NCBI GenBank assembly: GCA_945919375.1
Contig: CAMEJD010000001.1
Coordinates: 118,689-182,688, forward strand
Reading direction: 5' to 3'
From: an uncultured Clostridia bacterium
GTDB taxonomy: Bacteria; Bacillota; Clostridia; Christensenellales; UBA1242
Length of the DNA: 64,000 bases
Shown here: in pieces, positions 1-64,000 of the stretch
Layout of the letters: each line of letters opens with the position of its first letter
Position numbering within the stretch: the stretch's first letter is position 1
Notes under the pieces: model-generated
What the model was told of the DNA's origin: nothing
The model's database searches: none
What the model saw: only the letters and a program-made list of their open reading frames with translations
Translations under genes and position numbers: made by a program

Positions 1-59
1 GCACAAAAACAACAAAAATTGAGATAATTTCACAAAAAAACATAACAGAGAAATACTTT

Positions 60-371
60 TTGGGGTATTTTTCTCTATTTGTGTTATTTGCGCTAACTTT
101 TGAATTGGAAAAAATAAGTATGTTTGTTGTGTTTATATTTATTATTATATTGATTGGAATAGTTTACATAAAAAACAATTTATTTTATATTAACCCCTTC
201 TTAAACATTTTGGGATATAATTTTTATCAAGTTGAATATATGAATTTGGAAACAAATCAAAAAAATAATGCAATCTTTTTTTATAAAGGCGATTTTGATA
301 TATCAAAAAAATACTGCTTATCAAAACTCTCTCACGAAAACTTTAATATGATAGAAAATTATGAAGAATAA
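60..371 (+). CDS. hypothetical membrane-associated protein
   Basis: ORF with hydrophobic N-terminus; no recognised motif. Confidence 0.4.
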   Translation: MGYFSLFVLFALTFELEKISMFVVFIFIIILIGIVYIKNNLFYINPFLNILGYNFYQVEYMNLETNQKNNAIFFYKGDFDISKKYCLSKLSHENFNMIENYEE

Positions 372-428
372 AAGAAAAAAGGCAAAATACTTTGCCTTTT
401 CTATACTTTTTTAATTATTTCTTATTTT

Positions 429-1085
429 TTATTTGCTGTCTTTGTTTTCATCGTCTGGATTTTCTATTTCAATAACATTATTTTCTTTTGCAAGCAAATC
501 TTTGAAAGTCTTTCTTGTTTTCTTAATTTTTGCAGAAACAACAAATGTATCAATCAAATCAAGCACACCTTCCAAAATTAGTATTGTTCCCATTGAATAT
601 AACAAAACATTTTCAACCGATGGGCAACATACCAAAATAATTCCACAAACCATTATTACTAGTGCAATCAAAAAGTCAAACCACCAATATTTTGCACCAT
701 GCCTTCTGCAATCAAATGACCATTGCATTGAGAACAAACTTTTAATAATGAATACAAGTCCAAATGTAAAACCAAGTACCCCACTGTTTATCAAATAATC
801 AGCAGATGAGAACAATACAATTCCCAAAGCAAAGTCTGCCATTCCCAAAATAAACCCAAATGGTTCAATTCCGTACATAAAGTAACTTATACATTTGATA
901 AGTCCCATAACAAGGACTATACTTGCAAATAAATATACAATTGTTAACTTTGTAAAGTTTGGACATGCAATAAACAATATACCAATAATAATGCTCGCCA
1001 ATGCTTCAATTATTGAAATGGATTTTATTTTTCTAAAAAATTCCTTCATATTTTCTCCTTTTAAATTATCGCAATGATTATACAA
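429..1085 (-). CDS. DUF308/HdeD-like multi-pass membrane protein
   Basis: Repeated hydrophobic segments with pattern of HdeD-like proteins (SIIEALASIIIGILFIACP...). Confidence 0.55.
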   Translation of the reverse strand: MYNHCDNLKGENMKEFFRKIKSISIIEALASIIIGILFIACPNFTKLTIVYLFASIVLVMGLIKCISYFMYGIEPFGFILGMADFALGIVLFSSADYLINSGVLGFTFGLVFIIKSLFSMQWSFDCRRHGAKYWWFDFLIALVIMVCGIILVCCPSVENVLLYSMGTILILEGVLDLIDTFVVSAKIKKTRKTFKDLLAKENNVIEIENPDDENKDSK

Positions 1086-1190
1086 TAGAATTTACAAAAT
1101 ACAAAGTAATTTTAAGACATGTTTTACAATTTTAAACATAATGTGCAAAATTGTTTAATAACATAGATTGAACATCTATTCAACTGTAAT

Positions 1191-1697
1191 CTATAACAAA
1201 GATAATTCATCATCATTTACATTTTCAACAATTTTAAACTTATGTGACAGCATATGCATATTTTGGTCAAACTTGCACTTTCCAACAAATTTCTCTTTTG
1301 CCAAAAAGTATTTAATCCAAAGTTTGTCATCTTCCAACATTCTTTCAACAGGAATATTATTTTCGTCATACCAATTTGGCAACATTTCTTCCGTTTCTTT
1401 AATCTCTCCAACATAGTCCGAACAAGTGTAGATATGAACAAACATATTCACATGTTCACCTTTATACCAAACATCAAAAGCAATTTTCCCGACCATTACA
1501 TAATCAATCGGAGTTACGCCAATTTCTTCTTGAGTTTCTCTTACCATTGCTTGGTCAATGGTTTCACCAAAGTCTTGTTTCCCTCCAATTCCATTCAATG
1601 TCCCTTTTGCAAAACCCCTTTTCTTCTCACCAAGCAAGATTTTGCCTTCTTTTTGTATCAAAAGAAGGGTTGAGTTGATTGTTCTTAAATTTTCCAT
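1191..1697 (-). CDS. NUDIX hydrolase (8-oxo-dGTP diphosphatase-like)
   Basis: Nudix box GGKQDFGETIDQAMVRETQEEIGV. Confidence 0.85.
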   Translation of the reverse strand: MENLRTINSTLLLIQKEGKILLGEKKRGFAKGTLNGIGGKQDFGETIDQAMVRETQEEIGVTPIDYVMVGKIAFDVWYKGEHVNMFVHIYTCSDYVGEIKETEEMLPNWYDENNIPVERMLEDDKLWIKYFLAKEKFVGKCKFDQNMHMLSHKFKIVENVNDDELSLL

Positions 1698-2314
1698 ATT
1701 TTCATCCTTTTAAATTTTATTTGACTGTTAATAAAAAAAAATGACAAAATAAATACAGCCAAAAATTATTTTGCTTATTATTTTGCCATTCTAAAGAATT
1801 ACTTCTCCAAAAATCCAATAACCGGAATGGTCGAAATGGTTATAATTATGGTACAATAAAATGAATAAATTGTCAATAGTTAATTAATTATTTTGATATG
1901 ATAAAATTAATCGCAAAGTGTTGTTTTTGATGTCAATATTTCGACAATTACTATAATTGTATTCATATGTTTAATATTTGTTGAATTTGAATATCTTTAT
2001 TTAGTTGTTTACAAATAAAAAATCTCCAAAAGAAATTAATTCTTCTTTATGGAAAAATTTATTTTTTATTAATTATAATAAGATTATTTAAAATTTTTAT
2101 TAAATTTTAATATTTAATACTTAAAATCCAAAAATGATATTTTTAGATATGAATTTAACTAATAAATAATGTGAATATTCCCACAACACATATTGTTTTT
2201 GCAAAATATCATTGCAAAACAATGTCATTTGCAAAACAAATTTCATTCCTGTTAGGAAATATCATTGTAAACAAAAAGAAAAGCATAAAATAGTAGCTTT
2301 TCTTTTTGTTTGTT

Positions 2315-2661
2315 TGGTGGAGACGGCGAGAGTTGAACTCGCGTCCGAAAAGAATAAAGTGGATTTTTCTACATGTTTATTTTGTGATTTGGTTTAACTT
2401 AAAAAACTTGCACAAACACAATTTCTTTAAGCGAGTCAAAAATAAGATTGAAAGTTTGACACCTTTCAAAATTTTGTGTCTATCCTATCTAATAAACTCG
2501 ACACACATTTATTAGATTGCTAATTGCACTTAGGCAGCCATAGCAACGGCATTATTATTGTTTGCGTTTAAGCATTTCTTTGTTCTTTTAGGTATTGCAA
2601 AGAAAAATACCACATGCTTTGCGTCCAGTTTATCACTCCCCGTCAAATCCGGAACGTCCCC
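2315..2661 (-). ncRNA. ssrA: tmRNA
   Basis: Reverse complement starts GGGGACG...and ends CGTCTCCACCA (7-bp acceptor pairing), T-arm GAGTTCAACTC, tag ORF GCAAACAATAATAATGCCGTTGCTATGGCTGCCTAA (ANNNNAVAMAA*), adjacent to smpB. Confidence 0.93.
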
Positions 2662-2712
2662 AAATGTAAACGCATATACAATATATAATTTTATTATTAT
2701 TTTGTCAACATG

Positions 2713-3168
2713 CTAAATATACCTGATTTCTCTTTCCATTGCTCGTTTTATGTCGTTATTTTTTAATGTATCTTTTTTATCATAAAGTTTTTTACCTTTT
2801 CCAAGACCTATTTCAATTTTAACAAGGCCATTCTTTAAAATCACTTTAAGTGGTACAAGCGCATTACCTTTTATTATGGTTTGCTTTTGTAGTTTGTCAA
2901 TCTCTTGTCTATTTAACAACAATTTTCTATTTCTATTTTGATCGGGAATATAACTTGTTGTTTTTTCATAAGGTTTAATAAAAGCATTTTTTAGCCATAC
3001 TTCATTATTTTTTATTGTAATAAACGAATCATTTATATTTATTCCACCATTTCTAACCGACTTAACTTCACTGCCCAAAAGTACAATTCCCGCAGTATAT
3101 GTTTGTGAAATAAAATAATTATGGTACGCTTTTTTGTTGTTGCTAATTATTTTTTCGCCATCAGCCAT
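2713..3168 (-). CDS. smpB: SsrA-binding protein SmpB
   Basis: NKKAYHNYFISQTYTAGIVLLGSEVKSVRNGGININDSF; next to tmRNA. Confidence 0.95.
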   Translation of the reverse strand: MADGEKIISNNKKAYHNYFISQTYTAGIVLLGSEVKSVRNGGININDSFITIKNNEVWLKNAFIKPYEKTTSYIPDQNRNRKLLLNRQEIDKLQKQTIIKGNALVPLKVILKNGLVKIEIGLGKGKKLYDKKDTLKNNDIKRAMEREIRYI

Positions 3169-3180
3169 ATTACTCTCCTT

Positions 3181-5355
3181 TTAAACAAGTTCAAAATCAA
3201 CTTTTCTATCAAACACATTTGCATTAACAACTTTTATTTTTACCTTGTCACCCAAACTATAAACATGAGCATTACCTTTTAATTTTAAAGATTTTTCCAT
3301 ATATAAATAGCTATCTTGTGGCAAGTTTTCAATTTTAACAAGACCTTCAACAGTGTTTTCAAGTTCCACATATATACCATAATTTTGCACACCTGAGATT
3401 ATGCCTTCAAATTCTTCTCCTATATGGTCTTTTATATAAACTGCTTTGAACAAATCATCAACATCTCTTTCTGCTTCATCGGCATTCTTTTCCATTTCGC
3501 TTGACCTAAAAGATGAGTCTAACACAAAATCGGAAAGTTCAAGTTTTCTATTTTTGCTAACTTTTTTGTGCAAATATTCTTTTATTATCCTATGAATAGT
3601 AAGGTCGGGATATCTTCTTATTGGCGAAGTGAAATGACAATAATCTTCAAGAGCAAGTCCAAAATGCCCAAGTGGTTCATCAAGATATCTTGCTTTTTGT
3701 AAAGAACGCAAAACAACTTTGTTCAATGTTTCACTATAATCTTTATCTTTTGTTTTTTCTAGTATGCTTTGCAAAAATTGTGGAGTGACATCTGTAACTT
3801 CATCAGTTTCTATCCCCAAATTTTTCAAGAATGCACAAACACTTTTTATCTTGTCCAACACTGGCTTTTCATGTACACGATAAACGAATGGAACATCTTT
3901 TAACTTGTAATGCTTTGCAACAGTTTCGTTGGCAACCACCATAAAATTTTCAATAAGCCTGTGCGCATCATTCCTTTCTCTTTTCTTGACAAAACTAACA
4001 TTATAGTTTTCATCAACAGCGATTTCGGGTTCTGCAATATTCAAATCAAGCATTCCAGCATCTTTTCTTCTTTGTTCCAATATTTTGGATAGTTTGTTCA
4101 TTTCAAGCAAAATGTCTTTAATATCTTTGAGTTTATTGCTTTCATTTTCATCACCGCAAAGAACTTGATAAACTTGGTCATAAGTTAATCTATGGCAAGA
4201 ACAAATAACACTTTCATATATATCGTGAGAAACAATTTCACCTTGCTTATTTATCTCCATTTCACAAGTAAGTGTCAATCTGTCAACACCTTCATTAAGC
4301 GAACATATACCATTTGACAATTCTTTTGGAAGCATTGGTAAAACCATATTTGGGAAATATACACTTGTTCCACGAGTGTATGCTTCTTTGTCGAGTTCTG
4401 TGTTATATTTTACATAGTTACCGACATCCGCTATATGCACGCCAAGTAAATAGTTTTCGCCTTTCATATCCAAAGATACTGCATCATCAAAATCCCTTGA
4501 ATCAGCACCATCTATTGTAAATATTTTTTTGTTTCTCAAATCAACTCTATTAACATAGTCATTAAGTTGCAATCTTTGTGGAATTGCCCTTGCTTCACTC
4601 ATTACACTGTTTGGAAATTCTTCATAAAGTTTATGCTCACGAATTATACCAAGTTCCAAACTGGCAATATCATCACTCTCACCTAACACTTCAACAACTT
4701 CACCCGAGAGTTTGTCTGTATTGTTTTTATTTAATTTTACAACAACCCTATAACCCTGTTTTGCGCCCTTTGTCATATTTTGTGGCACAAAAATATCTTT
4801 TGATAATTTTTTATTATCTGGGATAACAAATGCATTTTTTTTGTTTACATAAGTTATTGTTCCAACAATAGTTTTATTTGTATTTTCCAAAATTGAAACG
4901 ACTTCACATTCTGTTACTTCTTCTGTTTGTTCAAGAATTTTTGCAAGAACTAAATCTCCGTCCATTGCACCATTCAATTTTTTGGGAGCAATAAAAAAGT
5001 CTGGCAAAGTTCTATCTTGTGGCACTAAAAATGCATATCCTTTACTGTTGCCAATAACCTTACCTTTTATAAGTTTTTTATCTTCACCTGTGATTTTAAA
5101 TTCACCCTTTCTCTTTTCAAAAATCTCTCCACGAGCAAGCATTGAGTTTATTACACTTTTTATTTCTTTTGGTGTTTTTGTAAATCTTCCAGCAAAAAAT
5201 AAAATCATATCATCCTTGCTTTTGAATTTGATTTTGCTTGTTTTTAAAAATTCCAATATTTTTTGTTTCATAGTGTCAGTATAATATTTTTTGTATAAAA
5301 AATCAAATGAGTACAAAAAATAATCAATGAGCATACAAAATTTTACATAAAACAC
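3181..5355 (-). CDS. rnr: Ribonuclease R
   Basis: RNB motifs (FTIDGADSRDFDDAVSL, GVHIADVGNYV, HFTSPIRRYPDL) plus C-terminal S1 domain; rnr-smpB-ssrA synteny. The true start is probably internal, at MKQKILEFLK. Confidence 0.95.
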   Translation of the reverse strand: MFYVKFCMLIDYFLYSFDFLYKKYYTDTMKQKILEFLKTSKIKFKSKDDMILFFAGRFTKTPKEIKSVINSMLARGEIFEKRKGEFKITGEDKKLIKGKVIGNSKGYAFLVPQDRTLPDFFIAPKKLNGAMDGDLVLAKILEQTEEVTECEVVSILENTNKTIVGTITYVNKKNAFVIPDNKKLSKDIFVPQNMTKGAKQGYRVVVKLNKNNTDKLSGEVVEVLGESDDIASLELGIIREHKLYEEFPNSVMSEARAIPQRLQLNDYVNRVDLRNKKIFTIDGADSRDFDDAVSLDMKGENYLLGVHIADVGNYVKYNTELDKEAYTRGTSVYFPNMVLPMLPKELSNGICSLNEGVDRLTLTCEMEINKQGEIVSHDIYESVICSCHRLTYDQVYQVLCGDENESNKLKDIKDILLEMNKLSKILEQRRKDAGMLDLNIAEPEIAVDENYNVSFVKKRERNDAHRLIENFMVVANETVAKHYKLKDVPFVYRVHEKPVLDKIKSVCAFLKNLGIETDEVTDVTPQFLQSILEKTKDKDYSETLNKVVLRSLQKARYLDEPLGHFGLALEDYCHFTSPIRRYPDLTIHRIIKEYLHKKVSKNRKLELSDFVLDSSFRSSEMEKNADEAERDVDDLFKAVYIKDHIGEEFEGIISGVQNYGIYVELENTVEGLVKIENLPQDSYLYMEKSLKLKGNAHVYSLGDKVKIKVVNANVFDRKVDFELV

Positions 5356-5412
5356 TTTATTTTTTTCAATAAATTTGCTAAAATATCTGACGTAAAGAAA
5401 AAGGAGAAAATT

Positions 5413-5757
5413 ATGGCTGAAACAAAAAGTAAATCTACTTCAAGTAGCAAAAGTAGTTCATCAAAAAGTACTACAAAAACAAAAAGAACAAGAACTGTTT
5501 GGGGACTTAACAAAATAAGTTTTTGGACAATTGGCGCAATGGCAATATTGTACCTTGTTGCATCAATACTTGCATTGTGTGGAGTAAACCTTAAAATAGT
5601 TCAAGCATTACAAGGATTCGCAACTGCAATTGCAATTTGTATTGTTGCTTACCTTGCTTGGAAATATGTTAGGTCAAAACAAGCAGTTTGGAAAGTTTTG
5701 TATTTCGTACTCTTGTTAGTTGTACTTCTTGGAATTATTCTTCCACTTGTTGTTTAA
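5413..5757 (+). CDS. hypothetical membrane protein with Ser/Lys/Thr-rich N-terminus
   Basis: RBS aaggag upstream, three hydrophobic segments. Confidence 0.6.
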   Translation: MAETKSKSTSSSKSSSSKSTTKTKRTRTVWGLNKISFWTIGAMAILYLVASILALCGVNLKIVQALQGFATAIAICIVAYLAWKYVRSKQAVWKVLYFVLLLVVLLGIILPLVV

Positions 5758-6015
5758 TAAAACAAAAAATTTGGACATTTTTGTCCAAATTTTTTTGTCA
5801 CACTTTGTTTACTTTGAGGTTTTTGTAAGGTATCATATCTACGAAACAGGGAAATCTGTTTCAATTCATATCTTTTCATATCCTTATTTTATAACAAAAC
5901 GAAAACAATTTTTATACCATTTATCCTTTAAGTTTATTGCAAAACTCTTTTATATGCATTTTATTCGTTTTGTTAGCAAAAAGCCGAAACTAAATGTTTC
6001 GGCTTTTTTGTTTTT

Positions 6016-7808
<1,793 letters not shown>

Positions 7809-7817
7809 AACTTTCTC

Positions 7818-8246
7818 CTATTTTGTGGATAGTTTTCTTACTCTTTTTAGGTGTCTGCCACCCTCAAATTTTGTTGTCAAAAATTCTTTTACAATTGAAA
7901 TCGCCTTTCTTTTTGTCATAAATCTTCCTGGGAGAACCAAAACATTTGCATCATTATGTCTTCTTGCAAGCGAAGCAAATTGAGTACTTTCACAAAGTGC
8001 CGCCCTAATTTTTGGGTTGCGGTTTGCAGCAATACTCATTCCAATTCCTGTGCCACAAATATATATTCCAACATTGTTTGGATTTTCCAAAACCTTTTCA
8101 TTGCCAAGTTTTGCAAAGTCTGGATAGTCAACTCGTTCTTTTGAATATGTCCCAACATCAATAGTTGTTATATTTTCTTTATTAAAGAATTCTTTTATTT
8201 GCTCTTTTAAATCAAAACCCGCATGGTCGGATGCCAAAATTATCAT
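7818..8246 (-). CDS. rpiB: Ribose-5-phosphate isomerase B
   Basis: IILASDHAGFDLKEQIK, GIYICGTGIGMSIAANR. Confidence 0.93.
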   Translation of the reverse strand: MIILASDHAGFDLKEQIKEFFNKENITTIDVGTYSKERVDYPDFAKLGNEKVLENPNNVGIYICGTGIGMSIAANRNPKIRAALCESTQFASLARRHNDANVLVLPGRFMTKRKAISIVKEFLTTKFEGGRHLKRVRKLSTK

Positions 8247-8350
8247 ATTTGTTTCCTTTTAATATATAGATATATTAACATATTTTTCAAGTTAAATACA
8301 ACAAAAAAACTCCCACAAATATAATTTGAGGGAATTTTTTATATATTTTT

Positions 8351-9034
8351 TTATCTTTGTATGTTTTGTGGTTGGACAGTTGTTGGATACAAACTTATAT
8401 CCCCAACCCCCGGGCAAACATTTGGCAACACTTGGCATTCTGGAATGCAAGGATAACCATATGATGGAACAAGTATGTCAACATCTGCAACAACCTTTAC
8501 AATAATTTGAACACACGCTGTTATTGTGAAAGTGTTTTCTTGTGTGTAAGTCCCAATTGTGCTTGCAAATTGACCAACTGCTTTTACTGTAACTGGGCTT
8601 AATGCTGGTTGTGGCACGCAAAGTACTGCAGAAAAATCTGTTGTGTAACTTGATGTTGCAGTTCCCAAAACACCATTTGCATCTCTGTATGTTACAATAA
8701 GTGGGAATGTAATTTGACCTGTTACATTTGCAAAGTTTGGTCTATTTTCTAGCCTTGTTATCACAACATTTGATGTAACTGGACCTGTGGTTTGGTCTGT
8801 TTCTGTTGAAATGTAAGTAAGTGGCAATGCAGGGTTTGCTGGGTTATAGTTTGTTGTTTGAATTGTAATTCCTTGCAATTGTTCATTTCTCATACAAGCA
8901 TCAAAAACACGAGTTACTTCAATTAAAACCTTTTCATTTAATCCATTTACAGGATTATTACAAATTGGTCCTGGTCTTGACTGATTTGTATTGTTTATGA
9001 AAAAAGACATTTTTACCTCCTTTAATCTTTTCAT
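8351..9034 (-). CDS. hypothetical protein (Firmicutes uncharacterised)
   Basis: ORF with RBS; no recognised domain. Confidence 0.55.
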   Translation of the reverse strand: MKRLKEVKMSFFINNTNQSRPGPICNNPVNGLNEKVLIEVTRVFDACMRNEQLQGITIQTTNYNPANPALPLTYISTETDQTTGPVTSNVVITRLENRPNFANVTGQITFPLIVTYRDANGVLGTATSSYTTDFSAVLCVPQPALSPVTVKAVGQFASTIGTYTQENTFTITACVQIIVKVVADVDILVPSYGYPCIPECQVLPNVCPGVGDISLYPTTVQPQNIQR

Positions 9035-9090
9035 AATACTTTATGCATCAAAGTATAAAAAAGTTCAAAAAGTAAAAATGCCATTTTTTG

Positions 9091-9861
9091 TTATCTATGT
9101 CTAAATTTAAATACAATAAATCCGATTACTATTAAAAATCCAACTAATACTTCCCATGGTACAAACACACACACGGCAACCAATACAATAAGGAGTAGAC
9201 ATGTTACTATTGTAGTTGTAACTATAATTGATATTTTCTTTGATTTATAATCATTGTATGTTATTTCCAAAGCATTTTTTAACTCTAGTAATTCATTATT
9301 GTCTTTTTCATCTGCAAGAATATTATCTAACTTATGCTTGCATACCATAAATTCATTAAAATTATGAAAAGTCTTAAATTCTGCAGATGAATGATTCCTA
9401 TGTTTTATATGTAGTAAATCCGTTAAAAGATTTACTATGTCTTTATTCTTATATACACACTCATTGCTTACAATAAAATCTGAAAAACATAGTAATGCAG
9501 GATAACTGCTTAATTTTACATCTTTCCCATTATTATATTTTAATTCTTCAAGAAAATCCAATAAGGTGTTTATTAACTTGTCGTTTGGAAATTTATTTAT
9601 AATTCTTGCACAATAATCTTTTGCACTTGATATATTATCATTTCTCATTGCATCAATTATAAGTCTGAAATAACCAGAGAGATTATTATCATTTTGTGTG
9701 ACCCCGTTATACACATTTGTTATGTTTGATATATTGGTTATATTGTTAACATCTTTACTAACAGCAAATTTACCACCACAACTTTTGCAGACATAATTAT
9801 CATCATCAACTTTCTCTAGTACTGAACCACAATTTTTACATTTTAATGTATTTATTGTCAT
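9091..9861 (-). CDS. zinc-ribbon membrane protein
   Basis: N-terminal CKNCGSVLEKVDDDNYVCKSCGGKF zinc ribbon, C-terminal TM segments. Confidence 0.6.
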   Translation of the reverse strand: MTINTLKCKNCGSVLEKVDDDNYVCKSCGGKFAVSKDVNNITNISNITNVYNGVTQNDNNLSGYFRLIIDAMRNDNISSAKDYCARIINKFPNDKLINTLLDFLEELKYNNGKDVKLSSYPALLCFSDFIVSNECVYKNKDIVNLLTDLLHIKHRNHSSAEFKTFHNFNEFMVCKHKLDNILADEKDNNELLELKNALEITYNDYKSKKISIIVTTTIVTCLLLIVLVAVCVFVPWEVLVGFLIVIGFIVFKFRHR

Positions 9862-10106
9862 ATAAAATATTCTCCCTTCTAATTTGCTGTAATTTTATAT
9901 AATTTTCTTATATATTACCAAAGGTATTTTATAATGTCAAACATAAGTTCATTTCCTATTGTTATTTCATAAAAAAAGAAAAATTGCCGTATAATCACTT
10001 ATTACTATAAAAATATAAGAGAGTGGACATTATTCCTCTCTCTCAATCTTTATTCTTTTTATTAGAAATTATTAAAAATATAAATTTGTATTTCTATTAT
10101 TCTCTT

Positions 10107-10991
10107 TTACACCACAGTGAAATCTGCTTTCACATTCTCACCACTTTGTGCATCTTGATATGTTATCCAATAGCCAAATTCTTTTTCTTTTGTGCTATCA
10201 ATTGGCAACCACTCTGCATATCCTTTCAGTTCTTCCGGCGGATTTTCGCTATACATTCCGGGCACACCATAGCAAATATATTTTACTTGGTCATTTTCAT
10301 AGATAAGTCCCAAAACGTAATAATTATCTCCATCTTCGTTTTCAATTTTTACCCATTTTGAAAAAGGTATAATTTGTTCAAGCAATTCTTCTTCCATATG
10401 AGTAGAGAATAATTTTGATATATCTTCACTTATTCCATCAAAAAATGAATCTTCATTTTTCTCTTCTTCGCCAGTATAAAAAGCATAACGATATTTGCAA
10501 GCACTACATTTTTCACTGCAATTTTCTTTCATACAATTATCAATTTCCTGTTCAATTTCATTTTGGTCTTCAAGTTCAATGTTATGTTCATCAAGAACCT
10601 TTTTGCATTCATTCATTGTTGTAACATTATCCATTTCGCTTGCAACTTGTGCCAAAATTTCATTGGTGCTTTGACTGCATTGCGTTGAACCGGACACCAA
10701 AGATTTTACTTCACCATGATTTATATTTATGATTGCACAAGAGAATTCATTTAAACTTAATATATTATTAAACTTAAAAGAATACTTCATATTGCCAATT
10801 CGATTTAGTCCTGCTTTTGATACTTTGTCGCCTTCCTTTAATCCTAATGATAATATTCCATCCGGTTCATCTTTAAAGTTATATAATTTGACTTCGCCCA
10901 AGATTTCACCGTCTTCTTTCTCAAAATTGACAACAGCTTTTTCGTTTCCACCATTCGTGCTTGATAACACCAAAGTTTTTTTGAATAACAT
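10107..10991 (-). CDS. hypothetical protein with central Cys-rich segment
   Basis: ORF; CMKENCSEKCSACKYRYAF. Confidence 0.5.
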   Translation of the reverse strand: MLFKKTLVLSSTNGGNEKAVVNFEKEDGEILGEVKLYNFKDEPDGILSLGLKEGDKVSKAGLNRIGNMKYSFKFNNILSLNEFSCAIININHGEVKSLVSGSTQCSQSTNEILAQVASEMDNVTTMNECKKVLDEHNIELEDQNEIEQEIDNCMKENCSEKCSACKYRYAFYTGEEEKNEDSFFDGISEDISKLFSTHMEEELLEQIIPFSKWVKIENEDGDNYYVLGLIYENDQVKYICYGVPGMYSENPPEELKGYAEWLPIDSTKEKEFGYWITYQDAQSGENVKADFTVV

Positions 10992-11061
10992 AAAACTCTC
11001 CTATAAAATTACACTATATATTCTATTATAAAAGGAGTGATTTGTGCTAAAAATAAAAATT

Positions 11062-11877
11062 CTATTTTTGTCGAATAAAGTCGTTATATGCATTTGCAAG
11101 TTTAACATAATCAATTGTTGAAAGTTGTTCTGCCCTTGCACTTGGGTCTATTTTTGCATTATTCAAAATGGTAACCACTTCATCTTTTGAAATATTGAGC
11201 CCGCTTGACAAATTGTTTAATATTGTTTTTCTTCTCATTGCAAAACTTGAATGAACTATTTTTGAAAACATATCTTTGTCTGCATCGTATTTATTTTTTA
11301 CAATTTGAATATTAACAACAGCCGAGTCAACATTTGGCATTGGCGTAAACATTTTTCTTGAAACATTGCGTGTTATTCTCACATTCCCAAAAAAGTCTAA
11401 CATAATTGTTATGATGCCATAGTCCTTTCCACTTTTTGCAACAAGTCTATCTGCAACTTCTTTTTGAACCATAACAGTAATTGACTTAACTCTTTCAGTG
11501 TTTTCAATAAATTTAAAAATAAGTGGCGTTGTTATATAATATGGCAAGTTTGCAATTATAGAATATTCGCCATCAAAATTATTTTCAATTTCTTTTATAT
11601 CTGTTTTTAAAGCATCTTTAAATATTATTTTTGAATTATTTATTTCTTTTAAATTTTCAGTTAATATTTCTTTTAAATTGTCATCAATTTCATAACTTAC
11701 AACTTTTTTTGCATACTTTGCAATAATCTTTGTAAGTGTGCCTGCCCCAGGGCCTATTTCAAGGACTTCATCTTCTTTTGTAATGCCACTATCACAGACA
11801 ATTGCATTTAATAAATTTGTGTCAAAAATAAAATTTTGACCATATTTTTTATTAAATTTAAAATTATTTAATTCCAT
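11062..11877 (-). CDS. rsmA: 16S rRNA (adenine1518/1519-N6)-dimethyltransferase
   Basis: KKYGQNFIFDTNLL, VLEIGPGAGTLT, IANLPYYITTPLI. Confidence 0.96.
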   Translation of the reverse strand: MELNNFKFNKKYGQNFIFDTNLLNAIVCDSGITKEDEVLEIGPGAGTLTKIIAKYAKKVVSYEIDDNLKEILTENLKEINNSKIIFKDALKTDIKEIENNFDGEYSIIANLPYYITTPLIFKFIENTERVKSITVMVQKEVADRLVAKSGKDYGIITIMLDFFGNVRITRNVSRKMFTPMPNVDSAVVNIQIVKNKYDADKDMFSKIVHSSFAMRRKTILNNLSSGLNISKDEVVTILNNAKIDPSARAEQLSTIDYVKLANAYNDFIRQK

Positions 11878-11888
11878 ACATTCTCCAA

Positions 11889-12674
11889 TTAAATATTAAA
11901 TATTTTTTTTGTATTATTTTCTATTATTTTTTCCAATTCATTTTTTGAAATATTTTTTATTTCGCACATTTTTTCAAAAATTAAATCAATATTTTTTGGT
12001 TCATTTATTGTTCCACGAAGTGGAACAGGTGCCATATATGGGCAATCTGTTTCTGTTAATATTTTATCTAGTGGCGTTTCTTTTACTATTTCTCGCAAAT
12101 TGTTTGCATTATTAAATGTTATTGCTCCCCCATAAGAAACATAAAAACCCATTTTATTTATTTCACAAAGCACTTCTTTTGAACCATGAAAACAATGGAA
12201 TATTCCACCCTTCTTTATTTTGTCTTTATACTTTCTTACAATATCCAATGTATCACCCATTGCATCACGAGTATGAATTACTATTGGCAAGTCAAGTTCG
12301 TTTGCAAGTTCAATTTGTTTAATAAAACAACTTTTTTGTGCTTCCTTGTTATCTTGTACAAAATGATAGTCAAGACCAATTTCCCCAATCGCAACAACTT
12401 TTTTGTTGTTCTTTGCAAGTTCTCTTAACTTGTCCAAAATCTCATCATTAAATGTGTTTGCATCATCTGGGTGAACACCAATAACTGCAAAAACATTGTC
12501 ATATTTATTTGCAATTTCAACAGCCTTTTCACTGCTTGAAAGACTTGCACCAACGCATACCAACTTTTTCACATTGTGTTCTTTTGCTCTTTCTATTATG
12601 CCTTTTGTATCATTTTCTAATTGTTCATCGTTTAGGTGACAATGTGTGTCTATTAACATATTTTTCTCCAACAA
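11889..12674 (-). CDS. tatD: TatD family metal-dependent hydrolase
   Basis: MLIDTHCHLND, AIGEIGLDYHF, ETDCPYMAPVPLRG; likely start at the internal Met. Confidence 0.94.
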   Translation of the reverse strand: MLEKNMLIDTHCHLNDEQLENDTKGIIERAKEHNVKKLVCVGASLSSSEKAVEIANKYDNVFAVIGVHPDDANTFNDEILDKLRELAKNNKKVVAIGEIGLDYHFVQDNKEAQKSCFIKQIELANELDLPIVIHTRDAMGDTLDIVRKYKDKIKKGGIFHCFHGSKEVLCEINKMGFYVSYGGAITFNNANNLREIVKETPLDKILTETDCPYMAPVPLRGTINEPKNIDLIFEKMCEIKNISKNELEKIIENNTKKIFNI

Positions 12675-12746
12675 AAATTATACCTTATACTTCTTGTATA
12701 AGTCAAGTTTTCGCATACCTTAAACATTTTTGACATATATTTTTAT

Positions 12747-13313
12747 ATGAATATAATTTGGACAAGTTTAATGATATTAAGTTTATTTACACTTATTATC
12801 GTTTCACCAAATTTAATAATTTCAGCAATGATAGACACAAGCAAGAGTTGTGTTTCTTTGTGTATTGACTTACTGGCAATTTATGCTGTTTGGCTTGCAA
12901 TACTTGAAATTGTTGACAAATGTGGTCTTGGCGAAAAGTTGGCAAGTCTACTCTACAAACCAATTAAAAAGATATTTAAACTAACAGATAAAAATCAAAT
13001 TAAATATGTTGCAATGAACTTATCTTGCAACCTTCTTGGACTTGGAAATGCAAGCACACCAAGTGGAATTGAAGCAATTCGCCTTATGGATAAAGATTTG
13101 CCAAAGACAAGATTTGCAATGCTTATGCTTCTTGTTATAAATGCAATGGGGCTACAATTATTCCCCACAACAATAATAGGACTTAGAGCAAACTTACAAT
13201 CATCAAACCCAAGTGATATAATTTTGCCAACATTTCTTTCAACAATTATTCCAACCATTATTTGTGTTTTGTTTATGCATTTTGTTTATAAAATTAAGGA
13301 AAAGAAAAAATGA
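12747..13313 (+). CDS. spmA: Spore maturation protein A
   Basis: NLSCNLLGLGNASTPSGIEAIRLM; followed by spmB. Confidence 0.9.
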   Translation: MNIIWTSLMILSLFTLIIVSPNLIISAMIDTSKSCVSLCIDLLAIYAVWLAILEIVDKCGLGEKLASLLYKPIKKIFKLTDKNQIKYVAMNLSCNLLGLGNASTPSGIEAIRLMDKDLPKTRFAMLMLLVINAMGLQLFPTTIIGLRANLQSSNPSDIILPTFLSTIIPTIICVLFMHFVYKIKEKKK

Positions 13314-13816
13314 GTGTATATATTATCCCCATTCTAATTCTTATACTTATCATATATGCAACAATAAAAAAAGTTAATGTTTATAATTGCTTCACTTGTG
13401 GTGCAAAAAAGTCTTTTGATTTGGTGCTTTCAATATTTCCTTATATTGCATCAATTATGATTTGTGTGATGCTTTTTCGCTTATCTGGACTTGCAACTTT
13501 TTTGGTAAAAATACTTTCCCCATTATTCAATTTTTTAGGCATTCCAACCGAAGTTTGTGAATTGGTTTTGCTTAGGCCATTTACCGGGAGTGGAAGTTTG
13601 TCACTATTATCGGACATAATAAAAACTTATGGCGTTGATAGTTACATATCAAGGTGTGCTTGCTCAATTATGGGAAGCAGTGAAACAATTTTTTATGTTT
13701 CCAGTGTATACTTTGCAAATAGTAAAATAAAAAATATCACACCTGCAATTTTGGTTGCACTTTTTGGCAACTTGTTTAGTGCGATACTTTCTTGTCTTTT
13801 TTGTAAAATTATCTAA
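13310..13816 (+). CDS. spmB: Spore maturation protein B
   Basis: RPFTGSGSLSLLSDIIKTYGVDSYISRCACSIMGSSETIFYV. Confidence 0.9.
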   Translation: MSVYIIPILILILIIYATIKKVNVYNCFTCGAKKSFDLVLSIFPYIASIMICVMLFRLSGLATFLVKILSPLFNFLGIPTEVCELVLLRPFTGSGSLSLLSDIIKTYGVDSYISRCACSIMGSSETIFYVSSVYFANSKIKNITPAILVALFGNLFSAILSCLFCKII

Positions 13817-14622
13817 ATGTTCAAAGTTAAAGCAATTTGATAAACTTCATTTTTGGCAAGTTTCCTATTTTTTGCAACTGTTTTTATTGCTTCATTTTTA
13901 CTTAATCCTTGATTTATATATTGCAAAAGTTCGTCTTCAATCGAATTTTCAACTTTTTCAGTTTCCTTATTTTTATTCCCTTCAACAATCAATACATATT
14001 CGCCTTTTGGTTCAATGTCTTCAAATTCGCCCAATGTAAAATGTATAACTTTCTCATGAATTTTTGTAATTTCATTTACAAGGCAGGCTTTTCTTTCTCC
14101 AAGGTTTTGATATAAAAATTCAATGTCTTTTTTCACATTATATGGCGAAACATAAAAAATTAAGGTTGTTTCATATTGTTTGTATTTTTCAATTTGCATT
14201 TTGCGTTGTTTGTTTTGCTCTTGCAAAAAACCAACAAAGGTAAAACTTGAACTATCCATACCCGAAAGTAGTAGTGCCGACAAACTTGCCGATGCCCCTG
14301 GAATAACTGTGTATTCAATGTTATTTTCAATAAGTTTGTCAATAAGTATTTGACCCGGGTCGGAGATGACTGGCATACCAGCATCACTTATCACTGCAAT
14401 ATTTTTATTTTGTTTCGCAAGAGCAATAATTCCATCTGCACTAGATTTTTCATTGAACTTGTGATATGCAATCAATTTTTTTGATATTTGATAATGGTTT
14501 AAGAGTTTTAAAGAATTTCGTGTATCTTCACAAGCAATAATATCAACATCCTTCAAAACATCAAGCGCTCTTATTGTTATATCTTTCAAATTCCCAATTG
14601 GTGTTGCAACAAAATATATCAT
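13813..14622 (-). CDS. rsmI: 16S rRNA (cytidine1402-2'-O)-methyltransferase
   Basis: YFVATPIGNLKDITIRAL, CEDTRNSLKLL, VISDAGMPVISDPG. Confidence 0.95.
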   Translation of the reverse strand: MIYFVATPIGNLKDITIRALDVLKDVDIIACEDTRNSLKLLNHYQISKKLIAYHKFNEKSSADGIIALAKQNKNIAVISDAGMPVISDPGQILIDKLIENNIEYTVIPGASASLSALLLSGMDSSSFTFVGFLQEQNKQRKMQIEKYKQYETTLIFYVSPYNVKKDIEFLYQNLGERKACLVNEITKIHEKVIHFTLGEFEDIEPKGEYVLIVEGNKNKETEKVENSIEDELLQYINQGLSKNEAIKTVAKNRKLAKNEVYQIALTLNI

Positions 14623-14630
14623 AATTTCTC

Positions 14631-15362
14631 CTAACTATCTCTATATAATTTTTGAATGGTTGTAACATAATCTCCATCAAGGTTGTTTGTTACAAGTGTT
14701 GGCAAAACTTTCACCCCGCACTTTCCACATTTGTGACATTCAATATACACAGTATTTGCATCCTTGTTTATTGTCGGCTGTGCAAAAAATACTCTTTTGG
14801 GCGTTAACTTATATTTGTCAAGCAAAACAAATATTTCATCAAGTCTTTGTGCCGGATACACAAAATAGAACTTTCCACCAAATTTTAGTATTTTGCTTGC
14901 ACAACAAATAAGTTCTTCCAGTGTAAGATATTGCTCGTGTTTTGCTATTGCAATTTCTTCCTTTTCACTCTTTTTGCATACGTTGTTCTTATAATATGGT
15001 GGATTTGAGAAAACAACATCAACCGAATTTGCAAGATAATTTTTATAATTTTGAATTTTATCACAAATAATTTCAAAATTTTCCATTTTGTTGAATTCAA
15101 AATTCATCTTCGTAAGATTTGCATATTTTTCTTGCATTTCAAAGCAAATTATTTTTTGTGGAGTGCATTTATAGTTGACAAGAATCGATATAATCCCACT
15201 GCCCGAGCCAATTTCAACGCAAATATCTTTTTTTGTGGTCTTTATAAAGTTTGACAAAATAACACTATCGCTTGTAAAAGCATAGCCATCAATATATTGA
15301 TATAATTTTAACCCATTCAAATTTAGGTCATCAAGTCTTAAACTATTTGTCATTTTTTTCAA
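14631..15362 (-). CDS. tRNA1(Val) (adenine-N6)-methyltransferase-like
   Basis: GSGSGIISIL, SNPPYYKN; YfiC/TrmN6-type. Confidence 0.85.
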   Translation of the reverse strand: MKKMTNSLRLDDLNLNGLKLYQYIDGYAFTSDSVILSNFIKTTKKDICVEIGSGSGIISILVNYKCTPQKIICFEMQEKYANLTKMNFEFNKMENFEIICDKIQNYKNYLANSVDVVFSNPPYYKNNVCKKSEKEEIAIAKHEQYLTLEELICCASKILKFGGKFYFVYPAQRLDEIFVLLDKYKLTPKRVFFAQPTINKDANTVYIECHKCGKCGVKVLPTLVTNNLDGDYVTTIQKLYRDS

Positions 15363-16164
15363 ACTTAATTTGCCCTACTTCATATTCTTTTAGTTCAGTT
15401 GTATCGCCTTTTACAAACTTTACTTGAACCTTCTTTTTGAGTAAATTGTTATAAACAACTTGTCCTTTTCCATCTGGAGTTTCCACAAAAGCATTAACTT
15501 TGGGCATTTGTTTTAAAAGTTCAACATAACCATCGTTTTCATAAGATAAGCAACACATAAGCCTTCCACAAAGTCCACTTATATTTGCGGGGTTTAAACT
15601 TAGCCCTTGATTTTTTGCCATTTTTATTGTTGAATGCTCAAAATCTTTTAAGAATAAATTACAGCAAACCTGTCTTCCACAAGGTCCAATTCCACCAAGT
15701 AATTGAGTTTCATTTCTTGAGCCAATTTGCCTTAGTTCTATTCTTATCTTAAAGCAACTTGCAAGTTCTTTCACAAGTTCCCTAAAATCTACTCTATCGT
15801 CACTTGTAAAGTTTATTATAACTTTACTTCTTTCCAAATTAAGTTCAGCAGAAACAATTTTCATATCAAGTTTAAGTTTCTCAGCCAATGTTTCGGTTTT
15901 TGCTTTTATTTCTTTTTGCTTTTCCAAGTTTTCTTTTTTTTGGGCAATATCTTTGTCTGTTGCCAATCTTAAAACATTTTTAAGTTTGTCTTTTAATTCA
16001 AGTTCGTCAACATATGTTATCTCACTGCTCACATAACCCAATTCACTTCCACGAACAGTGTCAACAACAACTGCATCATTTGGTTTTAAATCAAAACCAT
16101 TTGGCGAAAATGTGTAGGTTTTTCCATCATCTTCATATCTAATTTCAACCTTTGCTATTTGCAT
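15343..16164 (-). CDS. ricT: PSP1 domain protein (RicT/YaaT-like)
   Basis: Cys-rich LLGGIGPCGRQVCCNLFL...GLCGRLMCCLSYE; next to holB. Confidence 0.87.
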   Translation of the reverse strand: MQIAKVEIRYEDDGKTYTFSPNGFDLKPNDAVVVDTVRGSELGYVSSEITYVDELELKDKLKNVLRLATDKDIAQKKENLEKQKEIKAKTETLAEKLKLDMKIVSAELNLERSKVIINFTSDDRVDFRELVKELASCFKIRIELRQIGSRNETQLLGGIGPCGRQVCCNLFLKDFEHSTIKMAKNQGLSLNPANISGLCGRLMCCLSYENDGYVELLKQMPKVNAFVETPDGKGQVVYNNLLKKKVQVKFVKGDTTELKEYEVGQIKFEKNDK

Positions 16165-17120
16165 AAGTATTTAACCTCCAAGTCTTTTATGAGTAATGTT
16201 TGCAAAATAAGACTAATTGCAACATTAGAAAACTGTCTTTTGTTTGCATCATCAATATTATAGATTATATTTTGTAAGGAAAGAATTGAGTATTCGTCCT
16301 TCACTTGTTCAAATTTCGATATCAAATTTACATTTAACGCAAGTTGCTTTTGCCCCAATTTTAACATAAGGACATCCCGATACATATTTGATAAATTTTC
16401 TAGTATTATATTAAAAGTTTCTTTATCTAATTTTTGTGGTAAATAATCAATAATACTCGCAGTGCTTTTTAGATTGCACACAATGTTTTGACACAAAGTG
16501 TAAATCTTTAAAAAACTATCATTTTGCAAAATATTTCTTGTTTTTCCAATATATCCACCGCCAAGTTCCATTGCCAATGTAAAATGGTCATTTAGCCTAT
16601 TTTTTTCAAATAATTTTTCAATTTCTTCTTTTTTTAGTGGTTCAACCTGCTTTTTTACAAGTCTTGAAATTACAGTTGGCAAAACTTTATTAAGATTTGT
16701 TGTTGATACCAAAAAGATTACGTTTTGAGGTGGTTCTTCCAAAGTTTTTAAAAGTTTGTTTTGTGCCTCTTCGCTTGAATTGTCAATATCATTTATCACA
16801 ATAATTTTTTTGTTTGCAATCATAGGTTTTTTTATTGCTTCCAAAGTTACCTGCTTTGAATCTTCAACCGACAAACTTTTCCCCTTTGGAAATTCCACAA
16901 TATCCGGATGTGTGCCTTCCATAACCTTTATACAATCAGGGCAAGATTTACAACCATTTTTATCACACATAATAGACCTTGCAATATTGTGAATAAACTG
17001 CCAATTTGACTCACTATCATTGCCATAAAAAAGATAGCCGGAAACAAGTTTTCCCAACTTTTTCTCTTGCATAATGCCATTATATACATCATTATTACTG
17101 TAACAATCTATAAATTCCAC
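16155..17120 (-). CDS. holB: DNA polymerase III delta' subunit
   Basis: CKSCPDC, EEAQNKLLKTLEEPPQNVIFLVST. Confidence 0.88.
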   Translation of the reverse strand: MEFIDCYSNNDVYNGIMQEKKLGKLVSGYLFYGNDSESNWQFIHNIARSIMCDKNGCKSCPDCIKVMEGTHPDIVEFPKGKSLSVEDSKQVTLEAIKKPMIANKKIIVINDIDNSSEEAQNKLLKTLEEPPQNVIFLVSTTNLNKVLPTVISRLVKKQVEPLKKEEIEKLFEKNRLNDHFTLAMELGGGYIGKTRNILQNDSFLKIYTLCQNIVCNLKSTASIIDYLPQKLDKETFNIILENLSNMYRDVLMLKLGQKQLALNVNLISKFEQVKDEYSILSLQNIIYNIDDANKRQFSNVAISLILQTLLIKDLEVKYLCK

Positions 17121-17216
17121 AAATAGATTTTAGCACATAACACAAAAATAGAAAAGTGATTTTTATAAAAAGAAAAGCATAACAAATAAAAAAGTTGGCA
17201 ATAGGCCAACCCAAAA

Positions 17217-17759
17217 CTAATATTTATATTTTCTTATTTCAGCATTGTCAAATAGTGCAAGGTCATCATAAACATATTTATCAACAAAACCGTGCTTAAT
17301 TATGTAATCAATGTAACCTGCATTACAATTGTGAGTTACAACCAAAACATTTTCATATGGATATTTTTGTTTTAATGTTCTTAAAAACTTTTTATCTCTT
17401 TCAAATACATCATCATAACTCTCTAAATGATATTCTTTTGACCTTTCATGCTTTTTTATTCTTTCTTGTTCAGTTAAGGAACTATTAAGTCTTCCTGCAA
17501 AATCGCCTTGGTCAACTTCAATTATATCTTCGTCCTTTATTATCTTTACATTGTGATATTTATTAACAATATTGGCAGTTTGCATTGTTCTTTTTATCGG
17601 AGAACAAATAATAACATCAAATTTAACATCTTTATACATTTGTGCAGTATTTTCAACTTGTTCTTTTCCTGTTTTACTTAACATATTATTCCTTCGGCCT
17701 TGAATTATTCCTTTCTCGTTCCAATTTGTTCTACCATGACGCATAACATACAAATTCAT
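17217..17759 (-). CDS. histidine phosphatase family (phosphoglycerate mutase-like)
   Basis: YVMRHGRTNWNEKG RHG motif. Confidence 0.85.
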   Translation of the reverse strand: MNLYVMRHGRTNWNEKGIIQGRRNNMLSKTGKEQVENTAQMYKDVKFDVIICSPIKRTMQTANIVNKYHNVKIIKDEDIIEVDQGDFAGRLNSSLTEQERIKKHERSKEYHLESYDDVFERDKKFLRTLKQKYPYENVLVVTHNCNAGYIDYIIKHGFVDKYVYDDLALFDNAEIRKYKY

Positions 17760-17785
17760 TATTTTTTCTCCTTATTTCGTGCTTT

Positions 17786-18376
17786 TTAATTCTTTTTTAC
17801 TTCTTTTAACAATTTTTCATAACAAGAAAAGCAAACTGCCTCATAACTCGAATTCCCACCAAGTAATATTTCATCTCCATCAACAGATATTTTCCCATCA
17901 ATAAGTCTTGCATTTACATTCGCCTTTTTGCCACACCTACAAACTGACTTTATTTCATGTAAGGAATCGGCAATTTCAACAAGTCTTTTTGACCCTTCAA
18001 ATAATTCTGTTTTAAAGTTTGTTAAAAGCCCATAGCAAAGAACTGGAACAAACTCCGAAACTTCCTTTAACTGTTCAACTTGTTCTTTTGTCAAAAATTG
18101 TGCTTCATCCACAATAACAACATCACGACTATTTAGATAACCTTTGTCTTTTACAAATTCAAACAAATTTTGTTCACAAGAAAACGTATAACACTTTGAC
18201 CAAAGTCCAATTCTACTTTTTACAACAATTTCACCATTTTGCTCATCTCGCTTGTCTATGCAAGATTTTATCAAAAGTACCCTAAACCCACGCTCTTCAT
18301 AATTAAACTTGCACATTAGTGCCGATGCAGTTTTTGAACTACCCATTGTCCCAAATTTAAAATATAATTTTGCCAT
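17786..18376 (-). CDS. tdk: Thymidine kinase
   Basis: FGTMGSSKTASAL P-loop, VVIVDEAQFL, C-terminal Zn-binding Cys. Confidence 0.93.
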   Translation of the reverse strand: MAKLYFKFGTMGSSKTASALMCKFNYEERGFRVLLIKSCIDKRDEQNGEIVVKSRIGLWSKCYTFSCEQNLFEFVKDKGYLNSRDVVIVDEAQFLTKEQVEQLKEVSEFVPVLCYGLLTNFKTELFEGSKRLVEIADSLHEIKSVCRCGKKANVNARLIDGKISVDGDEILLGGNSSYEAVCFSCYEKLLKEVKKN

Positions 18377-18421
18377 TTATACTCCTTTAAACAAAAAACC
18401 TTGGTTTTGCCAAGGTCTTTA

Positions 18422-18496
18422 TGGAGCTAATGACGGGAATCGGACCCGTGACCTCTCGCTTACCAAGCGAGTGCACTACCGCTGTGCTACATTAGC
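18422..18496 (-). tRNA. tRNA-Thr(GGT), CCA encoded
   Basis: Cloverleaf: acceptor GCTAATG/CATTAGC, anticodon stem CTCGC-TTGGTAA-GCGAG. Confidence 0.95.
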
Positions 18497-18590
18497 AAAT
18501 TCTCATTGAGTATATCAAATATACTCAACGATGTCAAATGATAAATTTTAATGGATTCAAATATTTTATGGTTGAACACATATTCAATTA

Positions 18591-19484
18591 TCAAATATTA
18601 CTATCTATAAATTCCAAGATGTCATAAGCCCTGCTATTGTCTTCATTAAGAAACTCATGCCTACTATCTTTATACAATTTTAATTGAACATTTGTGCAAC
18701 CAATCTTTTTGTAGTAATTATACAAATTCTTTGTCCCCTTGCCCATATCACCAACCGGGTCGTCTTTGCCCGAAATGATTAGAATTGCAAGATTTTTGGG
18801 AAACGAGTTTTTATAAGATTTTGTATAAAGTTTGTTTAACCCTCTAAAAAAATTGTAATAAAAGTTATAACTGCATACAAATAAGCAAAATGGATCACTA
18901 AAATACTTTTCGTTATTTTCTTTGCTTGTGGATAAAAAACAATTGTCTTTAAATTTTTTATCATAAGCATTAAATGTAAGTTTTTTAATCAATTTTGCAG
19001 GTTTTTGTTTCCCTTTAAAAACACATCCCACTTTTGCAACAAATTGACCAAATCTTGTTGAGATTCTTGAATTTTTACTACTTCCACCAATAACAACAGC
19101 ATCAAGATAATTCCCATACTTACCGATAAAATATTGCGTTAAGAATGAACCATAACTAAATCCAAAAAGAATATATGGCAACTTTGGATATTTTTCTTTT
19201 GTTATGTCCAACAACTTCTTCATATCAAGAATGGTATCAAAAAACATTTCTCCGTCACAATATCCCAAACTTTCTGGATTTGTATTACCATGTCCTCGAT
19301 GATCATCAGCAACAACAATATATCCATTTTGATTAAATAACTTTGCGATATTATCATATCTTTGAGCATACTCAACCATTCCATGGGCAATTTGAATTAT
19401 TCCTTTTGGATTTTCAACATCATTCCACTCATAATATGTTATAATTTGATTTTTATTTTCAAATGTTAATTTTTCCATAACCAT
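18591..19484 (-). CDS. alpha/beta hydrolase (monoacylglycerol lipase-like)
   Basis: IAHGMVEYAQRYDNIAKLFNQNGYIVVADDHRGHG, GFSYGSFL. Confidence 0.85.
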   Translation of the reverse strand: MVMEKLTFENKNQIITYYEWNDVENPKGIIQIAHGMVEYAQRYDNIAKLFNQNGYIVVADDHRGHGNTNPESLGYCDGEMFFDTILDMKKLLDITKEKYPKLPYILFGFSYGSFLTQYFIGKYGNYLDAVVIGGSSKNSRISTRFGQFVAKVGCVFKGKQKPAKLIKKLTFNAYDKKFKDNCFLSTSKENNEKYFSDPFCLFVCSYNFYYNFFRGLNKLYTKSYKNSFPKNLAILIISGKDDPVGDMGKGTKNLYNYYKKIGCTNVQLKLYKDSRHEFLNEDNSRAYDILEFIDSNI

Positions 19485-19811
19485 CTACACTACTTTTAAA
19501 TAAAATTTTTCTTGATTTTGTTTTGCCTTCCCCAATTTTAGCAAAATTTGATAATCACTTTCATTGTTTGATATTTTTAACATTTGTAATAAATCTTTGC
19601 GTTTTTTTACTTGAATTACAATTTTTTTGAAAAAATTAAACAAATTTTGAGATATTTTTAAATTACTTCCATACAAATTATAATCTGTTAGATTTAGAAA
19701 ATAATTATTTTTTGCGTAGTTTTCATTTTCAATATTGCTATCATAGGTATAAATGTTTCCATTATAATTTAATGTTCCAAGTTTTTTATCCTTAAAATAG
19801 AGTTCTACCAT
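19485..19811 (-). CDS. HipA N-terminal-subdomain-like small protein (HipS-like)
   Basis: ELYFKDKKLGTLNYNGNIYTYDS and LFNFFKKIV...YQILLKLGKAK resemble the HipA N-subdomain 1; overlaps the upstream kinase gene. Confidence 0.55.
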   Translation of the reverse strand: MVELYFKDKKLGTLNYNGNIYTYDSNIENENYAKNNYFLNLTDYNLYGSNLKISQNLFNFFKKIVIQVKKRKDLLQMLKISNNESDYQILLKLGKAKQNQEKFYLKVV

Positions 19812-20917
19812 ATAAGCTCCTTTATATCATCATCTTTTTGTTCGTCCATATCAATAACAATTCGATTTCGATTTTTTAGTGATATCATACTTTGGTCATA
19901 GGCATTTGTAGATAATATCGTGGCACTTGCTCTCTCAATACCTTTTGGGACTTTTATTCTTATATCTTTTACACTTTTATATAAAAAAGCATCATCTTTA
20001 TTTAATTTTGCAATTTTTAGATATTTTTTTATTAAATTTAACCTTATTTTATATGTTTTTTTGACAACTTCAATTTTGTTTTGTCTAATTTTTGCTGGAT
20101 ACAATTCTACAATTTCATCAACCATTTTATCAAAATCAAGAGCCAAAAGTCTGGAATAAACTTCTTCCAATTTGTTGTTATTTTGTATTTCTTTGCATAT
20201 AAAATAAGCAATATTTTTTGAATATAAATTTATTCCTATATCCGAACTTTGTCTGTTACTCATTGACAAACAAACCTCGCCCTCTCTCATCATATATATA
20301 ATATCGCCAAGAGTTGAACAGTCATAATTAAGACATCTACCATTATCAAACATCGGTGCAAGTCTTACAAAGTCCTTGCCATTTTCTTTTGAAAACAAAA
20401 ATTCAATATTTCCAAAATGTCTATCATATTGAAATAATAAGTAATCAATAAGACAAGTTTCTTTTAAACTTTCAATCAAATTATTATCAACTTCAAAGCC
20501 CAAAAGTTTCAATTTTTCAACAATTTCTTCAATCTCTTCAACACTATACCCAAGTCTTTTCACATCAACTCGCACAAAATAATCACTGTATTTTTCAACT
20601 AACTTTGCAAGCGATATTTGAGTTTCGTGTTTATCTGTTAAGTATGATTCAACAATGACCCCCGTTTGCTTGTTGATATTATCAACAGCTGGATAAACAT
20701 TTACGCAATTTACACCAATTTTGTGACATAAATAACTTACAATAAGTTCATAAAATCCAAGATTGTTTTCATCATCTATTTTGTATAAATAAGTTATATC
20801 ATCTTTCTTTAGCCAAATTTTTTCTTCTATGCCCGAAAGTTCAAATTCACCCGCATTTATATCTTTTGCATTTACATCTATACATTTTTTTAATAGATTG
20901 ATGTTAAAGTCTTTCAT
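19805..20917 (-). CDS. HipA-like Ser/Thr kinase (core domain only)
   Basis: LLFQYDRHFGNIEFLF catalytic loop (D-x-H-x-x-N) and APMFDNGRCL (DFG-equivalent) as in HipA-C. Confidence 0.75.
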   Translation of the reverse strand: MKDFNINLLKKCIDVNAKDINAGEFELSGIEEKIWLKKDDITYLYKIDDENNLGFYELIVSYLCHKIGVNCVNVYPAVDNINKQTGVIVESYLTDKHETQISLAKLVEKYSDYFVRVDVKRLGYSVEEIEEIVEKLKLLGFEVDNNLIESLKETCLIDYLLFQYDRHFGNIEFLFSKENGKDFVRLAPMFDNGRCLNYDCSTLGDIIYMMREGEVCLSMSNRQSSDIGINLYSKNIAYFICKEIQNNNKLEEVYSRLLALDFDKMVDEIVELYPAKIRQNKIEVVKKTYKIRLNLIKKYLKIAKLNKDDAFLYKSVKDIRIKVPKGIERASATILSTNAYDQSMISLKNRNRIVIDMDEQKDDDIKELIW

Positions 20918-21019
20918 AAATTCCCTTTATTTCAATATATAATAAGAATTAACTTTTGTCAATAATGCCACAAAAAAATCACTTTATGCACAATAATTTT
21001 TGTACATAAAGCGACACTC

Positions 21020-21442
21020 TTACAAATATACAAAAGTTAAAACTATTCCCGCAATAATTATTACAAGCATTAACAAAAATATTGAAAGTGCAACAAACCC
21101 TAATGGTTTTTTGTTAAGCAATAATTGTTTAATTATCAAATTTAACGAAAGTATTAGATATACAAAAGGATAAAAAATAACCGATAATCCCAAGATTATT
21201 ACAATGATTCCAAAGAATACTGACGAACTATCAATTAAACTAAATCCCCAAAAAACAAAAGCAAAACACATTGCAAAAACTATTGCACCAAGTATTGAAT
21301 ACAAAATTGATTTTTTTGCAAAAACTGTGCTATTTTGTTTTGATTCTGGATTTGCTTTGATATCGTTATATGCGGATTTTATATCAATAAATTTGCCAAA
21401 TACCTTAAATAGTAGGTTAAAAATTCCATTATTTTTTGCCAT
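21020..21442 (-). CDS. hypothetical membrane protein
   Basis: hydrophobic segments, RBS. Confidence 0.5.
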   Translation of the reverse strand: MAKNNGIFNLLFKVFGKFIDIKSAYNDIKANPESKQNSTVFAKKSILYSILGAIVFAMCFAFVFWGFSLIDSSSVFFGIIVIILGLSVIFYPFVYLILSLNLIIKQLLLNKKPLGFVALSIFLLMLVIIIAGIVLTFVYL

Positions 21443-21456
21443 TTTCTGTTTCTCCT

Positions 21457-22242
21457 TTAGATTCTTCGCATTTCTCTTTTTTTATTTTTGACCATAACAA
21501 GACTTTTGTTTAAGTTTAAAAAATCTTGTTGTTTTTCTTGTGGAAGAGTTGCAAACCATTGTTGTTCCTTTTTCCTTTCTTTTTGAATTATGACCGTAAG
21601 AGCAACACAAACTGCAAAAAGCAAGAATAATACAACAATACTACAAATTCCAAAGACACCACTTCCCATACCTTGACACAAGAATACAACTGCCAATAAA
21701 AGTGATAATATTGAGCAAATAGTCAAAAATACGACAAATTTTTTTATTTCAAAACCCATCGCCATTTCTTGTTTTGACATTTTTGCAAAGCTCAAGTTTT
21801 TTCGTGCAAGGTTAATTGTCACAATAAACACGGGAATTGGCAACAATGATAAAATAACAAGAACCATAGCAACCACCCAACTTGCTATTCCAACAAAACC
21901 ACTTAACCCTAATGAATTTTGCAAAGTATCATAATTTGTCAAATCGTGCGATTTGTTTGCAATTTCAACAATTGCACTGAATATATTCGTGTAGATATAC
22001 ATTACAATTGTTCCAACAATCATAGCAAGTGCCAAAGCAAAAAATAATATTGCTATAATGTTGAATATCTTTCTAGACTTTTGAGGTTTATTTAGTTCAT
22101 AGTTAAGAAAAGGGACTGTGATTCCATACTCAAGTCCTTTTTTTCTCAGTTTATTTACTTGTTTTTGCATATATGGGCTAAAACTATTTTTTTCAATTTC
22201 TTCCCCACAATTTGCAATTCCTTTGTTTAAGGTCTCTTCCAT
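21457..22242 (-). CDS. hypothetical multi-pass membrane protein
   Basis: hydrophobic segments. Confidence 0.55.
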   Translation of the reverse strand: MEETLNKGIANCGEEIEKNSFSPYMQKQVNKLRKKGLEYGITVPFLNYELNKPQKSRKIFNIIAILFFALALAMIVGTIVMYIYTNIFSAIVEIANKSHDLTNYDTLQNSLGLSGFVGIASWVVAMVLVILSLLPIPVFIVTINLARKNLSFAKMSKQEMAMGFEIKKFVVFLTICSILSLLLAVVFLCQGMGSGVFGICSIVVLFLLFAVCVALTVIIQKERKKEQQWFATLPQEKQQDFLNLNKSLVMVKNKKREMRRI

Positions 22243-22275
22243 ATATTCCCCCTTATATGAGAGTAAACTATTTAT

Positions 22276-22818
22276 TTATTGTTTTTGGTCGTATCTTCTT
22301 CCACAATATGGACATTTTGGTTTTGCATTACCAATCATTTCAATTGGTGCACCACAACCCAAACATACACCAGTTTTGATATGACCTTCTTTTTCAAGTA
22401 ATTCATTTTTTGATAAAACTTTTTTGTCTTTTGGAACAATATATTTCCCGTCAACAATCTCAAAGCCCATTAAATAACCTTGTGCAATAAGGTATTGCAC
22501 ATTTTTAAGCATTTCTTCACTTTTCTTTCCATATATTGAAGCAAGTTCATCAATACTTTGAATGTTATTTTTTATAATTTGGTTACAAACATTTTGATAA
22601 ACTTTCATTTCACCAAACTTTATCCAAACTATTGGACATCCATAAAAACCTAGAACAGTTAATATTATTCCAATGGTTAAAAGTATACTACTTTTTGATG
22701 CTCCAAAAATTATCAAAAAAATTCCAACAGGTAAAAACACTGTAAAGATTAAAGAAAAACATAATAATTTTATAACTTTCTTATCCATAACAATTTGATT
22801 ATAACATAAATATATCAA
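22276..22818 (-). CDS. membrane protein with C-terminal zinc ribbon
   Basis: CLGCGAPIEMIGNAKPKCPYCGRRY. Confidence 0.6.
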   Translation of the reverse strand: MIYLCYNQIVMDKKVIKLLCFSLIFTVFLPVGIFLIIFGASKSSILLTIGIILTVLGFYGCPIVWIKFGEMKVYQNVCNQIIKNNIQSIDELASIYGKKSEEMLKNVQYLIAQGYLMGFEIVDGKYIVPKDKKVLSKNELLEKEGHIKTGVCLGCGAPIEMIGNAKPKCPYCGRRYDQKQ

Positions 22819-22863
22819 ATCACAAAGAAAAAAAATACCAAGTTTCGCTTGGTATTTTACTTT

Positions 22864-23508
22864 TTATTCTTCAAATAATTCACTTTCAACACATAAGCAA
22901 ATCAAATGATAAATTGGCAAATGATACTCTTGTATTCTATAAACTCTCTTTGATGGAACATTTATTGTTATATCAGCAATATCTTTAAGTTTACCACCAG
23001 TTTCTCCTGTGAGAGCAATAACTTTTATTCCCATTGTTTTTGCAAGCATACTTGCATAAACAACATTTTTTGAATTCCCACTTGTTGATATTGAAATTAA
23101 AATGTCATCTTTAATTCCCAAAGCATTTACAAGTTGAGCAAACATCATCTTTTCATTGCAATCGTTAAGGAAAGCAGTGTTATATGCACAAAATGATGTT
23201 AATGGAATTGCTTTTACTGCTTGTTGCAAATTGTCCGCAATAAAGGTACCTTCATCACCATATAAATCTTTTAACTTTTTGTACATTTTTTCAGACAATT
23301 TTCTTTTTAATTCAAACGATTTTAAAAGTTCACCCGCAATATGTTCACAATCGGCAGCACTTCCACCATTCCCACATAAAAGAATTTTGTTTTCCTTTTT
23401 TAAATTTACAATCAACGCAATTGCTTTTGTTATTGGCTCGTCCAAATATGTTAAGTCAGTATGTCTTTCAAAAAAGTCTTTTTTTATATCCAATGTTCTT
23501 TGTTTCAT
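22864..23508 (-). CDS. gmhA: SIS-domain phosphoheptose isomerase
   Basis: KILLCGNGGSAADCEHIAGEL, ISISTSGNSKNVVYA. Confidence 0.9.
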   Translation of the reverse strand: MKQRTLDIKKDFFERHTDLTYLDEPITKAIALIVNLKKENKILLCGNGGSAADCEHIAGELLKSFELKRKLSEKMYKKLKDLYGDEGTFIADNLQQAVKAIPLTSFCAYNTAFLNDCNEKMMFAQLVNALGIKDDILISISTSGNSKNVVYASMLAKTMGIKVIALTGETGGKLKDIADITINVPSKRVYRIQEYHLPIYHLICLCVESELFEE

Positions 23509-24797
23509 TTTTTATCTCCTAATACATAATTCACAGCATCAAGCAAATTGCTTGCAACATAATTACTTTCAACTGTTTTTTCTTCGTTTTTTCCGGTTTT
23601 TACAAGTATAGTTTTTATATTTGCATTTTTCCCAGTTTCTATATCAACACTTGTATCACCAATCATATAGCAAGAGTTTAAATCTAAATTAAAATCTTTT
23701 TGTGCTTTTTCTATTAACCCAATTTTAGGTTTCCTACATTCACAATTTATTTTCAATTCTTTAACTTCACCCAAAAATCCACTGTGTGGATGATGTGGAC
23801 AGTAATAAATCCCATCAATATACGCACCTTTTTCTCCTAGCAAAGTTTCTATCTTTTTAAAGCATTCATCAACATCATCTTTGCTTGCTTCTCCACGAGC
23901 AATAACAGGTTGATTTGACACAATAATTGCAAGATACTCGCTTTCATTTATCTTTTTTATTGCATCAGTTACTGTTGGCAACAACTCAATGTCTTTTGAG
24001 TTTGTGATAAAGCCTTTATAAACATTTATCGTTCCATCTCTATCCAAAAATATCGCTTTTTGCTTATATTTTAAATTTTTGTGCAAAACAATGTTATTTT
24101 GTAAATCTTTTGATGCCAAATTAAATCTTTCAACAGTTCCAACATCTTTTATATATTCACTTGATTTATAAGCAAAAACACATTTTTGTGGCACAAAGTA
24201 GTTTACAAAATCGTGTTCCAGATTAACCTTTTTTAATTCGGTAAAATATTCAAGTGCCTTTGGGTTTACTATAAAAAAGCCCGCATTTACTAAATTGTTA
24301 TAATAGAAATCTCTTTTTGAATTTTTTAAATTTATTTCTTTTACACAATCATTCTCATCTGTAATAATCAAATCACTATCATAAGGATGTAAATTTGGAT
24401 GAGCGAATAATGTTATTAACGAATGCTTTGATTTATGAAAATCATACATTCTTTTTATGTTAATATCAAAAATTGCATCTGCCGAACAAATAACAAAATC
24501 AGACTCAACTTTACCTTTCAAATAATACAATGCTCCGCCCGAGCCTAATGGTTCATTTTCGCACAAGTATGTGATATTAACTCCAAAATTTTTTCCATCG
24601 CCAAAATAATCTTCAATTTTTTCATGCAAATGACCAATACTTATAAAAATGTCTGTTATACCATTTTCTTTTAGCCTATCTATCGCATATTCAAGTAATG
24701 GTTTGCCTAGCATTTTTACCATTGGTTTTGGTATTTCGTTTTTTGTTAATTCACAAAGTCTTGTTCCCTTTCCACCAGCCAAAATAAGTGCTTGCAT
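23505..24797 (-). CDS. fusion: nucleotidyltransferase (HddC-like) + HAD heptose bisphosphatase (GmhB-like)
   Basis: N-term LILAGGKGTRLCELTKNEIPKPMVKM; C-term FLDRDGTINVYKGFI...CRKPKIGLIEKA...MIGDTSVDIETGKNA. Confidence 0.9.
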   Translation of the reverse strand: MQALILAGGKGTRLCELTKNEIPKPMVKMLGKPLLEYAIDRLKENGITDIFISIGHLHEKIEDYFGDGKNFGVNITYLCENEPLGSGGALYYLKGKVESDFVICSADAIFDINIKRMYDFHKSKHSLITLFAHPNLHPYDSDLIITDENDCVKEINLKNSKRDFYYNNLVNAGFFIVNPKALEYFTELKKVNLEHDFVNYFVPQKCVFAYKSSEYIKDVGTVERFNLASKDLQNNIVLHKNLKYKQKAIFLDRDGTINVYKGFITNSKDIELLPTVTDAIKKINESEYLAIIVSNQPVIARGEASKDDVDECFKKIETLLGEKGAYIDGIYYCPHHPHSGFLGEVKELKINCECRKPKIGLIEKAQKDFNLDLNSCYMIGDTSVDIETGKNANIKTILVKTGKNEEKTVESNYVASNLLDAVNYVLGDKK

Positions 24798-24806
24798 ACA
24801 TTCTCC

Positions 24807-25856
24807 TTAATCAATTACCCAACTATCAACACCTGATTTTGAAAATTTTACAGGATATAATGCACCATCCAAATTTTTCATAGCATCAATAAGTTGTTGC
24901 CTGTTCATTGGATTTGTGTATAACATTAAAAATCCACCACCACCAGCACCAGAAACTTTGACCGCTTCGGCCCCGTTTGCCATTGCAAAATTTATAACAG
25001 TTTCCAAATCTTTGTTAGAAACAATTGATGATGTTTTTTTCTTATTCTCCCATGTTTCTCTTAATATTTGAGCAAAACTTTCAATATCGCCTATCAAAAT
25101 GCTATCTTTCATATCATAGGCACATTGTTTTAGCACATGCATAGCGTCAACAGTTTTTTCATTCTTGTTTTTTGTGTTCTTAATTTGCTCGTTAATAATT
25201 TGTGCCGAACTCCTACTCCTTCCATTATAATACAACAAAAGAGAGCACTCCAACTCGTTTATTGTTTGTTTGTCAATTCTTAGTGGATTTACAATGGTCT
25301 TCCCATCTTTTTTAAATTCCATAAGATTAAAACCACCAAAAACTGCACTGTATTGGTCTTGTTTTCCACCACTAAGTTTTAGGTCTTCTCTTTCTATACT
25401 ATAAGCAAGTTCTGCCTTTTTGTAATCAGAAAGCCCAAGTCCAAGCCATTTGTTAAATGCTTCCAAAATTGCAACAACCATAGTTGATGAAGTTCCAAGA
25501 CCTGAACCAACTGGTGCATCATTTGATGTGCTCATAATAAATGAAAGTGGTTTTCCACCATTATAGTCTTTTACAATTCTGTTATAAACACCTTTGTGAA
25601 GAATTAAATTATCGTCAACAATATCAAAATGGTCAACGCTTTCTGTATCTAATGTGTTATTGTTATCATATGCGACAATTTTAATACGATTATCATTTGT
25701 TGGTATAATTGAACAGTAAGCATACATACTTATTGTTGCATTAAAAACTGCACCACCATATATGCTACTATAACTTAACAAATCTGTTCCACCACCAGCA
25801 AGTCCAATTCTAAGTGGTGCTCTACTTCTTATTTTCATCTTTATATCTCCTAACAA
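24807..25856 (-). CDS. hddA: D-glycero-alpha-D-manno-heptose 7-phosphate kinase (GHMP)
   Basis: RSRAPLRIGLAGGGTDLLSYSS, VGSGLGTSSTMVVAIL, KVSGAGGGGFLMLY. Confidence 0.9.
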   Translation of the reverse strand: MLGDIKMKIRSRAPLRIGLAGGGTDLLSYSSIYGGAVFNATISMYAYCSIIPTNDNRIKIVAYDNNNTLDTESVDHFDIVDDNLILHKGVYNRIVKDYNGGKPLSFIMSTSNDAPVGSGLGTSSTMVVAILEAFNKWLGLGLSDYKKAELAYSIEREDLKLSGGKQDQYSAVFGGFNLMEFKKDGKTIVNPLRIDKQTINELECSLLLYYNGRSRSSAQIINEQIKNTKNKNEKTVDAMHVLKQCAYDMKDSILIGDIESFAQILRETWENKKKTSSIVSNKDLETVINFAMANGAEAVKVSGAGGGGFLMLYTNPMNRQQLIDAMKNLDGALYPVKFSKSGVDSWVID

Positions 25857-27000
25857 CTTCTTTTAATCTTTCAATAAATTGGTTAGTACATTCTTCCCAA
25901 GATATATACAAATCTTTACCTGCATTTTTACCAATCTCTTTTAACTTTTCTTTGTCAGCTATTGCTTGTTTTATCTTGTCAGCAAAATCTTCAACTGTGT
26001 CCTTTGATAAAAATCCATTAACACCATCTGTAACACCATAACCAGCACAAGACCCTTCAATAAATAAGCCTGGGGTATCAAATGCTGCCGCTTCCACTTT
26101 TACCAATCCAAAATTATCATATAATGATGGGAATAAAAATAGATTTGCCCTTGAATATAAGAGTGGGAATAGTTTTGAATCAACAAAACCAGTAAATATT
26201 ACTTCTTTATCAGTAAAGCCAAGTTTCTTTTTTAACTTTTGCAACTTGTCCATATCAGAGCCTTTGCCAACTGCAAAAAATTTGAATTTTATTCCTTCAT
26301 CTTTTAAGATTTTTAAACTGTTTAATATAAAGTCAACTCTTTTTAATTTTTCAATTCTTCCAACATATAAGAATACCAAATCATTTTCATCTAATTTTAG
26401 TTCTTCATTCGCTTGTTTTATGTATTCAGTTTTATCTTCACATTTTGGTATATTTGTTCCAAATGGTAAATATGATATTTTTCCAGTATAACCAAATGAC
26501 CTGCATTGTTCTGCAACAAGCGGAGAGCATACAAATACTTCATCATATTGATTATAAGTTTTTCCCAAACTTTTAACCATTTGTTCTGCAATAAGTTTTG
26601 ATTTAACAATCGACCTAAATATTGGACGCATATTAGAATGGAATGTAATTACTGCAGGAATCTTTTTTGCTTTTGCAACTTTTAACATAAACTTTGCCAT
26701 ATTAAAAGGAGAATTACAATGCACAATATCAAAATCTCTTGACATTATTTCTTTGTAAAACTTTTTATCTTTTGTTGCTTGTCCATATTGAATATCAAGC
26801 ACTGGGAAATAAAAACTTTTACATCTTTTTATTTCATATGGACTTTTGTCCACATATTTTTTATATCTTGGCGCAATAGCCAAAACATCAATTTTTTTAT
26901 AGGCATTAAGGCAATAGTTATTCATACAATTAATTACGCCATCAACATGTGGTAAATATGAATCCATACCTTCAAGTAGTCTTAATTTTTGTTCTTCCAT
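25822..27000 (-). CDS. GT4-family glycosyltransferase
   Basis: VFLYVGRIEKLKRVDFILNSL, FPSLYDNFGLVKVEAAAF. Confidence 0.88.
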   Translation of the reverse strand: MEEQKLRLLEGMDSYLPHVDGVINCMNNYCLNAYKKIDVLAIAPRYKKYVDKSPYEIKRCKSFYFPVLDIQYGQATKDKKFYKEIMSRDFDIVHCNSPFNMAKFMLKVAKAKKIPAVITFHSNMRPIFRSIVKSKLIAEQMVKSLGKTYNQYDEVFVCSPLVAEQCRSFGYTGKISYLPFGTNIPKCEDKTEYIKQANEELKLDENDLVFLYVGRIEKLKRVDFILNSLKILKDEGIKFKFFAVGKGSDMDKLQKLKKKLGFTDKEVIFTGFVDSKLFPLLYSRANLFLFPSLYDNFGLVKVEAAAFDTPGLFIEGSCAGYGVTDGVNGFLSKDTVEDFADKIKQAIADKEKLKEIGKNAGKDLYISWEECTNQFIERLKEVVRRYKDENKK

Positions 27001-27108
27001 ATAATCTTCCCTAGGAACAATATACCATAAAACTTAATGAAAAGAAAATGATTTTGCAATTATCTTGCAATAAAAAATTGTAAGCGTTTTTGCTTACAAC
27101 TTTTGTTT

Positions 27109-27792
27109 TTACTTTAATTTTGCTTTTAGTTCTTCATTCTCTTTCTTTAATTGTTCGTTTTCATTCTTAAGAATTTCTATTTGCAATTTTAATTCTTTAA
27201 TATTGTTTTCATCTTTCACTTTTGGTATATCTTGTGAATTTCTCTTTTTTGATGCAATTACTGATGTTGCAATCAACAGTCCTACATTTAATATAATAAG
27301 AATAATAAATATTTCAAGCATGCCTTTTATCTCAAACATAGATACACCGCAAACAAGCATAATCAAAAACAAATCTAAAAGTATTAGCACAATATATGTT
27401 GGAATCTGAAGCCCAAGCATTGACTTACCTAATTTTATATAATTTGAAACTATTATAATAAACAAAATGCTAAGCAATGAAAATGTCCCTGTTATCTTTA
27501 CAAACACTCCACCATTTTGCAAAATGCTTGAACAAAAAATGATTAGTGCAAATAGTACAGACACTCCCAAAAGTCCAATACTTAAATATCCCAAAACTTT
27601 ATTTTTTTGAATAACAGATATTTCCCCAATAGCAAGTCCACAAGCAATTGCAAATGTGCTTACAACAAGCAACAATCTCAATAAAAAGCCTTCAAAAACC
27701 GGAACACCAAAAACAGCCAAAATCAACATAAGACAGGCAACTGCAAGGCATGATAATGACGAAATCATTAGTATCTTTTTTGTTCTTTCCAT
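27109..27792 (-). CDS. hypothetical membrane protein with C-terminal coiled coil
   Basis: TM segments then ELKLQIEILKNENEQLKKENEELKAKLK. Confidence 0.6.
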   Translation of the reverse strand: MERTKKILMISSLSCLAVACLMLILAVFGVPVFEGFLLRLLLVVSTFAIACGLAIGEISVIQKNKVLGYLSIGLLGVSVLFALIIFCSSILQNGGVFVKITGTFSLLSILFIIIVSNYIKLGKSMLGLQIPTYIVLILLDLFLIMLVCGVSMFEIKGMLEIFIILIILNVGLLIATSVIASKKRNSQDIPKVKDENNIKELKLQIEILKNENEQLKKENEELKAKLK

Positions 27793-28057
27793 AAATTCCC
27801 CCTAAGAATATAATAACACAATATTTTCACTTATCAAAATATTTTTCAAATATAATTTTATCCCAACATCTTTGTTGTGTATTACAAATTAAATCCTAGT
27901 ATGATATTTTATATTCGTTATATATTTATGCCAATATTCATAATTATTGAAAATGAGGATATCATAATCAAACTTAACACAATATTTACAATTTACAAAA
28001 CAAAACCAAAATAAAATTTGCATTCCTTCCCAATTTATGTTATCATATTAAAGTTAT

Positions 28058-28145
28058 GGAAGGATGTCAGAGCGGTTGAATGTGCTGGTCTCGAAAACCG
28101 GTATACCGAAAGGTATCATGGGTTCAAATCCCATTCCTTCTGCCA
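28058..28145 (+). tRNA. tRNA-Ser(CGA)
   Basis: Long variable arm, anticodon loop CTCGAAA, acceptor GGAAGGA/TCCTTCT, discriminator G plus encoded CCA. Confidence 0.95.
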
Positions 28146-28202
28146 AATCAAAAAAAGGAAAGTCTTATTGACTTTCCTTTTTAAATATTATTAAATGTAT
28201 AA

Positions 28203-28583
28203 AAAAACAAAAGAGTCAGCATTGACTTTGATACATCATTTGACGACATAGAAAAAGAATGCAAAGGCTTTTATAATAAAATAAAATGCAAAGACATTAC
28301 AAAATGCAGTACAAATAATAGCCCATTTATTTATGACCATATTGGTATAGATACAAAATATAGCAAAACATTAGAATTGATATGGCATTTTTATCATAAC
28401 ATACAGTACGTTTTTATATTAAACGATAATTTGGCAGATATTCCAGAAGTAAACAAATTTAATATTGATTTGTTTTTTAAAAACATAGAAATTTCTTTAA
28501 AAAACAACTTTACCAACTACGAATATACATTTAATTCCTATTACACAAAAGGGCTTTTGCAATTGATATTATATTTATCATGA
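28203..28583 (+). pseudogene. possible 5'-truncated ORF remnant downstream of tRNA-Ser
   Basis: Frame open from 28203 with protein-like composition (SIDFDTSFDDIEKECKGFYNKIKCKDIT...) but no good start codon before the TTG at 28377. Confidence 0.35.
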
Positions 28584-28720
28584 TACCAATATACATACAA
28601 TTTCTACAATTGCCCCCACTTTTTGATTATTTTTATTGTTTTTATTCTTTGTTTTTGCATAATGATTTGTCAAATTGACAATTTTTTTGTATACTTTAAT
28701 ATATTATTTAAGGAGATAGT

Positions 28721-29245
28721 ATGATTAGAAATAATTTAGTGAAGGTTGATATTTTTGACAATCAATTGGGTGTTATATCAAAAGAGGATGCTCACAAATC
28801 CCCAGTACTTCATCGAGCATTTAGTGTATTTTTGTACAATGACAACAAAGAAATTTTAATTCAAAAGCGTGCCGAAAGCAAATATCATAGTGGCGGTCTT
28901 TGGGCAAATGCGTGTTGCTCTCACCCACAAAAAGATGAAAACATAGTTTTATCTGCAAAAAACAGACTTGCCGAGGAACTAGGCATTTCGACCGATTTAA
29001 GAGAGTTGTTTACATTTACATATATGCATAAGTTTGCTGATGATTTGTATGAATACGAACTTGACCATGTTCTTATTGGAAAGTATAATGGCGATATAAA
29101 ACTAAACTTGGAAGAAGCAAGCGACTATAAATGGATTAGCATTGACGAACTAAACAAAGAATTAGTCTATTCGCCACAAAATTATGCAAGTTGGTTTATA
29201 ATTTGTGCCCCACAAGTTGCTTCATTTCTTAAGCATAACATTTGA
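28721..29245 (+). CDS. idi: Isopentenyl-diphosphate delta-isomerase, type I
   Basis: HRAFSVFLYNDNKEILIQKRAESKYHSGGLWANACCSHP NUDIX-type IDI. Confidence 0.92.
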   Translation: MIRNNLVKVDIFDNQLGVISKEDAHKSPVLHRAFSVFLYNDNKEILIQKRAESKYHSGGLWANACCSHPQKDENIVLSAKNRLAEELGISTDLRELFTFTYMHKFADDLYEYELDHVLIGKYNGDIKLNLEEASDYKWISIDELNKELVYSPQNYASWFIICAPQVASFLKHNI

Positions 29246-29274
29246 CAATATAAATTATTTGTTGTAATATAGAA

Positions 29275-29410
29275 TTATCCATAAAGAGTGTGTAAGGGAC
29301 AGCCCCTATGACCACACAGCAACCTATCTTTTGAAAAGGTGCTAAAGGCTGATTTCGATGGTTTATTTTTTGTTATATATATTCCATCGATTTCGATGGA
29401 ATTTTTTTAT
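29275..29410 (+). promoter_or_regulatory. SAM-I (S-box) riboswitch with terminator, upstream of metK
   Basis: Motifs AGGGACAGCCCCTATGA, CAGCAACC, AAGGTGCTAA then hairpin TTCCATCGATTTCGATGGAA + T7. Confidence 0.88.
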
Positions 29411-29438
29411 GGAAATATATAATAAAAGGTAAAAATAT

Positions 29439-30521
29439 ATGAAAAAAATTTTAACAAGCGAGAGTGTTAATATCGGACACCCTGACAAAACTTGTGATTT
29501 TATTGCCGATTCATTTTTGGACGAAGCATTATCACAAGACCCAAACTCAATGATGGCAGTTGAATGTGCCATAAAAAACAACAAATTATTTATCTATGGT
29601 GAAGCTACAACAAAAGCAACAATTAACTATGATAAAATTGCAAAAAAGGTTTTGAGAGATATTGGCTACACACAAGACTTTGAAATAATCAAAGAAATTA
29701 GCGAGCAAAGTCCGGACATAAATCAAGCAGTTGTAAAACAAGAAATTTGTGCAAACGACCAAGGAATTGTGTTTGGATATGCAACAAACGAAACAAAGGA
29801 ATATATGCCACTCCCAATTTTGCTTGCTCACAAAATTATGCAACAATATGATAATTTTAGAAAAACAACAAACAACTATTTTGCCGATGCAAAATGTCAA
29901 GTTTCCGTTGAATATAATGATGATAAACCACAAAATATAACAACAGTTCTTATATCGGTTTCTCACAGCAAAGAAATTGAATTGGAAGAAATAAAGAAGA
30001 CTATAAAAGACAAAGTGCTGACACCTGTTTTGTTGAGTTACAAAAAAATGATAAAAAATACAAATTACATAATTAACCCTAGTGGTAAGTTTACTATTTG
30101 GGGTTCATTTTCAGATAGCGGGTGTGTTGGAAGAAAAATTGTTGTTGACACTTATGGTGGTCTAGCAAAAGTTGGTGGTGGTTGCTTTTCAAGCAAAAAT
30201 GCTAGCAAAGTAGATAGAAGCGGTGCATATTATGCAAGATATGTGGCAAAAAACATTGTCGCCCACAAATTAGCTGACAGATGTGAAATTGGTGTATCAT
30301 ATGGAATTGGTCTAAAAAAACCTATTTCAATATACATTGACACATTTGGAACAGAAAAAGTCGAACTCAAAAAAATTTATGATTATGTAAGCCAAAATTT
30401 TGATTTTAGCCCACAAAACATAATTAGCGAACTCGACTTAAATAAACCTATTTATAAAAATACTGCTTGCTTTGGGCACTTTGGCAGAGATGAATTTTCA
30501 TGGGAGAGAATTAAAAACTAA
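29439..30521 (+). CDS. metK: S-adenosylmethionine synthetase (divergent)
   Basis: SESVNIGHPDKTCD, GRKIVVDTYGGLAKVGGGCFSSKNASKVDRSGAYYARYVAKNIV, downstream of SAM riboswitch. Confidence 0.9.
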   Translation: MKKILTSESVNIGHPDKTCDFIADSFLDEALSQDPNSMMAVECAIKNNKLFIYGEATTKATINYDKIAKKVLRDIGYTQDFEIIKEISEQSPDINQAVVKQEICANDQGIVFGYATNETKEYMPLPILLAHKIMQQYDNFRKTTNNYFADAKCQVSVEYNDDKPQNITTVLISVSHSKEIELEEIKKTIKDKVLTPVLLSYKKMIKNTNYIINPSGKFTIWGSFSDSGCVGRKIVVDTYGGLAKVGGGCFSSKNASKVDRSGAYYARYVAKNIVAHKLADRCEIGVSYGIGLKKPISIYIDTFGTEKVELKKIYDYVSQNFDFSPQNIISELDLNKPIYKNTACFGHFGRDEFSWERIKN

Positions 30522-31054
30522 TTCTCTTTTTTTGAATAATTATTTATATATTCTTTCATTTTTTCGGTTTTCTCTTTATCAAAAACATACTCAATTCTTG
30601 GTTTTACAAAATTTGTTGAACCACGCTTTTCATCTTTATATCTTGGAATAAGTTGTATATGATAATGATTATTTGCACCATCACACATCGTACACATATA
30701 CACCCTTTCACAACCATAAATTTGTTTTATTGCAATCATAAATTGTTTTGCAAATCTAACAATTTTTTCATTAAGTTCATCAGGTGCTTCACTCATATCG
30801 TGATAATGTGTTTTGCTTATAATTGACATATGACCTTTTGCTCTTGGATTTGCAACAAATAAACAATCAATATCTTTGTCTTCATAAATTCTTAATTTAC
30901 TATCATCACCATAAACCCCACCATTTGTTTCTCTGTTCAAACAAGTTGGACATATACCCATATCAACTAACTCTGCAATAGGTAATTTTACTAATTCTTC
31001 AGTTGTCATAAATTCTCCTAAAATAATTATACAAAATATTTTTTTGTTATGCAA
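30518..31054 (-). CDS. HIT-like family protein
   Basis: DGANNHYHIQLIPRY (HxHxQ-type), CPTC zinc site. Confidence 0.7.
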   Translation of the reverse strand: MHNKKIFCIIILGEFMTTEELVKLPIAELVDMGICPTCLNRETNGGVYGDDSKLRIYEDKDIDCLFVANPRAKGHMSIISKTHYHDMSEAPDELNEKIVRFAKQFMIAIKQIYGCERVYMCTMCDGANNHYHIQLIPRYKDEKRGSTNFVKPRIEYVFDKEKTEKMKEYINNYSKKEN

Positions 31055-31090
31055 TATAAAAATGCAGGCATAAATCTGCCCGCATTTTTA

Positions 31091-31813
31091 TTATTTCATT
31101 TCTTCGATATAATTAACATATTCAAGAGATTGTATTGCTGAAATTATTTCAGTATGAGTTTTGTATTTTTTCAATTCTGGACTAATTATCGTCAAACTTA
31201 CACTATACACACTTAATCCCGAATTTAGATATGCAGAGTTTAATTCAATTTCATCAATTCTAAGTCCAAGTTCTCTTATTGTTGTCATAAAGTTTGGCAA
31301 ACTACTTTTGTTATCCAATTCCAAATGGATTTCAAAATGATTTGAACGATTTTTCAAAAATCTCTCTGCTCCTGGGAGCAATGACAAACTACACAACAAG
31401 ATTGCAAAACCTATAAGTGCAATAGTATAAAAACCAACACCAATGCACAATCCAATTATGCCACATGCCCACAAACTTGCCGATGTTGTAAGTCCTCTTA
31501 TTTGACTTTTTGCAGAAAAAATAATCGAACTATTACTTATTGATGCAAGAGCGATAACTGCTCCAAGAGAGATGATTGGGAATGAAAGTCCATATGTTTC
31601 AATAAAAAATACATCAAGCATACTTGCTATTGTTGACGCAAGGCATATTACCATAAATGTTCTTAAGCCTGCCGAATGTCTTTTACTTGCTCTTTCACAA
31701 CCCAAAATTGCTGACAAAAATATTGCCAAAAATAATCTTAAAAAAATTGAACCGACAGTTATCTTTGCTGACCACTCTCCCATAACTGTTGCTAATGGAT
31801 CTATAATATTCAT
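31091..31813 (-). CDS. MgtC/SapB family protein
   Basis: RLFLAIFLSAILGCERASKRHSAGLRTFMVICL. Confidence 0.87.
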   Translation of the reverse strand: MNIIDPLATVMGEWSAKITVGSIFLRLFLAIFLSAILGCERASKRHSAGLRTFMVICLASTIASMLDVFFIETYGLSFPIISLGAVIALASISNSSIIFSAKSQIRGLTTSASLWACGIIGLCIGVGFYTIALIGFAILLCSLSLLPGAERFLKNRSNHFEIHLELDNKSSLPNFMTTIRELGLRIDEIELNSAYLNSGLSVYSVSLTIISPELKKYKTHTEIISAIQSLEYVNYIEEMK

Positions 31814-31824
31814 AAAATTCTCCT

Positions 31825-33282
31825 TTATAATCTTCTTCTTAAATTACGATTTCTAAAATCGTTGTAATACATTTCAAGGTCTTCTTCGCCCGCCTCGTTA
31901 AATGCATTTTCTTCTTTTTCTTCTTGTGAAATTTCAAACTTGTTTTTATTTGAAATGTTTTGAATTCTTTCAATCAAAAGTTGTGCAGCTGTTTTTTGCT
32001 CACCGCTATTTGTGGTTGGTGGAACATCTGTTGTAACATCTTCCAATTTTGTTGAATATGATTTTGATAAAAATAGTGACAATTTTGCACACGCAGGTCC
32101 AATCAATTCATAAAGCACACTTGATGCCAAAATTATTGTTTGCAGTGCACTACCAAGCTCTCCACCAATTGTCCTTGCCCCCATTGCAGCAAGACCTATT
32201 GCGACCCCTGCCTGAGGAATAAGTGCCAATCCTAAATAATTACGAACTTCCTTTTTCTTCTTGATAGTCAAACATCCAAGATATGCCCCCAAATATTTTC
32301 CTATTATTCTTGTGAAGAAATAAATAAGTCCAATTGACCAAAGTGGAATTGTAAATACAGCAGTCGACCCAGCAAATAATGATGACAAATTAAATTTAAG
32401 CCCAGAACTTACAAAAAATAACAACAAGATTGGTGGACTAAAATAATTGACTTGAAGGAATAATTTTTCGTCTTTTGACACGTTTATGTATACCATTCCA
32501 ATAATCATACAACCAAGCAATGGCGAAACATCAAGTAATGAGCCTATTGCACAAAAGACAAACAAAACACAAATAACAATAATAAGTCTATTATCTGAAC
32601 TATGTTTAACTTTCATAAGCAATGCCAAAACAAATCCAAGTATTGCACCAATAACAAGACATGCAAGATTTTTGAGAATTGGTAAGCCAACCACAGCGAA
32701 ACTAAAACCATCACCACCATTCCCTGCCATTGCGACAGAAATTGCAACGCTGTAGGCAACCAAACTGACAACATCATCCAAGGCTACAACTTGAAGTAAT
32801 GTGTCAACAAAATCGCCTTTTGCCTTTGTTTGTCTTATTGTCATAATTGTTGATGCAGGAGCTGTTGCTGACGCAAGAGCGGCAAGAACAATTGAGAAAG
32901 ATAAGCTTATATGCAAAATAAAGAACATTACAACAAACACAACAATTGATGCCATAAGTGCTTCAAATATTGTTAAAACAATTATTTTCCAACCACTTTT
33001 TTTCAATGTGTCAAGTTTAAAAAATTCGCCCACACTAAACGCAATAAATGCCAAAGCAATATCCGAAACAAAATCCATTTTTGTAATTATTCCACTTGGT
33101 ACAAGGTTTAGGCAGTAAGGACCAATAATAATTCCAGCGATTATATAACCAGTAACATTTGGTAGTTTTACAAGTTTTGTAAGTCTTGTCAGCAAAAAAC
33201 CAAATAACATCATGACTGCCAGTGAAACTATAATTTGAGTCACAAGAGATGTCTGTCCCAACATATCAACAAACCATGTCAT
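31825..33282 (-). CDS. cation:proton antiporter (CPA2/Kef-like)
   Basis: LPNVTGYIIAGIIIGP, multi-TM fold. Confidence 0.85.
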   Translation of the reverse strand: MTWFVDMLGQTSLVTQIIVSLAVMMLFGFLLTRLTKLVKLPNVTGYIIAGIIIGPYCLNLVPSGIITKMDFVSDIALAFIAFSVGEFFKLDTLKKSGWKIIVLTIFEALMASIVVFVVMFFILHISLSFSIVLAALASATAPASTIMTIRQTKAKGDFVDTLLQVVALDDVVSLVAYSVAISVAMAGNGGDGFSFAVVGLPILKNLACLVIGAILGFVLALLMKVKHSSDNRLIIVICVLFVFCAIGSLLDVSPLLGCMIIGMVYINVSKDEKLFLQVNYFSPPILLLFFVSSGLKFNLSSLFAGSTAVFTIPLWSIGLIYFFTRIIGKYLGAYLGCLTIKKKKEVRNYLGLALIPQAGVAIGLAAMGARTIGGELGSALQTIILASSVLYELIGPACAKLSLFLSKSYSTKLEDVTTDVPPTTNSGEQKTAAQLLIERIQNISNKNKFEISQEEKEENAFNEAGEEDLEMYYNDFRNRNLRRRL

Positions 33283-33483
33283 ATATACATTTCTCCTTTT
33301 ATTTTTTCTTATAAACTTAAAGTAAAAAAATAGTCACTAACAAAAATTTGTTAGCCACATATTGGTTTGCTTTTTGTAAATACATACAACTACAACTCCT
33401 AAATTCACTTTTGTCAAGTAGGGAATTAAATCTTTTTGTAATTTTGTGTTCACGATTTTAAATTTTTATGTTATACTGCCTGT

Positions 33484-35487
33484 ATGAAAATATTATCTCC
33501 GGCAGGAAACTTTGAAAGTTTAAAAATGGCAGTGTATAATGGTGCAGATGAAGTATATCTTGGCATCAGCAAATTTAACGCAAGAAACAATATTCAAGGG
33601 TTCACTTTTGACGACCTTGATGAAATAGTTTTTTTCACACACATACATAATGTAAAAATTAACATGACAGTTAATATTCTTTTTAATGATGAAGAAATAC
33701 TTGATGCAGTTGATTTGGTTGTTTCGGCATACAATAAAGGTGTTGATTGTTTTATTATTCAAGACATTGGACTTGCCTATTTATTGCACAAATATTATCC
33801 ACAAATTGAAATTCATGCAAGCACTCAAATGGCGATATGTAATTTTGAAGGTGCAAAGTATTTATCACGGTTTGGGTTTAGGCGTATTGTTCTTGCTCGT
33901 GAAGTTTTGCTTGACGAGATAAAACGCATAAAAGAAAATCTTGATGTAGAAATAGAATATTTCTGCCAAGGTGCATTGTGTGTATGCTTTTCGGGAAACT
34001 GCTACATTAGTTCATATCTTCTTGATGCAAGTGGAAACCGAGGCAAGTGCAAGCAATTATGTAGACTTCCTTACACCTTAAAAAAGGATGGGAAAGAACT
34101 TAAAGAAGGATACCTTTTAAGTGCAAAGGATTTTAATATGTCAAAAAGGCTTCCCGAACTTGAAAATGCCGGTGTTGATGTATTAAAAATTGAAGGAAGA
34201 GCAAGACGCCCATTTTATGTTGCAATGGCAACAAGTGAATATAAAAAAGCAATGCTTGGAAAAACTATCAACGAGCAAAACTTGAAACTTGCATTCAATA
34301 GAGATTACACTGCTGGATATTTTGATGGCAATGGTAAAATCATTTCCAACTATAACAATCATATTGGCATAAAAATTGGCGAAGTAAAAAAAGTAAACTA
34401 TGGCAAAAAATTTAATGAGATATATTTTACAAGTAATTATGACTTATCAAAAAAATCTTCAATAAAACTTTTTGATGGGATAAAAGAAGTTAGTACAATT
34501 TCTCTATTTGATTTAAAACAAATTGACACAAATTTATATATGACAACTTCAACTCAAAAGGCATATATTGGAAATTATGTTAATATAATTTTGGACTACA
34601 ACAAAGAAGAACAAGTTTTGGCTTTTGAAAACAAAAAAAAGCTAAAAATTGAGATAACTGCCCTTCAAAATCAAAAAATTTATGCAAAAACATGTATCTT
34701 GGGTAAAAAATTTGAACTATTTGGTGAAATCCTTGAACCAGCAAAAAATCAAGGACTTACTTTACAAGATGTTGCTGTATGCTTTCAAAAGAATGAATAT
34801 TTTTCTCCAACAATAGAATTTAATACAGACAATGTTTTTGTCCCAAAATCTATTTTAAATGAATTTAGAAGAACATTTTATGAAAAGTTAAAAGAATTTG
34901 TTATGCTAAACTTAAGACATAATATTGAAAAACAAAAAATTGAAAATTATCATGATGCAATTATATTTGATGATTTTCAAATTGTGGAAAGTAAAACAGA
35001 TTATCTTAAAAATTCAAACATTATCTATTCCCCCGAATATTATAATGAAGAAGATATTTTGACATTTTGTGAACATTGCAAAAAACAAAACAAAAAAATG
35101 TACCTTGACTTGCCGAACTTTGCAACAAAACAAGATGTTGAGCTTCTAAAAAACATAGTAGAAAAATACAAGTTGCCAATTATTGCAAACAACTATTATG
35201 CACTCACCTTTAACACCCAAATTGTAATTGGTGGTGGGCTTAATGTTTATAATCATTACAGTGCAAATTACTATAACTTGCCAATTATATGTAGCGAAGA
35301 TTCAATTACACCAAAGACAAAGTTTGCATATATGACACTTCGCCATTGTCCTCTTAAAAATGACCTTGGAAGTTCTTGCGACAAATGTCCTTATCAAAAA
35401 GGATATTCACTTGTTATGCAGAATGGTAAAGAATTAAAAATTAAACGAAAAAAATTATCAACTTGCACATTTTATTTAACCGATTAG
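33484..35487 (+). CDS. U32 family peptidase / tRNA-hydroxylation-type protein
   Basis: LSPAGNFESLKMAVYNGADEVYLG, EYFCQGALCVCFSGNCYISSYL. Confidence 0.92.
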   Translation: MKILSPAGNFESLKMAVYNGADEVYLGISKFNARNNIQGFTFDDLDEIVFFTHIHNVKINMTVNILFNDEEILDAVDLVVSAYNKGVDCFIIQDIGLAYLLHKYYPQIEIHASTQMAICNFEGAKYLSRFGFRRIVLAREVLLDEIKRIKENLDVEIEYFCQGALCVCFSGNCYISSYLLDASGNRGKCKQLCRLPYTLKKDGKELKEGYLLSAKDFNMSKRLPELENAGVDVLKIEGRARRPFYVAMATSEYKKAMLGKTINEQNLKLAFNRDYTAGYFDGNGKIISNYNNHIGIKIGEVKKVNYGKKFNEIYFTSNYDLSKKSSIKLFDGIKEVSTISLFDLKQIDTNLYMTTSTQKAYIGNYVNIILDYNKEEQVLAFENKKKLKIEITALQNQKIYAKTCILGKKFELFGEILEPAKNQGLTLQDVAVCFQKNEYFSPTIEFNTDNVFVPKSILNEFRRTFYEKLKEFVMLNLRHNIEKQKIENYHDAIIFDDFQIVESKTDYLKNSNIIYSPEYYNEEDILTFCEHCKKQNKKMYLDLPNFATKQDVELLKNIVEKYKLPIIANNYYALTFNTQIVIGGGLNVYNHYSANYYNLPIICSEDSITPKTKFAYMTLRHCPLKNDLGSSCDKCPYQKGYSLVMQNGKELKIKRKKLSTCTFYLTD

Positions 35488-35534
35488 AATACACAAAGCA
35501 ATCCCCAAAATCAAAATTGTAGGATTGTTTTTTT

Positions 35535-35628
35535 AACTTCGTTTGCCTTGGCTTTGCCAAGCAACCGATAGGTCGCAAAAACAAAACAAAAAAGGCACAC
35601 ATATTTGTGTACCTATTCTGGCTCCCCG
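35535..35628. repeat. direct repeat copy 1 (about 94 bp; spacer, terminator, tRNA-Asn 3' end)
   Basis: AACTTCGTTTGCCTTGGCTTTGCCAAGCAACCGATAGGTCG...GGCACACATATTTGTGTACCTATTCTGGCTCCCCG, repeated at 35746-35840. Confidence 0.9.
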
Positions 35629-35655
35629 CAACTTCTTCGAACAGACGACCTACCG
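35619..35655 (-). pseudogene. tRNA-Asn 3' fragment
   Basis: tggctccccg...ttcgaacagacgacctaccgg matches the 3' half of the adjacent intact tRNA-Asn. Confidence 0.8.
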
Positions 35656-35745
35656 GTAATATTCCTACACTCGCTTCGCTCGTCACGTTACGCAGGAAAT
35701 GTTCTGTAAAACATTTCCTTGGCGATCAGCCTTCGGCTGTTTGCA

Positions 35746-35840
35746 AACTTCGTTTGCCTTGGCTTTGCCAAGCAACCGATAGGTCGTAAAAAACAAAACA
35801 AAAAAGGCACACATATTTGTGTACCTATTCTGGCTCCCCG
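35746..35840. repeat. direct repeat copy 2
   Basis: See copy 1; offset 211-212 bp. Confidence 0.9.
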
Positions 35841-35905
35841 TGTCTGGTTCGAACAGACGACCTACCGGTTAACAGCCGGTTGCTCTACCGCTGAGCTAAC
35901 GAGGA
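35831..35905 (-). tRNA. tRNA-Asn(GTT)
   Basis: Cloverleaf: TCCTCGT/ACGGGGA acceptor, anticodon loop CTGTTAA, CCA encoded. Confidence 0.95.
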
Positions 35906-36064
35906 ATACGCTCTTTTTCAAAAGCATAGTTATCATATCAAATAGTTGATATAATGTCAACCATTTTTTACAAATTTATTTAATCTTTTTTATGATAAAA
36001 ATATTTTTAATAGAAAATTTTGTTTACACAAAACTCACTTTGTGTTAAACTATTATTGTTATAT

Positions 36065-36103
36065 GTTCTCGTAGCTCAGCAGGATAGAGCAACGGTTTTC
36101 TAA
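36065..36103 (+). pseudogene. 5' half of disrupted tRNA-Arg (attL side)
   Basis: GTTCTCG TA GCTCAGCAGGATAGAGC A ACGGT TTTCTAA then non-tRNA sequence; complementary to the half at 52273-52317. Confidence 0.92.
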
Positions 36104-36188
36104 GTATCGCATTGAACAAGATAAAAATCGCTAAACTGCCCGAAATTACGCATAGTTTCAAACAAAACAAACAGCCACAAAATACAAT

Positions 36189-36210
36189 TTGTACCCAAAT
36201 TGTACCCAAA
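36189..36210. repeat. putative integrase arm-type sites, left end (2 x TTGTACCCAAA)
   Basis: Tandem 11-bp direct repeats; same motif at right end. Confidence 0.65.
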
Positions 36211-36250
36211 ACAAAAATCAACCCCAATAACACAACAAAATCACTCATAT

Positions 36251-36327
36251 GTGGGTATAGCTCAGCTGGATAGAGCGTCCGCCTCCTAAGCGGAAGGTCT
36301 GCAGTTCAAATCTGCATACTCACACCA
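36251..36327 (+). tRNA. tRNA-Arg(CCT), complete, inside the element
   Basis: GTGGGTA/TACTCAC acceptor, TCCGC-CTCCTAA-GCGGA anticodon arm, A-CCA encoded. Confidence 0.95.
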
Positions 36328-36358
36328 ATTTTAAAATTCAAGATTTGTAAGGAGCTTT

Positions 36359-36730
36359 ATGAATATAGAAGTATTAAAACAAATTTTATATAACTATAAT
36401 GATATCATTGAAACTAACAAACATTGGAATAGTAGGCCAATGACTTATGAAAATGAATACATGAAAGTTGTAAGCTTAGATGATTCCAACAAGCACAATT
36501 TAGAAGATTATGATAAATTTGATAAAATGTGGAGTATTGTATATTCAGAAAAACAATCATTTAGGAATTTAGAGAATTTTAAACTTTTTCAAAAAGAATT
36601 TAATGCTTACATTTCATCTGTTAATAGAGGAAAAAGTAAAGGATGTCTTGCAATTAGAATTCCAGACATGAGGGAATGCCCAAATACAGAAATAGCTAAA
36701 GTAATACTTGATTTTATTTTTAATAAATAA
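36359..36730 (+). CDS. hypothetical protein
   Basis: ORF with RBS (aaggagc) directly downstream of tRNA-Arg. Confidence 0.5.
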   Translation: MNIEVLKQILYNYNDIIETNKHWNSRPMTYENEYMKVVSLDDSNKHNLEDYDKFDKMWSIVYSEKQSFRNLENFKLFQKEFNAYISSVNRGKSKGCLAIRIPDMRECPNTEIAKVILDFIFNK

Positions 36731-36740
36731 AAAGACGGCT

Positions 36741-37145
36741 TTAATTAGTCGTCTTTTTTTGATCTAAAGTAAAATTTGGTGGGGTTATTATTGGTATATT
36801 CCCAGTAATAGCGATTAAGTTTGAAATAACATTAGAAGAAAGTGAATATGCAGGGCCAATATACTTATTGGGATTTTGTAAAATATCTTCTTTTAACTTA
36901 TCTAAATTTATATCGGATTTATTATCTAAAAATCGAGTAACCATAAAGGAAGTATATATGTTGAATAAACTTTTTGGAATGCATTCTAAAGTTCTGCTGA
37001 TTTTTATAAAGACTTTATCCTGTAAAATTTCAATATTTTCAACTTTATCTTGCATGTTTACCTTAATTTGATTATTGTTTAAATTTTCTAACCCAATAAA
37101 CTCTATTCTGTCAACTTTTATTTCAATTTTATTTTCTAATAACAT
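36741..37145 (-). CDS. SecB-like chaperone domain protein (third gene of hicAB operon)
   Basis: SecB-like pattern IEIKVDRIEFIGLENL...VISNLIAITGNIPIITPPNFTLDQ; overlaps hicB by 17 bp. Confidence 0.55.
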   Translation of the reverse strand: MLLENKIEIKVDRIEFIGLENLNNNQIKVNMQDKVENIEILQDKVFIKISRTLECIPKSLFNIYTSFMVTRFLDNKSDINLDKLKEDILQNPNKYIGPAYSLSSNVISNLIAITGNIPIITPPNFTLDQKKTTN

Positions 37146-37572
37146 TTGAATAAATACCTCCTAAATAATTACGTCCTTCAAAATCACATAAAATAACCGG
37201 TTTTAGATTTTCTGCAGTTAACCTTTCTTGTTGTCCACAATATCTTGATAACGCCTCAACAATAAAAGAATTTAAACTAATGCCTTCATCTTCAGCCATT
37301 TTTGTTGCCGCTCTATGAAGTTTTTTGCTCAATCTCACTGTAAATTTACCACTATACTGATTTATTAGATCAGTGTTGTCTTGTTTGGGTAAAGGTAGTC
37401 CTTCTTCTTCTAAAAATTGTAAGTGCATTTTCATATTTTCCTCAGCATCTGCTATTGCTTCAGCTTGTGTTGTCCCTGCGCCACCGACACCTTTAATATC
37501 AGGATACTCAACATTCCATTGTATACCATCACAAGTCTCGACAGGGTATAAATTCATTCTAAAATTAAACAT
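37129..37572 (-). CDS. hicB: HicB-family antitoxin with C-terminal extension
   Basis: YPVETCDGIQWNVEYPDIKGVGGAGTTQAEAIADAEENM + RHH-like FTVRLSKKLHRAATKMAEDEGISLNSFIVEALSRY. Confidence 0.85.
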   Translation of the reverse strand: MFNFRMNLYPVETCDGIQWNVEYPDIKGVGGAGTTQAEAIADAEENMKMHLQFLEEEGLPLPKQDNTDLINQYSGKFTVRLSKKLHRAATKMAEDEGISLNSFIVEALSRYCGQQERLTAENLKPVILCDFEGRNYLGGIYSNVIRK

Positions 37573-37588
37573 GTTAATCTCCTTATTA

Positions 37589-37831
37589 CTAAATCAAATC
37601 CATATCTTGCAGTACTTCAATAATTTGTTTTATCATATAACACTTTAATGTTTTTCTAGGTATTGTTAATAGTAAACCATCTTTTCTAAATTTACAGTGG
37701 CTGCCTCCATTATCATAAGAGATAAAACCCACTTTATCACTTGTTAAAAAGTTATATGTTTCTTCAAATGAAATATCTGTGCGCGGTGGCTTTTGAAGTA
37801 GTTTTTCGAGGAATTTATCAAAATTACTCAA
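37589..37831 (-). CDS. hicA: HicA-family toxin (mRNA interferase)
   Basis: GGSHCKFRKDGLLLTIPRKT catalytic-His dsRBD-like fold; adjacent to hicB. Confidence 0.82.
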   Translation of the reverse strand: MSNFDKFLEKLLQKPPRTDISFEETYNFLTSDKVGFISYDNGGSHCKFRKDGLLLTIPRKTLKCYMIKQIIEVLQDMDLI

Positions 37832-38012
37832 ACAACTTTCTCCTTTTATAATATGTTACCTACAGACCTTTTGATATCATATATGATACCATTCTATTAT
37901 AACACATTTTGTAATTTTTACAACACTTTTCATAAAAAAATTTGTTAATTATATGTAAAACTTTTTTAGTTTAGCATACTATTTTTCAAATTGCACTAAA
38001 GTGTGTCAATTT

Positions 38013-39403
38013 TTATCCAAAAATTTTATTGATTTTTTCTGAGGCATGAATGTCGCTATTTTGCAAGAAGTGAGAATAGAAGTCGCTTGTTGTGCTTGCT
38101 CTGGCATGGCCTGCACGCGTTGAAACTGTCTTCATATCAACACTTGAGTTAAGCAGTAATGTTATATTAGTGTGTCTAAGTGAGTGGAGTGTAACGATTG
38201 GCAGTCCAGCGCGTGCAAGTATTTTTTGGAGCCATACTCTAAACAGCCCTGGACAGATATCTCTACCATCTTCTCTGCAGAAGAGCCTGTCCGTGTCACC
38301 AAGTCTATCGCCTAGATAATGTTTTCTATTTAGCCACCAAGCTTCGTATTCGTGTAAGTATTCAATAAGTTTATCTGGCATGGAGATTGTGCATTTTGAA
38401 TTCTCTGTCTTTGGCTCTTTGGTGATTATCCCAAATCCCGCTATGTCCTGAACAGATCTTGCAATGGTCATTGTTTTATTTTCGAAGTCTATATCTTTCC
38501 ATTCAAGACCAGCAAGTTCGCCACGCCTTATTCCCATAAAGAGTGCATGAGCAAGGCAATCTTCCATCTTGGGTTGTCTAGGTTATCTAAGTATTGGGCA
38601 AGTTTCTTTGCCTCTTTGTCATTAAGTATCTTAACTTCCTTTTTATAGCCTTGTATTGGTGCGATGTAGTCACGGGAAGCAAAGTTATGCTCAACTAATC
38701 TTTGTCTTTTTGCATCGGCTAAAATTGTTGCGAGTGTTCTTTTTAGTTTTAGTATTGTTTCTTTTGCGTATGGATGGCTAATTACTTTAACATCAAACCA
38801 TTCATCAAAGTTTAGGTTTAGTGCACTGCATATTGTTTTGGCGCTATCAATTCTTATACCATTGCCAACTTTGGCTGAGTAATATATTGATCTAGAGATG
38901 CCACTATTTCTAGTAGCATCAACCAGTTTTATGAAGTGAGATTTTAAGTATTGTGTTAAATCTCTTTTTAGGATTGCATATCTCTGCTCATATTTCTTTG
39001 CCATCATTTCATCTAAGAAGCCTTGCACCATTATTGGTGTTATTTGGTTGAGTTTAATATTGCCAAAGTAAGCATCAAACTTTCTAATATTGTCTTTACC
39101 TTTAATGTAGTAGTTTAGTGATCTGGTGTTCTTTATCTTTTCAAGCCACTTATTGGCATAATCTATAAAGGTTATGTCATTATCTACTGCAAGCATACCA
39201 TTAAGTTGTTTCTTGAATTTATCTTCAAAATCTAGGCAAACCCTTTGCAATTCTTTCTTTGCTTGAATTTCAGTTAAGTCGTTTGGCTTTCTCCAGCACA
39301 TTGACTTAGCTATAAATTGTCCAGTCCTAAGGTCTTTTGCCTTTACTTGTATTCTATAGGATATTGTTCCGTCATTTAATTTTTTCTTTCTTACACATGC
39401 CAT
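38013..39403 (-). pseudogene. int: tyrosine recombinase/integrase, split by a frameshift into two ORFs (38528..39403 and 38013..38567)
   Basis: N-part SAM-like domain; C-part GIRRGELAGLEW...HSLRHTNITLLL...AGHARASTTSDFYSH; frames join as LLMALFMGIRRGE if one base is restored near 38546. Confidence 0.88.
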
Positions 39404-39417
39404 TTTATCTTCTCCTT

Positions 39418-39636
39418 TTATCCAATTATCACTTGTTCCATTGGTAGTTCATATTCTTTGCTCTGTAAGAAGGCGAGTAATGAATCGTAGTCAATCATTA
39501 TCTTCTTGCCAGTTTTTATGGAATGAATTTTATAGTTATTTGCTAGTTTTCTTATTAAGAATTCACTAAGACTAGTGTTAGGATCCTCTTGTTTAATCAT
39601 TTGTAAAGTTTCGGTTATTGTTCTAATTCTTTGCAT
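39418..39636 (-). CDS. small HTH/excisionase-like protein
   Basis: Small ORF directly upstream of int; SEFLIRKLANNYKIHSIKTGKKIMIDYDSLLAFL. Confidence 0.5.
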   Translation of the reverse strand: MQRIRTITETLQMIKQEDPNTSLSEFLIRKLANNYKIHSIKTGKKIMIDYDSLLAFLQSKEYELPMEQVIIG

Positions 39637-40164
39637 GTTTTCCTCCAGGTGCTGATCTCAACTGGACTTGAATTCCTATGCGAAACAAAAAGTACCGCAA
39701 AAGAATATACAAGTCCAGTAAAACAGCGAAATATATTCAAAATTAAACTTTGTATCTTTGAATTCTTTTTTTGCTTTGTTTCTGTTTACCTTTGTATCTT
39801 TGTTATTTCGGTCAAAATCGTGCCTTTTTTGATTTTTTGGTAGTCCACTTGATAATTTATCCAACTCAAAATTTATCACTCTTAAAACTTAAATAATGGC
39901 TTGTATTTTCATAAAATTGCCGACTGAAATTTCGCATATTTTGATTGTTTTGATTTTGGTTTGATTATTTTTGATTTTTATTTTGAAATCAAAAAGTGCA
40001 AAACTACTTTATTTTTCTAACTTTTTAATAGAATTTTTACTAAAAATTTTTGATTTTTGATTTCGCGAATTTTTGCGTGCGACTGTCGTCCCGCTCTTTA
40101 TAGGGCTTCAGCTAGAGATTTGACCGCCCTGGGGGTGTTATGCATCCACCAGTTCTTTTATTAT

Positions 40165-40800
40165 TTAATCAAAAGCTTCCTTAAACTTATTTCCATATTG
40201 CGATCCAAGAACTTTAACATTTGAGACATCAAAAAGGATATATGTATCTGTTATTTCATCAATGTACAATAATTCATCAATATAAGCCTTAAATAGAGTT
40301 TCTCCAAAACGCAATTTGAGTTTAGCAAGAAGGTGAGTGAGAAGATTATTTTTATCTAGATCTTTCACGCGCGCGTTATCATGTATTATTTTAATTTTTT
40401 TAATATCATAATAATCTATTGTCAGCAGTCCGTTGCCTTCGTTGTGGAAGCCGATTTCCGATAAGTTGAAACGAGTCGGCAATGTAAATCCGTAAACAGC
40501 ATTGAAATCTATTTCTAGATACATTTCTCTTTTAATGTCAGACAGCCTATTCATGATGCCAATTTTTTCAAGTCTTGTTATCATGTTTCTTATTTGCCTT
40601 TCCTTAATGTTTAGTATTGGCAGATCCTCCATTATCTTTTTGTAGGTGATTTTGTAATACCACTTTTCATCAACTCGTTTACTTCTCATGTGACCACTTC
40701 CTGCAAATTGCTGAAGATAGTCAAGGAATAAGATTTCTTTTAGATTTAACCCCAGTCTAAGTAATGTTACTTGTGGGAAATTAAAGATTTTTGGTCGCAT
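40165..40800 (-). CDS. winged-helix protein, possible replication initiator
   Basis: Winged-helix-like YYKITYKKIMEDLPILNIKERQIRNMITRLEKIGIMNRL; neighbours iteron-like repeats. Confidence 0.5.
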   Translation of the reverse strand: MRPKIFNFPQVTLLRLGLNLKEILFLDYLQQFAGSGHMRSKRVDEKWYYKITYKKIMEDLPILNIKERQIRNMITRLEKIGIMNRLSDIKREMYLEIDFNAVYGFTLPTRFNLSEIGFHNEGNGLLTIDYYDIKKIKIIHDNARVKDLDKNNLLTHLLAKLKLRFGETLFKAYIDELLYIDEITDTYILFDVSNVKVLGSQYGNKFKEAFD

Positions 40801-40968
40801 AGATCACATGCTCCTTTTGTAGGTTTTTAATTTTCATTTTTATCTCCTTTATTTAAATTTTTTGCCTCCACAAAGATTGATCAGTTTTTTGCTTTGGCAT
40901 ATATTTTAACGAAGTCTGCAGTCCTTCGGTAAAACCAAGTTTGGTTATTTACATTTTCATTCTATCAA

Positions 40969-41647
40969 TCCCGTGGTACCACCATTTGGTACTACGGGAA
41001 TTATTTTTATTGATTATTTTAATTTTAACAAGTCCGATGTATCACCATTTGATATATCGGGATTTAATTTTCAAAAATATTTTAACTTTTTCGATATGAC
41101 ACCATTTGTCGTATCGGAATAGCTTTCTGACAATATTTTATAAAGTTTGTTGTGCAAGCCCTTTGCACAGCGGAATTAAATTTTCATATTTTTTCGCCCC
41201 TTTTATTCAATTCTAACAATGTCAATGGCTCACCATTTGAACCCTTGAGATAAATTCTGTCTACATTTTAACAATCCCGCTCGGACACCATTTGTCCGTT
41301 CGGGGAATTTATTTAAGCCAATTTTACAATTTCCGCGTAGACACCATTTGTCCGTGCGGGGAATATTTTTTATTTTAAAACCTCCGTTGTAAACACATCT
41401 TTGACAGCGGGAAATATTTTTCTTTAATTTTACAAGTTTAGGACTGCCATCATTTGGCACAGCTAAAAATATTTTCATATTTAATTTATCATCTCCGTAT
41501 CACTACCGTCTTGTGACACGGGAAAAGTTTTTAGCTTCTGCACTAATTTTAGAGCATAGTCTTGTTCAGCATTTGAACAGGTTAAAATTGTTTGTTTAAC
41601 TTTTTTATAATAACAATCCCGTATTGACACCATCTGTCAACACGGGA
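40969..41647. repeat. array of ~12 hairpins, 11-bp unit-specific stems and conserved 7-nt loop
   Basis: e.g. CCCGTGGTACC-ACCATTT-GGTACTACGGG, TCCGATGTATC-ACCATTT-GATATATCGGG, TTCGATATGAC-ACCATTT-GTCGTATCGGA, TTTGTTGTGCA-AGCCCTT-TGCACAGCGGA, CCCGTATTGAC-ACCATCT-GTCAACACGGG; spacing about 50-72 bp. Confidence 0.9.
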
Positions 41648-41704
41648 ATTAAAAAAGAGATATTTTTTTGTAAATATCTCTAAAAATTTATTGATTTTAT
41701 ACGT

Positions 41705-41917
41705 AAGGTGTCACACGTATCACACGTGTCACACTTGTTATACTAGTGTAAAGTGACACTTAAACCTCTTTTACCTTTTAGTGTTTTTGCGACTTTTTGT
41801 TCATTTTTAAGTGTGACACCTTGATTTTTAAGGTATCACACTTGTTTGATTGCTAAAATCCTTTATTTATCAGAGTTTTAGGCTATGTGTGACACCTTGT
41901 GATACGTGTGACACCTT
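41705..41917. repeat. iteron-like GGTGTCACAC / GTGTGACACC repeat cluster
   Basis: aaggtgtcacac, atcacacgtgtcacac, agtgtgacacctt, aaggtatcacact, gtgtgacacctt, gtgatacgtgtgacacctt. Confidence 0.8.
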
Positions 41918-42083
41918 ATATCTATATTTATATATTTTTATACTAGTGGTTGAAGTTGGTGGAGTTTTTGGAGCTAATATAAACACTCTCGTGTGAGAGA
42001 AAAAAATAATTCAATATTTTTTATACATATATAGGGACGCCTAAAAACAGCCACACTAGCACCGATAGCTCCACCCTAGCAAT

Positions 42084-42110
42084 AAAAAAGAACGGATTTT
42101 AATCCGTCCT
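42084..42110 (-). terminator. rho-independent terminator after helicase gene
   Basis: Minus strand GGACGGATTAAAATCCGTTCTTTTTT. Confidence 0.75.
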
Positions 42111-42127
42111 TCGTTAATTATTGTAGG

Positions 42128-45100
42128 TTATTCTCCAAACACTTCATCAAGTTTTTGTTTAAGTGTCCCATCTTGGGCAAAAGGCAGGGAATCAAACTGT
42201 TTTAGATTGTGTTTATCTATTTTTATATCTTTGTCAAAACCTAATATGAATGATTTTGCAATTCTGTAAATAATTTCTGTTGGTGCTAAGCCATACACTT
42301 GTTTTGCAAAAATATGACCTAATCTGTCGGCATCATTTGGATAAAGTTTTTTCATATTTGTACTTCTATAAAGCCTTTTAACAATTTCTGCAATATAAAG
42401 TCCTGATTTCATATAAAGGTCTATAAAAGTATGATTTGGGTCATCAAAGCAACCTGGATTTTCTTTTTCAAGATTATCTACCATTTCTTTGACAACTTTC
42501 TTTGGTGTAAATATTTGATTGGTCTTTTGAGGTGGAATATAGTCAAAAATATCTTCTTTTGAGTTGTCGTCAAAGTAATTTGCGAGATCTTGTTTTTTCT
42601 TCAAAAATTCTTTTATTGAATCATTGAAAACCACTGAATCAAAAAATCCATTATAATGTTTGTTTTCGCCGTTTTCATCAACATAATCAAAGCCATCTCT
42701 TAACTTTCTAAAATCATCTAGTGAAATACTTGTTACTTCTTTAAACACTTCATCCGGTATTATTTTATCAAAATTCTCCAAGGTAGTATTTTCATCTCCA
42801 TATGCCATCAAAAATGATGGGATAGTCCTTGAAAAGCCTCTTAAATGGTCACGGACATTATCCATTAAAGAATCTTTTTGTTTTTCTTTTTTATCCGTTT
42901 CAACGGCATCAACAATTGTTCTGCCTGCATTATCAATAACATTTTTAACTTCAGATTGAATAGAACTCATAAAGTTCTGTTCAATTTCTTTTTTCTTTTC
43001 ATCAAATTTTGTGTTGATTTCTGCAATCTTATGAATATTTCCAGTTTGTTTTGCATTTTCAAGTTCTTTTGATCTTTCATTTTCAAGTTTGTTGTTGCTT
43101 ATTTGATAATTGCCATATTGTTTTTTTACAAAAGTATCTGCCGTTGTGTTTATCTTTCTAACAAGTGCTTGCTGAGTAGATTTAGATAAATCACTGCCAT
43201 AATTTTCTTTTGCAGTTTTAACTAGTGTGTCTGTAATATTTGTGTGGAATGCATCTAAAAGAGCATTAAGTTTTTCATCTTTTTTATGTGTGCTTTCATT
43301 TTCTTTTTGAATTGTTGTAACAGTGTCTATTAAACTTTGTTCAATATCTCCATAAATCTTTTCTCCAAAAACATTATTTGCAGTTCCAATAACTTGTTCT
43401 TCTGGAATTACAACATTTCCTTCATCATCTAAATTAAGTTCTTCTTTTGTATCTTCTTTTATTCCAACAGGCTCTTTGATAGGTTCAAATTTTTGAAGAA
43501 TATCCAAAACTTCCTTTGGAGCATTAAATATATTTCCTACATTTTGGAATAAGAAATTACTCATAAATCCACGGCGAACAACTTCTTTTGCATGAATTGA
43601 CCTTGGTATTGATAAAACTTTTTCAGCATCAAGTTCAATCATTTCACCATTTGGATCTTCGCCATATACAGGGAAGAAGTTAAGAAGTTCTCTTACATGT
43701 TGTTTTCTAGTATCAGAGTCTCCACGACCTTTTGCTGTGTCAGCCATAAGGTCATTTGCAAATTCTTCAACAATAGTAAGCGTTCTTGCAGGATCAAAGT
43801 CAAATACATAAGAATTTTGTTTTCTGTAACTCTCACTTCCATTTTTAAATAAACATGGATTTTGTGCTCTAAAAGCCGATTGCATATATAGTGCAGGGCT
43901 CTTTACGTTTGAAAGCATCATAACAGCAGTCCATTCTGGAATGGTAATGCCAGTTGTAAGTTGCCCTACGGAAATAGTAATTGTTTTATCGTTGTTTTTT
44001 ATTGCTTCAACAACTTTATCATAAGAGTTTTTGATATTCTTTTCAAAACTTATTTCATCACTAGAATTCCCTTCATTGTCTATCTTACCATCGCCAGCCG
44101 CAAGGACAATTTTGTAATCTTTGAAAACCTCATGATTTTGCAACTTTTTAGCGAGAGCCTTTGCACTGCTAACATATTTAAGCAACCACAATGTGTGCTT
44201 TAATTCTTTTCGTAATTCTTCGGTTGAAAATGGAAATTTTTCTTGTTTTGTTAGGGCATCTAAAAATTTATCCACTGCATCATTATGTATAAATTCACCA
44301 CTTGCATTTGTATCAAAAAAGTCGTTTAAGTCCCAGCAAAATGCTTCATTTTGTCCATCGTTGTCAAAGTCTGCACCTTGTTCTACTTTGTCACGAATAA
44401 TATCTGACATTTTGTAGGTGAAAAGATTAAGTTGAGGAAGGTTAGCATAAGGATTTTCTTCTTCACTTGATTCATTCCACTCATGTTTTGCTTTTTGTTC
44501 ATCAGCATAAGTCCAGTTATAAATTGCTTTTGGTGGAAACTTATCATTTGCAAGTGCTTTAAAAGGTGTGCCAGATAAGTGAAGAGTGTATCTCCTTTTT
44601 ATTTGGTCAAATGCCACATCGGTTTTGTAAGTATCAACTCCTTCATGTGCTTCATCAATAACCAAAACATCCCATTCAAGGTCAGCAACTTCTCTAAGTT
44701 TATCAAACATACCACCAAAGTATATTGAACCTTTAAGGTCCTGAAGAGACACAAATTCTATGCAGCCTTTGTGATTTGGTTCAGATATTAGGTCAAGATA
44801 TTTTTCTCTTGATAATACATATTTTTTGTCTTTAAGACCATCAACATTGCTTACAAAATAATATCCTGATTCTGTTCCCATAAACTTAACATAATCATCA
44901 TACCATGAGTTTGCAATAGCCGGTCTATTGGTTACAATAAGTATTTTGTTAATGTTAGGGAGTGCCTTACATAAATCATAAGTTGATAATGTTTTGCCAA
45001 ATCTTGGCTTTGCATTCCACAAACATTCAGCTTTGTGAGAGTTGTCTAAAAAGTAATCTTTTGTTTGCTTGACTGCATCTTTTTGTTCTTTTCTTAAAAC

Positions 45101-45493
45101 ATATGGGATAACACCTAAAGTGTGCAAAACACCTTTATCTCTTTTAAACTTTCCAAACAAAATATATGATTCATCACCAGAAATATAAAACCATTCTGGG
45201 CAGCCTTCTGCATCAGGTTTTGGATCTTTTCTTTTAATATCATTTTTAGCAAGATATGAGTGAAACTCTTTGTCTGTGAATCTTGTTTTTCCATCGGAAA
45301 ATATCGCAAGGTCTTGCCATTCTTTTTTTGCCACAACATCTACTGTTTGTGTTTGCTCTTTTATTCTTGCATCAACATCTCTTTCAGTGTATCCAATCTT
45401 TGTCCAACCATCGTGATAGACCACACCAGGGGTTGTATAAGCATAAATCATAGGAGCAACTTTTTCAGCTGTTTTAATTTTTATCTTTGCCAT
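42128..45493 (-). CDS. restriction-type DEAD/DEAH helicase with N-terminal GIY-YIG-like (T5orf172-like) domain
   Basis: N-term YAYTTPGVVYHDGWTKIGYTERDVDARIKEQT; helicase motifs NAKPRFGKTLSTYD, LVIDEAHEG, LHLSGTPFKAL; C-term NQIFTPKKVVKEMVDNLEKENPG...FIDLYMKSGLYIAEIV. Confidence 0.82.
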   Translation of the reverse strand: MAKIKIKTAEKVAPMIYAYTTPGVVYHDGWTKIGYTERDVDARIKEQTQTVDVVAKKEWQDLAIFSDGKTRFTDKEFHSYLAKNDIKRKDPKPDAEGCPEWFYISGDESYILFGKFKRDKGVLHTLGVIPYVLRKEQKDAVKQTKDYFLDNSHKAECLWNAKPRFGKTLSTYDLCKALPNINKILIVTNRPAIANSWYDDYVKFMGTESGYYFVSNVDGLKDKKYVLSREKYLDLISEPNHKGCIEFVSLQDLKGSIYFGGMFDKLREVADLEWDVLVIDEAHEGVDTYKTDVAFDQIKRRYTLHLSGTPFKALANDKFPPKAIYNWTYADEQKAKHEWNESSEEENPYANLPQLNLFTYKMSDIIRDKVEQGADFDNDGQNEAFCWDLNDFFDTNASGEFIHNDAVDKFLDALTKQEKFPFSTEELRKELKHTLWLLKYVSSAKALAKKLQNHEVFKDYKIVLAAGDGKIDNEGNSSDEISFEKNIKNSYDKVVEAIKNNDKTITISVGQLTTGITIPEWTAVMMLSNVKSPALYMQSAFRAQNPCLFKNGSESYRKQNSYVFDFDPARTLTIVEEFANDLMADTAKGRGDSDTRKQHVRELLNFFPVYGEDPNGEMIELDAEKVLSIPRSIHAKEVVRRGFMSNFLFQNVGNIFNAPKEVLDILQKFEPIKEPVGIKEDTKEELNLDDEGNVVIPEEQVIGTANNVFGEKIYGDIEQSLIDTVTTIQKENESTHKKDEKLNALLDAFHTNITDTLVKTAKENYGSDLSKSTQQALVRKINTTADTFVKKQYGNYQISNNKLENERSKELENAKQTGNIHKIAEINTKFDEKKKEIEQNFMSSIQSEVKNVIDNAGRTIVDAVETDKKEKQKDSLMDNVRDHLRGFSRTIPSFLMAYGDENTTLENFDKIIPDEVFKEVTSISLDDFRKLRDGFDYVDENGENKHYNGFFDSVVFNDSIKEFLKKKQDLANYFDDNSKEDIFDYIPPQKTNQIFTPKKVVKEMVDNLEKENPGCFDDPNHTFIDLYMKSGLYIAEIVKRLYRSTNMKKLYPNDADRLGHIFAKQVYGLAPTEIIYRIAKSFILGFDKDIKIDKHNLKQFDSLPFAQDGTLKQKLDEVFGE

Positions 45494-47499
45494 TATTTCA
45501 TCTCCTTTACATGAGATTCAATAAAGTTAATTTCGTTTTGGTCAAGTCCATACTTTTTATATAACTGCAAATCAATTTCATGTATAGATTTTGACCAATC
45601 TATATCAGACTTGTCTGTAAAATCTTGAAGAGGGATAAGAATAAAGGACTCTTTAGATATATTCAACGAATGTCTATTATAAAATAGTAATGCTCTAAAA
45701 TATTTTGACTTAATATACTTTAAACAATTCTGTGCATCCGTAAGCATATTAAATGGTCCTATTTCCAAAAACGTCTCTGTACATAAACTATCCGGCATTC
45801 CAACAATAATTTCAGGAGGAACTGTTGAAGTTGTCATATATGCTTTTGAGAAATATAATTTATATTTGTTGATATTGCCACTATTTTTAGTAATTTTGTC
45901 TTTATCTATAAACCCAACAACTCTTTTAGCACCACCTTTTTTACCAGCTACACCATAGATTTTTACGCAATTTGCTTTTTCACTAAAACTAATGTCCAAA
46001 TCTTTATATTTTTCAAGATCATTAAACAAATCGGCAGAAAGTCCATAAGGATTTCTGTATGAAACAATTTCACTAAATTGCTTTTTGCTAGAAGATTTTT
46101 TTATAATTGATGATTGTCGATAATCCCTTATAACAGTATTTGAATATTCTGTTTTAAGATATCTTTTTGAATATATCGCTTCTTCGTCTTTTGGTTTATA
46201 TTTAAAATTAACCAAGCCATTATAATCTTTTTTCCATACTAAATAACATACGCCACCATCAATATGAACTCCTGGAAAACATTCTGAAGCATCTTCATAG
46301 TCAGCAATACTTTTTATATGTGTATCAATCATCATTTCTTGACGAAAACTTTCTAATCCTTTTCCACCTTTCATCCATCTGCTAGGAACAATTAAGGAAA
46401 AACTATTATTAGTTATTTTTTTTGCTTCGTTTATAAAAAATTGATAAATCGGTTTAGCACTATCCCCAGTACCACCACCATCACTTTCTTGATAAGGTGG
46501 ATTTCCTATAACAAAATCAAATTTCATACGCTTTTCTCCTTTGAAAAATTTAATTGATCTTTTGGTTTCCCAGTTCATTATTCGTGAGTATATTCCAGTG
46601 TGCTTACTGTTATCGTTTTTTGCACAACCTAAACAAGGCTCTGTCTCTTCATCTTCAAATAATGACATTTGTCTTTTTTGCACAGGTTTGCAACTGTTTG
46701 GAATAACATCTTTTAGTCCGTCCATTTGCCATATATTCCAAGAAAGTATTTTTGCAATTTCTATCAAATACTCTTTTATCGGGAACATTCCAAATTTTGC
46801 AATATAATAATCTATAAATGTGAATAGCAGATTTTCTCTCGCAATCAGTAAACTATCGCCTTGCCATTCATAACCATAGGCTGACTTGAATGCTTCAAGC
46901 GTCCAGTTGTACCAATCTGGTTCACTGTCACATTGTTCATTCACAACTCGTAGTTTTCTATCAAGTGCACCAATACGGTCATTTACTTCTATCCACTGCC
47001 CAGTTGTTGTATCGTATCTGCTAACTAGAAATGGAGCTTCGCCACAAGATATTTCTAAAACTTTTGACTTAACATAATCTTGCCAGGTTTTGCCATCTTC
47101 ATTTGAAAACTGGATTTTGTTTTTACTGGTTATCCAGGTTTTTTCTTTTTCTGTGTTAAAGACATTTTTCTTTTCAAACCACTCATCAGATAAATGGTTG
47201 TTCATCTCATTGCATATCCACGATGGAGTGAAGACTTCGGCTTTATCTTTGATTCTTATCTTTTGCTCTTTTTGTGATTTGTCTATTCGTGGTCTAATTA
47301 CTTTTCCAAATCTGCCAGTAATAAGTTTTACTGTGATGTGCTCATAAGCGTCATACTGAGCACCTTTTTCTGCATAGGTATCAGTTGCCCAAATTATGTT
47401 TTTGCCAGAGCTTCTGTCTTTTAGGAGAATGCTTAAGAGTTCATCATCTAAGCATTTTATGTAGTTTTCTTTAATGTCTATATCTGGGTGCTCAGTCAT
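45493..47499 (-). CDS. Eco57I-like N6-adenine DNA methylase/RM protein
   Basis: AEVFTPSWICNEMNNHL, DFVIGNPPYQESDGGG (NPPY), SWNIWQMDGL. Confidence 0.87.
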   Translation of the reverse strand: MTEHPDIDIKENYIKCLDDELLSILLKDRSSGKNIIWATDTYAEKGAQYDAYEHITVKLITGRFGKVIRPRIDKSQKEQKIRIKDKAEVFTPSWICNEMNNHLSDEWFEKKNVFNTEKEKTWITSKNKIQFSNEDGKTWQDYVKSKVLEISCGEAPFLVSRYDTTTGQWIEVNDRIGALDRKLRVVNEQCDSEPDWYNWTLEAFKSAYGYEWQGDSLLIARENLLFTFIDYYIAKFGMFPIKEYLIEIAKILSWNIWQMDGLKDVIPNSCKPVQKRQMSLFEDEETEPCLGCAKNDNSKHTGIYSRIMNWETKRSIKFFKGEKRMKFDFVIGNPPYQESDGGGTGDSAKPIYQFFINEAKKITNNSFSLIVPSRWMKGGKGLESFRQEMMIDTHIKSIADYEDASECFPGVHIDGGVCYLVWKKDYNGLVNFKYKPKDEEAIYSKRYLKTEYSNTVIRDYRQSSIIKKSSSKKQFSEIVSYRNPYGLSADLFNDLEKYKDLDISFSEKANCVKIYGVAGKKGGAKRVVGFIDKDKITKNSGNINKYKLYFSKAYMTTSTVPPEIIVGMPDSLCTETFLEIGPFNMLTDAQNCLKYIKSKYFRALLFYNRHSLNISKESFILIPLQDFTDKSDIDWSKSIHEIDLQLYKKYGLDQNEINFIESHVKEMK

Positions 47500-47548
47500 G
47501 AGACCTCCTTTTGCATCAAAATGACTGAGTTTTTAGCGAAAAGGTCAC

Positions 47549-47718
47549 AAAGGTGTACCTTTATACACTCCGACTTCAATCCGATGTTGTCGTGTATGTT
47601 AGCGTAAAAATCTCAAATCTTGTAATCATTATAGCATATTTATTGAAAAATTGGTATTTTTTTATGAAAAATTTAGAGAATTTCTTGATTTACATAGTTT
47701 TCATAAAGGTACACCTTT
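47549..47718. promoter_or_regulatory. candidate invertible promoter segment bounded by 16-bp inverted repeats
   Basis: AAAGGTGTACCTTTAT (47549-47564) and ATAAAGGTACACCTTT (47703-47718) are exact reverse complements; minus-strand extended -10 TGCTATAAT at about 47636-47628 between them. Confidence 0.65.
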
Positions 47719-47730
47719 ACAAACAAAAAA

Positions 47731-47758
47731 CTCTACGATCAATTCGTAGAGCTTTTTT
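47731..47758 (+). terminator. rho-independent terminator between the inverted-repeat segment and the recombinase gene
   Basis: CTCTACGATCAATTCGTAGAGCTTTTTT. Confidence 0.8.
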
Positions 47759-47785
47759 GGTATAATCTTATTTGTGAGGTGGCTT

Positions 47786-48388
47786 ATGAATTATGGTTAT
47801 GTGCGGGTTTCAACAAAAGACCAAAATATTCATCGTCAGATGGATGATATGTATAATCAAGGTTTGACCGACGATTGTATTTTTATTGACAAACAAAGCG
47901 GCAAAGATTTTGATAGAACTAATTATCAAAAAATGAAAGCACTTTTTAAAGACGGCGATTTGTTGATTATAAAAAGCATCGATAGGCTTGGAAGAAATTA
48001 CGACATGATTATTGAAGAGTGGAAAGATATTGTTAATCGACTTAATGTGGACATCGTGGTTTTGGATATGCCGTTACTAGATACACGCACAGAGGGGCGT
48101 AACTTAGTCGGCAAATTCATAAGTGATATAGTTTTACAAATTCTATCATTTGTCGCTGAAAACGAGCGTGAGAATATAAGAAAAAGACAAGCCGAAGGAA
48201 TCCGACTTGCCAAACTGCAAGGAAAACATTTGGGAAGACCTAAATATTCACTCCCAACAAATTTTTATGAAATATTATCACAATATAAATACAAACAAAT
48301 ATCTCTATCCGATGCTTTGAGAACTCTCAAAATGAACAAATCTACTTTTTATAAGTATCTTAAAACATACAAAAATAAAGAGCAGTAA
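47786..48388 (+). CDS. serine recombinase (resolvase/invertase family)
   Basis: NYGYVRVSTKDQNIHRQMD, IKSIDRLGRNYDMI, ENERENIRKRQAEGI, C-terminal HTH; ATG at 47786 preceded by GAGGTG (ORF track starts at a GTG at 47774). Confidence 0.93.
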   Translation: MNYGYVRVSTKDQNIHRQMDDMYNQGLTDDCIFIDKQSGKDFDRTNYQKMKALFKDGDLLIIKSIDRLGRNYDMIIEEWKDIVNRLNVDIVVLDMPLLDTRTEGRNLVGKFISDIVLQILSFVAENERENIRKRQAEGIRLAKLQGKHLGRPKYSLPTNFYEILSQYKYKQISLSDALRTLKMNKSTFYKYLKTYKNKEQ

Positions 48389-48417
48389 CACATAGTCATT
48401 GCTCTTTTTGTTATTAT

Positions 48418-49212
48418 TTATACTTCTGAACTTATCATAAGTTCGTGATTGTATTCTACAAGTTTTTTATTTGTAAGTTTTTTAACATCATATATTGCAC
48501 ACTTTGGTAGTGGAAACACTTCTAACTTGTTATTGTTAACAGGCTCTAGTAATTTCCATGGTGCATACCAGATTACATAATCAACTTTTGATTCTTGTAT
48601 AATTTTTACAAATTTTTTATCAAGGCAAAATAAGTGAGGTTTGCAATTAGGTGTTATACTGCCTTCATTCCTTTCTCTATTTTTGTCATCAATATTAAAT
48701 ACCTCAGTATATGCACAAGATTCATCACATATAAAGAATATTGTTTTAAATCCTGGGTGATTGGCTTGATATAAATCTAATTTATTTTCATGCTCTTTAA
48801 AAACTCGTTCAAAGTTTTTGTAGTATCTTTCAAAATTATGGTCTTCGTTTGTAGGTAATTTTGTATCACCAACAACAAATAGTTTTATGTCATCTCTATC
48901 AGGTTGGTTTATCTTTTTAATTAGTTCGCCTTCGTGTTGAAGTGTTTTGTTTTGAATTCTCCCTTTTTCATCTATGTAAGCATGATCATCAATTCTCATT
49001 ACATCCATCATAAGTTTATGTTTGTTATCATAAAAATCTGGCGGAGGATCGTTTTTACCTGATGAATCAATCCATTCTTTTCTATTTAACACTCCAGTTA
49101 GAGCACAATGAATCCATTTGCACTTCAAAAAATCGCCAAGAGGTAAAATCTCTTTGGTTTTAACTTCTCTAAATGCATCTAATATCATTGATTCATTGTT
49201 AAATGTTTGCAA
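48418..49212 (-). CDS. uncharacterised protein, partner of the GIY-YIG-like gene
   Basis: ORF in tandem with 49231..49905; contains PPPDFYDNKHKLMMDVMRIDDH; no confident family. Confidence 0.6.
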   Translation of the reverse strand: MQTFNNESMILDAFREVKTKEILPLGDFLKCKWIHCALTGVLNRKEWIDSSGKNDPPPDFYDNKHKLMMDVMRIDDHAYIDEKGRIQNKTLQHEGELIKKINQPDRDDIKLFVVGDTKLPTNEDHNFERYYKNFERVFKEHENKLDLYQANHPGFKTIFFICDESCAYTEVFNIDDKNRERNEGSITPNCKPHLFCLDKKFVKIIQESKVDYVIWYAPWKLLEPVNNNKLEVFPLPKCAIYDVKKLTNKKLVEYNHELMISSEV

Positions 49213-49230
49213 TTGTTTACTCCTTTGTGA

Positions 49231-49905
49231 TTAAATACCTAATCTTGTTCTTAATTCCATTGATAGGATTTCGCCATTATATGTAAACACATCAGTTCCT
49301 GCAACCGATCTATTTTTGCTTCCACGTCTTACATTTAATTCTCCAGCTAATCCACTAAGAGAATATTGTTTGCCTTCATATTCAACCTTCGTTTCAGATA
49401 CAACTTTACATTTTATCGTAGAATCTTTTGTGTATACTAGCTCTGCGCCAATTGGTATCCCATATTCTGAGAATGTTAGTTTCTTTCTGGTTCTTTCATA
49501 ATGCTTTTTAATTTCGCCAGCTTCCTTAGTTTGTTTTTGTTGTTCTTTGGTTGGTGCTATTCTCTTTAAATTTTTAAGCAAGCCGTTTATTGAGGCTATA
49601 TCTTCTAGTGTTTGATACGCATCTTCTGCGCTCATGATATAAAACTCTCTTTTACGTTCTTTTCCATTATTATTTTCAATTGCTCTTAAACCAGGATTAA
49701 ATCTGTCTATGATTGCATGAACTTTTTTATCAGTTAAACGTTCGGCTACTTTGTAGGTCGCATATATTTGAAAAGAAAAAGGGATACATTCACTCCTATT
49801 TAATTGCGCTAATCTCTTTTCAACATCATCAGCATAACCAATCTTCACATATTCTGGGAAAGATGGGTTAGTTAAAATATAAATATATCCTGCAGTTTCT
49901 TCCAT
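49231..49905 (-). CDS. GIY-YIG/T5orf172-like nuclease with RAMA/DUF4357-like C-terminus
   Basis: GYIYILTNPSFPEYVKIGYADDVEKRLAQLNRSECIPFSF; C-term IPIGAELVYTKDSTIKCKVVSETKVEYEGKQYSLSGLAGEL. Confidence 0.75.
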   Translation of the reverse strand: MEETAGYIYILTNPSFPEYVKIGYADDVEKRLAQLNRSECIPFSFQIYATYKVAERLTDKKVHAIIDRFNPGLRAIENNNGKERKREFYIMSAEDAYQTLEDIASINGLLKNLKRIAPTKEQQKQTKEAGEIKKHYERTRKKLTFSEYGIPIGAELVYTKDSTIKCKVVSETKVEYEGKQYSLSGLAGELNVRRGSKNRSVAGTDVFTYNGEILSMELRTRLGI

Positions 49906-49991
49906 AAAAAACCTCCAATCTATGACAATTATAACACAAAATCTCTTTATTTGTATTGTTTTTGTATTAATTTATTAAAAATATATTTATT

Positions 49992-50137
49992 AGTAATGAG
50001 GTAATGAGTGGAATGAGCAAATTTTTCTCGCGTACGCGCGCGAACATCTCCTCCCATAAAAATTAAAACTAGAGGGAGGGGGTCTAATTTACTAAATAAT
50101 TTGTTTTTTTACTCGTTACCTTCATTACCTCATTACT
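49992..50137. repeat. inverted clusters of TAATGAG repeats
   Basis: AGTAATGAGGTAATG (49992-50006) is the exact reverse complement of CATTACCTCATTACT (50123-50137). Confidence 0.75.
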
Positions 50138-50155
50138 TAGGAAAATGTTAATTCT

Positions 50156-50259
50156 CTCCAGTTAATGCAATAAAATTGTATTTTATGGAGAAAATCGTAT
50201 AAATTTTATGTTTATTTGCTCCAGATAATTGAGTTTTATACAACTATCTGGAGAAAATC
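50156..50259. repeat. twin hairpin repeats CTCCAG...GGAGAAAATC
   Basis: 50156-50196 and 50219-50259, 63-bp offset; second has stem CTCCAGATA/TATCTGGAG. Confidence 0.7.
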
Positions 50260-50329
50260 ATATATTTTTTCAAATTACTTGCAAAAGAAAAATATTTACG
50301 GTAAAACACAAACACCTTGGAGGTGGGCT

Positions 50330-50563
50330 ATGAAAAAGATTGTTGAACTTGTAAATATGAGTTTCAAAAACTCGCAAGAATATTTTAATCAAAGCATTGA
50401 TATTCAACACATCAAGGCTAAGTTTGTTGAAACATTGTCAGCAGAGCAAAAGTATATGTTTGATGAATTGTTGGCAAGTATGTATAAGCTTCATAACTTA
50501 GATATTGAAGAAAACATACTTCATACCTACAATATTTGTAAAGAGGTTTTTAAACTAAGATAA
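50330..50563 (+). CDS. small conserved element protein (DUF6809-like)
   Basis: Start at 50330 preceded by GGAGGTGG; acidic helical ORF. Confidence 0.55.
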   Translation: MKKIVELVNMSFKNSQEYFNQSIDIQHIKAKFVETLSAEQKYMFDELLASMYKLHNLDIEENILHTYNICKEVFKLR

Positions 50564-50657
50564 ATCTAAAACTTAGGAGGCTTATAGTTTATCTGTTAAT
50601 TGGTGTGAATACCAGAGGCCAAATCATGAACAACCCTTTAGGAGTCAAGAAGATAAT

Positions 50658-51059
50658 ATGAAAGCAAGATTTGTTTGTAAAATGTCTGATGCGAGACTTG
50701 TGCGCAATGCTATTGATCGAAATGAGGGACGATTGCATGAGTATATTATTGAAAGAACAATATATCTGCCAAAAGAAAAATTTATACACTTTAGAAGTCA
50801 TTTGATAGAAGATAATGATGACCTTATTAATTACAGGAATGAAATGTATGTTGATGAAAATAATGTCTGGCATGTGCTGATGTTTTGCTCAATGATTGCC
50901 GATATTATGATTCTTGTAAATAGTGAAGGATTTAATTATGCTCGCTATACTTCAATAATTTCTAATGGAGGTGAAAAAGTTGAACCACGTTTTACAACTA
51001 GTCAGAGATATATTAGAAAACGAAAAAATCAGTGCAGAAGAACAACTACAGTTAAATAA
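50658..51059 (+). CDS. small conserved element protein (DUF6329-like)
   Basis: ORF MKARFVCKMSDARLVRNAIDRNEGRLHEYIIERTIYLP. Confidence 0.55.
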   Translation: MKARFVCKMSDARLVRNAIDRNEGRLHEYIIERTIYLPKEKFIHFRSHLIEDNDDLINYRNEMYVDENNVWHVLMFCSMIADIMILVNSEGFNYARYTSIISNGGEKVEPRFTTSQRYIRKRKNQCRRTTTVK

Positions 51060-51219
51060 AATATGCAAACTAGAAGATGCTTTCGTGAAAGATTTTTCAA
51101 AAGAAAAATGGCGAGAGTATTTTAATTTAGACGTTGAAAAAAGTCAACTTGTAAACTTACAAATTGACCAAGTGATTAAAATTACATATGAGGTTTGCAA
51201 ACAATTGTTTTTCAAATAA
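50965..51219 (+). CDS. small helical protein overlapping the upstream gene
   Basis: RBS tggaggtg near start; helical composition similar to 50330..50563. Confidence 0.5.
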   Translation: MEVKKLNHVLQLVRDILENEKISAEEQLQLNKICKLEDAFVKDFSKEKWREYFNLDVEKSQLVNLQIDQVIKITYEVCKQLFFK

Positions 51220-51229
51220 TATAAAAATA

Positions 51230-52033
51230 CTATAAATTGTTTGATACAATAAATTTTTCCACCCAACTTCGTAACTTTTTATCATAAATAGCGAAATTAT
51301 CTTTCCACCATTGGCTGCACACATAATAAGTATTATCTAATTTCCATGTTGTGTAATATCTATTTCTACCAGAAGGTCGAATTTTGCCTTCATCTTGTTC
51401 AAGAAGTGGATATTCTAAATCGAATGTTGTTTTGCAGTAGTTTTTGTTTTGAAGTTGTTTTATTAAATCTTCACTAATCATCTTGTTGTCAAATAAAAGA
51501 TGAAGAAGTCTTTTTATATATTGCTGTATAGTTTCATCTTCGCATCTATATAAATCTTCCTTGTCATTAAACTCATATTTAATATTATTAGATATTTGAC
51601 TTTTTCGCCTTTGAAGTGGATGATTATTCGATTTGTTTGATACATAATTACTTGTATTTTTTTCATCAGGCAAAACTTTAATATCTTTTTCACAAATTAA
51701 ACCTAAATCATATTTTTTATGACAAGAAGGACATAGAAAAAAGAAATGCCTTGAAATTGGTAAATGCCTATCTATAAAAAGTTGTTCAAATTCATTTAAA
51801 TCAACACTATATGTATTATCACTTTTAAATTTTTCATCTAAAATGAGTTCTATTACTTTAATTCTTTCAAACCCTCTATGGTGTGCAGCTTGTAACTCTG
51901 CCGTATTGCCACAACACGCACATTTATTATTATATCTCTGTCTTTCAGATCTAGTAATTGCTAAAACTTTATTCCTACAATAACCACCAAAAAATTTTTT
52001 AAATTCTTCTTTATCTCCATTAAAAATTGCCAC
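51230..52033 (-). CDS. HNH-type endonuclease
   Basis: CACCGNTAELQAAHHRGFERIKV...FFLCPSCHKKYD. Confidence 0.75.
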   Translation of the reverse strand: MAIFNGDKEEFKKFFGGYCRNKVLAITRSERQRYNNKCACCGNTAELQAAHHRGFERIKVIELILDEKFKSDNTYSVDLNEFEQLFIDRHLPISRHFFFLCPSCHKKYDLGLICEKDIKVLPDEKNTSNYVSNKSNNHPLQRRKSQISNNIKYEFNDKEDLYRCEDETIQQYIKRLLHLLFDNKMISEDLIKQLQNKNYCKTTFDLEYPLLEQDEGKIRPSGRNRYYTTWKLDNTYYVCSQWWKDNFAIYDKKLRSWVEKFIVSNNL

Positions 52034-52102
52034 CCTATAAATCCTCCCGTTTACATCGTTTTAGAGTATAATAGCATATTTTTTAAAAAAAATCTACCAA
52101 GA

Positions 52103-52153
52103 GTACCCAAAGTCAAAAATTGCCTAAAATTGTACCCAAATAGTGCCCAAGTT
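52103..52153. repeat. putative integrase arm-type sites, right end
   Basis: GAGTACCCAAA, TTGTACCCAAA, TAGTGCCCAAG. Confidence 0.6.
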
Positions 52154-52272
52154 TTAGGTATGTGCAAGAAAAGATATAAAAATTGATATAGTTTTTGCTT
52201 TATTTGAAAGATATTTTAAGCGATATTGCGCAAATAGATATATAACATGAGAAAAAATTAAGATTTTGAGCG

Positions 52273-52317
52273 TTCCTAAACCGTAGGTCGGAAGTTCGAA
52301 TCTTCTCGGGAACACCA
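52273..52317 (+). pseudogene. 3' half of disrupted tRNA-Arg (attR side)
   Basis: TTCCTAA ACCGT AGGTC GGAAG TTCGAAT CTTCT CGGGAAC A CCA; pairs with the 5' half at 36065. Confidence 0.92.
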
Positions 52318-52385
52318 AATCAAATAAAAAATGGTGAACAGTGTTCGCCATTTTTTGTTTTATATACTTTTATTTTGAAGGTTTA

Positions 52386-52628
52386 TTAAATATCAAAATC
52401 TGCAAAACATTTTGTACTTATTGAGTTTTCACAAGAATTTAACACTTTCATTGCTTGTTGTTTCTTCTCGGTAGGCAATGTTGGAATGTAATGTTTTTTC
52501 AAGGTGCTAATGATATATTCATACTTTCTGTCAACATTTATCATACAATTTTTGTATTCATTTTGTTTGTAATTTTGTATTGCTTTTGGCAAATAACGTA
52601 CAGCAATTTCACTTAACTTGTTTGCCAC
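52386..52628 (-). CDS. hypothetical protein
   Basis: ORF upstream of uvrB terminus. Confidence 0.45.
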   Translation of the reverse strand: MANKLSEIAVRYLPKAIQNYKQNEYKNCMINVDRKYEYIISTLKKHYIPTLPTEKKQQAMKVLNSCENSISTKCFADFDI

Positions 52629-52645
52629 CCCAATATTTTTTTGAA

Positions 52646-54604
52646 TTATTTACCCAATTGTTTTTTTAATTTGCTTATTTCATCACGAAGAGTTATTGCA
52701 GTTTCAAAATCAAGTTGTTTTGTTGCAATATTCATAAGCCCCTTAAGTCTTTCAATCTCCTTTGTTGCATCTTGTTTGTTAAGTTTCTTTTGAGTTGTTT
52801 TTTTGGTTATTTCAAGTGTATTCTTTATTTCTTTTATAATTGTTTTTGGAGTTATATTGTGCGCAATATTAAAGTCGTTTTGAATTTTTCTTCTACGATT
52901 TGTTTCATCAATTGCTTTTTGCATACTTTCGGTGATTGTATCAGCATACATTATTACCCTACCCTCACTATTCCTTGATGCCCTGCCTATTGTTTGAATG
53001 AGTGCACTTTCACTACGCAAAAAGCCTTCTTTGTCGGCGTCAAGTATGCACACAAGCTCAACTTCGGGAAGGTCAAGCCCCTCACGAAGAAGGTTTATTC
53101 CAATCAAGACATCAAACTCTCCACGCCTTAAACCATTCAAAATATCTATTCTTTCCATTGTATCAATCTCGGAATGTAGGTATTTTACTCTTATTTGTCT
53201 TTCACTCAAAAACTGCGTCAAATCTTCCGCCATCTTTTTTGTTAAAGTCGTCACCAAAACCCGCCTATCTTTTTTGACCGTCTTTTTTATTTCATCAATA
53301 AGATTTTCGATTTGACCTTTTGTTTCCCTTACTTCAATAATCGGATCTAGTAGTCCTGTTGGACGAATAAGTTGTTCAACCACTTCATCGCAAACTTCTT
53401 TTTCATATTGCCCAGGTGTTGCAGAAACAAAAGTCACTTGATTTAGTCTTGTTTTAAACTCTTCAAATTTTAGTGGTCTGTTGTCATAGGCAGATGGCAA
53501 TCTAAAACCATACTCAACCAAACTTTGTTTTCTTGCCTTATCGCCATTATACATTGCCTTTATTTGTGGAATAGTCATATGGCTTTCGTCAATAAATGTG
53601 ATAAACCCATTTGGGAAATAGTCCATAAGTGTAAATGGCGGATCGCCAGCACTCCTTCCGTCAAAATATCTTGAATAGTTCTCTATTCCACTGCAATAGC
53701 CAATTTCTCGCATCATTTCTATGTCGTAACTAACTCTTTCTTTTATTCTTTGTGCTTCAATAAGTTTGTCGTTGTCAGTAAAATATTTAACCATTTCATC
53801 TCTGTCGTGAGCAATATTATCTAACGCTTGTTTTAACTTTTCACTGCCAACAGCATAGTGGGTTGCTGGAAAAATTACAGTGTGCGAAAGTTCACAAATG
53901 GTGTTGCCCGTCACAACATCAAATTCGGTTATTCTATCTATTTCATCTCCAAAAAACTCAACTCTTATTGCATGTTCGCTGTAACTTGCTGGAAATATGT
54001 CCAAAATATCACCCTTTGCCCTAAAGGTTGACCTATGAAAGTCCAAATCATTTCTTGTGTATTGAATTTCAATTAGTCGTTTTATTATTTCTTCTCTTGA
54101 AACTTTGTCGCCTTGCCTTAATGATATTTGCATACTCAAATATTCTTCTGGGCACCCCAAACCATAAATACACGAAACCGATGCAACAACAATTGTATCA
54201 CTTCTTTCCATAAGTGAAGCAGTTGCACTGTTTCGTAACTTGTCTATCTCATCATTAACCGACATATCTTTTTCAATGTATGTATCACTTGAAACAATGT
54301 ATGCTTCCGGTTGATAATAGTCATAGTAAGATACAAAATACTCAACTCTGTTGTTTGGAAAGAACTCACGAAACTCGTTACAAAGTTGTGCCGCAAGAGT
54401 TTTGTTGTGAGCAATAACCAAAGTCGGTTTGTTGAGTTTTGCAATAACATTTGCCATTGTAAAAGTTTTTCCACTACCGGTGACCCCAAGCAAGATTTGA
54501 GATTTTACCCCATTGGAAAAATTATCACACAACTTTTCAATTGCCTGTTCTTGGTCACCATTTGGTTTAAATTTTGACACTAACTCAAATTTACGTTGTT
54601 CCAC
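52646..54604 (-). CDS. uvrB: Excinuclease ABC subunit B
   Basis: [46 protein letters not shown]-terminal UVR domain. Confidence 0.98.
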
Positions 54605-54607
54605 ATT

Positions 54608-54970
54608 CTACCCCTTAAAAATAATTTTTAACAAAAGCCCCAATACAAAACTCACAATTGAAAGAATTATTGTTCGAATAAACAAACCAACAAGTTCTTG
54701 CTTTTTCTTTTTTAAATCTTTTTTGTAGGTTAGTCCTTTGTTTTTTAAGTTTATACAATAATAATACCCTTTTTTGCTCGAAGTTCCAACAAAATCAAGG
54801 TAATTATCTCTGGAAAGTAAAATCATTATGTCATCAAGTTCTGCAATTGAAATTACATACTTTCTTGAAACATATTCCGCAATGCTTGATGAAGAAATAA
54901 GATATGTCTTTTTATCGGCACATTTATCTAACAAATATAACATAACTAATTTTTCTTTTTTGTCTAACAC
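54608..54970 (-). CDS. hypothetical protein with C-terminal TM
   Basis: ORF. Confidence 0.5.
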   Translation of the reverse strand: MLDKKEKLVMLYLLDKCADKKTYLISSSSIAEYVSRKYVISIAELDDIMILLSRDNYLDFVGTSSKKGYYYCINLKNKGLTYKKDLKKKKQELVGLFIRTIILSIVSFVLGLLLKIIFKG

Positions 54971-54982
54971 AATTATCCCAAA

Positions 54983-55372
54983 TTACAAAAATAAATTACA
55001 AATAATTGTTCCCAAAAATGCGCCCAAAAATGCAAAAATAAATATTAAAATTGATAAAATAATAATTTCTATTTTAATTTTTTTATTTTTTTGTATTTTA
55101 TCACTCGCATTATTTAATATTTGTTTGCCAAGTTCTGTAATGCACAAGCAAACATTGATATTATCAATATATTTTATTGAAATAAATTGTTTATTTTCCA
55201 AATTATTTAATATATTTTTTATATCTATATTTTTTGAATGATTTAACCTTGCCAATTCATCATAAATATCATCTATTTCAAAAATTTTGTAATCTGTTCC
55301 ACATTCTTTGTTTATATAATTTAAAATGTAATTTTCATAAACAGCTTTATTCATATATTTATTATTAAACAA
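54983..55372 (-). CDS. hypothetical protein with C-terminal TM
   Basis: ORF. Confidence 0.5.
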   Translation of the reverse strand: MFNNKYMNKAVYENYILNYINKECGTDYKIFEIDDIYDELARLNHSKNIDIKNILNNLENKQFISIKYIDNINVCLCITELGKQILNNASDKIQKNKKIKIEIIILSILIFIFAFLGAFLGTIICNLFL

Positions 55373-55415
55373 ATAAATTTAGATATACAAAAAAATGCCA
55401 CAAAAATGTAGCATT

Positions 55416-56516
55416 TTATTTCTCTTTTTTCTTCTTTCCCACAAAAAATATTACAGCAAAAGTAAGGCCTTCAAGAAGAACTATCACACACCACCAACCA
55501 ACTTTAACATTTACATTTGTTGTCTTTGTGGTTTTTACAAAAATACTTGCTTTTTCTTCCACCTTTTGTTTTGAATTAAGCCCAAATACAACGTTTCCCA
55601 TTTCGTCAGTACGATAAATGTTTTCTTCTCCAACAAAAGCCTTAACCCTTGCCACGATTTCTTCATTTGGTAAGTTATACATATTACCTTTTTCAACAGA
55701 AATAACTGCATAAAGCGGACTCACTTCTCTCAAAAAATCTATAGAAGAAGATGTTTGGCTTCCATGGTGTGCAACTTTTAGAATATCACTTTTCAGTTCT
55801 TCACCATAGATATTTATCAATTTTTCTTCTGTATTTGTTTCGGCATCGCCTGTAAGCAAAATTTTTCTTCCACAATATTCAATTTGCAAAACTGCGCTGT
55901 AATCATTTGAATTTTGGTAGTTTTCTTCAAGTGGCGAAAAGCATCTAACATTGTAATCAATTTCACTTTGGTTTAAAAAGTCATCGCTTGCATTATTAAA
56001 AAACATTTGACAACCTATCTCATTTTTAAGACTTTCGTCAATTAACTTTTTATAGCCTATGTCATCATTTATAGTTGCACCTTCCCAACTTGTTTCATTT
56101 GGAGTGCACACACTTGGTCTATAAAAATTTTTTACTTCATAATTTTCAAAAATATAACTGCCGTTTCCATAATGGTCCTCGTCTGCATGTGTTATAACAA
56201 AATAATCAACAATCTTTTCTTTGTCCTCAAAAAACTTATTTAAGTATATTTCAAGTTTATTTTGATTTGCACTTGACCCACAATCAACAATCATAATCTT
56301 ATCGTCAGGCAAATCAACCAAAATACAATCACCTTGTCCAATATCAACAAAATGCACAGTCAAGTCACAATCGGTTAAATTGACAACAGGATTTTTAAAA
56401 AACAAATTATTCAACCAATTTTCGCATAAATCATAAAAAAATAGTGTTGAGCAAATCAAAATACTGCAAGCCAAAAATATTAAAATTCTTAACTTATTTT
56501 GCTTTAGTTTATTCAT
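55416..56516 (-). CDS. ComEC-like metallo-beta-lactamase-fold hydrolase
   Basis: VHFVDIGQGDCILVDLP, VITHADEDHYGNG, ILLTGDAE, VAHHGSQTSS. Confidence 0.88.
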   Translation of the reverse strand: MNKLKQNKLRILIFLACSILICSTLFFYDLCENWLNNLFFKNPVVNLTDCDLTVHFVDIGQGDCILVDLPDDKIMIVDCGSSANQNKLEIYLNKFFEDKEKIVDYFVITHADEDHYGNGSYIFENYEVKNFYRPSVCTPNETSWEGATINDDIGYKKLIDESLKNEIGCQMFFNNASDDFLNQSEIDYNVRCFSPLEENYQNSNDYSAVLQIEYCGRKILLTGDAETNTEEKLINIYGEELKSDILKVAHHGSQTSSSIDFLREVSPLYAVISVEKGNMYNLPNEEIVARVKAFVGEENIYRTDEMGNVVFGLNSKQKVEEKASIFVKTTKTTNVNVKVGWWCVIVLLEGLTFAVIFFVGKKKKEK

Positions 56517-57372
56517 TTATTACCATTTCCTCATCCAAATATTGTTGTTTTACTTTTTTCTTTAATGGTTTTTTTGACATTAGTTGCAAAATTTGTGGCA
56601 TTTTGTCTATCGTTTCTTTATAGCCTTCTTCAATCATATTCATCATATCGTCATCTTTTGCCTTTGTTGAACTAAATTTCTTTGTTTCTGGTCCAACCAT
56701 AACATCTGCAGTCAAATAACCACGAAGAGAACTTGATTGCATCAAAATTCTTATTGTTGCCGGCAAAACATCAGTTAATTTAATGCTGTCAGTACCATAA
56801 GTCCTATACTTGTTAACATCAATGCCAATAACATAATCACAACCAAATTTTTTGGGCACATTTGTTGGTATGTTGTTTCTTAGTCCACCATCTGCCAAAT
56901 TATACTTACCATAAACAACCGGAACAAATACCCCCGGGACACAACAACTACCAGCAACTGCCTTTGCCAAGTTTCCGTTTCTAAAAACAATTTCCTTTGT
57001 AGATTTTAAATCAGTTGCAACGCATGAAAAAGGTATTTGCAAATCCTCTATGTTAATATCTCCCAAATTCATTTTTATCACATCTTGAATTCCGTCAGTT
57101 TTTGATGGCATAAAAGGGATTTTGCTTGTCCTAATTTCTGACAAATCAATATTTCTTGCAATGTTAAACATTTCCCTATATGTTAAACCACTTGCATAAA
57201 AGGCCCCAACAATACTCCCTACACTTGTGCCGGAAATCATAGAAAAATCACTTGCCTTTATGTTGTATTCTTCAAGGGCCTTAATTACACCCAAGTGAGT
57301 GTACCCTCTTGCACCACCTCCACCAAATGCAATACCTATTTTTGTTTTTTTGTGTCTTTTAAAAATATACAT
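56509..57372 (-). CDS. patatin-like phospholipase (RssA-like)
   Basis: GIAFGGGGARGYTHLGVIKAL, ISGTSVGSIVGA. Confidence 0.9.
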   Translation of the reverse strand: MYIFKRHKKTKIGIAFGGGGARGYTHLGVIKALEEYNIKASDFSMISGTSVGSIVGAFYASGLTYREMFNIARNIDLSEIRTSKIPFMPSKTDGIQDVIKMNLGDINIEDLQIPFSCVATDLKSTKEIVFRNGNLAKAVAGSCCVPGVFVPVVYGKYNLADGGLRNNIPTNVPKKFGCDYVIGIDVNKYRTYGTDSIKLTDVLPATIRILMQSSSLRGYLTADVMVGPETKKFSSTKAKDDDMMNMIEEGYKETIDKMPQILQLMSKKPLKKKVKQQYLDEEMVINE

Positions 57373-57614
57373 ATATTCGCCTTTGCCTACAATATTTTAT
57401 GTGATGCACACTTATTTATTACATATTAGGTTTTATAAATAGTTAACATCACAATTTAAAATAATTCTCGTTTTTGCTTAAAAATTACAATGCAATTTTA
57501 AACAATACTTACAATAATATTGTAACACACAAAATTCAAAATACAAATATTTTTACAATAATTTTTAAACACAAAAAAACAACCACATTTGTGGTTGTTT
57601 TTTTATCATTTATG

Positions 57615-58898
57615 TTAGTCTTTATTTGAATCCGAATCGCTATCTTTTGCTTTAAGTTCTTCAATCTTTGCTTGACATTCTGCAATGTCTGATTTAATTG
57701 CATTTGAGTTTTCTGTTAAGATATTGTAAGAATTTTCAAGTATTGGGTATCTTTCTTGGTTTTCTTTCAAAACTTCCTCGCAGTGTTCAACACTAACTTT
57801 AAGTCCATCAAGTAAGTCAAGATCTTCAGCAAGTTTCTTTGCTTTTTCTTCATCAATGTCGCCAATGTTGTTTACTCCATAAAGTACAACTTTTTGTTTT
57901 GCAACAAGAGCTTCTCTTCTTCTTAATTTTTTCTTATCTTTTTCCAAACTCTTTTTAACTCTTGCAAGTGGAAGATATTCTTTCTTTACATCTTTAAGTT
58001 GTTTTTCATTAAGTTTTAATCTTTGAGTTAAAGTTTCAAGTCTTTGTTCATATTCTTCCAATGTTAAGTTTGCATCACTTGGTTCAGCTACTGGAGTGTT
58101 TGCAACTTCTTCTGCTTGTTTTTTAAGTTGTTCAACTTCTGCATCTTTGTTAATAAGTTCATTTTGCTTGCTATCAAGTTCTGCTTGTTTGCTTGCTAAC
58201 ATTTCTTCAAGTTCTTTGATTCTTGCTTCATGTTCGCTTATTTTGTCTTCTGCAGGTTCTTCTTCAACCTTTTCTTCTTCAGCAGGTTCTTCAACATCTT
58301 CAGTTGATTCTTCTACTGCAGGTTCTTCAACAACAGGTTCTTCAACCTTTTCTTCTTCTTTTGGTTGTTCTTCTGTGTTTTCTGGTTCTTTTACTTCTTC
58401 TTCATCATCATCAAAGAAAATGTCATCAAGATTGATATCGTCTTCGTCATCTTCTTGTGTTTCTTCTGCTGGTTCTTCAACCTTTTCTTCTTCTTTTTGT
58501 TGTTGTTTTTCTTCTTCAGCCTTTTTCTTGTCTTCTTCAAACTTTAATTTTTCTTGACGAAGTGCTTCTTGTTCTTCTTTTAATTTTGCATAAGCATCAT
58601 CAAGTTCTTGAGATCTACCATTAAGTCTTTCTTCTTCTTCTTTTGCTTTTTGTGCATCAACTTCTTCGTAACCGACTTGTTTTACTGGTTCTTGCATAAC
58701 AACTGGTTGTTGTTGATATGTGATTTGTTGTGGTTGATCATAATATGTAGGTTGTTGTGGAACATTGTTATTTTGATTGTTGTTCTTTGAACTTGAATCA
58801 AGAGCACTTAAAAGTAAGTTACCCAAAAATACTACAACAAAACCTCCAACTACGATGATACCAATGACTGCTAATACATTCAATAATACATCTAACAT
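57615..58898 (-). CDS. membrane-anchored acidic repeat/coiled-coil protein
   Basis: N-terminal TM, Gln-rich, then (VEEPAEE)n and long coiled coil. Confidence 0.75.
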   Translation of the reverse strand: MLDVLLNVLAVIGIIVVGGFVVVFLGNLLLSALDSSSKNNNQNNNVPQQPTYYDQPQQITYQQQPVVMQEPVKQVGYEEVDAQKAKEEEERLNGRSQELDDAYAKLKEEQEALRQEKLKFEEDKKKAEEEKQQQKEEEKVEEPAEETQEDDEDDINLDDIFFDDDEEEVKEPENTEEQPKEEEKVEEPVVEEPAVEESTEDVEEPAEEEKVEEEPAEDKISEHEARIKELEEMLASKQAELDSKQNELINKDAEVEQLKKQAEEVANTPVAEPSDANLTLEEYEQRLETLTQRLKLNEKQLKDVKKEYLPLARVKKSLEKDKKKLRRREALVAKQKVVLYGVNNIGDIDEEKAKKLAEDLDLLDGLKVSVEHCEEVLKENQERYPILENSYNILTENSNAIKSDIAECQAKIEELKAKDSDSDSNKD

Positions 58899-59436
58899 TT
58901 TGATTCCTTCCTTTTTTTTGCTGTGCTACTGCACTTTTTTTTGACAACGATATTATAACATAAAATAATTTATAGTCAATACCAAATTTTGTTATTTTGG
59001 ATAAATTTTAACAAAATACTCTATTTTTTTAAATAAAATACCTGTTTTTTACTTAATTTTTGCAATTTTTGTATTGTTATTTTTTTTAAAAACTATCTCA
59101 CATATCTGCATTATATGTGATATATGTATCCTATATATTATACGTGCAATATTTAAAAGTATTATTAAACTTTTTTAATGTTAAGTTTGTTGAGATTTCC
59201 CCAAAGTTGGTCGCTTTGGTCGGCAGTAAAAAGAATATAGAATATTTTTTAATTGTCATTTTGAGTATGTCATCTTTGGACCAGCAAACGATAAATCTCA
59301 ACCGCTTATCTTAATCGCCATTTCGATCCATACCCACTTTGACGGGCAAAGGGGAAATCTCATCTTTATTCTTTAATATAATTGAATATTTATTCAACCA
59401 TTTTGCAGATAAAAAAAGCATACAAATGGTATGCTT

Positions 59437-60687
59437 TTATTTTTTTACTATTTTTGCAAGTGCACCATCGTTGTATGACTCTTCTATTTTCACTTCAACA
59501 AATGAATCAATTTTTACATCATCTTTTATATAACACTTTATATAATTTTCTGTATGCCCAACAAAATAGTCGCCAACTTTTTCCTCAACAAGAACAGTTA
59601 AGATTTGTTTTTTGCTTTTTTTAATATATGCTTTGTTTAACTTTTCATTTAGTTTTTCAAGTTTTTTCACTCTTATCTTTTTTATATTACCATCAACTTG
59701 TGGCATTTTTTCTGCAACTGTTCCACTACGAAGTGAATAAGGGAAGATATGTATGTTCGCAAACTTAACTTTTTTTGCAAAATTATAAGTCTTTTTAAAC
59801 TCTTTGTCAGTTTCTCCCGGGAACCCTACAATTATATCAGTTGATATGTTTGGATTTTCAAAATTTTTACGAATAAGTTTTACGGTTTTTAGATAGTCTT
59901 TTGTCAAATACTTTCTATTCATTCGCTTTAGAACAGTATCGCAACCACTTTGAAGTGATAAATGAAAATGTGGACACATATTTATTTTTTTGCAAGCGTC
60001 CATAAGTTTTTGGTCTGCAATTCCTTGTTCAAGCGAACTTAATCTAAATCTTATATCTTGATATGGTTCTAGTTTTTCAAGTAAGAATGGTAATGCCTTT
60101 TCGCCATCAATTTTATAGTCCGAAACATCAATACCTGTTATTATAATTTCTTTTACCTGCTTTGAAAGTTTGTCAACTTCATTTAGTATGCTAACAATAT
60201 TTCTTGACCTACTTCTGCCACGAAGATATGGAATTATACAATAAGAGCAAAAGTTATTACAACCATCTTGAATTTTGATATATGCTCTTGTTTTTGTTGG
60301 CATTGCAACATATGTATCATCATATTCCAATGGATTTTTGTCAATTTTTACACCATTCTCATTTAGTGAATTTACCATTTCTTGTTTGTTTGCAACACCT
60401 TTAACAAAGGTCACACCATCTATATTTTCAAATTGATTTGCATTTTTTTCACTTGCACAACCGCAAATCATAATTCTTGCATTTGGATTTAGTGCCTTAC
60501 ACTTTGCAATTGTTTGTCTTGATTTTTTTTCTGCCTCGTTTGTTACGGCACATGTATTGATAATATACACATCGGCAACTTCCAAATGCGAAAAAACTGT
60601 ATGTCCCATTCTTTCCAACATACTCATCATACTTTCGCTTTCATATTGATTAACCTTGCACCCCAGTGTGTATACTACAATTTTCAT
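59437..60687 (-). CDS. mtaB: tRNA t6A37 C2-methylthiotransferase
   Basis: YTLGCKVNQYESE, CNNFCSYCIIPYLRGRSRSR radical SAM CxxxCxxC. Confidence 0.93.
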   Translation of the reverse strand: MKIVVYTLGCKVNQYESESMMSMLERMGHTVFSHLEVADVYIINTCAVTNEAEKKSRQTIAKCKALNPNARIMICGCASEKNANQFENIDGVTFVKGVANKQEMVNSLNENGVKIDKNPLEYDDTYVAMPTKTRAYIKIQDGCNNFCSYCIIPYLRGRSRSRNIVSILNEVDKLSKQVKEIIITGIDVSDYKIDGEKALPFLLEKLEPYQDIRFRLSSLEQGIADQKLMDACKKINMCPHFHLSLQSGCDTVLKRMNRKYLTKDYLKTVKLIRKNFENPNISTDIIVGFPGETDKEFKKTYNFAKKVKFANIHIFPYSLRSGTVAEKMPQVDGNIKKIRVKKLEKLNEKLNKAYIKKSKKQILTVLVEEKVGDYFVGHTENYIKCYIKDDVKIDSFVEVKIEESYNDGALAKIVKK

Positions 60688-60697
60688 TTGTTCTCCA

Positions 60698-61396
60698 TTA
60701 GTTGTTTAATATATAACTCACAAGACCACAAGAGATAACACTTGCAGTTTCACACCTAAGTATTCTACTGCCAAGTCCAAACTCTGTTACTTGTTTATAT
60801 TTTAGTTGTTTAATTTCTTCAGGTGAAAAACCACCTTCACTACCAACTATTATAGCAATATTCTTTGCATTAGAAAAGTCTATTTTTGTGATTTTTTTGT
60901 TTGTTTCATTTGCAAATAGCACCAAATCATAATCATTTAACCTTTTAAGCATTGTATTGAACTTTATTGCATTTTCAATTTGTAATGGCAGACTCCTTCC
61001 ACATTGTTTGCACGCTTCAAAAGTTATTTTGTTTAGCCTATCAATTTTGTTTGCATTTGGCTTTGCAATTGTAAAATCGCTTTCAAAAGGAACAAGCGAA
61101 CTTGCACCAAGTTCTGTCAGTTTTTGAGTAATAAATTCCAATTTGTCTTGTTTTGGCAAACCTTGAAATATTGTAATATTGTACTTTGGATTACCTTCAC
61201 ATTCTTTTTGTTCAATAATTTCACAAATAGCAACTTTTTTTGATATGCTTTCTATTTTGCACAAATACTCAAACTCATCACTTGCATAGCATAAAATTTG
61301 CTCACCTATTTCACAACGCAAAACGGCGAGGTGCATTAAGTCCTCGCCGTCAATATATATTTCATTGTTTTCTATTTTTCCAAAAAATTTTTTCAA
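60698..61396 (-). CDS. rsmE: 16S rRNA m3U1498 methyltransferase
   Basis: IIVGSEGGFSPEEI, LGSRILRCETASV. Confidence 0.93.
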   Translation of the reverse strand: MKKFFGKIENNEIYIDGEDLMHLAVLRCEIGEQILCYASDEFEYLCKIESISKKVAICEIIEQKECEGNPKYNITIFQGLPKQDKLEFITQKLTELGASSLVPFESDFTIAKPNANKIDRLNKITFEACKQCGRSLPLQIENAIKFNTMLKRLNDYDLVLFANETNKKITKIDFSNAKNIAIIVGSEGGFSPEEIKQLKYKQVTEFGLGSRILRCETASVISCGLVSYILNN

Positions 61397-61407
61397 GAGT
61401 TTTCCCT

Positions 61408-62562
61408 TTATTTTACAATTTTGTCAGCTTCAACATATTTTTTATATTTTGGATACATTGAAATTGATATATTGTCTTGAATACTTTTTATCGCATCTTT
61501 AGTCTTTTTGTCAAGTGATTTAGGGCTTTCCGCTTTAAGTGTTACAAGCAAATCTCCCCTTGTTTCTCTATGCAAAATTTTTGCACCTTTGTTCTTGATT
61601 CTCATAACTGTTCCACTTTGGGTCAATTCTTTTATTTCAAGATTAAATATTCCATCAAGAGTTGGAACTTCAATATTTCCCCCCAAAATAAGCGTTGTAA
61701 ATGGCACAAAAACATCCAAATACAAGTCATTACCCTTTCTTGTAAGCAATTTGTCTGGGGCAACTGTTATTCTTATGTTAAGGTCGCCATTTTGTCCGCC
61801 ACCGGCAGTAAGAGGAGCATTTCCTTGCCCACTCATACGCAAGATTTGGTCGTCATCAATTCCACCGGGAACTTTTATTTGAACAGTTTTTTGAACTCTC
61901 TTATAGCCTTTTCCACTACAAGAATCACATTTTTCCTTGATAATCTTTCCTGTTCCACCACATTTTTGGCAAGCACCTTCACGAATTGTTGTTCCAAATA
62001 TTGTGCTTTGTTGATATCTAACTCTGCCCATACCTTTGCAGTCCGGGCAAATGGTGTATTCTTTTCCGCCTTTTGCGCCTGTTCCACCGCAATCACTGCA
62101 AGTTTCATACTTGTTGATTGTAATATTTTTTGTAACACCTTCGCACGCTTCTTTTAGGGTTATTGTCATTGAAACATTTATATCTTCACCACGATACACT
62201 TGGCGTCTTGAACTTCTGCTACTTCCTCCACCAAATGCCGAGAAAATATCCCCAAAAATATCCCCAAAATCACCAGAGAAATCAAAGCCTCCGCCCATAT
62301 TCGTTGCACCACTGCCACCACCAAATCCAGAGAATTGTGGGCCATCTGCACTACCAAATTGGTCATAATTGCTCTTTTTTTGTGGGTCAGACAAAACTTC
62401 ATAGGCTTCGTTTACTTCCTTAAACTTGTCTGCTGCTTCGGGATTGTCTTTATTTAGGTCTGGGTGATACTTTTTTGCCATTTTTCTATATGCTGATTTT
62501 ATTTCATCTGCTGAAGCATTTTTGTCAATGCCTAAAATTGCATAATAATCTTTACTAGCCAT
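61408..62562 (-). CDS. dnaJ: Chaperone DnaJ
   Basis: J domain with HPD, four CxxCxGxG repeats. Confidence 0.98.
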
Positions 62563-62625
62563 ACATTTCTCCTTTTACAAAAATTAAAGCCTACCTATCG
62601 TGGTAGGCTATAATTTTATTTAGAT

Positions 62626-64000
62626 TTATTTCTTGTCGTCGTCAACAACAACTTCTGGGTCAGTCCCATCGTTTGAGCCATTATTGTTGTTATCGCCATT
62701 GTCACCATTTCCTTCTGGTTTTGCATTTTGATACATCTTTACAATAATAGGTTCAACTTTCTTTGTAAGTTCTTCACTTACTTTTTTAACTTCTTCAATA
62801 TCGTTTAAGTCTTGACCTTTCTTTGCTTCTGCAATTGCATCTTCAACAGTCTTTTTATCTTCTTCACTCAATTTGCTTTCGCTATCTTTTGCAAGTTTTT
62901 CAAGTTGATATACTTTGTTATCAAGTTCGTTCTTTGCATCAATAAGTTCACGACGTTTCTTGTCTTCTGCTTCATTTTGTTCAGCTTCTTTAACAGCCTT
63001 GTTGATTTCTTCTTCTGTCAAATTGCTTGAGGCAGTTATTGTGATTGATTGTTCCTTGTTTGTTCCAAGGTCTTTTGCACTAACATGAACGATACCGTTT
63101 GCATCAATATCAAATGTAACTTCAATTTGTGGAACACCTCTTGGTGCTGGTGGAATATCTGTTAATTGGAATCTTCCAAGAGTTTTGTTTTGTGCAGCAA
63201 ATTCTCTTTCACCTTGAAGAACATGAATATCAACACCTGCTTGGTTATCTGTTGCAGTTGAGAATATTTGTGATTTCTTTGTAGGGATTGTTGTGTTACG
63301 GTTAATAAGTTTTGTAAATACTCCACCCAATGTTTCAATACCAAGTGAAAGTGGTGTAACATCAAGCAAAAGTACATCTTTAACTTCACCAGCAAGAACA
63401 CCTGCTTGAATTGAAGCACCAATAGCAACACATTCATCAGGGTTAATTCCTTTGAAAGGTTCTTTCCCTGTGAATTCTTTTACTCTTTCATAAACTGCAG
63501 GAATACGTGTTGAACCACCAACAAGTATAACTTTTGCAATATCATTTATTGAAAGTTTTGCATCTGCAAGTGCTCTCTTTGTACATTCAATAGTTTTGTC
63601 AATGTAATCTGAAGTAATAGAGTCAAATTGTGCTCTTGTTAAATCATATTCCAAGTGTTTTGGACCTGTTGCATCGGCACTAATAAATGGAAGTGATATT
63701 GTTGTTTTTGGAGTTGCAGAAAGTTCAATTTTTGCCTTTTCTGCTGCTTCTTTTAATCTTTGCATTGCAAGTTTGTCTGTTGACAAATCAATGTTGTTCT
63801 TTTCTTTAAAATCTTTAACAAGAAGGTCAATAATTCTGTTATCAAAATCATCACCACCAAGTCTTGTATCACCATTTGTTGACAAAACTTCAAACACACC
63901 ATCACCAATTTCCAAGATAGATACATCAAATGTACCACCACCAAGGTCATAAACCAAAATCTTTTGGTTAGAGTTTTCACCTTTGTCAAGACCATATGCA
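62626..64000 (-). CDS. dnaK: Chaperone DnaK (5' end beyond the window)
   Basis: [30 protein letters not shown]; frame runs off the window edge. Confidence 0.97.

Follow-up and report, generated by a model that had tools for sequence, protein, structure and literature searches.

A tandem array of putative promoters with diversified palindromic operators upstream of a Rep-like gene in gut Clostridia

The window, that is the whole stretch of DNA that was analysed (64,000 nt), contains at 40959–41657 an array of 12 inverted-repeat units in noncoding sequence, and each unit is most likely a promoter on the minus strand reading towards a Rep-like gene, not a hairpin of RNA or single-stranded DNA. 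Together the units quite likely constitute a keyring of promoters, an OR gate that senses many helper ICEs and drives the Rep-like gene. The element should then be integrated but not self-transmissible, with twelve tandem promoters in front of the Rep-like gene, and in each of them a palindromic operator, specific to one allele of a regulator here called c6, would stand in place of the -35 hexamer. The c6 gene would be the first gene of the transfer operon in ICEs of the same bacterial family, located behind a single promoter of like design, and since the c6 recognition helices differ between ICEs the operators should differ as well, each ICE-specific helix having its ICE-specific operator. 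The satellite, which is without c6, would have collected operators for many c6 alleles, so that any helper expressing a matching c6 could switch on its replication or mobilisation, with c6 straddling the -35 position and activating as DriD does. Sensing of many helpers would be the benefit.

The array and its pairing

The unit is a 31-nt inverted repeat with 13 pairs around a 5-nt centre, and the centres are spaced by 51–75 bp (Table 1). A preliminary description, made from the letters of the window, had reported a hairpin-like repeat, which stands, but with 11 bp around a 7-nt loop, which does not. The array itself is real, as 86.5% of the cells pair against 62.7 ± 2.9% in shuffles (0/500) and only 34–46% with slid partners. 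Both sides have changed at 11 of the 13 pairs, so the claim that most positions of this noncoding array are mutually compensated is borne out, and the covariation score is 0.699 compared with 0.10–0.22 for slid structures. A covariance model built from the array recovers all 12 units, with only a weak reverse match, to unit 12, on the opposite strand. Units at 41220, 41382, 41437 and 41555 pair less well, the first and third of which had already been pointed out. The array was also correctly set apart from CRISPR, attC and iteron sets: the identical repeats and unique spacers of a CRISPR are not found, the arms vary, and the AT-rich spacers carry conserved motifs.

The strong pairing and covariation, and the location of the arrays beside genes for mobilisation or Rep, a possible place for an oriT or origin hairpin, would fit tandem hairpins acting single-stranded as an origin, RNA sponge, leader RNA or terminators. 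On the plus strand of the window 18 G.T and 7 A.C mismatches are present, an excess that stems largely from one outer pair (G.T 23 and A.C 7 at that pair in the larger set) and at first favoured such a structure, a reading that was rejected by the symmetry in the larger set. Among 158 distinct units the variable arm (palindrome positions 5–10) is 79% Watson-Crick and has 55 G.T against 59 A.C (P=0.78), whereas of the two only G.T would be tolerated by a folding strand. Dyad symmetry is thus found without a strand preference for wobble pairs, as in operators of dimeric proteins, and the mismatches, being strand-symmetric, are those of an operator in duplex DNA and not of a folding strand. G.U is not favoured over A.C, no Rfam family was above threshold for the array, and the stems track the recognition helix of a DNA-binding protein (see below). 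A single-stranded role is therefore very improbable. Instead of the conserved fold of the preliminary description there are strand-symmetric mismatches, a -10 element at a fixed distance and stems that follow a recognition helix, and its ssDNA or cruciform origin, RNA hairpins, RNA sponge and plus-strand terminators found no support.

Table 1. Features of the array and of the neighbouring genes in the window.
Feature	Position	Strand	Description
Tyrosine integrase	38013..39403	-	split into two overlapping frames
Small ORF, 72 aa	39418..39636	-	between Rep-like gene and integrase; no family match
Rep-like gene, 211 aa	40165..40800	-	the gene that all twelve promoters reach first
Extra TAAAAT -10-like box and other palindrome	40904..40934	-	CGAAG-N9-CTTCG, CTGCAG centre
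Unit 1 (closest to gene)	40959..41009	-	-10 at 40959-40964; palindrome 40969-40999 TGGTACCA/TGGTACTA; A/T tract 40999-41008
Unit 2	41022..41072	-	-10 at 41022-41027; palindrome 41032-41062 ATGTATCA/TGATATAT; one arm identical to the ICE operator (ATACAT) of helix SRLTVFRH
Unit 3	41079..41129	-	palindrome 41089-41119 ATATGACA/TGTCGTAT
Unit 4	41135..41185	-	palindrome 41145-41175 TTGTGCAA/TTGCACAG; no matching regulator found
Unit 5	41210..41260	-	palindrome 41220-41250 ATGGCTCA/TGAACCCT; SRSTVKRH operator with one mismatch
Unit 6	41265..41315	-	palindrome 41275-41305 CTCGGACA/TGTCCGTT; exact arms: SERTVRKH and SQRTVRRH operators
Unit 7	41321..41371	-	palindrome 41331-41361 CGTAGACA/TGTCCGTG
Unit 8	41372..41422	-	palindrome 41382-41412 TTGTAAAC/TTTGACAG; exact arm: SRQTVHKY operator
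Unit 9	41427..41477	-	palindrome 41437-41467 GACTGCCA/TGGCACAG; no matching regulator found
Unit 10	41483..41533	-	palindrome 41493-41523 TATCACTA/TTGTGACA; exact arms: HKNTVYRH operator
Unit 11 (weakest)	41546..41596	-	palindrome ~41555-41587 CTTGTTCA/TGAACAGG; SKMTVRRH operator with one mismatch
Unit 12 (most distant from gene)	41607..41657	-	palindrome 41617-41647 TATTGACA/TGTCAACA; SKRTVIRH operator with one mismatch
GTGTCAC-rich direct/inverted repeats	41705-41915		GTGTCACAC-type; between array and cargo
Cargo beyond array	42128-47499		ResIII helicase (1121 aa, with additional fused sequence); Eco57I-type methylase (668 aa)

Promoter anatomy of the units

When 61 non-redundant units are aligned on the centre, they show a common layout on the minus strand, with A-tracts at -56 to -47, the centre of the palindrome at about -32, and then the sequence TAAAAT at a fixed distance (T93 A100 A79 A89 A89 T100 percent), a pattern that characterises sigma-A -10 elements. 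The TG of an extended -10 (TGnTAAAAT) is present in 50% of the units, at the constant position of the sigma-A motif TGn-TAnnnT, and the 105 model matches are, with few exceptions, exactly 51 nt long. The constant loop of the preliminary description is conserved, but equally so are the ATTTTA (plus strand, or TAAAAT when read on the minus strand) at 10 nt from the palindrome and the UP-like A/T tracts on its other side. Where a -35 would be expected the units read AAATGG, and matches to TTGACA amount to 1.24/6 in the units and 1.47/6 in the ICE promoters, compared with 2.60/6 in random window sequence; a recognisable TTGACA 16–18 bp upstream, as in standard sigma-A promoters, is not found in the units.

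Genes beside the arrays

The product of the Rep-like gene has a weak match to the replication initiator family phrog_428 (E 9e-6) and no family in Pfam. Since the controlled gene is Rep-like and located next to the GTGTCAC-rich repeats, which are a possible iteron set for its product, arrival of a helper may trigger replication of the satellite. The -10-like box and palindrome between the array and the Rep-like gene are also found in the Rep-type loci L038, L064 and L075 and probably serve as a promoter that is constitutive or under separate control. The position of the 72-aa ORF suggests an excisionase. The homologue of the integrase in the relative G027 (L038) is intact in one 463-aa frame, and the split in the window is ascribed to a frameshift or an assembly error. 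The cargo genes probably encode a restriction system.

All arrays with classifiable flanks face an operon with an RHH gene (and a MobL relaxase, identified by Pfam), a Rep-like gene, or xis/int, a few arrays at contig ends or with unclassified neighbour genes being left without a context class, and variable cargo genes are found on the far side. The second class of loci are ICEs, which have exactly one unit each; the labels ICE and mobilizable refer to the gene content of the stretches fetched. In the ICE of G029 the operon downstream of the unit encodes VirD4, a MobL relaxase, a TrbL-like protein, a TraG/VirB4-type ATPase, an ArdC-like protein and an integrase. In ICEs the unit is followed first by c6, which starts ~55–72 nt from the unit centre. 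This gene turned up exclusively beside single ICE units, and the array-element loci fetched are all without it. Judged by gene content the array elements resemble SGI1, with an integrase, mobilisation or replication genes of their own, no T4SS, and promoters that match helpers.

With many sites of varied specificity and no regulator gene, an array might be thought to act as a decoy, by which the satellite soaks up the c6 of the helper to disturb or control it, and satellites often interfere with their helpers. A decoy would, however, need neither a -10 that is near 100% conserved at a fixed distance in every unit, nor the mobilisation, Rep or xis/int genes that all classified arrays face, and we regard this explanation as quite improbable. 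An origin of transfer was also considered, which fits the adjacency to the relaxase, but was rejected, as the unit also fronts c6 in ICEs, ~1.5 kb upstream of the relaxase, and fronts Rep or xis/int where a relaxase is absent.

Relaxase-type mobilizable elements have a Shine-Dalgarno sequence and an ATG-TAA (GGAGGTGTGAAATGTAA) just after the array on the minus strand, at the place where ICEs have the Shine-Dalgarno and ATG of c6. This start-stop mini-ORF is present in most of the readable elements of this type (L039-L044, L047-L051, L053, L057-L059, L061, L063, L066, L072-L074, L078), and is possibly an mRNA stabiliser or the remnant of a deleted c6. In ICEs (e.g. L080, L099, L109, L119) a LexA-like S24 repressor is encoded upstream of the c6 promoter, often followed by a cysteine-rich protein of 60–69 aa (CPxCGRxxG...), and the repressor suggests that the ICEs are controlled by DNA damage. 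In L046 the ICE gene next after c6, second in the operon, encodes a protein of ~170 aa ending in an HTH similar to sigma-70 region 4 (weak Pfam match, E 3e-4).

The c6 regulator and its predicted operators

The c6 proteins are short winged-helix proteins of the HTH_11 type, about 110–130 aa long. They match HTH_11-type families only, and not WYL transcription factors, but longer relatives of the c6 HTH carry WYL, and one of these, in another family, is WYL+WCX. From whole genomes, genome contigs and viral contigs 36 pairs of c6 and promoter were collected, with the operator chosen by a score that is blind to the protein, and in these the distance between recognition helices correlates with the distance between stems when the rest of c6 is controlled for (partial Mantel r=0.389, P=1e-4); no such correlation with the stem is seen for the remainder of c6, given the helix (r=-0.058, P=0.85). 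Reduced to a single pair for each of the 26 distinct helices, the set gives r=0.387 (P=1e-4). Residue X in the motif S-x-X-T goes together with the first three variable bases, I/L/C with ATA, K/R with TC(C), S with AC/AA, M with AAC/TTA and N with GTG, in classes formed post hoc (permutation P=1e-4). L116 and L130 are 92% identical outside the helix, have different helices and differ at 8 of 12 arm positions; L124 and L185 are 52% identical with similar helices and both have GTGAC, and L119 and L183, 44% identical and also with similar helices, have TCCCA-like arms. A single difference at residue X is sufficient to separate operators. The half-sites thus covary with the recognition helix across c6 alleles, and from sequence the palindromes are most likely operators to which c6 is predicted to bind. 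Binding by a protein of a mobile element, as had been proposed, is therefore still the best reading, but the product of the Rep-like gene, named for this role in the preliminary description, gives way to what is most likely a regulator encoded by ICEs.

In an AlphaFold2 model of c6 (mean pLDDT 80) the recognition helix comprises residues 35–48, and the residues coupled to the operator are located where the third helix of the winged HTH begins. No confident structural neighbour of the model was found in PDB (best E 0.016). The LexA-like repressor, a plausible binder as it adjoins the single units, was rejected, since near-identical DNA-binding domains are found beside different operators: L119, L124 and L125 share this domain, yet the site of L124 differs, and L112 and L113 have nearly identical LexA proteins and different sites.

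By analogy c6 would activate rather than repress, because the -35 is missing and the longer HTH homologues carry WYL, a family with known activators. Moreover, many promoters whose regulators are absent would be of use only if they stay off until those regulators arrive, which favours activation. The palindrome centre at -32 and the absent -35 give the same geometry as in DriD sites, and as c6 is without a WYL domain the analogy to DriD and PafBC is drawn from the HTH and from the geometry of the promoter. The c6-type proteins might instead be repressors, as many HTH_11 and WYL proteins are, that autoregulate the transfer operon of the ICE, in which case the promoters of satellites would be silenced by resident ICEs. 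The operator overlaps the -35 position, a classical repressor site, and c6 heads its own operon, as autorepressors often do, but a single resident would silence one of up to 13 promoters, leaving the gene constitutively on and the extra units pointless, and a repressed promoter should retain its -35, which is here depleted. Repression by c6 is for these reasons considered unlikely.

In the genome of the window no strong c6 was found (best match E 2e-7, 31%), and no resident helper can thus be named. No c6 was found in plasmid records, and the search of phage records gave two weak matches in Listeria.

Shared operators and turnover of units

There are 33 multi-unit arrays with 181 units, 2–13 per array. 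Among 109 distinct arm pairs from arrays 44% contain an arm identical to that of an ICE operator, compared with 13.3 ± 2.9% in a column-shuffled null set, where 0 of 300 reach the observed value. In the window units 2, 6, 8 and 10 are exact to known operators, and units 3, 5, 7, 11 and 12 are one base off, a kind of match that is common by chance (63% in shuffled sets). For the common array stems TGGTCAAG, GTGTGCAG and TGTCCCTG no c6 partner has been found so far. Correction of quasi-palindromes, a known mutational process, could by template switching produce paired arms without selection, the units being neutral repeats. It predicts neither the coupling to the c6 helix, nor the invariant -10, nor the exact reuse of stems in ICEs, and is extremely improbable as an explanation.

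The element in the window and its relative in G027, which belongs to another genus, have Rep proteins that are 98% identical and ~92% identical DNA in the int-rep region, and their arrays have some units in common and others that are different, indicating that the repertoire changes faster than the element. In the related arrays L043, L061, L072, L074 and L078 the order of the shared units is kept, with single units lost or gained. On balance we are inclined to think that satellites have a counterpart of an adaptive repertoire, in which they gain, lose and retune promoter keys following a diversifying family of helper regulators whose recognition helices have a readable residue-to-base code, and that the array predicts which helpers can be exploited.

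Distribution

As had been suggested, the array was searched for elsewhere with the covariance model, which matches units in 54 of the 310 genomes of the window's family, a count that is too low for units with other centres as the model favours CCATT. This family consists of gut Clostridia with genomes mostly of 0.8–1.4 Mb. In an even sample of the class (292 genomes) two were positive, both of the window's family, as were all 16 positive genomes among 199 relatives searched, and units were found in none of the other families sampled. The window's own genome has two more arrays, on contigs 22 and 20. The sequence data are mostly metagenome assemblies, and the records of the relatives are gut metagenome assemblies, mostly of Clostridia, with one of Candidatus Caccopulliclostridium gallistercoris. 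The Rep-like protein gave no or weak partial matches to viral contigs, plasmids and phages, and relatives were therefore taken from whole genomes. Exact stem patterns in viral contigs gave 0–3 matches, in coding-looking sequence with no adjoining -10. No paper on such arrays was found in the open-access literature.

Comparison with known systems

In the phage satellites of the P2-P4 and SaPI/PICI types, factors of the helper trigger expression of satellite genes, but the helpers are phages and there are one or a few switch points; we know of no arrays of alternative promoters in these systems. If the proposed model is true, the DNA of a satellite lists the helper alleles to which it answers, with entries that are predictable from a few c6 residues. 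The 26 distinct recognition helices with their operators would be a natural set for a DNA-recognition code of winged helices, useful also for orthogonal pairs of promoter and activator, and c6 and the arrays would allow tests of how regulators and operators diversify between helpers and hitchhikers.

The c6 proteins share an HTH_11-type winged helix with DriD and PafBC. DriD binds a pseudo-palindrome that is centred on a -35 with 1–2/6 matches and has a constant distance to the -10, and its two DNA-binding domains flank sigma region 4 (PMC12340889), and PafBC works by sigma adaptation (PMC11804915). Unlike these, c6 is without WYL, is encoded by ICEs and has hypervariable recognition helices, and its role as an activator is our inference.

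The SGI1 and MGI islands are integrated, not self-transmissible, and woken by AcaCD of IncC plasmids or SetCD of SXT (PMC4605294, PMC5704250), and the promoters of SGI1 answer to AcaCD, the activator of its helper (PMC4605294). The array elements are alike in that their promoters carry predicted sites for a regulator of the helper. In SGI1/MGI, however, one family of helper regulators acts at few sites before different genes, whereas here up to 13 tandem promoters with operators that are all different are located before one operon, and the predicted regulators are a diversified family, c6, unrelated to FlhDC. How mobilizable elements recognise different helpers, the helper range of 'hitchers', is an open question (PMC11389934). 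Mobilizable elements with several oriTs, of which pEC156 is mentioned in that source, broaden their helper range; there the cis sites act at the level of DNA processing, whereas those of the arrays would act at the level of regulator sensing.
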